A stretch of 35,015 bases of DNA from an uncultured Candidatus Nemicrothrix sp. (GTDB lineage Bacteria > Actinomycetota > Acidimicrobiia > Acidimicrobiales > Acidimicrobilacustridaceae), in contig CAIPQK010000158.1 of assembly GCA_903867185.1 (NCBI GenBank), positions 1 through 35,015 on the forward strand. The letters run 5' to 3'. Of this stretch, positions 1 to 35,015 are shown in pieces (position 1 is the first letter of the stretch; the number at the start of each line of letters is the position of its first letter). The notes under the pieces were generated by a model that did not search any database, was not told where the DNA came from, and saw only the letters and a list, made by a program, of their open reading frames with translations. Position numbers and translations under genes: made by a program.

Positions 1-308
1 ATGGCATCGTTATCGAGCGTGTCGACGGGCTCGACCGTGACGGCGTTCGCGATCTTGCCGTTGCCATTCGCGATCGTGCCGGCATTAAGGCTGTTGTGCT
101 CGGGACTGCACCAGAAGGTGGCGGCGTCACGATCGTTGCTGCAGTTGCAGCCGATTCTGGTCTCAATGCTTCAGAACTCATTGCCGATGCGGCGAAGAAA
201 GTGAAGGGCGGCGGCGGTAAGAGCGCCGACCTCGCAGTTGCCGGCGGCAAGGACCCTGAAGCACTCGACGAAGCCCTCGATCTTGTTCGGGCGGCGGTCC
301 GTTCCTAG
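1..308 (+). CDS. alaS: Alanyl-tRNA synthetase, C-terminal end (partial)
   Basis: This is the 3' end of a gene entering from the left; the reading frame begins at base 3 and ends at the TAG at 306-308, giving about 101 residues. The final segment has a glycine-rich run, then ADLAVAGGKDPEALDEAL, which matches the conserved C-terminal end of the AlaS DHHA1/C-Ala region (usual form GGGGGKPDxAQAGGKD). AlaS charges tRNA-Ala in the cytoplasm; the C-terminal part supports dimerisation and tRNA contact. The catalytic and editing domains lie outside the window. The stop codon overlaps the GTG start of ruvX by one base, and alaS-ruvX-mltG-aroE is a common actinobacterial order, which supports the call despite the short fragment. 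Confidence 0.9.
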   Translation, partial: GIVIERVDGLDRDGVRDLAVAIRDRAGIKAVVLGTAPEGGGVTIVAAVAADSGLNASELIADAAKKVKGGGGKSADLAVAGGKDPEALDEALDLVRAAVRS

Positions 309-730
309 TGCGAGCGCTTGGAATCGATCTTGGCGAGCGCCGAATCGGTGTCGCTCTGTCTTCAGGTTCGGTGGCCTCGCCAATAGAAACGGTGCAGCGC
401 TCGGCGAATCACGCCATCGATCACCGCACTCTGCTTGCTATCGCGGCGGAATGGGAGGTCGACACGCTTGTGGTCGGACTCCCGCTTTCCCTTGATGGGA
501 GTGAAGGTCCAGCGGCGGTTCTGGTGCGGTCGGAGATCGCTGAACTGGTTGCGGCGACATCGATCCCGGTGGTTCCCTACGATGAACGACTCACCACGGT
601 GACGGCCACCCGCCTGCTGCAGGAGGGTGCGGTGCCAGGACGTTCCCAGCGCCAGATGGTCGACCAGGTCGCTGCCGCGGTGATGCTGCAAGCGTGGCTT
701 GATGGCCTCGCCCACCAATCCGATTCCTGA
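308..730 (+). CDS. ruvX: RuvX/YqgF-family Holliday junction resolvase-like nuclease
   Basis: A 140-residue protein, the usual length for the family. It has an RNase H-like fold with GIDLGERRIGVALS at the N-terminus (acidic Asp7), GLPL at 57-60, DERLTT at 92-97 and a C-terminal VDQVAAAVMLQAWL with Asp119; these give the acidic active-site set. Members are implicated in processing the 5' end of pre-16S rRNA and were first proposed as Holliday junction resolvases; which role dominates here cannot be read from sequence. The GTG start overlaps the alaS stop by one base, so translation is probably coupled. Confidence 0.93.
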   Translation: MRALGIDLGERRIGVALSSGSVASPIETVQRSANHAIDHRTLLAIAAEWEVDTLVVGLPLSLDGSEGPAAVLVRSEIAELVAATSIPVVPYDERLTTVTATRLLQEGAVPGRSQRQMVDQVAAAVMLQAWLDGLAHQSDS

Positions 731-751
731 TCGAGAACCTCAGAGCGACAC

Positions 752-2008
752 GTGCCCGAACAACCAGATCCGTTCGAACTCTTTGGGCTTGAGGCCGCGC
801 CGCCACCTCCGCCGTTATTGCCGCCACCGCCCGCCCAATCGACGTCACCACGCTCGACTGAAGTCGATGCGGAACCGATGGATGACGCTTCGATGTCCGG
901 TGACGGTGATGGTGACGACGGCGATGCTGGCGACTACGTCTCAGTTCGCGGCGGTGGAGGCCGTGGCGGTCGATGGGCATTGCTGATTGGTGTGCCGCTC
1001 CTTGTTGTTGCACTGCTTATCGGTGCTGCGGGCTTTTGGGTGCAGGGCAAGATCAATCCTGGAAGTCCGGGCGAGGACGTCGCGTTCACGGTTCCCAAGG
1101 GTGCGACGACATCGCAAATTGCAACGGCATTGGCAGAAAAGAAAGTGATTTCGAGTGCATCGGTGTTCGAGTGGTACGTGAAATGGCAAGGTGGCGATCC
1201 CTTTCAAGCTGGTGATTACGAGGGTTTGCGCGTCAACAGTTCCATGGGTGATGTCGTTGACATACTGAAAGCTGGTCCAGCGCCACCGAAGACTGTCTTC
1301 TTTCTCGTTCGCGAAGGACTGTGGGTTTCGGAATTTAAGAAACTCGCGCTCGAGAAGTTTCCAACGATGGACCCCGCCGCGCTCGACGCCGCGCTCGCGA
1401 ACACGCACCCATCGCTTCAGCCAGCAGGTTCGGGGAATCTTGAAGGATTCCTGTATCCGGCGACCTATGAAATTGCGCAACAAGATGTTGGCAACGCCCA
1501 GAAACTTGTCGATCAGATGATGGTTTCGTTTGATCGCGTTTCTCAGAGTGAAGGGCTGCCGGGCGCGACGGCGAAACTAAAGGGAGTCGCGGGCACCAAA
1601 GCGATCTCGCCGTATGAAGCGTTGATTGTTGCGTCGCTCGTGGAATCGGAAGCAAAGATCGACGACGACCGCGCCAAGATCGCTCGTGTGATTTACAACC
1701 GACTTGCCCGGGGTGACAGTTTGGGTATCGATGCGTCAGTGCTTTACGCGATTCAAAAGCGCAAGACGACGCTTACTGATTCCGATCTCAAGACCGATTC
1801 GCCCTACAACACTCGCTTGAAAAAGGGCCTACCGCCGGCGCCGATCAATTCGCCGGGACAGAAATCAATAAACGCTGCGCTCAACCCGGCTCCAGGTGAT
1901 TGGCTGTTCTACGTGCTCACCAATAAAGACGGTCACCACTACTTCACGAATAACCAGACCGATTTCAACAAAGCTGTCGCTGACGCCAAGGCCCGAGGCG
2001 TTTTCTGA
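752..2008 (+). CDS. mltG: Endolytic peptidoglycan transglycosylase MltG
   Basis: A 418-residue inner-membrane lytic transglycosylase (YceG-like) that cleaves nascent glycan strands and is thought to terminate peptidoglycan polymerisation. The N-terminus (about 1-73) is a cytoplasmic low-complexity tail, first proline-rich (15-27) and then acidic (38-62). One membrane helix lies at about 75-97. The extracellular part holds a LysM-like segment and the catalytic domain with LEGFLYPATYE (230-240), ASLVESEA with the expected catalytic Glu298, VIYNRLARG and SPYNTRLKKGLPPAPI, then a typical NPxxxxxLFYV end. The GTG at 752 is the first start after the ruvX stop, 21 nt downstream. It ends with an ATGA overlap with aroE. 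Confidence 0.94.
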   Translation: MPEQPDPFELFGLEAAPPPPPLLPPPPAQSTSPRSTEVDAEPMDDASMSGDGDGDDGDAGDYVSVRGGGGRGGRWALLIGVPLLVVALLIGAAGFWVQGKINPGSPGEDVAFTVPKGATTSQIATALAEKKVISSASVFEWYVKWQGGDPFQAGDYEGLRVNSSMGDVVDILKAGPAPPKTVFFLVREGLWVSEFKKLALEKFPTMDPAALDAALANTHPSLQPAGSGNLEGFLYPATYEIAQQDVGNAQKLVDQMMVSFDRVSQSEGLPGATAKLKGVAGTKAISPYEALIVASLVESEAKIDDDRAKIARVIYNRLARGDSLGIDASVLYAIQKRKTTLTDSDLKTDSPYNTRLKKGLPPAPINSPGQKSINAALNPAPGDWLFYVLTNKDGHHYFTNNQTDFNKAVADAKARGVF

Positions 2009-2850
2009 TGAGTCCCACAGGGAAGACTCGTCTTGCTGCGGTAATTGGCGACCCGGTCCAACACTCGCTTTCTCCGACGTTGATGAATGCAGCGTTCGGA
2101 GCAACGGGGCTCGACTGGTCCTATGTGGCGTTGGAGGTTGCAGCAATGCAACTTCCCGATGCGTTGGCTGGCGTGCGCGCGCTCGGAATCGCGGGGCTTT
2201 CAGTGACCATGCCCCATAAAGAAAGCGCGGCCGCTTGCTGCGACCGCCTTTCTTCTACCGCTGAACGATTAGGCGCAGTGAACTGCATCGTGAACGACGG
2301 GGGAGTTCTGACCGGCCATAACACCGATGGCGACGGATTCATCCGATCGTTGCGTCAAGGTTTCGCCTTCGAACCAGCGCATAAACGGTGCGTGATTTTC
2401 GGCGCGGGTGGAGCGGCCCGATCGATCGTGCTTGCACTTGCCGATGCCGGGGCTGCAGAAATTGTTGTGGTGAATCGAACGCTTGGTCGCGCTGAGCGAA
2501 CGGCAGCGCTTGCGGGTGATCGGGGCGAAGTTGTGGCCCTCGATGGCGCCCACTCCGATCTTGTCGATGCCGACCTCATCGTAAATGCAACCTCGATTGG
2601 CATGGGAGAACCCGTCGCAAGCGATGTTCCGTTCGACGCGTCAGTGCTGCACGACGGCCAAGTACTCGTTGACATCGTTTACAAGCCCCTTGAAACGCCA
2701 CTGTTGGTGACAGCGCGCAGAAGTGGCGTTTCTGCTGCAAACGGGGTTGCGATGTTGGCTCATCAAGCAGCAGTGCAGTTTGAATTGTGGACCGGAGTCG
2801 ATGCCCCCATCGATGTGATGCTGGCCTCTGTGGCCGACCAACTCGGCTGA
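2008..2850 (+). CDS. aroE: Shikimate dehydrogenase
   Basis: A 280-residue NADP-dependent enzyme that reduces 3-dehydroshikimate to shikimate. The N-terminal substrate domain has VIGDPVQHSLSP (12-23), TMPHKE with the catalytic Lys71, and NTDGDGF with Asp107. The Rossmann domain has GAGGAA (132-137) followed by VVNRT and an Arg-rich stretch suited to NADP. The ATG at 2008 overlaps the mltG TGA (ATGA), a translational coupling signal. It is separated from the other shikimate genes by the prepilin peptidase and by a promoter for aroC. Confidence 0.95.
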   Translation: MSPTGKTRLAAVIGDPVQHSLSPTLMNAAFGATGLDWSYVALEVAAMQLPDALAGVRALGIAGLSVTMPHKESAAACCDRLSSTAERLGAVNCIVNDGGVLTGHNTDGDGFIRSLRQGFAFEPAHKRCVIFGAGGAARSIVLALADAGAAEIVVVNRTLGRAERTAALAGDRGEVVALDGAHSDLVDADLIVNATSIGMGEPVASDVPFDASVLHDGQVLVDIVYKPLETPLLVTARRSGVSAANGVAMLAHQAAVQFELWTGVDAPIDVMLASVADQLG

Positions 2851-2859
2851 GCTTCGACG

Positions 2860-3546
2860 ATGAACACGATCCGCCTTCTCGTGTGCGTCGTGTTGGCGGT
2901 TCCGTGCGGTGCATTGGTTTCCAACATCGCGGAAAAATTCGTCACTGAACGTCCGTTGTTCCAGCCTTCGGATGTCCCTCGCATTTCGGCACGGACGCTT
3001 GCTATCGGAATTACGGCGATGGTGGTTTTCGTGCTTTTGGGCTGGAGATTCACCGACGCTTCTTGGGCAGAACTGCTGGCCTATCTCGCAGGATTCGCCG
3101 CCGTGTTGTTGGCCAGCGTTATCGACCTCACTGAATATCGCCTTCCCGATGTTGTCGTCCTGCCGTCACTTGCAATTGGAGTGGTGCTCATCGCGAGTAT
3201 TTCCATCGTCGACAACTCCGCAGATCGAATGCGATACGCATTTCTTGCTGCGCTTCTGGCGTTCGGTGTCCTCCTGATCGTTCACCTGATCTCACCAAAC
3301 GGAATGGGCTTTGGTGACGTCAAGTTCGTGGCACTACTCGGCCTGATGGTGGGATGGCAGGCGAATTCATTCGGTGATGCGGTGATCATTGTTCTCTGGC
3401 TTTTTCTCATTGGATTTGCCTTCGGTACGGTCGGCGGAGTCGCACTCATGGTTCTTCGGGGTCGCAGTCAGGCCTTCCCGTTCGGTCCGTTCTTGGCGAT
3501 TGGGACCCTTGTCACGGTCCTTTTCAGCCGAGCGCTTGTGGGCTGA
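2860..3546 (+). CDS. Prepilin peptidase-like membrane aspartyl protease (A24 family)
   Basis: A 228-residue, highly hydrophobic protein with six or seven predicted membrane helices. The two catalytic aspartates of the A24 family are visible: Asp89 in VIDLTEYRLPD and Asp153 in NGMGFGDVKF; a C-terminal FPFGPFLAIGT also matches TadV/PilD-type enzymes. These proteases remove the leader of type IV pilin or Flp pilin precursors at the inner membrane. The N-terminal cysteine domain associated with N-methylation in PilD is absent: no CxxC pair is present and only about 80 residues precede Asp89. No pilus genes are in the window. The start is 9 nt after the aroE stop. Confidence 0.88.
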   Translation: MNTIRLLVCVVLAVPCGALVSNIAEKFVTERPLFQPSDVPRISARTLAIGITAMVVFVLLGWRFTDASWAELLAYLAGFAAVLLASVIDLTEYRLPDVVVLPSLAIGVVLIASISIVDNSADRMRYAFLAALLAFGVLLIVHLISPNGMGFGDVKFVALLGLMVGWQANSFGDAVIIVLWLFLIGFAFGTVGGVALMVLRGRSQAFPFGPFLAIGTLVTVLFSRALVG

Positions 3547-3593
3547 CTCAGGCCACTAGCGAAACTGGCTCCGAATGGGGTGGAGCAGGCCGG

Positions 3594-3599
3594 TAGATT
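3594..3599 (+). promoter_or_regulatory. -10 element TAGATT upstream of aroC (predicted leaderless start)
   Basis: The hexamer TAGATT ends 6 nt before the GTG of aroC, so transcription would be expected to start at or next to the GTG. No Shine-Dalgarno sequence lies just upstream and no clear -35 element is visible. The same arrangement recurs at five other genes in the window. Confidence 0.6.
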
Positions 3600-3605
3600 G
3601 GACCG

Positions 3606-4871
3606 GTGCTGCGTTATCTGACCGCCGGTGAATCCCATGGCAAGGCCCTCGTCGTTATTCTCGAAGGCCTTCCTGCTGGTTTGCCCATCACTGTCGACCA
3701 AATCGGAAACGAGCTGGCCCGCCGCCGACTTGGCTTCGGTCGTGGACCTCGAATGAAGTTCGAGGCCGACGAAGTCACCATCCTCGCTGGGGTCCGCCAC
3801 GGACTCACCCTCGGTTCCCCAGTTGCGATCGAAATTGGCAACAGCGAATGGGAAAAGAAGTGGACCGAGGAGATGTCTCCTCACCCAGGCCAAACCACTC
3901 AGAAACTCACGACACCTCGTCCCGGCCATGCCGACCTCACTGGCATGCAGAAATATGGCTTCGACGATGCTCGCAATGTGCTCGAACGAGCATCGGCTCG
4001 CGAGACCGCTGCGCGTGTTGCCGCTGGAGCCGTGGCGAAAGCGTTGTTGTCGCATATCGGAACCGAGGTCGGTTCTCATGTGATCGCGCTGGGTCCAATT
4101 CGAGCCTCGGTTGCCGCACGACCCGAGCCCGGGGGTTTCGCTCCCGTCGACGATTCTGAAGTCCGTTGCCTCGATGCTTCTGCCGAAGCCGAGATGATCG
4201 CCGCGATCAAGGCCGCTCAGAAGGCTGGCGACTCTCTCGGTGGCGTGGTCGAAGTCGTTGCCCACGGTGTTCCGATTGGGCTTGGTAGCCATGTGCACTG
4301 GGATCGTCGCCTCGACGGATTGTTGGCCCAAGGTCTGCTCTCAATTCAGGCTGTCAAAGGTGTCGAGATCGGCGACGGGTTCGATGTCGCTGCTCGCCCC
4401 GGGTCTGAAGCGCACGACCCCATTGTGTGGGACGAAGTTGCGTCGACCTACCGACGAACCAGTGCGAATGCCGGAGGCATCGAAGGCGGGATGTCGACCG
4501 GAGAAGTGCTTATCGCTCATGTGGCGATGAAACCGCTTGCGACCCTCAATCGCCCCGTCCTCGCCACCGTCGACACTGCAACAAAAGAAGCCGGCGTTTC
4601 ATTTCGCGAACGCACTGATGTCACTGCGGTTCCGGCCATGGGTGTCGTCGCTGAAGCCATGGCGGCTCTGGTCATTGCTAGCGAGGCGCTTCGCAAATTT
4701 GGTGGCGACTCGTTAGAAGAATTCGTTCGCAATCACGACACGTTCATCGCCCAGGTTCGCGAACAAACCTCTCGTATCGATACCTCGTCGGCGCTTGACC
4801 CCGATGCGAAACCGCTCAACTGGGACGCTGGACAGGCGTTCGCCGACGGCGCCGATGCGCCCAAGGCGTGA
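3606..4871 (+). CDS. aroC: Chorismate synthase
   Basis: A 421-residue FMN-dependent enzyme that converts EPSP to chorismate, the branch point for aromatic amino acids. Family signatures are TAGESHG with His11, RRLGFGRGPRMKFEADEV from about residue 40, ASARETAARVAAGAVA, and GGIEGGMSTGE near the C-terminal third. The GTG at 3606 is chosen because the conserved LRYLTAGESHG begins immediately after it. It is the first gene of the aroC-aroK-aroB-aroQ-pepQ-efp-nusB unit and is preceded by a -10 hexamer at leaderless spacing. Its stop overlaps the aroK start (GTGA). AroA and AroG are not in the window. Confidence 0.96.
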   Translation: MLRYLTAGESHGKALVVILEGLPAGLPITVDQIGNELARRRLGFGRGPRMKFEADEVTILAGVRHGLTLGSPVAIEIGNSEWEKKWTEEMSPHPGQTTQKLTTPRPGHADLTGMQKYGFDDARNVLERASARETAARVAAGAVAKALLSHIGTEVGSHVIALGPIRASVAARPEPGGFAPVDDSEVRCLDASAEAEMIAAIKAAQKAGDSLGGVVEVVAHGVPIGLGSHVHWDRRLDGLLAQGLLSIQAVKGVEIGDGFDVAARPGSEAHDPIVWDEVASTYRRTSANAGGIEGGMSTGEVLIAHVAMKPLATLNRPVLATVDTATKEAGVSFRERTDVTAVPAMGVVAEAMAALVIASEALRKFGGDSLEEFVRNHDTFIAQVREQTSRIDTSSALDPDAKPLNWDAGQAFADGADAPKA

Positions 4872-5404
4872 ACAGCACCGCATCCAGTTCGGCACACATT
4901 GTGCTGATCGGGATGATGGGGGTGGGTAAGTCAACTGTCGGCCGCCGAGTTGCTCGAGAACTGTCGCGTCCATTTGTGGATTCCGACGATGAAATCGTGG
5001 CGCGCACCGGCCGCGCTGTCACCGAAATCTTTGCCACCGAAGGCGAACCGGCGTTTCGCGTGATTGAAGCCGAGGTCATGGCCGACCTCCTTGGTTCACC
5101 CATCCCATCCGTGATTGCTGCCGCGGGCGGTTCGGTGCTCAGCGAATCGACCAGATCCGCGCTGCGTGATTCGGGCACAGTTGTGTGGATGCGTGCGCCC
5201 GTCGACGTTCTTGTGGGTCGCACCGCCCGAGGCACGCACCGTCCCGCACTTGCTAACGACCCCCGGGCAACATTGACGCAAATGGAATCTGATCGTGCGT
5301 CCCTCTACAGCGAAGTAGCCGACATCACCGTCGACTGCACCGCTCCGATTTCTGATGTGGTCAGCGCCATCGTCCGCTCGGTGAACGAGGTTGATGCGCA
5401 ATGA
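4868..5404 (+). CDS. aroK: Shikimate kinase
   Basis: A 178-residue nucleoside-monophosphate-kinase-fold enzyme that phosphorylates shikimate at the 3-OH using ATP. The Walker A loop is GMMGVGKST (15-23); DSDD (38-41) provides the substrate and magnesium aspartates; FxxEGExAFR ends at Arg64; AAAGGSV (84-90) is the shikimate-binding glycine segment; and RGTHRPAL with Arg125 is the lid. Length is normal. The GTG start overlaps the aroC stop and the end overlaps aroB (ATGA), so it is translated within one polycistronic unit. Confidence 0.96.
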   Translation: MNSTASSSAHIVLIGMMGVGKSTVGRRVARELSRPFVDSDDEIVARTGRAVTEIFATEGEPAFRVIEAEVMADLLGSPIPSVIAAAGGSVLSESTRSALRDSGTVVWMRAPVDVLVGRTARGTHRPALANDPRATLTQMESDRASLYSEVADITVDCTAPISDVVSAIVRSVNEVDAQ

Positions 5405-6417
5405 TCGTCGTCCCTGTTCAGCTCGCAGATCGTTCCTATGACGTTCTAGTTGGCGACGGCGTTCGCTCAGAACTCTCTCGTCTGATTCCGGAACGGGCCA
5501 AGCGTGTGGCGATAGTTACCCAAGAGGGTCTCGGAATTGATGTTGACCCAGGACGCGAACACAAGGTGTTCACGATGGGTGATGGCGAGCAGTCCAAGTC
5601 AATGTCGACCGTCGAGTCATTGTGTCGACAATTCGCGCAATGGGGTCTCACTCGGGCCGACTGCGTTGTTGCCGTTGGTGGGGGAATCGTCACCGATACC
5701 GCTGGCTATGCCGCTGCCTCCTATCACCGGGGCGTTCCTGTGGTGCATGTCTCCACCACGTTGGTCGGGCAGGTCGATGCAGCGATCGGCGGCAAGACCG
5801 GTGTGAATATCCCCGAGGGAAAGAATCTGGTTGGCGCTTATTGGCAGCCTTCTGGTGTTGTGTGCGACACGGGTCTGCTTACAACATTGTCGCCGCGTGA
5901 ATACCGCTGCGGTCTCGGTGAAATCGCCAAGTACCACTTTCTCGGTGGCGAAGGCCTCGATGCATTGCCAATCGACGAACAGGTAGCGGCTTGCGTTGCA
6001 ATCAAAGCAGCAGTTGTTGCCAGCGATGAACGCGAAGGCGGTGCTCGAGCCACGTTGAACTACGGGCACACGTTGGCTCATGCCATCGAAATTGCCGGCG
6101 ACCACGATCTTCGCCACGGCGAAGCAGTAGCGATCGGGCTGATCTTTGCTGCCGAACTCGCACATCGTTTGGACCGAATCGATGCAGCGCGTGTTGCTGA
6201 ACATCGTCGTGTCGTGGGTGCCTACGACCTGCCCATGACGCTTCCGTCTGGCCTGCAAAATGCTGAACTCGTGGCCCTCATGGGTCGAGATAAAAAAGCG
6301 CTCGATGGAATTACGTTCGTTCTCGACGGCCCCAATGGGGTTGAATCTGTCACCGGAGTCGAAATGTCACTTATCGAAGACTCAATCGATGCCGTTCGTT
6401 CCGAAGGAGACCGCTGA
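5401..6417 (+). CDS. aroB: 3-Dehydroquinate synthase
   Basis: A 338-residue NAD- and metal-dependent enzyme that cyclises DAHP to 3-dehydroquinate, the second shikimate step. The NAD-binding AVGGGIVTDTAGYAA (91-105) and HVSTTLVGQVDAAIGGKTGV are clear. The three metal ligands expected from the fungal enzyme fall at Glu174 (GLGEIAKY), His223 (NYGHTLAHAIE) and His239 (RHGEAVAIG), with the 16-residue spacing between the two histidines conserved. The ATG overlaps the aroK stop (ATGA) and the end overlaps aroQ (ATGA). Confidence 0.96.
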   Translation: MIVVPVQLADRSYDVLVGDGVRSELSRLIPERAKRVAIVTQEGLGIDVDPGREHKVFTMGDGEQSKSMSTVESLCRQFAQWGLTRADCVVAVGGGIVTDTAGYAAASYHRGVPVVHVSTTLVGQVDAAIGGKTGVNIPEGKNLVGAYWQPSGVVCDTGLLTTLSPREYRCGLGEIAKYHFLGGEGLDALPIDEQVAACVAIKAAVVASDEREGGARATLNYGHTLAHAIEIAGDHDLRHGEAVAIGLIFAAELAHRLDRIDAARVAEHRRVVGAYDLPMTLPSGLQNAELVALMGRDKKALDGITFVLDGPNGVESVTGVEMSLIEDSIDAVRSEGDR

Positions 6418-6860
6418 TGTCGAACGATCCCATTGTTCTTTTGCTTTCTGGTGTGAACCTCAATCTTCTCGGCGATCGTGAGCCCGAGATCTACGGCACC
6501 TCGACCCTCGCTGATCACGTAGCTACGGCAACGGCAGCAGCGGAAGGCCACGGACTCGTCATTGAACATTTGCAGTCGAATGCTGAGTCAGAACTTGTCG
6601 ACGCCATTCATGGGGCGCGTCGTCGATGCGCGGCAATCATCTTCAATCCTGGGGCATTTACGCATTACGCCTGGTCGCTGCACGATGCGCTCGCAGCGTT
6701 CGATGGCCCAGTCATTGAGTTGCACCTTTCAAACCCAGCGGCTCGCGAGGAATGGCGAAAGACATCAGTCGTTGCTCCAGTGGCCACGGGGACCATCGCC
6801 GGATTCGGTGGCGACGGATACCGCCTTGCCGTCGATGCAGTAGCAACACTTCTGAAGTGA
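6417..6860 (+). CDS. aroQ: 3-Dehydroquinate dehydratase, type II
   Basis: A 147-residue enzyme of the dodecameric type II class that dehydrates 3-dehydroquinate to 3-dehydroshikimate. The N-terminal motif reads LSGVNLNLLGDREPEIYG, with catalytic Arg21 and Tyr26 kept. The family normally has NGPNLN at this place; here Asn and Pro are replaced by Ser11 and Val13. Asn77 (FNPGAFTH), His103 (ELHLSN) and Arg110 complete the expected active site. The enzyme is probably active. The ATG overlaps the aroB stop, and the stop overlaps the GTG of the peptidase gene. Confidence 0.94.
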   Translation: MSNDPIVLLLSGVNLNLLGDREPEIYGTSTLADHVATATAAAEGHGLVIEHLQSNAESELVDAIHGARRRCAAIIFNPGAFTHYAWSLHDALAAFDGPVIELHLSNPAAREEWRKTSVVAPVATGTIAGFGGDGYRLAVDAVATLLK

Positions 6861-8002
6861 ACGCCGTGACTGCCGCATCTGCAGTGGTTTCGATTGCTGA
6901 TCGCTTTGCCGAACTGCCTCCGTTGGTTGTGGCCGATCGCGTCGATCGGTTGCGTGCAGCCATGGTCGACGCCGAACTCGACGCGTTACTGGTCAGTGCC
7001 AGAAGCAACATCCGCTATCTGACGGGGTTCACTGGCAGCGCCGGCATTGTCGTCGTAACTGTCGATGACATGGTGCTCGTGACCGATGGTCGCTATACCG
7101 AACAGGCCGCCGATCAGCTTTCGGCCTCGAGTTCGCCATCACGTCTCGAGATCACCTCCATCGCGCAACGTGAAGTCGTTGCGTCGATTACGGGCACTGC
7201 ATCTCGGGTCGGCCTCGAAGCCGACCACATCACATGGTCGGCTCAGCGTCGCTATGCCGACGACTGGTTCAGCGCTCAACAAATCGTGGCCACCACCGGG
7301 CTCACAGAAACACTTCGTCGTTTCAAAGACACCGCCGAACTGGCGCGAATGGAACTAGCTGCTGCGATCGCCGACGCTGCACTTGCTGAGCGTCGATCCT
7401 CCTTACTCGATGGCCTCACCGAATCCGAGTTCGCTCTTGCTCTTGATTCGGCCATGCGCCAACTCGGAGCTTCGGGCACAAGTTTTGAAACCATCGTTGC
7501 GTCCGGTCCGAACGGGGCCAAGCCCCATGCGCGTCCCACCGATCGTCGCATCCAAGACGGCGACCTTGTCGTGATCGACTTTGGGTGCATTGTCGATGGC
7601 TATTGCTCTGACATGACCAGAACTGTGGCCATCGGCGAGGTCGATGCCACCTGTTTGCGGATGCTTGAGGTTGTTACGGCTTCGAATGAAGCAGGTGTCG
7701 CAGCCGTAGGTCCAGGCGTGCCTACATCGGAGATTGATGCGGCCGCTCGTTCCGTCATCGCAGATGCCGGTTGGCTCGATTCCTTTACTCATGGGACTGG
7801 TCACGGGGTTGGTTTGGACATCCACGAAGCCCCGAGAGTGGCCGCAACCAGCACTGATACGCTCTCGCCCGGCGACGTCGTCACCGTCGAACCGGGTGTT
7901 TACCTCCCGGCGTGCGGCGGGGTCCGAATGGAAGACAGCGTCGTCGTCACCCCCGATGGGTGTCGACCCCTCACTCACACAACGAAGTCACCGAAGCCCT
8001 GA
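6857..8002 (+). CDS. pepQ: Xaa-Pro aminopeptidase/dipeptidase, M24B family
   Basis: A 381-residue metallopeptidase that cleaves Xaa-Pro bonds. The N-terminal creatinase-like domain contains [14 protein letters not shown]. The pita-bread domain has the full metal set: Asp241 and Asp252 ([13 protein letters not shown]), His316 ([12 protein letters not shown]), Glu345 (VEPGVY) and Glu359 (RMEDS). The frame is open further upstream, but the GTG at 6857 is preferred because it overlaps the aroQ stop (GTGA) like the other junctions of the operon; GTG 6866 is an alternative three codons on. Position just before efp is common in actinobacteria. PepP and PepQ cannot be separated from sequence alone. 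Confidence 0.9.
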
Positions 8003-8035
8003 CCTGCGTCACGGTTCCGGATCAGGAAGGCCCCG

Positions 8036-8599
8036 ATGCCCACGATCACCACGAACGACATCAAGAACGGTATGGCCCTCGATATCGAAGGCGTGCTGTT
8101 CGAAATCGTTGAGTTCCAACATGTGAAGCCGGGCAAGGGTGGGGCGTTTGTTCGCACAACCCTCAAGAACGCTCGCAATGGTGCCGTCGTTGAACGCACC
8201 TTCCGCGCCGGCGAAAAAGTCGAGCGAGCCATGATCGACAAGCGAGAGATGCAGTTCCTCTACCGCTCAGGCGATGACTATGTCTTCATGGACAACACGA
8301 CCTTTGATCAGCTCAATGTTGGCCCATCCTCACTTGGCGATGCGTCGAACTATCTGGTCGAAAATGGCGAGGCAGTTCTCAAAATGTACGGCGACGAGAT
8401 TGTGGGCATCGAATTGCCAGCCGCGGTCGAGTTGAGCATCGCCGAAACCGAGCCCGGCATTCAGGGCGACCGTGTTTCTGGTGCCCGCAAACCCGCCACT
8501 CTTGAAACCGGGCTTGTTATCCAAGTCCCTCTTTTCGTTGACCCAAATGATCGCGTCAAGGTCGACACCCGCACCGGCGAATATCTGACCCGGGCGTGA
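8036..8599 (+). CDS. efp: Translation elongation factor P
   Basis: A 187-residue, three-domain protein that rescues ribosomes stalled on proline stretches. The tip of domain I reads VKPGKGGAFVRT with Lys34 at the position modified in E. coli; the final domain contains ETGLVIQVPLFV and ends in GEYLTRA, the expected C-terminus. No EpmA/EpmB- or EarP-like modification gene is in the window. A strong Shine-Dalgarno AGGAAGG (about 8023-8029) lies upstream of the ATG at 8036. The stop overlaps the nusB GTG. Pairing with a proline peptidase and NusB is typical for this operon. Confidence 0.96.
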   Translation: MPTITTNDIKNGMALDIEGVLFEIVEFQHVKPGKGGAFVRTTLKNARNGAVVERTFRAGEKVERAMIDKREMQFLYRSGDDYVFMDNTTFDQLNVGPSSLGDASNYLVENGEAVLKMYGDEIVGIELPAAVELSIAETEPGIQGDRVSGARKPATLETGLVIQVPLFVDPNDRVKVDTRTGEYLTRA

Positions 8600-9003
8600 G
8601 CGAAGACTTCGGAAACGCAACCAATCGACACGACGCTCGCGAGCGCGCCTTTCACCTCCTCTACGAAACCGAGATGAAGGGCAACGCCATTGCAGATGTC
8701 CTCGCCGCGTTGCCAGTTGATCCCGACGAGTTCGCGGCTCAGCTCGTAGTTGGAGTGGGGGAGAACCAAGACGACCTCGATGCGGTCATCGCGTCCCACG
8801 CCCGCAACTGGGACGTCGATCGCATGCCGGCTCTCGATCGAGCCATCCTGCGTTTGGCTACCTACGAACTCATCCATCGGCCCGATGTTCCGACCGCCGT
8901 GGTCATCTCCGAAGCGGTGGAATTAGCGAAGTCCTACAGCACCGATGACAGCAGTCGCTATGTAAATGGTGTGCTCTCAGCGGTAGCAGGCGCGGTTCGC
9001 TAA
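8596..9003 (+). CDS. nusB: Transcription antitermination factor NusB
   Basis: A 135-residue all-helical protein that binds boxA RNA with NusE/S10 and supports rRNA antitermination. Recognisable parts are RERAFHLLYETEM near the N-terminus, the central DRMPALDRAILRLATYEL, and the C-terminal VISEAVELAKSYSTDDSSRYVNGVLSA. Length matches the family. The GTG start overlaps the efp TGA (GTGA). It closes the aroC-to-nusB unit; the pyr promoter lies immediately after its TAA stop. Confidence 0.95.
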   Translation: MSEDFGNATNRHDARERAFHLLYETEMKGNAIADVLAALPVDPDEFAAQLVVGVGENQDDLDAVIASHARNWDVDRMPALDRAILRLATYELIHRPDVPTAVVISEAVELAKSYSTDDSSRYVNGVLSAVAGAVR

Positions 9004-9010
9004 GACGCGA

Positions 9011-9016
9011 TACACT
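9011..9016 (+). promoter_or_regulatory. -10 element TACACT of the pyr operon promoter
   Basis: TACACT fits the TANNNT consensus seen elsewhere in the window and lies just after nusB. It would start RNA near 9023, only a few bases before the PyrR-binding stem-loop. No convincing -35 element is visible. Confidence 0.5.
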
Positions 9017-9026
9017 CTCCTTCTGA

Positions 9027-9057
9027 CCGTGAAGCGGGTCCCGTGAGGCCCGTACGG
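9027..9057 (+). promoter_or_regulatory. PyrR-binding RNA stem-loop
   Basis: The RNA has the architecture of PyrR-binding loops. A lower stem CCGU/ACGG (9027-9030 with 9054-9057) is followed by a purine internal loop GAAG (9031-9034) opposite one U, then an upper stem CGGG/CCCG (9035-9038 with 9049-9052), a bulged U9039, CC/GG, and the loop CGUGA (9042-9046). The core GGUCCCGUGAGGCC (9037-9050) matches the known consensus ARUCCNGNGAGGYU at almost every position. In bacilli and mycobacteria PyrR binds this element when UMP or UTP is high. Here it ends three bases before the Shine-Dalgarno of pyrR. Confidence 0.88.
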
Positions 9058-9059
9058 AC

Positions 9060-9066
9060 AGGAAGG
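9060..9066 (+). promoter_or_regulatory. Shine-Dalgarno AGGAAGG of pyrR
   Basis: AGGAAGG lies 9 nt before GTG 9076 and only 3 nt after the PyrR-binding stem-loop. It decides the pyrR start: the next in-frame ATG (9142) has no comparable sequence upstream. The GTG itself sits in a small CCAC/GTGG hairpin (9068-9071 with 9076-9079). Confidence 0.75.
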
Positions 9067-9075
9067 ACCACGAAC

Positions 9076-9642
9076 GTGGCTGAACGCGAACGACGCCTTA
9101 CGCCCCCATATGGGGGCGTTTTTGTTGCCCGAACCCGGGTCATGACCGCCGATGACATGAAGCGGGCCACCAAACGCATGGCCCACGAAATCATCGAGCG
9201 AAACCAGGGACTCGACGACCTCGTTGTCATCGGATTGCAGACCGGGGGAGTGCCGCTGGCCGCCCGGCTCTGTGACGCTCTTGAACTCATCGATGGCACC
9301 GAGGTTCCGGTCGGCTGTGTCGATGTTGCCTTCTACCGAGACGATATTGGGCTTCGGCCGGTGCTGCCCGAGACCGTTACCGATATTCCCTGCGACCTCG
9401 ACGGGCGCACCGTGATCTTGGTCGACGACGTGCTCTTCACTGGGCGCACAATCCGAGCAGCTCTCGACGCGCTGTCTGACTACGGACGAGCTCGCGCGGT
9501 GCAACTGGCAGTGATGGTCGATCGCGGTCATCGAGAACTTCCGATCCGGCCCGACTATGTCGGCAAGAACCTTCCGACACGACGCGACGAAGCCGTCGAT
9601 GTCACCGCCGACGGTGTCGATCTCGGGGAGATGGTCAAGTGA
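9076..9642 (+). CDS. pyrR: PyrR bifunctional pyr operon regulator / uracil phosphoribosyltransferase
   Basis: A 188-residue type I phosphoribosyltransferase-fold protein that senses uridine nucleotides and binds pyr leader RNA; many homologues also convert uracil and PRPP to UMP. The PRPP motif is [19 protein letters not shown], and [16 protein letters not shown] is a family hallmark. GTG 9076 is chosen for its well-spaced Shine-Dalgarno; ATG 9142 would give 166 residues and remove a 22-residue N-terminal extension that is similar in length to the one I recall in Mycobacterium PyrR. With the longer start, codons 9-16 also encode the terminator hairpin. The stop overlaps the pyrB start (GTGA). 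Confidence 0.92.
9100..9123 (+). terminator. Intrinsic terminator/attenuator inside the start of pyrR
   Basis: A perfect 8-bp stem ACGCCCCC/GGGGGCGT (9100-9107 with 9112-9119) with an AUAU loop is followed by a U-rich run TTTTGTT. This is a strong rho-independent terminator by eye. It lies within the 5' codons of pyrR if GTG 9076 is the start. The bases 9095-9102 can instead pair with 9042-9049 inside the PyrR-binding loop, giving a candidate antiterminator. Confidence 0.8.
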
Positions 9643-10619
9643 ATCGACCAGTCACCAACCCACGCCACGGTCGCTTACGCAGTTTGTTGGCAATCTCCGA
9701 CCTTGGCCCCGATGTTGCAACGGGCATCTCCGAGGTCATGACACTCACCGATTCATTCGTCGAGGTAAGCGAACGGACAATCCCGAAAGTCCCGGCACTG
9801 CGCGGCCGCACAGTGGTCTCGCTCTTCTTTGAAGATTCCACACGCACTCGACTCAGCTTTGAAACTGCAGCAAAGCGGCTTTCCGCCGACACCATGAACT
9901 TCAGCGTGAGCACTTCCTCGGTAAAGAAGGGGGAGTCGCTACGCGACACCATCGAAACCATCGAGGCCATGGGTGTCGATGCAATCGTGGTTCGGCACGC
10001 TTCGGCCGGCGTTCCTCGCCAAATCGCACAATGGGCGACAAGCGCCGTTATTAATGCGGGCGATGGCTGGCACGAACATCCCACGCAAGCGCTGCTCGAT
10101 TGCTACACAATCCGCCAGCGGTTCGGCGACATCACCGGCAAGCGGATCGCCATTGTCGGCGACATCCGTCATTCGCGAGTCGCTCGTAGCAACGTCGCAG
10201 CCTTTACTGCCCTCGGCGCAGATGTCACCTTGGTTGCTCCGCCGACGTTGCTTCCACCAAGCCTTGAAGGCTGGCCCGTAAAAGTCAGCACCGATATCGA
10301 CGCCGTGCTGCCGACTGTCGATGTTTGCTACATGCTCCGTATGCAGCGTGAACGTATGACTGAGGCGCTTATTCCGACTATCCGCGAATACAGCGCTCGG
10401 TACGGACTCAACGAACGGCGTGCGGAATTACTCCCTGACCACGCCCTGATCATGCATCCCGGTCCCATGAATCGCGGGGTCGAAATCGACGCTGCGGTTG
10501 CCGACCTTCCCAACACCGTCATCGTCGACCAGGTTCGCAACGGAGTCGCGGTGCGCATGGCGGTTCTGTTCCTTCTTCTCGGAAGCGGAACCACTTGGGG
10601 AGGCGAAGCCGATGTCTAA
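9639..10619 (+). CDS. pyrB: Aspartate carbamoyltransferase catalytic chain
   Basis: A 326-residue enzyme joining carbamoyl phosphate and aspartate to carbamoyl aspartate, the committed pyrimidine step. Carbamoyl-phosphate motif [33 protein letters not shown] and [11 protein letters not shown] are all present in order. No pyrI regulatory subunit is nearby, consistent with the actinobacterial type, in which PyrB partners with PyrC or acts alone. The GTG overlaps the pyrR stop, and the last 8 bases overlap pyrC. Confidence 0.96.
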
Positions 10620-11985
10620 GAACTCAAACAACAACGCGACGAACCGAAAGGCAATTGTGTCCGAGTCAGCAGGATGGATTCTCACTGGTGGGCGGGTTGT
10701 CGATCGGACCGGTGAACGAATCGCCGACGTCGCAATCGCTGCCGACGGAACGATTGCTGCGGTCGGTGTCGATCTTGATCTCAAGGCACTCGGTCTTGCG
10801 AAGGCACCGGTACTCGACATCAGCGGTTGTGTCGTTTCCCCCGGATTCGTCGACATCCATACGCACTTGCGTGAACCAGGCCGAGAAGAAGCCGAAACGA
10901 TCGAAAGCGGAAGTCGAGCCGCCGCACTCGGTGGCTACACCGCGGTGGTGGCGATGCCAAATACCGAACCGACCATTGATTCAGTTGCTGTCGTTCGCCA
11001 AGTGCTCGATGCCGGAGTCGCTGCAGGCTTATGCGATGTGCGTTCGTCAGCGTCGATCACTCTCGGTCGCGAAGGCGATGCGCTTTCGCCCATGGCAGAG
11101 CTCGTTGCGGCCGGCGTTCGAATTTTCACCGACGATGGTTGCGGAGTTCAGAACGATCGACTCATGCGACGCGCTCTCGAATACGCGTCGGGTTTGCCCG
11201 AGTCAGTGGTGTTGGCCCAGCACTGTGAAGTGGAAGCGCTGAGCCACGGCGGGCACATGCACGAAGGCGAGTGGTCAAGCCGCCTCGGCATTCCCGGTAT
11301 TCCGGCGGAGGCTGAAGAACTCATGGTGTTTCGCGACATCGCTCTCTCTCGTCTCACGGGGATGGCGGTGCACTTCCAACATCTCTCAACGGCCGGCGCT
11401 GTCGCTCTCGTGCGCGACGCGAAAGCAAAGGGTCTGAATGTCACGGCTGAAGCCACGCCCCATCACTTCACCCTCACGCATGCCGAGGTCGCTTCCTACG
11501 ATCCGGTCTTCAAAGTCAACCCACCGCTGCGAACCGCTGAAGATGTCGCGGCGGTAAAGGCAGGTTTGGCCGACGGAACCATCGATGCGATTGCCACCGA
11601 TCACGCTCCCCACACCGACGATGTCAAAGAAGCACCGTTCGATCACGCTCCATGCGGAATGCTCGGGCTCGAAACAGCGCTTGCTCTGGGTATCACGGAA
11701 CTCGTCGAGCCCGGAGTGCTCTCTATGACCGAGTTCATCGCCAAGATGTCATGGAACCCGGCAGCGATTGCTCGACTCGATGATGTGCATGGTCGCAATG
11801 TCGAAGCCGATGAACCAGCGCACCTTGTGGTATTCGATCCGGCCCTCGAGTGGGCCGTCGACCCATCCGCACTCGCAAGTAAATCCAACAACACGCCATA
11901 TTCAGGGCGCGTCGTGCGCGGAAAGGTACGACACACATTCCTATGTGGCGTCCCAACCGTTCTCGATGGAGAGGCACAACGATGA
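10612..11985 (+). CDS. pyrC: Dihydroorotase
   Basis: A 457-residue class I amidohydrolase that cyclises carbamoyl aspartate to dihydroorotate. Metal-binding [10 protein letters not shown], then MPNTEPT, KVNPPLR and IATDHAPHT are clear. The ATG at 10612 is chosen over an upstream in-frame ATG because GGGGAGG (10597-10603) lies 8 nt before it and because it leaves only an 8-base overlap with pyrB. The first 17 or so residues are asparagine-rich and lie before the conserved ILTGGRVVD start of the beta-sandwich. The end overlaps carA (ATGA). Confidence 0.95.
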
Positions 11986-13093
11986 GCAGTATCGAAGAAG
12001 CACTACTGGTTCTCGCCGACGGCACCGTGTTCGAAGGTGAATCAATTGGGGCTCAACGTGCTGATGGCATCACCTCTGGCGAAGTCGTCTTCAACACGGC
12101 CCTCACTGGATATCAAGAGATCATCACCGATCCTTCCTATGCCGGGCAGCTCATCACCTTCACCTATCCGCATATCGGTAACTACGGCGTCACGGCGTTC
12201 GACGACGAATCCCGCCGACCATTTACCCGGGGAATCATCATCCGCGACATGGCTCGACGTCGGAGCAACTGGCGTTCCGAAGGTGATCTGCAATCGTTCC
12301 TTCAGAACGCTGGAGTTCCTGGCATAGCGGGCATCGACACTCGACGGCTCACCCGTCACATTCGCGACCTCGGTGCCATGCCGGGTGCATTTGGTACGGC
12401 ATCTGAATCAGAACTGCTTGCTGCGGCAAAAGCCGAACACGGAACAAGCGGCGTCGATCTTGTTGGTCTGGTGACCTGCGACTCTTCCTACGAGTACGCG
12501 TTCACCGGCCCAAGTGGCCGCACGCCCAAACGTGTTGTGGCCTACGACTTCGGAATTAAGACCACGATCCTTCGTCACCTGTCGGGTATCGCAACTGTCG
12601 AAGTTGTGCCCGCAGGCACGCCGGCCTCAGAGGTTCTGGCCCGCAATCCCGACGGTGTGTTTCTTTCAAATGGTCCTGGCGATCCTGCTGCAGTGGTCGG
12701 AGCTCCGCAGATCATCGACGGGCTGTTGGGTGAAGTTCCGATCTTTGGTATCTGCCTCGGTCACCAATTGCTCGCAACCGCACTTGGGGCAGAGACCTAC
12801 AAACTTCCGTTCGGTCATCATGGCGGAAATCACCCCGTGCGCCGTCTCGACACAGGAACCGTCGAGATCACAAGTCAAAATCACAATTACGCAGTCGACG
12901 ACGGTTCGCTTGGCAAGAAGGTCGAGGTCACGCATCGAAATCTCAACGATGGCGTTGTCGAAGGTCTTCGAAGCCTCGACCTCCCGGCGTTCAGTGTGCA
13001 GTACCACCCCGAAGCTGGGCCTGGTCCGCACGATGCTGCGTACTTGTTCACCATGTTCGATGAACTTATGGATTCCGTGAAGGGAACCAACTG

Positions 13094-13094
<1 letters not shown>
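11982..13094 (+). CDS. carA: Carbamoyl phosphate synthase small (glutaminase) subunit
   Basis: A 370-residue subunit that hydrolyses glutamine and feeds ammonia to CarB. The N-terminal domain has [13 protein letters not shown] and [15 protein letters not shown]; the class I glutamine amidotransferase domain has the catalytic triad Cys258 (GICLGHQL), His342 and Glu344 (YHPEA). The ATG at 11982 overlaps the pyrC stop and has GGAGAGG about 7 nt upstream. In bacteria with one CPSase this enzyme also supplies arginine synthesis. The end overlaps carB. Confidence 0.96.
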
Positions 13095-16377
<3,283 letters not shown>

Positions 16378-16378
<1 letters not shown>

Positions 16379-17322
16379 TGGCACGACGTCGGGGTTCCAG
16401 AGGGTCGGTGGATCTCACAACAACTGTGGGTTCACTCACGTTGGCCAATCCCGTAATGACTGCGTCCGGAACGGCTGGACACGGCGACGAACTCGGGGCC
16501 TATGTCGATCTTTCGTCCCTGGGTGCTGTGGTCGTGAAGTCGCTGTCGCCAGAACCATGGGCCGGAAATGCCGCGCCACGCGTTCACGAAACCCCCGCCG
16601 GCATGATTAATAGCGTTGGTTTGCAGGGTCCCGGCGTGCGCAAGTGGCTCGAAGACGAACTTCCGGTAGTCATCGCTACCGGTGCAACGGTTGTGGCCAG
16701 CATTTGGGGAACCACGATCGAGGACTATGCGCTAGCTGCAGAACTCCTGCGAGACGCGCCGGCCGAAGTTGTTGCTGTCGAAGTGAACGTTTCGTGTCCC
16801 AACCTTCACGATCGCAATCGCATGTTCGCCCATGCTCCCGAAACAACAGCGGAAGCGATTCAAGCCGCTTCAGTTTGTGGTCGCCCGATGTGGGCGAAGC
16901 TCAGCCCAAATGTTTCTGATCTCGCGTCCATAGCGAAGGCGGCGCACTCGGCCGGCGCCGAGGCGGTGACACTCGTCAATACCGTTCTCGGAATGGCCAT
17001 CGATACCGAAACGCGCACCTATCGACTTGGCGGCGGAGGCGGCGGACTTTCTGGACCAGCAATTCATCCTGTTGCTGTTCGAGCAGTGCACGATGTGCAT
17101 GCGGCATATCCCGAAATACCGATCATCGGAGTCGGCGGGGTTGCTCGCGGCGTGGATGCAATCGAATTGATGATGGCCGGTGCAAGCGCGATCCAAGTCG
17201 GAACCGCGTCATTCGCCGACCCTCGCAGTGTCGCCCGAGTTCTGAAAGAGATCGAAGCGTGGTGCGCTGAACGCAGTGTGGGTTCGGTTCGCGAGCTGAT
17301 CGGAGTAGTTCATGGCCGCTGA
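16378..17322 (+). CDS. pyrD: Dihydroorotate dehydrogenase, class 1 (1B-like)
   Basis: A 314-residue FMN enzyme oxidising dihydroorotate to orotate. Features are ANPVMTASGTAG near the N-terminus, NSVGLQGPG, NVSCPN with Cys140 as the expected catalytic base of class 1 enzymes, GGGLSGPAIHP and GVGGVARGVDAIE. It lacks the N-terminal membrane helix of class 2 enzymes, so it should be cytosolic. Class 1B enzymes normally need the PyrK flavin/iron-sulfur subunit, usually encoded next to pyrD, but carB abuts pyrD directly here. The electron acceptor is therefore open. The end overlaps pyrF by 11 bases. Confidence 0.93.
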
Positions 17323-18037
17323 CATCGTTGACTTCTCAAATGGTGCACCCGAAGCCATTCGTTCGCGTCTCGCCCTTGCGCTCGATGTCGACGATGTTGT
17401 CGAAGCTCGACGCCTCGCGCACCTCTTGCGACCGTGGTTTGGCGTCGCAAAAGTAGGTTTAGAGCTGTTCAGCGCAGCAGGACCGGAAGCAATCGAAGCA
17501 ATGATCGAGGACGGGTTCGCGGTTTTTGCCGATCTGAAATTGCTTGATATTCCGACCACAGTGAACAAGGCCGCACGCGTCATGGGTTCATTAGGCGTTT
17601 CGTACCTGACCGTGCACACGCGAGCAGGTGTCGATCACTTACGTGCGGGAGTCGAGGGAGTTGCCGCTGGTGCCTCTGCGGCGGGACTACCGGCGCCGAT
17701 CTGCCTCGGTATCACCGTGCTTACAAGTGAGCAGGCTGATCTTGCTGCGCTCGAACAGCGCGTGGGCATCGTCCTTGAAGCAGGTTGTGGAGGGCTGGTG
17801 TGTTCAGCGAGTGATCTCGCAACGGTGCGGTCGTTAGCGGCCGATGTCGTCACCGTTGTGCCAGGGATCCGACCAGCCGGAGTGTCCGTCGATGATCAGG
17901 CTCGACCGGCCACCCCCGCGTCAGCAATTGCAGCGGGTGCCGATGTTCTCGTCATCGGCCGAGCCGTGACCCATGCCGAGGACCCCATTCAGGCGGCGAT
18001 TTCAATCGCTGCTGAGGTTGCTGCCGCCATCGGCTGA
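17312..18037 (+). CDS. pyrF: Orotidine 5'-phosphate decarboxylase
   Basis: A 241-residue TIM-barrel enzyme that decarboxylates OMP to UMP. The N-terminal LALDVDD, the active-site DLKLLDIPTT (Asp-x-Lys-x-x-Asp) and the C-terminal VVPGIRP and VIGRAVTHAEDP are typical of the short type I form, unlike the longer type II form common in mycobacteria. The ATG at 17312 overlaps pyrD and has GGAG 6 nt upstream. It is the last gene of the pyr operon; pyrE is not in the window. Confidence 0.95.
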   Translation: MAADIVDFSNGAPEAIRSRLALALDVDDVVEARRLAHLLRPWFGVAKVGLELFSAAGPEAIEAMIEDGFAVFADLKLLDIPTTVNKAARVMGSLGVSYLTVHTRAGVDHLRAGVEGVAAGASAAGLPAPICLGITVLTSEQADLAALEQRVGIVLEAGCGGLVCSASDLATVRSLAADVVTVVPGIRPAGVSVDDQARPATPASAIAAGADVLVIGRAVTHAEDPIQAAISIAAEVAAAIG

Positions 18038-18080
18038 GGCTCCATGGCTTCCGCCCGGACGAGTGTCGGAGGGCAACGGC

Positions 18081-18086
18081 TAGGGT
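18081..18086 (+). promoter_or_regulatory. -10 element TAGGGT upstream of mihF (near-leaderless)
   Basis: TAGGGT ends 7 nt before the ATG of mihF, with no Shine-Dalgarno between. RNA would be predicted to start at or one base before the ATG. It lies in the short gap after pyrF and implies that mihF has its own promoter. Confidence 0.55.
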
Positions 18087-18093
18087 CTTCGCC

Positions 18094-18411
18094 ATGCCGC
18101 AGCCTCCTGCTCTCACACCTGAACAACGGCAGGCCGCGCTCGCGAAGGCCGCCGAAGCGCGTCGAGCCCGTGCCATCGTCAAGGACAAGTTGAAAACTGG
18201 CGAGCTCGTGTTTTCACAAGTTCTTGAACTTGCCGGCACCGATGAACTTGTTGCGGGCATCAAAGTTCTTGCCATTCTCGAATCGCTCCCCGGTGTCGGA
18301 AAGGTCAAAGCCCGTCGGGCCATGACCGAAATCGGCATCGCCGACACCCGTCGACTTCGCGGATTAGGCGATCAGCAACGCAAGGCCCTGCTGGGCGCTT
18401 TCGGCAACTGA
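18094..18411 (+). CDS. mihF: Actinobacterial integration host factor MihF
   Basis: A 105-residue, basic, helical nucleoid-associated protein of the mycobacterial IHF type, unrelated to E. coli IHF. Diagnostic are the N-terminal TPEQRQAALAKAAEARRAR, the central KLKTGELVFSQVLELA, and the helix-hairpin-helix-like ILESLPGVGKVKARRAM toward the C-terminus, which binds DNA. In mycobacteria it is essential and was found as the host factor for L5 phage integration. Its place upstream of gmk and rpoZ is a strong actinobacterial marker. Length matches the core of the family. Confidence 0.95.
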   Translation: MPQPPALTPEQRQAALAKAAEARRARAIVKDKLKTGELVFSQVLELAGTDELVAGIKVLAILESLPGVGKVKARRAMTEIGIADTRRLRGLGDQQRKALLGAFGN

Positions 18412-18421
18412 TTCCGCGCTC

Positions 18422-18958
18422 GTGATCATTGTCGTTTGTGGACCAGGGGGAGTAGGGAAGGGAACGGTTGTCGCTCGCCTGATCGACGCCGACCCGTCGC
18501 TGTGGCTCTCGCGTTCGTGGAGCACCCGTGAACGACGCCCGAGTGAACGTGAAGACGCCTATATCTGGGCGACTCGCGAGGAATTCGAGGCCCACGTTCA
18601 AGCGGGTGGTTTTCTCGAATATGCCGAATTCCTTGGCAACTTCTATGGAACCCCGTGGCCTGATGGCGCCGGCGGCAAGGACGTCATCCTTGAAATCGAT
18701 GTTCAAGGGGCTGCGCAGGTCCTTGAACGGGTTCCTGACTGTCTCTTTGTGCTCCTTGAACCTCCCTCAGCTGAGGTGCAGGCCGAACGACTCCGTGGCC
18801 GCGGCGACCCTCCCGAGCAGGCCGAACGCCGTATTGCGGTGGCTCAGGCCGAATTAGCCGAAGGTCGGCGTCTCGGAGCGATCTGCATCGTCAACGACGA
18901 TCTCGAGCGAACCGTTGCCGAGGTCGCTGCGCTCATTGCCGAGAAGCGATCCGCCTAA
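18422..18958 (+). CDS. gmk: Guanylate kinase
   Basis: A 178-residue enzyme phosphorylating GMP to GDP. The P-loop GPGGVGKGT is at 7-15, followed by SRSWSTRERRPSE for GMP binding, FLEYAEFLGNFYGTP and ILEIDVQGA. The protein begins directly at the first beta strand, without the short N-terminal leader of many homologues; no upstream in-frame start is visible close by. The GTG lies 10 nt after mihF, without a clear Shine-Dalgarno, so translation may depend on coupling. Confidence 0.94.
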   Translation: MIIVVCGPGGVGKGTVVARLIDADPSLWLSRSWSTRERRPSEREDAYIWATREEFEAHVQAGGFLEYAEFLGNFYGTPWPDGAGGKDVILEIDVQGAAQVLERVPDCLFVLLEPPSAEVQAERLRGRGDPPEQAERRIAVAQAELAEGRRLGAICIVNDDLERTVAEVAALIAEKRSA

Positions 18959-19014
18959 AAGCGCTGCCAGATACCCATCGCATTCGGCAATGTGGTCTGG
19001 AGAGGGGACTGCGG

Positions 19015-19020
19015 TAGGCT
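19015..19020 (+). promoter_or_regulatory. Possible -10 element TAGGCT upstream of rpoZ
   Basis: The 152-bp gap after gmk contains TAGGCT, identical to the -10 proposed for the VIT gene. It would give a leader of roughly 85 nt before the rpoZ GTG. That leader holds a small GTTCC/GGAAC hairpin and the palindrome GAACGATCGTTC (19062-19073). No -35 is evident. Confidence 0.35.
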
Positions 19021-19110
19021 CGTCCCTCTTCTCCGAGGCCGATTCTTCGGTTCCGCAGAAGGAACGATCGTTCTTGTCAGTCCGTCCCCAATCCTTAACG
19101 AAGGTGTGCT

Positions 19111-19449
19111 GTGGCTCAGATTCATGACTCAATGGTGGATCCCCGTATCGAGGTTCTTCTTTCGAAGGTCGATTCGCGTTTCACGCTCGTGTCACTTGGC
19201 GCCCAGCGCGCACGGCAGATCAACGCCTACTTCAACCAGCTTGGCGAAGGACAGGGCTCCAACGTTCCGCCGCAGGTCACCTCGCTGGCCCGTAAGCCAC
19301 TTTCGATCGCGTTTGAAGAAATCTCTGCTGACATGATCATCCCCGTGCGCGTTGATCCCAACGAGATCCTTGAAGAGGATGTCGTCGAGGGCATCGACGA
19401 AACCGTCGAACTGGCTGAAGCCGTCGACGAAGCACCTGAGGCAGACTGA
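19111..19449 (+). CDS. rpoZ: RNA polymerase omega subunit
   Basis: A 112-residue small subunit that helps assemble RNA polymerase by holding the beta-prime subunit. Conserved actinobacterial omega features are SRFTLVSLGAQRARQINAYF, QLGEG and KPLSIAFEEISAD. An acidic C-terminal tail (about 84-112) is rich in Glu and Asp. The GTG at 19111 follows AAGG at 7-nt spacing; ATG 19132 in the same frame is an alternative that would drop seven residues. It sits between gmk and coaBC, as usual. Confidence 0.93.
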   Translation: MAQIHDSMVDPRIEVLLSKVDSRFTLVSLGAQRARQINAYFNQLGEGQGSNVPPQVTSLARKPLSIAFEEISADMIIPVRVDPNEILEEDVVEGIDETVELAEAVDEAPEAD

Positions 19450-19474
19450 CCGACCTGTTGTCGGTTCTGCGGGT

Positions 19475-20683
19475 ATGACCCTCGCATCCCGTCGCATCGT
19501 CCTGGGCGTAACCGGGGGCATTGCCGCGTACAAGGCGGTCGACGTCTGTCGTCGTCTTGTCGATGCTGGCGCGCACGTCGTGCCGATCATGACCGAAGGG
19601 GCAAGGCACTTCATCGGCGAAACAACGCTGTCGGCTCTTGCCTCAGAAAAAGTGCAAACCTCGCTCTGGGATGAATCCTCGCCCATTCCTCATACCCGTC
19701 TCGGTCAGGACAACGATCTCATTGTGGTGGCTCCGGCGACTGCGCGATTGATCTCGGCCTATGCCCATGGCTATTCCGATGATCTACTGACCGCCACCCT
19801 CATCGCTACCCGGGCCCCGGTCGTCATCTGCCCGGCGATGCATACCGAGATGTGGGAACACCCGGCAGTGCAGGACAATCTCGCGCTGCTCGCGTCGCGA
19901 GGCGTCATCATTGTGCCTCCGGGCGAAGGACGCCTTGCCGGTGGCGATATTGGCACTGGTCGCCTCGCCGAACCCGCCGACATCGTGGCCGCTATTGAAC
20001 GAGCACTGTCGGCGAATGACGATTTAGCGGGCGTGCGAGTTCTTGTGACCGCGGGCGGAACTCGCGAAGCAATCGACCCGGTGCGAGTGATCACGAATCG
20101 CTCGTCAGGCAAGCAGGGCTATGCAATTGCTGCGGAAGCGTTGTCACGTGGTGCGAAGGTCACCCTCGTTACCACGGCAAGTTTGCCCGCACCGGCAGGC
20201 GTTGACGTTGTTGATGTTGTGAGCGCTGCCGACATGGAAGCTGCTGTCATGCCTCGAGCCGATTCGCACGATGTCATCGTGATGGCTGCAGCGGTTGCTG
20301 ACTTCCGCCCAGCCACGATCGCCGACCACAAGATCAAGAAGGACGAACTGGGAGCGCAAGGCGAGCCCCGAATCGTTCTTGAACCGACACATGATTTCCT
20401 TGTCGATCTTGGCCAGCGGAAAGCGCCCGGCCAGGTCATTGTGGGCTTCGCTGCTGAAACCACAAACGTCGTGGAAAATGCGCGCGGCAAACTTCAGCGT
20501 AAGAATCTCGATCTGATCGTGGCCAACGATGTCAGCGCCGATGGCGTCGGATTTGAACACGACACCAATGCAGTGACGATTCTCTCGGCAACTTCCGATG
20601 ACGTCAGTATCGATCTCACCGACAAACGGGCGGTTGCTAAGGCGGTCCTCGATGCTGTCGTGGCGCTGAGGTCCGACCGCTAA
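19475..20683 (+). CDS. coaBC: Bifunctional phosphopantothenoylcysteine decarboxylase / phosphopantothenate-cysteine ligase
   Basis: A 402-residue fused enzyme for two steps of coenzyme A synthesis. The CoaC half has [11 protein letters not shown], the flavin-site histidine in [19 protein letters not shown] and PAMHTEMW. The CoaB half has [37 protein letters not shown] and a KIKKDE segment. In CoaC the clamp that reads LACG or QACG in E. coli and Bacillus is GRLAGGDIG here, with Gly in place of Cys, and the PAMN motif is PAMH. The frame is open upstream into rpoZ, but ATG 19475 sits just before the conserved [10 protein letters not shown]. Confidence 0.94.
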
Positions 20684-20698
20684 GGGCCTCGGCCCGAC

Positions 20699-20704
20699 TA
20701 GGTT
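20699..20704 (+). promoter_or_regulatory. Possible -10 element TAGGTT upstream of metK
   Basis: TAGGTT in the 52-bp gap after coaBC would start RNA near 20711, giving a leader of about 25 nt. Unlike the leaderless group, metK has a Shine-Dalgarno AGGAG (20725-20729). The leader is too short for a SAM riboswitch. Confidence 0.4.
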
Positions 20705-20735
20705 TCTCCCCGAACCAACCACACAGGAGCTTCCC

Positions 20736-21929
20736 GTGAGCAGCTGGACATTCACCTCTGAATCGGTCACCGAGGGTCATCCCGACAAGATGGCCGATCA
20801 GATCTCCGATGCCATTCTCGATGCCATGCTGGCCAACGACCCAATGAGTCGTGTCGCATGTGAGACCCTCGTGACCACAGGCTTGGCCATCATCGCCGGC
20901 GAGGTCACGACCACGGGTTACGTCGACATTCCGAGCATTGTGCGCGACACCATTAAGGGCATCGGTTACGACCGCGAGTCCTACGGCTACGACGGCGAGA
21001 CCGTGGGCGTCATGGTCAGTCTCGATGCGCAGTCTTCCGATATCGCTCAAGGCGTTGACGACTCCGAAGAGGTTCGCTCCGGTACGTCAGGTGAAGACAT
21101 CCTCAATAAGCAGGGCGCGGGCGACCAAGGAATGATGTTCGGTTACGCGTGTAACGAAACCGACGTGCTTATGCCCCTTCCGATTCACGTTGCTCATCGC
21201 ATGGCCGAGCGCCTTGCCGATGTCCGCAAGGCCGGAACCGTTCCGTACCTTCGCCCTGATGGCAAAACGCAGGTCACCTTCGATTACGAAAATGGCAAGC
21301 CTGTTCGTTTGCGCACCGTCTTGATCTCAACGCAGCACGATGAAGGCATCGATCGCGAAGATGCAATTCGCCCCGACCTCATCGAACACGTCATTCGACC
21401 AGTCATCCCTGCACAGTTCGCTAATGACGATTACCAGGTGCTCGTGAACCCGACTGGCCGATTCGTTATCGGCGGTCCGGTCGGCGACGCCGGGCTCACC
21501 GGTCGCAAGATCATTGTCGACACCTACGGCGGCATGGCTCGTCACGGTGGCGGCGCATTCTCAGGCAAGGATCCTTCAAAGGTCGATCGTTCCGCTGCCT
21601 ACGCCGCTCGTTGGGTTGCCAAGAACGTTGTGGCCGCCGGTGCTGCAGATCGTTGTGAAGTCCAGGTTGCTTACGCCATTGGTGTTGCGCATCCGGTTTC
21701 GATCATGGTCGAAACCTTCGGCACCAATACGGTTGACGAAGAAAAGATCGCCGCAGCAGTGCGCAATGTCTTCGACCTTCGTCCCGCCGCGATTTCCCGC
21801 GACCTCGATCTTCGTAAGCCCCGTTACAAGCAAACGGCGGCCTACGGACACTTTGGTCGAACGGGCGATGCGTTCACTTGGGAACGTACCGATCGCGTCG
21901 AAGCTCTCAAGTCGGAACTCGGTCTCTGA
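20736..21929 (+). CDS. metK: S-adenosylmethionine synthetase
   Basis: A 397-residue tetrameric enzyme making S-adenosylmethionine from methionine and ATP. The N-terminal [32 protein letters not shown], and [19 protein letters not shown] are the family signatures and are intact. The GTG start has AGGAG 6 nt upstream. The adjacent coaBC and priA genes follow the usual actinobacterial order. The methyltransferases encoded in this window use its product. Confidence 0.97.
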
Positions 21930-21959
21930 TCCTCTTGGGTCACTCGGAGCGGCGCTGAA

Positions 21960-23822
21960 ATGGTCGCCGATCCGCAACAACCATCGCTGTCTTTCGATCC
22001 GCCACAGCCGGTGGGCTCAAACGAGCCTGACATTGAGATCACGATTGCTCCCGACGGATCCGTTTCGGACATCGACCTGTCCGATCAACATGTTGTACGC
22101 GTGCGTCCCGATGTGCCGGCCATCGACAAAACTTTTGACTATCTCGTTCCGCCGCAGATGTCTGAACAGATACGCGTCGGCACGATCGTGCGTATTGCAC
22201 TTCACGGGCGTCGCGTCGGTGGGTGGGTCGTCGAAGATCGAGTCGAACCGCCGAAAGGAGTCAAGCTCCAATCGCTGGCGAAAGTTTCGGGATGGGGGCC
22301 ACCTCCCGAACTGTTCGATCTCGCCGAATGGGCATCGTGGCGATGGGCTGGTCGGCCAGCGGCACTGCTGAATACTGCATCGCCATCGACAGTGGTGCGT
22401 GGGTTGCCGCGTGCCCCGGCTCGAACTCCACCGCCGGCCCCCATCGGATCCGATGAGGTTCATGATCTCGCCCAAGAGGCACTGGCCGGTGGCGTCGCCA
22501 CACTTCGCCTCGCACCTGCAGTCGACCCATATCCAGTGCTCCTCGCTGCAGCGGCACTCGGGCCAATCCTTGTTGCTGCTCCGGTTGCGTCGATGGCGCG
22601 ACATCTTGGGGTTCGGCTGCGCAGAGCTGGACTTCCCGTCGCGCTTCTTCCCGACGACTGGTCTCTCGCTCGAGCAGGCTGGGCGAATGTTTTTGGTTCG
22701 CGTTCGGCTGCATTTGCTCCGATCGCTTCACCGGCGGCCATCGTTGTTCTCGACGAACACGATGAATCGTTTCAGCAAGAGCAAGCTCCCACGTGGAATG
22801 CCCGAGATGTATTGATTGAACGAGCAAGACGAGCGGGCATCCCGTGTCTCTTGGTCAGTCCAACACCATCCCTCGAGGCCCTCGATGCGGGACGATTGAT
22901 TACACAATCGCGTAGTGCCGAACGAGCAGGTTGGCCGCTCGTCGATCTCATCGACAGGCGTGACGAACCGCCCGGTTCAGGCTTGTTTAGCGAACGCTTG
23001 GTGGACGCGTTGCGTAGTGATGGTCGTGTGGTGTGCATCTTGAATCGCAAAGGACGCTCACGACTTTCATCATGTGCTGCATGCGGAGAGGTTGCAGCAT
23101 GCGAGAAGTGTTCGGCAGCAGTGGTGCAAGGCGACGATGGAGCACTTGTTTGTCTCCGCTGCGACACCGTTCGACCATTGCTCTGCGTGAAGTGCGGCGG
23201 AACAAAAATGAAGAATCTGCGTGCCGGTGTTAATCGTGTCCGAGAGGAACTCGAAGCCCTCGTACGCGAACCAGTCGCTGAACTCACTGCCGAGCGAGGT
23301 ACCGATGCAGGGGGAACAGGCACCCGTGTCATCGTGGGTACCGAAGCTGCGCTCTACCGAGTTCACAACGCAGATGTTGTGGCGTTTCTTGATTTCGACC
23401 AGGAACTTCTCGCTCCGCGATATCGGGCGGCCGAAGAAGCAATGGCGTTACTCGCTCGCGCCGCTCGTGTTGTTGGTGGACGTGAGGGCGGGGGACGGTT
23501 GCTTGTACAAACCCGCCTTCCTCAGCACGAAGTGCTCCAGGGAGCATTGCTGGCCGAACCCACGCGAGTCTCTGACGCCGAGCGGGCCCGGCGTGAATCG
23601 CTTGGCTTCCCGCCAGCCAAGGTGATGGCGCTGATCTCAGGTGCGTCAGCGGAGGCGTGGGTGAGCGCGTTCGTGGCCCCGATCGGCGTTGATGTGCTTG
23701 GCCCTGCCGACGGCCGTTGGATCGTGCGTGCGTCCGATCACGACACGCTGTGCAACGCTCTCGCCGCGGCAAGCCGGCCTTCGGGTCGACTCCGTATCGA
23801 AGTCGACCCGCTCAGGTTCTAA
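21960..23822 (+). CDS. priA: PriA-like primosomal protein N' (helicase motifs degenerate)
   Basis: A 620-residue protein. The N-terminal DNA-binding region has VVRVRPDVPAIDKTFDYLVP. A zinc region carries eight cysteines in four CxxC pairs (CAAC, CEKC, CLRC, CVKC). The helicase core is altered: where E. coli PriA has a Walker A TGSGKT, the sequence reads LAPAVDPYPVLLAAAALG with no GKT; a Walker B-like VVLDEHDESFQ remains. Actinobacterial PriA homologues are annotated as lacking detectable helicase motifs, so it may recruit replication restart factors without unwinding. The frame is long and intact, which argues against a pseudogene. The ATG follows a GGAGCGG. Confidence 0.9.
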   Translation: MVADPQQPSLSFDPPQPVGSNEPDIEITIAPDGSVSDIDLSDQHVVRVRPDVPAIDKTFDYLVPPQMSEQIRVGTIVRIALHGRRVGGWVVEDRVEPPKGVKLQSLAKVSGWGPPPELFDLAEWASWRWAGRPAALLNTASPSTVVRGLPRAPARTPPPAPIGSDEVHDLAQEALAGGVATLRLAPAVDPYPVLLAAAALGPILVAAPVASMARHLGVRLRRAGLPVALLPDDWSLARAGWANVFGSRSAAFAPIASPAAIVVLDEHDESFQQEQAPTWNARDVLIERARRAGIPCLLVSPTPSLEALDAGRLITQSRSAERAGWPLVDLIDRRDEPPGSGLFSERLVDALRSDGRVVCILNRKGRSRLSSCAACGEVAACEKCSAAVVQGDDGALVCLRCDTVRPLLCVKCGGTKMKNLRAGVNRVREELEALVREPVAELTAERGTDAGGTGTRVIVGTEAALYRVHNADVVAFLDFDQELLAPRYRAAEEAMALLARAARVVGGREGGGRLLVQTRLPQHEVLQGALLAEPTRVSDAERARRESLGFPPAKVMALISGASAEAWVSAFVAPIGVDVLGPADGRWIVRASDHDTLCNALAAASRPSGRLRIEVDPLRF

Positions 23823-23824
23823 CG

Positions 23825-23854
23825 CTTCGACCCACACGGCAGTGGAGTCGGAAG
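23825..23854. terminator. Hairpin between convergent priA and SpoU-family gene
   Basis: CTTC-GAC-CCAC (23825-23835) can pair with GTGG-A-GTC-G-GAAG (23842-23854) around the loop ACGGCA: 11 bp with two single-base bulges. It fills the 38-bp gap between two convergent genes, where a bidirectional terminator would be useful. No T-run follows on either strand, so it is not a canonical intrinsic terminator. Confidence 0.4.
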
Positions 23855-23860
23855 TCGTAC

Positions 23861-24391
23861 TCAGTCCTCGGCAGTCCAGCCCGCGCGTCGCGTCTCATAC
23901 ATTGCGATTGCCGCGGCGGTTCCGACGTTGAGCGAGCCGATCTTGCCCAACTGAGGGATGTAGGCCAGCACATCGGCGCCGGCGAGCAGATCTTTCGAAA
24001 GTCCGCGATCCTCGTGGCCCATCACAATGCAGATGTTTCCCGACAGGTCAGTCTCATGGAGCGGGACCGCACCTTCGGCAAGTTCGACGCCAACAACCCG
24101 ATAGCCAGCGGCATGGGCTGCAGCGAGTGCTTCGGTCGAGGTTTCGCAGGCTGTCGTGGTGACGAATTTCTGTGAACCAAGTGCGGTCTTCTGGACTTTG
24201 GCGTCGGTTGGCGAAGGTGAGCCAACGAGCCACAGATGATCGACGCTGTAAGCCGCTGCGGTTCTAAGGATGGAGCCGAGATTGAAGGGGTTCTGCACGC
24301 CGTCGAGCATCAACGCCATTTTGCGATCGTTCTTTCGTCGCCAGTCGCGATGCAAGCGTTTGAGTTCGGTACCACCAAGATTTCGAGTCAT
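23861..24391 (-). CDS. SpoU/TrmH-family RNA 2'-O-methyltransferase
   Basis: A 176-residue SPOUT enzyme that methylates ribose 2'-OH in tRNA or rRNA. The three SpoU motifs are visible: NPFNLGSILRTAAAYS (motif 1, catalytic Asn and Arg), VMGHEDRGLS (motif 2) and IPQLGKIGSLNVGTAAAIAMYE (motif 3, the trefoil knot that binds AdoMet). It lacks the N-terminal L30-like substrate domain of RlmB. The short N-terminal extension, with TELKRLHRDWRRKNDRK, is basic and could contact RNA. The RNA target cannot be told. The ATG overlaps the stop of the upstream methyltransferase gene (ATGA on the minus strand). Confidence 0.88.
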   Translation of the reverse strand: MTRNLGGTELKRLHRDWRRKNDRKMALMLDGVQNPFNLGSILRTAAAYSVDHLWLVGSPSPTDAKVQKTALGSQKFVTTTACETSTEALAAAHAAGYRVVGVELAEGAVPLHETDLSGNICIVMGHEDRGLSKDLLAGADVLAYIPQLGKIGSLNVGTAAAIAMYETRRAGWTAED

Positions 24392-25035
24392 CGGGCCTTC
24401 ACTTCAAGTAGTCGATATCCCGCGCGCGAACACACGCGAGTGGTGGCCCAACCTTGGGCCGTCATCCAATCAGCAAGAGAGTCGGCCCCGAGATGTCGTT
24501 GCACGACGAGCCATGCCATTCCCGACGGTGTAAGTCGATCGAGCCAAACCGTGAGCATGTGATGCATTGCCGGCTTACCGATTCGGATCGACGGGTTTGA
24601 CCACAGACCGTCGAACCGAGTGGCTGGCAAGGCGGCGAGGTCCTCGGGTGTGCCATCGATGGCAGATCCGTCGGAGTCAACAACGACTGCGTGGATGTCG
24701 GGACAGTCGTTGGCCACACCGTTTTTGGCGGTGAGTGCGACCGCACGTTCGTTTAGGTCAACAGCCCACACCGAACTCGCCGGCGACCGCCGAGCAAGGC
24801 TTACAGCAATCGGGCCGTAGCCGCAGCCAAGGTCGCACACGTTGGCCATCGAAGAAGTGGGGTGAGGCGCCTCTTGCAAGAGCAGTCGGGTTCCGGCATC
24901 GATACGACTCTGTGAAAAAACACCACGGTCGGTGGTGAACTGGAGTTCAAGGTCGGCGAGAGAGAGTTGGATCTCTTGCTCGGCAGAATCCACCGCTGGA
25001 GTCCGGGAGAAGTACTGAGACGATGGGCCGGACAT
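24388..25035 (-). CDS. RsmC/RlmG-like class I methyltransferase
   Basis: A 215-residue AdoMet-dependent methyltransferase of the MTS family. Motif I is DLGCGYGPIAVSLA, an acidic VDLNERAV follows, and motif IV reads WSNPSIRIGK, where RsmC and RlmG have NPPF. The N-terminal FTTDRGVFSQSRIDAGTRLLL matches the family's conserved lead-in. RsmC and RlmG methylate guanine N2 in rRNA, so a guanine in rRNA is a reasonable but unproved target; the single methyltransferase domain lacks the extra N-terminal copy of E. coli RsmC. It is co-transcribed with the SpoU gene and divergent from def. Confidence 0.85.
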   Translation of the reverse strand: MSGPSSQYFSRTPAVDSAEQEIQLSLADLELQFTTDRGVFSQSRIDAGTRLLLQEAPHPTSSMANVCDLGCGYGPIAVSLARRSPASSVWAVDLNERAVALTAKNGVANDCPDIHAVVVDSDGSAIDGTPEDLAALPATRFDGLWSNPSIRIGKPAMHHMLTVWLDRLTPSGMAWLVVQRHLGADSLADWMTAQGWATTRVCSRAGYRLLEVKAR

Positions 25036-25041
25036 GTCACG

Positions 25042-25047
25042 ACGCTA
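25042..25047 (-). promoter_or_regulatory. -10 element TAGCGT for the RsmC-like gene (leaderless)
   Basis: On the minus strand TAGCGT ends 6 nt before the ATG at 25035, predicting RNA that starts at the ATG. It shares the TA step at 25046-25047 with the opposing -10 of def. Confidence 0.6.
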
Positions 25048-25051
25048 CCCT
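25046..25051 (+). promoter_or_regulatory. -10 element TACCCT for def (leaderless)
   Basis: TACCCT ends 6 nt before the ATG of def at 25058, predicting RNA that starts at the ATG. It overlaps by two bases the opposite-strand -10 hexamer of the RsmC-like gene. A GAGG sits at 25053-25056 but would be too close to the ATG for a normal ribosome binding site. Confidence 0.6.
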
Positions 25052-25057
25052 TGAGGC

Positions 25058-25600
25058 ATGGCTCCGCACTTGATCCGCATCATCGGTGATCCCGTGCTTA
25101 CGCAACGCGCCACCGAGGTAACAAACGTCGATGGTGCTTTTGCAAAGCTCGTGCAGGACATGTTCGGCACGATGTACGAAGCACCTGGGGTCGGTCTTGC
25201 TGCTCCCCAGATTGGCGTGCAGAAACGATTCTTCGTCTTTGACTATGACGATGAGCCTGGCGTGATCATCAATCCGGTCATCGTCGAAACTCGTGGCGAA
25301 GCGGAATTCACCGAAGGTTGCCTTTCGATTCCGGGCTTACATTTCGACATCGTTCGCCCTGCCGAGATCCATGTGAAGGGCTACGACCTCGATGGCAACG
25401 AACTCGATCTTGAACTCGACGACTTCGCCTCTCGAGTCTTCCAACACGAGATCGACCATCTCGAGGGCATCCTGATGGAGAAGCACCTCACGGCCGAGCA
25501 ACTTGCCGAAGCCAGATCAACGCTGCGCGAGTTACGCGCTCTCGGGGTAGGGCAACTCCCAGAACCCGAGGTCGGCGCCGGCCGATTCAGGATTCTCTGA
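25058..25600 (+). CDS. def: Peptide deformylase
   Basis: A 180-residue metalloenzyme removing the formyl group from new proteins. The three family motifs are intact: GVGLAAPQIG (44-53, Gln51), EGCLS (86-90, metal ligand Cys88) and QHEIDHLEG (His130 and His134 ligands, catalytic Glu131). Length is typical, with a C-terminal extension of about 40 residues after the last motif. It is followed after 7 nt by fmt, which encodes the enzyme adding the formyl group to initiator tRNA. Confidence 0.96.
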   Translation: MAPHLIRIIGDPVLTQRATEVTNVDGAFAKLVQDMFGTMYEAPGVGLAAPQIGVQKRFFVFDYDDEPGVIINPVIVETRGEAEFTEGCLSIPGLHFDIVRPAEIHVKGYDLDGNELDLELDDFASRVFQHEIDHLEGILMEKHLTAEQLAEARSTLRELRALGVGQLPEPEVGAGRFRIL

Positions 25601-25607
25601 GCACCAC

Positions 25608-26504
25608 ATGACCGAACCGATACTGGCGCGTCCGCCGGCCCGTAGTCAACGCATCGCGTATCTCGGAACCCCTGATGTCGCCGTCGAGCCGCTTCGGGCT
25701 CTTGTGTCTGCAGGCTTCGACGTTGTCATCGTTGTGTCCGGCGCCGATAAACGACGGGGACGGGGGAGCGAGAGTTCACCTTCACCGGTGAAAGCGGCTG
25801 CCCTCGAAATGGGGCTGCCCGTTTCCGATCAACTCGATGATGTCCTCAAATCTTCTATCGATCTCGCCGTCGTGGTCGCTTACGGCCGAATTATCCCGGT
25901 AACGATTCTCGAACGCGTGCCGATGATCAATATTCATTTCTCATTGCTCCCGCGTTGGCGCGGCGCTGCTCCAGTCGAACGGGCCCTACTTGCCGGAGAC
26001 ACAGAGACCGGCGTTTCACTGATGGACATTGGGGTGGAACTCGATATCGGCGATGTTTATGCGGAATCGAGAACGGAGATCGCCGACAACGACACGTTGA
26101 TCACACTTCGTGAGCGCCTCGTGCAGATGGGCGCAACGCTGTTGGTCGATTCGCTGAAGCAAGGGCTTCCTGCACCGCGACCACAAACGGGCGATGTCAC
26201 CTATGCGAAGAAGATTTCCTCTGAGGACCTGCATGTCGACTGGACTCGTGCTGCGAGCGACGTGGACCGTCTCGTGCGGCTTGGCGGTGCATGGACAACG
26301 TTTCGTGGGACACGTTTGAAAATCCACGAAGTGTCGGTTGTTTCGGGTCAGGGGATACCCGGATCAGTCGACGGACTCGTGGTGGCGTGCGGCGAAGGTG
26401 CGGTCGAACTTCTAGTGGTACAGCCAGAAGGCAAAGCGAAACAAGACGCGAGCTCTTGGAAGAACGGCGCTCGCGTAACTTCTACCGATCGATTGGGTCA
26501 ATGA
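25608..26504 (+). CDS. fmt: Methionyl-tRNA formyltransferase
   Basis: A 298-residue enzyme, close to the usual 310, that formylates Met-tRNA(fMet) with 10-formyl-THF. The N-terminal domain starts RIAYLGTPDVAVEPL; the catalytic Asn and His are in MINIHFSLLPRWRGAAP, and TGVSLMDIGVELDIGDV holds the third catalytic residue. The smaller C-terminal OB-like domain (from about residue 205) begins KKISSEDLHVDW. No clear Shine-Dalgarno precedes the ATG, so re-initiation after def is likely. The end overlaps rsmB (ATGA). Confidence 0.95.
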   Translation: MTEPILARPPARSQRIAYLGTPDVAVEPLRALVSAGFDVVIVVSGADKRRGRGSESSPSPVKAAALEMGLPVSDQLDDVLKSSIDLAVVVAYGRIIPVTILERVPMINIHFSLLPRWRGAAPVERALLAGDTETGVSLMDIGVELDIGDVYAESRTEIADNDTLITLRERLVQMGATLLVDSLKQGLPAPRPQTGDVTYAKKISSEDLHVDWTRAASDVDRLVRLGGAWTTFRGTRLKIHEVSVVSGQGIPGSVDGLVVACGEGAVELLVVQPEGKAKQDASSWKNGARVTSTDRLGQ

Positions 26505-27703
26505 CCGAGCCAGCAAAAAAGAAACCTGTTCGCAAGCCCTCAGATGTCGCAGGTGTTGCCGCTCGCCAACTTGCCGCCGAAGCGCTTCTGCGGATTGAGC
26601 GCGATGGTGCCTATGCCAACATCGTCCTTTCGCCACTTCTCGATTCGAGTGGACTCGAACAACGAGACAAGGGGTTCGTCACTGAACTGGTTTACGGAAC
26701 GACGCGTATGCGCCGGTCGTGTGATTGGTTGGTCGACCGGTTTCTTCCCGATCCTGAACGGGTCGACCTCGTCGCTCGCACGTGGCTGCGGCTCGGGGCA
26801 TTTCAACTGGCCTTTTTGGGCACGCCGCCGCATGCAGCGGTGAGCGCCACGGTGGAGGCCGCTCCCAAGAAGATTAGTGGTCTCTGTAATGCGGTCTTGC
26901 GCAAGGTGGCGACATCGTTGCCGGTGGTTTGGCCCTCTGACGAGGTTCGGCTGTCCCAGCCCGATTGGTTGGTCGCTCGGCTTTCCGAGGACCTCGGTCG
27001 CGAACGAGCACTAGCCGCGCTCGAAGCGATGAACGAAGCAGCATCGGTTACGACCCGAGACGATGGCTACATCCAAGACGAAGGGTCACAACTCGTGGCC
27101 GCAGCCGTCGACGCGGAACCCGGCGACTTGATTCTCGATATGTGTGCAGCACCCGGCGGTAAAGCGACGGCACTCGTGAGCGATGGGGCAATCGTGATTG
27201 CCGCGGACATGCGGCCGTCGAGGTTGACGCTGTTGTCGAGCAATCGCGATCGACTCGATATCAGTAGTAACGATATGCACATCGTGGGTGCCGATGGAAC
27301 ATCGCCTCCATTCCGAAGCAACAGTTTTGATCGAGTGCTTCTCGATTCACCCTGCTCGGGTCTCGGAGCGCTTCGTCGTCGTCCCGACGCGCGCTGGCGC
27401 ATCACGCAAAACGACATCGACACGCTTGTTGAAATCCAACGCCGGCTTTTTGCTCAAGCAGTTGATTTGGTTCGACCGGGCGGTGAGGTTGTGTACAGCG
27501 TGTGCACAATTACCTCTGCAGAGACGCTCGGGCTCGATGAATGGGCCGCGAAGAACTATCCGCACCTCGTCGCTCGACCACTTGAGATCGATCCATGGAT
27601 GGCATTGGGTCGAGGTGCAATTCTGCTTCCGCAGGATGAGGGAACTGATGGCATGTATATCCTTCGCCTTCAGGTGCCTGGCGATGAGGAAGTAGCGAAC
27701 TAA
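26501..27703 (+). CDS. rsmB: 16S rRNA m5C967 methyltransferase RsmB (Sun/Fmu)
   Basis: A 400-residue AdoMet-dependent enzyme that methylates cytosine 967 of 16S rRNA in E. coli. The N-terminal NusB-like RNA-binding domain contains AAEALLRIERDGAYANIVL and RDKGFVTELVYGTTR. The catalytic domain has CAAPGGKATALV, LLDSPCSGLGALRRRPDARW with the cysteine of motif IV, and YSVCTITSAE with the nucleophilic cysteine of motif VI. The open frame extends upstream, but ATG 26501 overlaps the fmt stop and precedes the conserved domain. It ends in a TAATG overlap with the next gene. Confidence 0.93.
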   Translation: MTEPAKKKPVRKPSDVAGVAARQLAAEALLRIERDGAYANIVLSPLLDSSGLEQRDKGFVTELVYGTTRMRRSCDWLVDRFLPDPERVDLVARTWLRLGAFQLAFLGTPPHAAVSATVEAAPKKISGLCNAVLRKVATSLPVVWPSDEVRLSQPDWLVARLSEDLGRERALAALEAMNEAASVTTRDDGYIQDEGSQLVAAAVDAEPGDLILDMCAAPGGKATALVSDGAIVIAADMRPSRLTLLSSNRDRLDISSNDMHIVGADGTSPPFRSNSFDRVLLDSPCSGLGALRRRPDARWRITQNDIDTLVEIQRRLFAQAVDLVRPGGEVVYSVCTITSAETLGLDEWAAKNYPHLVARPLEIDPWMALGRGAILLPQDEGTDGMYILRLQVPGDEEVAN

Positions 27704-28194
27704 TGACAGACCATGCTGCGATGACGACACCGGCTGCGGGGTTATCGGCCAAAGTGCTGACGGTTTCCGATGGGGTGGTTGCGGGAACTCGTGAGGACAA
27801 AAGCGGAGCGGCACTTATTGATCGCCTCACCGCCGAAGGTTTTGTGATTGCCGAACACCGTGTTGTTGCTGACGGAATTCAAACTGTCGGTGAAGCAGTG
27901 TTTGAAATGTCTGAAGGATTCAACGGCCTTGTTGTGACGACTGGTGGCACTGGTTTCGGGCCGCGCGATCTTTCGCCCGAAGGCACGCGCATGGTGCTCG
28001 ATCGCGAAGCTCCCGGATTCGCCGAAGCGATGCGTGCAGTGAATCCTCTCGGTCGACTTTCTCGAGCAATTGCAGGTACTCGTGGTCAAGCCCTTGTGGT
28101 GAATACTCCGGGCTCAACTTCTGGTGCGATCGAGTGTCTCGAAGCCATTCTCGATGTCATTCCTCATGCCATTCGATTGTTGGCGGGCGACTGA
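27703..28194 (+). CDS. mogA: MogA/MoaB-family molybdopterin adenylyltransferase
   Basis: A 163-residue MoCF-fold protein. AKVLTVSDGVVAGTREDKSG at the N-terminus, VTTGGTGFGPRDLSPEGT in the middle and VNTPGSTSGAIECLEAI near the end match enzymes that adenylylate molybdopterin before metal insertion in molybdenum cofactor synthesis. MogA and MoaB cannot be separated without a tree. No other moa or moe gene is in the window; it is placed after rsmB, where many actinobacteria have rpe. It is the last gene of the def-fmt-rsmB group, with a one-base overlap at its start. Confidence 0.88.
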   Translation: MTDHAAMTTPAAGLSAKVLTVSDGVVAGTREDKSGAALIDRLTAEGFVIAEHRVVADGIQTVGEAVFEMSEGFNGLVVTTGGTGFGPRDLSPEGTRMVLDREAPGFAEAMRAVNPLGRLSRAIAGTRGQALVVNTPGSTSGAIECLEAILDVIPHAIRLLAGD

Positions 28195-28214
28195 AGAACT
28201 CTGTTGAACACAAG

Positions 28215-28272
28215 TAGTGGTTGAGCCACGTCTGTAATGGACTGAACTGCTTCTAGTGGTAGCCGGTACGAT
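28215..28272 (+). promoter_or_regulatory. ribD upstream region: imperfect direct repeat and possible -10
   Basis: The 114-bp gap before ribD holds TAGTGGTTGAGCC (28215-28227) and TAGTGGTAGCC (28254-28264), an imperfect direct repeat with starts 39 bp apart. The second copy ends just before GTACGAT, which contains a candidate -10 TACGAT (28267-28272). No FMN riboswitch consensus is recognisable. Confidence 0.35.
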
Positions 28273-28308
28273 TGTTGTATCGCGACTATCTCTACTGACG
28301 AGGCCCGC

Positions 28309-29292
28309 ATGGGCCAGGCGATGAGCGCCGCGGCAACTGTTCGACGGCGCGTCGCGCCCCGTCCTTGGGTCGGTGCTGTCGTTGTTCCGGCAGGCGAACC
28401 AACGCATCCGGGATTCGAGGGCGCCACCGATGGACGTGAGGGCCCTCACGCTGAAGTGGTGGCCCTTGCCGCTGCAGGAGACGCTGCGAAAGGTTCAACG
28501 CTTTACGTGACGCTTGAACCTTGCTCTCACCACGGACGCACGCCGCCTTGCGCGGAAGCGATCATCGCTGCGGGTGTTGCGAAAGTTGTCGTTGGTGTGA
28601 CCGATCCCGATTCGAATGTCTCGGGAGCAGGCATTGCTCTTTTGCGCGAAGCCGGCATCGAAGTTTCGGTTGGCTGTTGCGCAGACTTGGTTTCGCAGCA
28701 ACTTGCTCCGTACCTTCACCACCGTTCCACCGGCCGACCGCTCGTTGTTCTTAAATTGGCCTCCACGCTCGACGGTCGAACCGCAGCGCCCGATGGCACC
28801 TCGCAATGGATCACTGGCGAAGAAGCCCGACTCGACGCGCATCGTCTTCGAGCCGACAGTGATGCAGTTCTCGTTGGCGCTGGCACAGTCCAGGCTGACA
28901 ATCCGGCTCTGACGGTTCGACTGCCAAACGATGAGCGTCATCCCGATGACACCGAACCGCTTCGAGTGGTTTTGGGTTCGGCCCCGTCTGGTGCTGCAGT
29001 GCAACCGTGCCTCGAGTTTTCGGGCGACCTAGGCGCGATCCTCGACGATCTGGGCAGCCGTGGGGTGCTGCAACTGATGATCGAGGGCGGAGCAACGGTG
29101 GCGAAGACCTTTCACGAGGCCGGTTTGGTCGATCGATACGTTCTCTATGTGGCTCCAGCGTTTTTCGGGGGCGACAACGCCCAAGGCCTGTTTGTCGGTC
29201 CTGGAGTCAACTCAATAAACGAGCTCTGGCGGGGTCGAATTGTGGACGTGGCTCGGGTGGGGGACGATCTTCGACTGGAGATTGAGGCCTGA
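28309..29292 (+). CDS. ribD: Riboflavin biosynthesis deaminase/reductase RibD
   Basis: A 327-residue bifunctional enzyme performing the second and third steps of riboflavin synthesis. The deaminase domain has WVGAVVVPAG, the zinc motif GPHAEVVAL and LEPCSHHGRTPPC with the two cysteine ligands. The reductase domain has VLKLASTLDGRTAAPDGTSQW, DAVLVGAGTVQADNP and LMIEGGATVAKTF. The usual PNPxVGAV reads PRPWVGAV. The ATG 28309 has GAGG 5 nt upstream; ATG 28321 is a weaker alternative. The frame stays open further upstream without another standard start in the visible promoter region. Confidence 0.93.
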   Translation: MGQAMSAAATVRRRVAPRPWVGAVVVPAGEPTHPGFEGATDGREGPHAEVVALAAAGDAAKGSTLYVTLEPCSHHGRTPPCAEAIIAAGVAKVVVGVTDPDSNVSGAGIALLREAGIEVSVGCCADLVSQQLAPYLHHRSTGRPLVVLKLASTLDGRTAAPDGTSQWITGEEARLDAHRLRADSDAVLVGAGTVQADNPALTVRLPNDERHPDDTEPLRVVLGSAPSGAAVQPCLEFSGDLGAILDDLGSRGVLQLMIEGGATVAKTFHEAGLVDRYVLYVAPAFFGGDNAQGLFVGPGVNSINELWRGRIVDVARVGDDLRLEIEA

Positions 29293-29294
29293 TC

Positions 29295-29894
29295 ATGTTC
29301 ACCGGAATCGTTGAAGAACTCGGAACCGTGGCATCTCGTGATGGCTCGCGCCTGCGCATCAACTGCGCCAAAGTGCTCGAAGGCGCCTCCATCGGCGATT
29401 CAACTGCAGTGAACGGTTGTTGCCTGACCATCGTGGCGTTCGATACCAAACATGGTTGGTGGGAAGCCGACGTCAGTGACGAGACCTTCAACCGCACCAA
29501 CCTCGGAGCACTTTCTGCGGGTGACCCCGTCAATCTTGAACGCCCCGTACGACTTGAAGATCGACTTGGTGGCCATCTCGTTCAGGGCCATGTCGACGCT
29601 GTCGGCGAAGTTGTGGTGGGTGTACCTGATCTCCAGGTACGTATGCCGTCGAATCTTCTTCGGTACGTCGTCGAGAAAGGTTCGATCACCGTTGATGGAA
29701 TTTCGCTCACCGTCGTGAAACCACTCGATGATGGCTTTACCGTTGCGGTCATTCCCCACACTTCTGCAGTCACGACGCTTGGCCACAAAGGTCCTGGCTC
29801 GCCAGTAAACCTCGAAGTCGACGTCATGGCGAAATACACCGAACGCCTTATCGAAGCACAACTTGCTTCACTCACCCGGTCCGAGGAGGACTGA
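29295..29894 (+). CDS. ribE: Riboflavin synthase alpha chain
   Basis: A 199-residue enzyme that dismutates two lumazines to riboflavin. It begins with the hallmark MFTGIVEELG, and the two internal lumazine-binding repeats are visible: VNGCCLTIV with HLVQGHVDAVG, and ITVDGISLTVV with the corresponding second-barrel residues; the C-terminal KYTERLIEA helps trimerise. The ATG follows ribD by 2 nt, with GAGG about 7 nt upstream. The stop overlaps ribBA (ATGA). Some nomenclatures call it ribC. Confidence 0.95.
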   Translation: MFTGIVEELGTVASRDGSRLRINCAKVLEGASIGDSTAVNGCCLTIVAFDTKHGWWEADVSDETFNRTNLGALSAGDPVNLERPVRLEDRLGGHLVQGHVDAVGEVVVGVPDLQVRMPSNLLRYVVEKGSITVDGISLTVVKPLDDGFTVAVIPHTSAVTTLGHKGPGSPVNLEVDVMAKYTERLIEAQLASLTRSEED

Positions 29895-31132
29895 TGCCCA
29901 AACAAGAACGTTCCAATTGGTCAGAGCACTTCGCGACTATCCCCGACGCCATTGCTGCGATTGCTCGCGGCGAAATCGTTGTCGTTGTCGATGATGAAGA
30001 TCGTGAGAATGAAGGCGATCTCATCATGGCGGCCGAATCGGCCACCGCCGAGAAGATCGCGTTCTTTGTTCGCCACACCTCAGGCGTTATCTGCACACCT
30101 CTTACTGGCGAACGGCTTGACGAACTTGAAGTTCCGCTGATGGTTCGTGATAACACCGAAGCGCAACGCACGGCATTCACCTATTCGGTCGACTATCGCC
30201 ATGACACATCAACCGGAATTTCGGCTGCCGATCGCGCGGCAACAATTCAAGCGCTCATCGATCCCAAAACTCGTCCAGGCGATCTTGCCCGACCAGGTCA
30301 TATCTTCCCTCTTCGTTACGCCGAAGGCGGCGTACTGAAGCGCGCAGGCCATACCGAAGCAGCGGTCGATCTTGCGCGTATGGCAGGGATGTATCCCTCA
30401 GGTGTTCTGTGCGAAATCGTGAATGACGACGGCACTATGGCGCGGGTTCCTGATCTTGTTGAGTTTTGCAAGACCCATGATCTTCTGCTGATTTCGATTG
30501 CCGAGCTCATTCGCTATCGCCGCCAGAACGAAAAACTGGTGAAGCGCATTTCTGAAGCACGTATCCCCACGAACTGGGGCGACTTCACCTGTTACGTCTA
30601 CGAAAATGTTCTCGATGGGCAGCAACACATCGCGCTCGTAAAGGGCGCAGTTCAGGGCGAAGACAACGTGCTCGTTCGAGTTCACTCTGAATGCCTCACG
30701 GGCGATGTCTTTGGTTCGCTGCGGTGCGATTGCGGTATTCAACTCGACAAAGCCATGGAACTTATCGACAACGAAGGACTCGGCGTCGTTGTGTATCTGC
30801 GTGGGCACGAGGGCCGAGGTGTCGGTATTGGCCACAAGATTCGCGCTTATTCATTGCAAGACGCTGGCCAAGACACCGTTGAAGCAAACGTAAGCCTTGG
30901 GCTTCCGATCGATTCACGGGAATACGGCATTGGTGCTCAGATCCTCGTGGACCTTGGCATCACCACAATGCGAGCGCTTACGAACAATCCTTCGAAATAC
31001 GGTGGCCTCGATGGATTCGGACTCGACATTGTTGAGCGCGTGCCATTGGAAACGATTCCTAATCCTGAGAACATCGCGTACCTTCGCACCAAGCGCGAAA
31101 AGATGGGTCACATTCTTGAGGGGCTCGACTGA
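29894..31132 (+). CDS. ribBA: Bifunctional DHBP synthase / GTP cyclohydrolase II
   Basis: A 412-residue fused enzyme feeding both branches of riboflavin synthesis. The N-terminal DHBP synthase has DDEDRENEGDL, HTSGVICTPL, RPGHIFPLRY and GHTEAAVDLA. The C-terminal GTP cyclohydrolase II has the zinc cysteines Cys267, Cys278 and Cys280 (HSECLTGDVFGSLRCDCG), YLRGHEGRGVGIGHK and LTNNPSKYGGL. Both halves look complete, so both activities are expected. ATGA overlaps join it to ribE and ribH. Confidence 0.96.
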   Translation: MPKQERSNWSEHFATIPDAIAAIARGEIVVVVDDEDRENEGDLIMAAESATAEKIAFFVRHTSGVICTPLTGERLDELEVPLMVRDNTEAQRTAFTYSVDYRHDTSTGISAADRAATIQALIDPKTRPGDLARPGHIFPLRYAEGGVLKRAGHTEAAVDLARMAGMYPSGVLCEIVNDDGTMARVPDLVEFCKTHDLLLISIAELIRYRRQNEKLVKRISEARIPTNWGDFTCYVYENVLDGQQHIALVKGAVQGEDNVLVRVHSECLTGDVFGSLRCDCGIQLDKAMELIDNEGLGVVVYLRGHEGRGVGIGHKIRAYSLQDAGQDTVEANVSLGLPIDSREYGIGAQILVDLGITTMRALTNNPSKYGGLDGFGLDIVERVPLETIPNPENIAYLRTKREKMGHILEGLD

Positions 31133-31620
31133 TGTCTTCGAATTTTCGCGCAGCGAACTCGCTTTCGAGCAACGTCGATGGCGCAGGAGTTCGAGTTGGA
31201 TTGGTATGTGGTCGCTGGAACGACCACATCACGAATCGGCTTATCGAAGGTGCTGAAAACGCTCTTGCCGTGCACGGCGTTGCTGAAGCCGACGTGATCC
31301 AAGTTTGGGTTCCAGGAGCCTACGAAGCACCGATGGCCGCCAAAGGTCTTATCGACAGCGGCAAGATCGATGTCGTGGTGTGCCTCGGAGCAGTTATCCG
31401 CGGAGAAACCTCGCACTATGACTTTGTTGCCGGCGAATGCGCACGCGGGATCATGGATGTGCAATTGGCAACTGGAGTTCCGGTGATCTTTGGTGTGCTT
31501 ACCACCGAGAATCTCGAACAAGCCCTTTCCCGCTCCTCCGAAGAGGACAACAAGGGTGAGGAATGTGTTCGGACTGGGCTCGAGATGGTCAACCTTCTGA
31601 GGTCACTCGCAAAGAAGTGA
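31132..31620 (+). CDS. ribH: 6,7-Dimethyl-8-ribityllumazine synthase
   Basis: A 162-residue enzyme that condenses the pyrimidine from RibD with DHBP from RibBA. Features are GLVCGRWNDHITNRL, VPGAYEAPMAAK, CLGAVIRGETSHYDFV with the catalytic His, and VIFGVLTTENLEQAL, ending with the NKG segment and a helix. It closes the rib operon, converging on the VIT gene with only 6 bp between the two stops. Confidence 0.95.
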   Translation: MSSNFRAANSLSSNVDGAGVRVGLVCGRWNDHITNRLIEGAENALAVHGVAEADVIQVWVPGAYEAPMAAKGLIDSGKIDVVVCLGAVIRGETSHYDFVAGECARGIMDVQLATGVPVIFGVLTTENLEQALSRSSEEDNKGEECVRTGLEMVNLLRSLAKK

Positions 31621-31626
31621 TCTCGG

Positions 31627-32322
31627 TTAGCTGACAGCGGCGCCGAACAATTTGCCTATGGCCATCGTGATCGCCATAGCAAGGATGCCTCCGGTGACGA
31701 CGCGCATGGTGGAACGTCCCACCTTTGCGCCACCCGCCTTTGCGCCGGCAATACCGAGTGCGAAGAGTGCAAGTAACGCCACAACAAGCGTGATCGCAAT
31801 ACGCGCTCCCGCAGGTGCAAGTGCGGCGGCAAGGAGGGGGAGAACCGCTCCGAGTGCGAACGAAGCCATCGATGACCACGCCGCCTGCAAGGGGCGGGCG
31901 ATCGTTTCTTCGGTGATGCCAAGTTCTTCAATGAGGTGAATCTCGAGAGCGTTATGGGCAGTGAGTTCGATAGCGACCTCTCGGGCAAGGTCGTGTTTCA
32001 AGCCCTTCTCTTGGTAGATGGCAGTGAGTTCTGCCAGTTCGCGCTCTGGGGTGTTTTCTAATTCCCACACCTCTTTGGCGATATCGGCACGTTCGGTATC
32101 TCGCTGAGAACTGACCGAGATGTATTCGCCCATACCCATCGCCAGGGCACCAGCGCTCAATCCGGCAACGCCGGCTGTGAGGATTGCATCCCGGGAAGCA
32201 TCAGCGGCCGCCACGCCAAGAATGAGTGACGCTGTCGAAATGATTCCGTCATTGGCCCCCAGCACGGCGGCTCGGAGCCATCCGGTGCGGTGACTGAGAT
32301 GTCGCTCTTTGTGCCGTGCCAT
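31627..32322 (-). CDS. VIT1/CCC1-family transporter
   Basis: A 231-residue membrane protein of the vacuolar iron transporter family. The first helix carries RAAVLGANDGIISTASLILG, the family hallmark; the second has GLSAGALAMGMGEYISVSSQRD. A charged cytoplasmic helix pair (about 80-125, rich in Glu) follows, matching the metal-binding region, then three more helices, giving five in all. Members move Fe2+ or Mn2+ out of the cytoplasm; the bacterial substrate is not determined by sequence. It stands alone, divergent from hisG. Confidence 0.9.
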   Translation of the reverse strand: MARHKERHLSHRTGWLRAAVLGANDGIISTASLILGVAAADASRDAILTAGVAGLSAGALAMGMGEYISVSSQRDTERADIAKEVWELENTPERELAELTAIYQEKGLKHDLAREVAIELTAHNALEIHLIEELGITEETIARPLQAAWSSMASFALGAVLPLLAAALAPAGARIAITLVVALLALFALGIAGAKAGGAKVGRSTMRVVTGGILAMAITMAIGKLFGAAVS

Positions 32323-32328
32323 GACCTA

Positions 32329-32334
32329 AGCCTA
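32329..32334 (-). promoter_or_regulatory. -10 element TAGGCT for the VIT gene (leaderless)
   Basis: On the minus strand TAGGCT ends 6 nt before the ATG. No Shine-Dalgarno intervenes. CTGAGA, 16 bp further upstream (32351-32356), is a possible -35 with four matches to TTGACA. Confidence 0.6.
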
Positions 32335-32392
32335 CGGCGCATATCGGAGTTCTCAGCCCGTAATGGGTTTCTAGGTTGCGGGAGGTGGACGG

Positions 32393-32398
32393 TAGGTT
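32393..32398 (+). promoter_or_regulatory. -10 element TAGGTT for hisG (leaderless)
   Basis: TAGGTT ends 6 nt before the hisG ATG. A second copy of TAGGTT lies at 32372-32377. A GGGAGG (32380-32385) is present but lies upstream of the predicted RNA start, so it would not act as a ribosome binding site for that transcript. Confidence 0.6.
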
Positions 32399-32404
32399 GG
32401 TCAC

Positions 32405-33280
32405 ATGTTGAAGCTCGTTCTTCCCAAGGGGTCGCTCGAAAAGGCAACCCTCGAACTGTTTGAGGCGGCCGATCTCAAGGTGTCTCGTAGTTCCTCTGTC
32501 CAGTACAAGGCCACGATCGATGATCCGCGCGTCATCGACGTGCGCATCCTGCGGCCCCAAGAAATACCGGTCTATGTCGCTGAAGGGCTCTTCGATCTGG
32601 GAATCACAGGTCGGGACTGGATCGAAGAAACGAACTCCACGGTTGAGTCGCTTGGTGAGTTGAAGTATTCGAAAGTCACCAGCAATCCCGTTCGCATCAT
32701 CGTCGCTGTCCCCAGCGATTCGCCGTACGAGAGCGTTGCGCAGCTTCCGCAAGGTGTGCGGGTATCAAGTGAATATCCCGAACTCACCCGTCGATATTTC
32801 GCCGACAAGGGAATCAACGCCGACATCAAGCTTTCGTATGGAGCGACCGAGGCAAAGGTTCCTGACATCGTCGATTGCATTGTCGATATCACCGAAACCG
32901 GAAACGCTCTTCGTGCCGCCGGCTTGAAAATCATCGACACGATCTTGGTTTCCTATACCGAACTGATTGCGAATCCGAATTCCTACGCCGATCCGGCCAA
33001 AGCACACGCAATGCGCCAAATCCGCACATTGCTCGAAGGAGTGCTCGATGCCCGGGGCAAGGTGCTCGTAAAACTCAATGTTCCAACCGATCGTCTTGAA
33101 TCGGTGATCGCCGTTCTTCCTTCAATGAAATCGCCCACGGTCAACGAACTTTTCGGTGGCGCGGGTTACGCGGTCGAGTCCGTTGTCGAAAAAAGCGGAA
33201 TCAACGTGCTTATCCCCGCACTCTCCGATGCTGGTGCGACCGACATTCTCGAACTTCCGATCTCCAAGATCGTTCCGTAA
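32405..33280 (+). CDS. hisG: ATP phosphoribosyltransferase, long form
   Basis: A 291-residue enzyme catalysing the first step of histidine synthesis, joining ATP and PRPP. The catalytic domain starts LKLVLPKGSLEKAT and contains the PRPP-binding IVDCIVDITETGNALRAAGL. The C-terminal 75 residues form the ACT-like regulatory domain of the long, hexameric form (KLNVPTDRLESVIAVLPSMKSPT), the usual site of histidine feedback inhibition. HisZ is not needed for this form. No other his gene is nearby. It is followed after 2 nt by the cold-shock-domain gene. Confidence 0.95.
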   Translation: MLKLVLPKGSLEKATLELFEAADLKVSRSSSVQYKATIDDPRVIDVRILRPQEIPVYVAEGLFDLGITGRDWIEETNSTVESLGELKYSKVTSNPVRIIVAVPSDSPYESVAQLPQGVRVSSEYPELTRRYFADKGINADIKLSYGATEAKVPDIVDCIVDITETGNALRAAGLKIIDTILVSYTELIANPNSYADPAKAHAMRQIRTLLEGVLDARGKVLVKLNVPTDRLESVIAVLPSMKSPTVNELFGGAGYAVESVVEKSGINVLIPALSDAGATDILELPISKIVP

Positions 33281-33282
33281 CC

Positions 33283-33522
33283 ATGGCGAACTCGCCACAG
33301 ACCGTGCCGTTAAGTGATGGCAGGGGAGTGGTCGCGTCGTTCGATGATCCTCGTGGACTCGGTGTCGTGCGCAGAGACGATGGCACCGAGTACCCGTTCC
33401 ATTGCACAGCGATTGTCGATGGGACGCGAACGATCAATGTCGGAACAGCTGTTTCGTTCTCGGTTGCTCCGGGCAGGATGGGTCGCTGGGAAGCGGTAGC
33501 GATCTCCGCTGTTGCCCAATAG
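33283..33522 (+). CDS. Small cold-shock-domain-like protein
   Basis: A 79-residue single-domain protein. GRGVVASFDDPRGLGVVRRD followed by DGTEYPFHCTAI, then INVGTAVSFSV and RWEAVAI, follows the five-strand pattern of CspA-type OB folds. The first RNP-like motif (KGFGFI in CspA) is RGLGVV and the second (VFVH) is YPFHC, so aromatic RNA-stacking residues are reduced. Similar divergent Csp-like proteins are common in actinobacteria. A role in RNA or single-stranded DNA binding is inferred. The start lies 2 nt after hisG, suggesting co-transcription. Confidence 0.75.
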   Translation: MANSPQTVPLSDGRGVVASFDDPRGLGVVRRDDGTEYPFHCTAIVDGTRTINVGTAVSFSVAPGRMGRWEAVAISAVAQ

Positions 33523-33534
33523 GTCCGATCAGAT

Positions 33535-33951
33535 TCAGGACTTCGCTGCGTTGACCCGCTGCACGTAGACCGTCTGAAGAACGGTGAGGGCCTGACGGAG
33601 TTCGGCTCCGCTTTCGCCGAGGCGATCTTCGGTGGCATCGAGCATCGACGTCATCGCATCAATCGCAAGACGAACCTCTTCGTATTTCGGCTCAGCCTGA
33701 TCGAGATGCACGGCGGCCAGTTCGTAGAGGCCCATGAGGTGGTTGGCCACGAAGACCGACGCTGGATGCGACATCAATTGGCGCTGCACCTCGGCCATCT
33801 GGGCGATCATTTGCTCGGCCTGGGCCCGTTCCTCGGGCGAGAGGTCGTCGAGATTGGGGCCTCCGAGCATTTCTGAGGCGCTCGTGGCCGGTCGTTCCTC
33901 GGCGCCGGATCGCTCAACCGGCACCTCGCCATCTGGGGTCCACAGGCTCAT
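33535..33951 (-). CDS. DUF1844 family protein
   Basis: A 138-residue hypothetical protein. The first 45 or so residues are variable; the conserved helical core runs from LDDLSPEERAQAEQMIAQM through HPASVFVANHLMGLYELAAV, then a helix-rich end. The ATG at 33951 is chosen because MSLWTPDGE is the recurrent N-terminus of actinobacterial members as I recall them and because a GAGAG lies about 8 nt upstream; the open frame continues further but looks non-coding. Function is unknown. Its place divergent from infC, as in other actinobacteria, hints at a link to translation. Confidence 0.8.
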   Translation of the reverse strand: MSLWTPDGEVPVERSGAEERPATSASEMLGGPNLDDLSPEERAQAEQMIAQMAEVQRQLMSHPASVFVANHLMGLYELAAVHLDQAEPKYEEVRLAIDAMTSMLDATEDRLGESGAELRQALTVLQTVYVQRVNAAKS

Positions 33952-34344
33952 CGGGGGCTCTCTTTCGTACCGGTCAGGCCCCATCGCAGGAGCCGCGGTT
34001 GGCTCGTATTGCGCTGGGGTGGGGTGGAACCGGTATCGTAGGCGTCTCACAACTGAACGGAAGCGGGGCCTCGGCTCCCACCCGGCCACCTCAGAGCAGT
34101 TGCATAACTCTGAACCGTGCGCCCGGGTCGCAACATTCTCCTCTCTTTCTGGGGTGTCGTGCTCTTGCATGGCGGTCTCGAAAGGTCTTTCCGGTGTGTA
34201 CCGGAGACTCTCGGTGGGTGTCGGCTTCCGCCCGGCGCCTGCCGTTCGTTGTTTTTGGGTCCGCCCAGAAGCGACGCACAACTGGCGCCACGTCCTAATC
34301 ACAATGCACAGGGAGGACCTGGCACGAATGAGGAGTGATCGGCC
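33952..34344 (+). promoter_or_regulatory. infC leader and intergenic region (393 bp)
   Basis: No supported full-size gene lies here. A weak promoter for infC may be TTGCGC (34009-34014), 19 bp, TATCGT (34034-34039), giving a leader of about 300 nt. Two hairpins stand out: TCCGGT/ACCGGA with a GTGT loop (34190-34205), and GGTGTCGGC/GCC-CGGCGCC with a TTCC loop and one bulged C (34217-34239), followed after 5 nt by TTCGTTGTTTTT (34245-34256). Near the end are GGGAGG (34311-34316), a short ORF ending at 34348, and the infC Shine-Dalgarno GAGGAG (34330-34335). Confidence 0.55.
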
Positions 34345-34348
34345 ATAG
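34328..34348 (+). CDS. Possible leader mini-ORF overlapping the infC start
   Basis: ATG 34328 opens a six-residue frame (MRSDRP) whose TAG stop overlaps the proposed ATA start of infC (ATAG). GGGAGGA lies about 10 nt upstream, a slightly long spacing. An in-frame ATG at 34304 would give 14 residues (MHREDLARMRSDRP) but has no ribosome binding site. The arrangement would allow coupling or competition between the mini-ORF and infC. Translation is unproved. Confidence 0.3.
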   Translation: MRSDRP

Positions 34349-35015
34349 TCACGGCCGCAAACACCGAGCCCCGGATCAACGATCGCATTCGCGCACGCGA
34401 AGTGCGGCTCGTCGGACCCGATGGCGCCCAGATCGGAATTACGCCGCTACCCGAAGCACTTCGGATGGCTCTAGAGCTTGAACTCGATCTCGTCGAGGTG
34501 GCCGATAAGGCCAACCCTCCAGTTTGTCGAATCATGGATTACGGCAAATACAAGTACGAGGCCGCACAGAAAGCGAAGGAGTCACGCAAGAAGAGCACCA
34601 ACGTCGTGGTTAAGGAAATGAAGTACCGGCCCAAAATCGGCGTCGGCGACTTCGATACCAAAACCAAGAAGGTGGAGCAATTCTTAAACGAAGGGCACAA
34701 GGTCAAGGTCACGATCATGTTCCGAGGCCGCGAGATGCAGCATCCGGAATTGGGTCGCAAGATCCTCGACCAGGTCGCTGAAGCGGTTACCGCGGTTGCC
34801 AAGGTCGAGATCTACCCCCGGCTCGATGGTCGCAACATGACGATGGTCCTCGGACCCGACAAGAAGGCGCAAGCTGCTGCTGAAAAGCAACGCAGTGCCG
34901 ACGACTCGGAAACTCCGGTGGCCTCCACTCCAATGACACCAGAAGCAACTGCACCAGAAGCAGCGCAACCGGCTCCGGCTGAATCAGTTGCCACCGAACC
35001 AGTTGCCACCGAACC
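34345..35015 (+). CDS. infC: Translation initiation factor IF-3 (3' end beyond window; ATA start)
   Basis: IF-3 binds the 30S subunit and checks the start codon. The frame reads INDRIRAREVRLVGPDG, then MDYGKYKYE, KEMKYRPKIG, and VTIMFRGREMQHPELG, covering both IF-3 domains. Between the in-frame TGA (34336-34338) and this sequence there is no ATG, GTG or TTG. ATA at 34345 is chosen because GAGGAG (34330-34335) lies 9 nt upstream; ATC 34375 has no such signal. Rare start codons in infC are known (AUU in E. coli) and serve self-repression. After the core, a tail rich in Ala, Pro, Glu and Thr, with VATEP repeated, runs off the window. Confidence 0.88.
   Translation, partial: MVTAANTEPRINDRIRAREVRLVGPDGAQIGITPLPEALRMALELELDLVEVADKANPPVCRIMDYGKYKYEAAQKAKESRKKSTNVVVKEMKYRPKIGVGDFDTKTKKVEQFLNEGHKVKVTIMFRGREMQHPELGRKILDQVAEAVTAVAKVEIYPRLDGRNMTMVLGPDKKAQAAAEKQRSADDSETPVASTPMTPEATAPEAAQPAPAESVATEPVATE

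Follow-up and report, generated by a model that had tools for sequence, protein, structure and literature searches.

Can the 22 bp between two divergent start codons hold a promoter for each gene, and has selection kept such an arrangement? This question is raised by a peptide deformylase gene (def) and a methyltransferase gene that read away from each other in an uncultured Candidatus Nemicrothrix sp. (GCA_903867185.1). The window, by which we mean the whole stretch of DNA that was analyzed, is 35,015 nucleotides long and makes up the entire contig CAIPQK010000158.1 (C158) of a 2.57-Mb assembly in 232 contigs; by def, the nearest named relatives include assemblies from metagenomes that carry the labels Acidimicrobiia, Candidatus Microthrix, and Microthrixaceae. 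What is known of bidirectional promoters comes mainly from transcription-start maps of model species.

The gap and its two predicted −10 elements

The gap is, to the base, the one that an earlier note made from the letters of this sequence alone had reported between the def and RsmC-like starts, and the positions of TACCCT and TAGCGT, their 6-nt spacings, and their overlap on one TA step are likewise exactly as given there (Table 1). Opposing −10 elements that reciprocally overlap are the mark of a shared −10 bidirectional promoter, and the two elements here do overlap in this way, an overlap that is conserved. Leaderless genes are recognized by a TANNNT about 12 bp before the start together with the lack of a usable Shine–Dalgarno sequence; the first T of each hexamer lies 12 nt from its ATG, and neither start has a usable Shine–Dalgarno sequence as judged from the sequence. 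On the methyltransferase side, none was seen at the usual spacing before the ATG when the gap sequence was read. Both sites are of the −10-only TANNNT type, and a generic sigma-70 scan for −35/−10 promoters over 24800–25300 returned no promoter. On the two strands, the predicted transcription starts are 23 bp apart, each being the A of an ATG (plus-strand 25058, minus-strand 25035).

Each of the two genes stands at the head of an operon. In the forward direction, def is separated from fmt by 7 bp, and the third gene is an RsmB-like open reading frame, taken from a mechanical listing, whose true start is probably near 26500. In the reverse direction, the start of the SpoU-family gene shares 4 bp with the end of the MTS methyltransferase gene, for which no NCBIfam model scored above its cut-off.

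Table 1. Features of the def/methyltransferase locus and of Pfam-supported divergent gene pairs at other loci
Feature	Position	Strand	Basis or remark
Intergenic gap, the entire predicted bidirectional promoter (22 bp)	25036..25057		between minus-strand ATG 25035 and plus-strand ATG 25058
Predicted −10 TACCCT for def	25046..25051	+	6 nt to ATG
Predicted −10 TAGCGT for methyltransferase gene	25042..25047	−	6 nt to ATG
TA step common to both −10 elements	25046..25047	both	sequence
A at −16 of def, the last T of the reverse −10	25042	+	sequence, comparative counts
CGC directly 5′ of the plus-strand −10	25043..25045	+	CG mostly kept where reverse −10 lost
def, peptide deformylase	25058..25600	+	Pfam PF01327 6e-48; NCBIfam NF001159, TIGR00079 over cut-off
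MTS-domain (RsmC-like) methyltransferase	24388..25035	−	Pfam PF05175 2e-27
SpoU-family RNA methyltransferase	23861..24391	−	second gene of reverse operon
fmt, methionyl-tRNA formyltransferase	25608..26504	+	TIGR00460 just over cut-off
RsmB-like open reading frame	26291..27703	+	third gene of forward operon; RsmB models below cut-offs
Zinc-binding dehydrogenase / molybdopterin oxidoreductase	L283:1200-1227		identical 22-bp layout, Pfam both sides
HIT / CDP-alcohol phosphatidyltransferase			Pfam both sides
Histidine phosphatase / uracil-DNA glycosylase			Pfam both sides
SDR / amidohydrolase			Pfam both sides
Epoxide hydrolase / amidohydrolase			Pfam both sides
SDR / SDR			Pfam both sides
DUF6457 / RF-1 domain			Pfam both sides

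The class to which this gap would belong has been defined by divergent transcription starts 7–25 bp apart on opposite strands (PMC10268837), and among E. coli bidirectional promoters a start spacing of 18 bp is reported as the commonest, with 10 and 23 bp also common (PMC12825309). As in the shared −10 class of these two papers, the opposing −10 elements share bases and the predicted starts are 23 bp apart, but unlike the class as described there, the prediction here is of two leaderless RNAs, with the gap itself as the promoter. In Actinobacteria, leaderless genes are described with TANNNT about 12 bp before the start (PMC3160421, PMC3898074), and in M. tuberculosis CGN precedes TANNNT (PMC3898074). 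Each half of the gap is like these genes in its spacing and consensus, as is the CGN extension, whereas in those accounts a −10 usually serves one gene and here one TA step would serve two. According to PMC3898074, divergent promoters that are closely juxtaposed are common in the M. tuberculosis transcriptome, and both mRNAs of the divergent pair PrpD / Rv1129c are leaderless; that pair resembles the def pair in being divergent and, as is predicted for def, doubly leaderless, and the legend that presents it gives no shared −10. Of the titles and abstract openings listed in a literature search, none describes a −10 shared between a pair of leaderless genes.

Leaderless-type promoters in this genome

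We sampled 41 stretches of this genome including the window (354 kb), in which genes and their starts were called with a simple codon score of our own; 292 of the 301 called genes had sufficient upstream sequence. TANNNT ends 6 nt before the start in 27 of the 292 and 7 nt before it in 12, and falls to 4 genes each at 8 and 9 nt, with 0 or 1 gene at each remaining spacing in the 0–15 nt range. From this peak at 6–7 nt, we conclude that leaderless-type promoters are a normal class in this genome, in agreement with what is described for Actinobacteria (PMC3160421).

When alternative starts are allowed, the sample holds 55 leaderless-type genes. An A at −16 completes a second TANNNT that faces the other way across the same TA. 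It is present in 1 of the 32 that lie behind a same-strand gene, in 1 of the 9 without a called neighbor, and in 3 of the 14 that are divergent, two of these three being the def/methyltransferase pair itself. Of the 27 divergent neighbor pairs sampled, four show a leaderless-type −10 before each gene, and the def pair is the only one in which the TA is common to the two; the other three have two separate −10 elements and gaps of 33, 38, and 82 bp. The pair with the 82-bp gap is also in the window (32322 on the minus strand and 32404 on the plus strand), with TANNNT 6 nt before both starts. Its 32404 promoter also has an A at −16, and thus an opposing TANNNT on its TA, with no called gene start adjoining.

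Conservation of the gap and the base at −16

A lack of conservation of the hexamers in close relatives would have refuted the earlier reading; they are conserved. Among 21 members of the genus searched, including the window, def was found in 20 (G014 had no def match), and every one of these 20 has a 22-bp gap and a spacing of 6 on each side. Positions 25040–25053 (CGACGCTACCCTTG) and 25055 are invariant in these 20 genomes, which is 15 of the 22 gap positions; the other 7 vary, and the start codons on either side swap between ATG and GTG.

For the order, we collected the upstream regions of def from 130 genomes, mostly multi-contig assemblies. The def N-terminus was found in 127 of them (the motif was not found in G237, G067, and G112), and 125 had a TANNNT 5–9 nt before the start (G267 and G284 did not). 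A script sorted these loci by geometry alone, without using base −16. A locus is called mirror if a divergent methyltransferase has an in-frame start 5–9 nt from the end of the mirror hexamer, absent if there is no methyltransferase match within 620 bp, and elsewhere if a divergent methyltransferase starts at another place. The methyltransferase start is a predicted one, picked by frame and spacing, and where several −10 candidates were present, the script favored hexamers ending in CCT and spacings near 6.

Base −16 is A in 66/66 mirror genomes, which come from 31 genera and 15 families, in 13/31 elsewhere genomes, and in 1/28 absent genomes, where the forward −10 is present, a class that includes G135, whose contig ends just upstream of def and whose methyltransferase is on another contig. 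This pattern was first spotted by eye in the loci of the first 50 genomes. The 80 later ones, which are counted apart, are a non-exhaustive selection made by hand down a score list while their sequences were still unseen: 77 were usable by the def motif and 75 had a −10, and among these A is present in 35/35 mirror, 1/18 absent, and 12/22 elsewhere genomes.

The elsewhere class divides according to the same base. Where the A is present, a separate TANNNT 5–9 nt before the methyltransferase start is found in 0/13, and where it is not, the methyltransferase has its own TANNNT 6–8 nt before its start in 16/18. The two exceptions, G100 and G312, have neither the A nor a TANNNT 5–9 nt before the methyltransferase, and each has one at 10 nt. 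In the 13 elsewhere genomes with the A, the methyltransferase appears to be a leadered gene served by the shared promoter; G203 has AGAGGAG shortly 5′ of its methyltransferase start, and the start in G265 is 10 nt from the shared hexamer. When the genomes are grouped by whether the methyltransferase is predicted to need the shared element, a grouping that we devised after seeing the class counts, A is present in 79/81 that would need it versus 1/44 that would not. The exception in the latter group is G145, which has the A with the methyltransferase gene not there. At one locus outside the counted set, L013, the alignment puts the two divergent genes 17 bp from each other, and the A is missing.

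In the 66 mirror genomes, the reverse hexamer is TACCGT in 38 and TAGCGT in 28. The spacing stays at 6–8 nt on both sides despite swaps between ATG and GTG, with one plus-strand case at 5 in a searched range of 5–9. The def −10 is TANCCT, a narrower motif than TANNNT, in 106/125 order genomes, with the choice of hexamer having favored CCT where several were possible.

Neighboring columns and kinship

We compared the columns upstream of the forward −10 using one genome per genus, with 31 mirror genera and 36 control genera; the TA and the final T are constant by construction of the search. In the mirror genera, −16 A, −15 C, and −14 G are constant while columns −17 to −20 vary. Among the control genera, 27/36 have C at −15 and 28/36 have G at −14, versus 1/36 with A at −16. 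Since CG at −15/−14 is mostly kept in both groups, it belongs to the forward promoter (CGN-TANNNT), and since columns −17 to −20 vary and CG is kept regardless, the base whose presence follows the reverse gene is exactly that required for the reverse promoter.

Fisher p values for the class counts disregard kinship and are not quotable as they stand. Within families, a comparison of mirror with the rest by geometry alone gives 6 families for, 0 against, and 3 ties (sign test p 0.03), and when only mirror and absent loci are compared, 3 families are informative, all in favor (p 0.25). The post hoc grouping by need gives 7/7 in favor, with one exception inside family f14 (p 0.016). Mapped on a tree of 97 methyltransferase rows, the A state must have changed at least 14 times. 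Counting only supported branches leaves 4 and 2 independent pairs in the two paired tests because the proteins are short, and neither test is able to reach significance; no pair is contrary, and about 2 of the 4 show no difference.

Proposed mechanism and alternatives

We propose that the gap is very probably a minimal bidirectional promoter, in which two −10 elements on one TA give rise to two predicted leaderless mRNAs. RNA polymerase with what would be the housekeeping sigma factor would bind the gap in either of two orientations, and as the plus-strand and minus-strand hexamers share the TA at −12/−11, one melted region would serve both. Transcription beginning at the A of each ATG would yield a leaderless def-fmt-rsmB mRNA forward and an mRNA of the MTS methyltransferase and the SpoU methyltransferase in reverse, and with both starts leaderless, the intergenic region would be nothing but promoter. 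The base pair at 25042 (A on the plus strand, T on the minus strand) would confer bidirectionality, and another base there would leave the promoter firing only toward def. The core of this model, already put forward in the earlier note, is that a compact bidirectional promoter serves two leaderless genes from one TA. Conservation and the single-base contrast support it strongly at the level of sequence; the 5′ ends, the sigma factor, the two polymerases not binding at once, and a regulatory benefit are the parts that we infer. Opposing polymerases are reported as unable to bind together at bidirectional promoters, and the basal activity of five tested E. coli promoters is reported as too low for competition (PMC12825309). 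At the def gap, such exclusion, which the earlier note had proposed, is physically likely on steric grounds, and it need not regulate anything.

What makes the gap notable is a predicted doubly leaderless form of a known bidirectional class that is retained across the order, with one base that tracks the need of the reverse gene. Comparative genomics alone thus yields strong evidence, from 125 genomes, of selection on the reverse half of a bidirectional promoter, and offers a route to finding functional bidirectional promoters without RNA data. With 22 bp, two leaderless genes, and one switch base, the gap is also a minimal system for symmetry, polymerase orientation, and the coupling of expression.

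Two accounts of why the layout persists are compatible with this mechanism. The first, to which we give slightly less than an even chance, is that the shared promoter is real but reflects mere genome compaction, two overlapped promoters whose genes are functionally unlinked. It fits with the many genera where the methyltransferase was not detected at this place or is served by a promoter of its own, and with the report that there is no competition at basal activity (PMC12825309). It contradicts only a benefit of coupling and leaves the mechanism intact; that the layout persists in 15 families is a hint of such a benefit, though compactness alone could explain it. The second account, which we offer tentatively and hold to be somewhat the less probable, is that selection keeps a promoter coupling the processing of initiator methionine (def-fmt-rsmB) to the RNA-methyltransferase operon, with −16 as an on/off switch of reverse transcription that has been flipped repeatedly with the neighboring gene.

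It is quite unlikely that the promoters instead lie inside each other's coding regions, with both mRNAs carrying 5′ leaders and the gap holding translation signals or a regulator site. The sequence GAGG at 25053–25056 does resemble a Shine–Dalgarno core, but it ends 1 nt short of the def ATG and is intact in only 8/20 genus genomes, and because of this spacing and poor conservation we rejected it as a Shine–Dalgarno sequence. The conserved block is, moreover, two TANNNT hexamers at leaderless spacing, and where the methyltransferase starts elsewhere and the A is lost, the TANNNT before that start in those 16 of 18 genomes is again 6–8 nt away. Least credible of all is that only the def promoter is real, with a forward promoter that extends to include the A at −16 and makes the reverse TANNNT a by-product: CG at −15/−14, mostly conserved with or without the methyltransferase, does indicate a forward promoter that extends 5′ of TANNNT, but the A is missing in 27/28 genomes without a detected methyltransferase despite their forward −10, and it is similarly rare (the 1/32 above) where leaderless-type promoters of this genome follow a same-strand gene.

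The layout at other loci

The bidirectional layout is not confined to def. The pattern CAT-N6-ANNNTANNNT-N6-ATG has 55 matches in 61 genomes versus 6 for a reversed-pattern control (summed by hand). Within the genus, this 23-bp layout accounts for 39 matches versus 4 for the control, of which 14 are the def locus and many others repeated orthologues, and outside the genus there are 16 versus 2. A doubly leaderless 18-bp geometry in the same 61 genomes gives 9 versus 5, near background (also a hand sum). At the scale of the phylum, in 149 genomes, the 23-bp layout has 100 matches versus 62 for the control (summed by hand and re-added); many of the listed matches look AT-rich by eye, and the strong excess seems to be a trait of nearer relatives. 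The earlier note had called the arrangement unusual, a description that calls for some qualification: start sites 23 bp apart are described as common in E. coli (PMC12825309), other gene pairs have the layout, and its strict form is found at the def locus in 66/97 sampled order genomes having a divergent methyltransferase.

We examined 21 loci in detail, namely 20 hand-picked pattern matches and one site of this genome. Eight of them have two open reading frames of at least 100 aa, and a Pfam scan of the 20 proteins of 10 pairs gave seven pairs with a domain over cut-off on both sides (L283, L288, L289, L293, L294, L295, and L296; Table 1), whose predicted start codons are those of the pattern. 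In most other loci, one side is merely a short open reading frame, so pattern matches alone overcount. The site string of L283 recurs in many genus members as pattern matches, with the gene pair examined at L283.

Several loci have the layout beside a single long gene. The same 22-bp shared-TA layout is found at L124:7701-7728 (contig C108) and L282:1234-1261 beside a 391-aa gene that is acyl-CoA dehydrogenase-like by eye, and opposite it is a 15-codon open reading frame, similar in the two genomes (MGVTQAERMIHLCHT in G000 and MGVTQAKRMIHLCHT in G002), that could possibly encode a leaderless small peptide. In three genomes of two genera (L285:1236, L298:1141, and L297:1139), regulators that are IclR-like by eye have the shared-TA layout, and opposite them an ATG is followed immediately by a stop, which would place a start-stop element at the predicted 5′ end of the RNA. 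LysR-like regulators, again by eye, have the same layout at L284:1199 and L301:1166, where the opposing open reading frame is 2–3 codons long (ML and MLQ) and likewise sits at the predicted RNA 5′ end.
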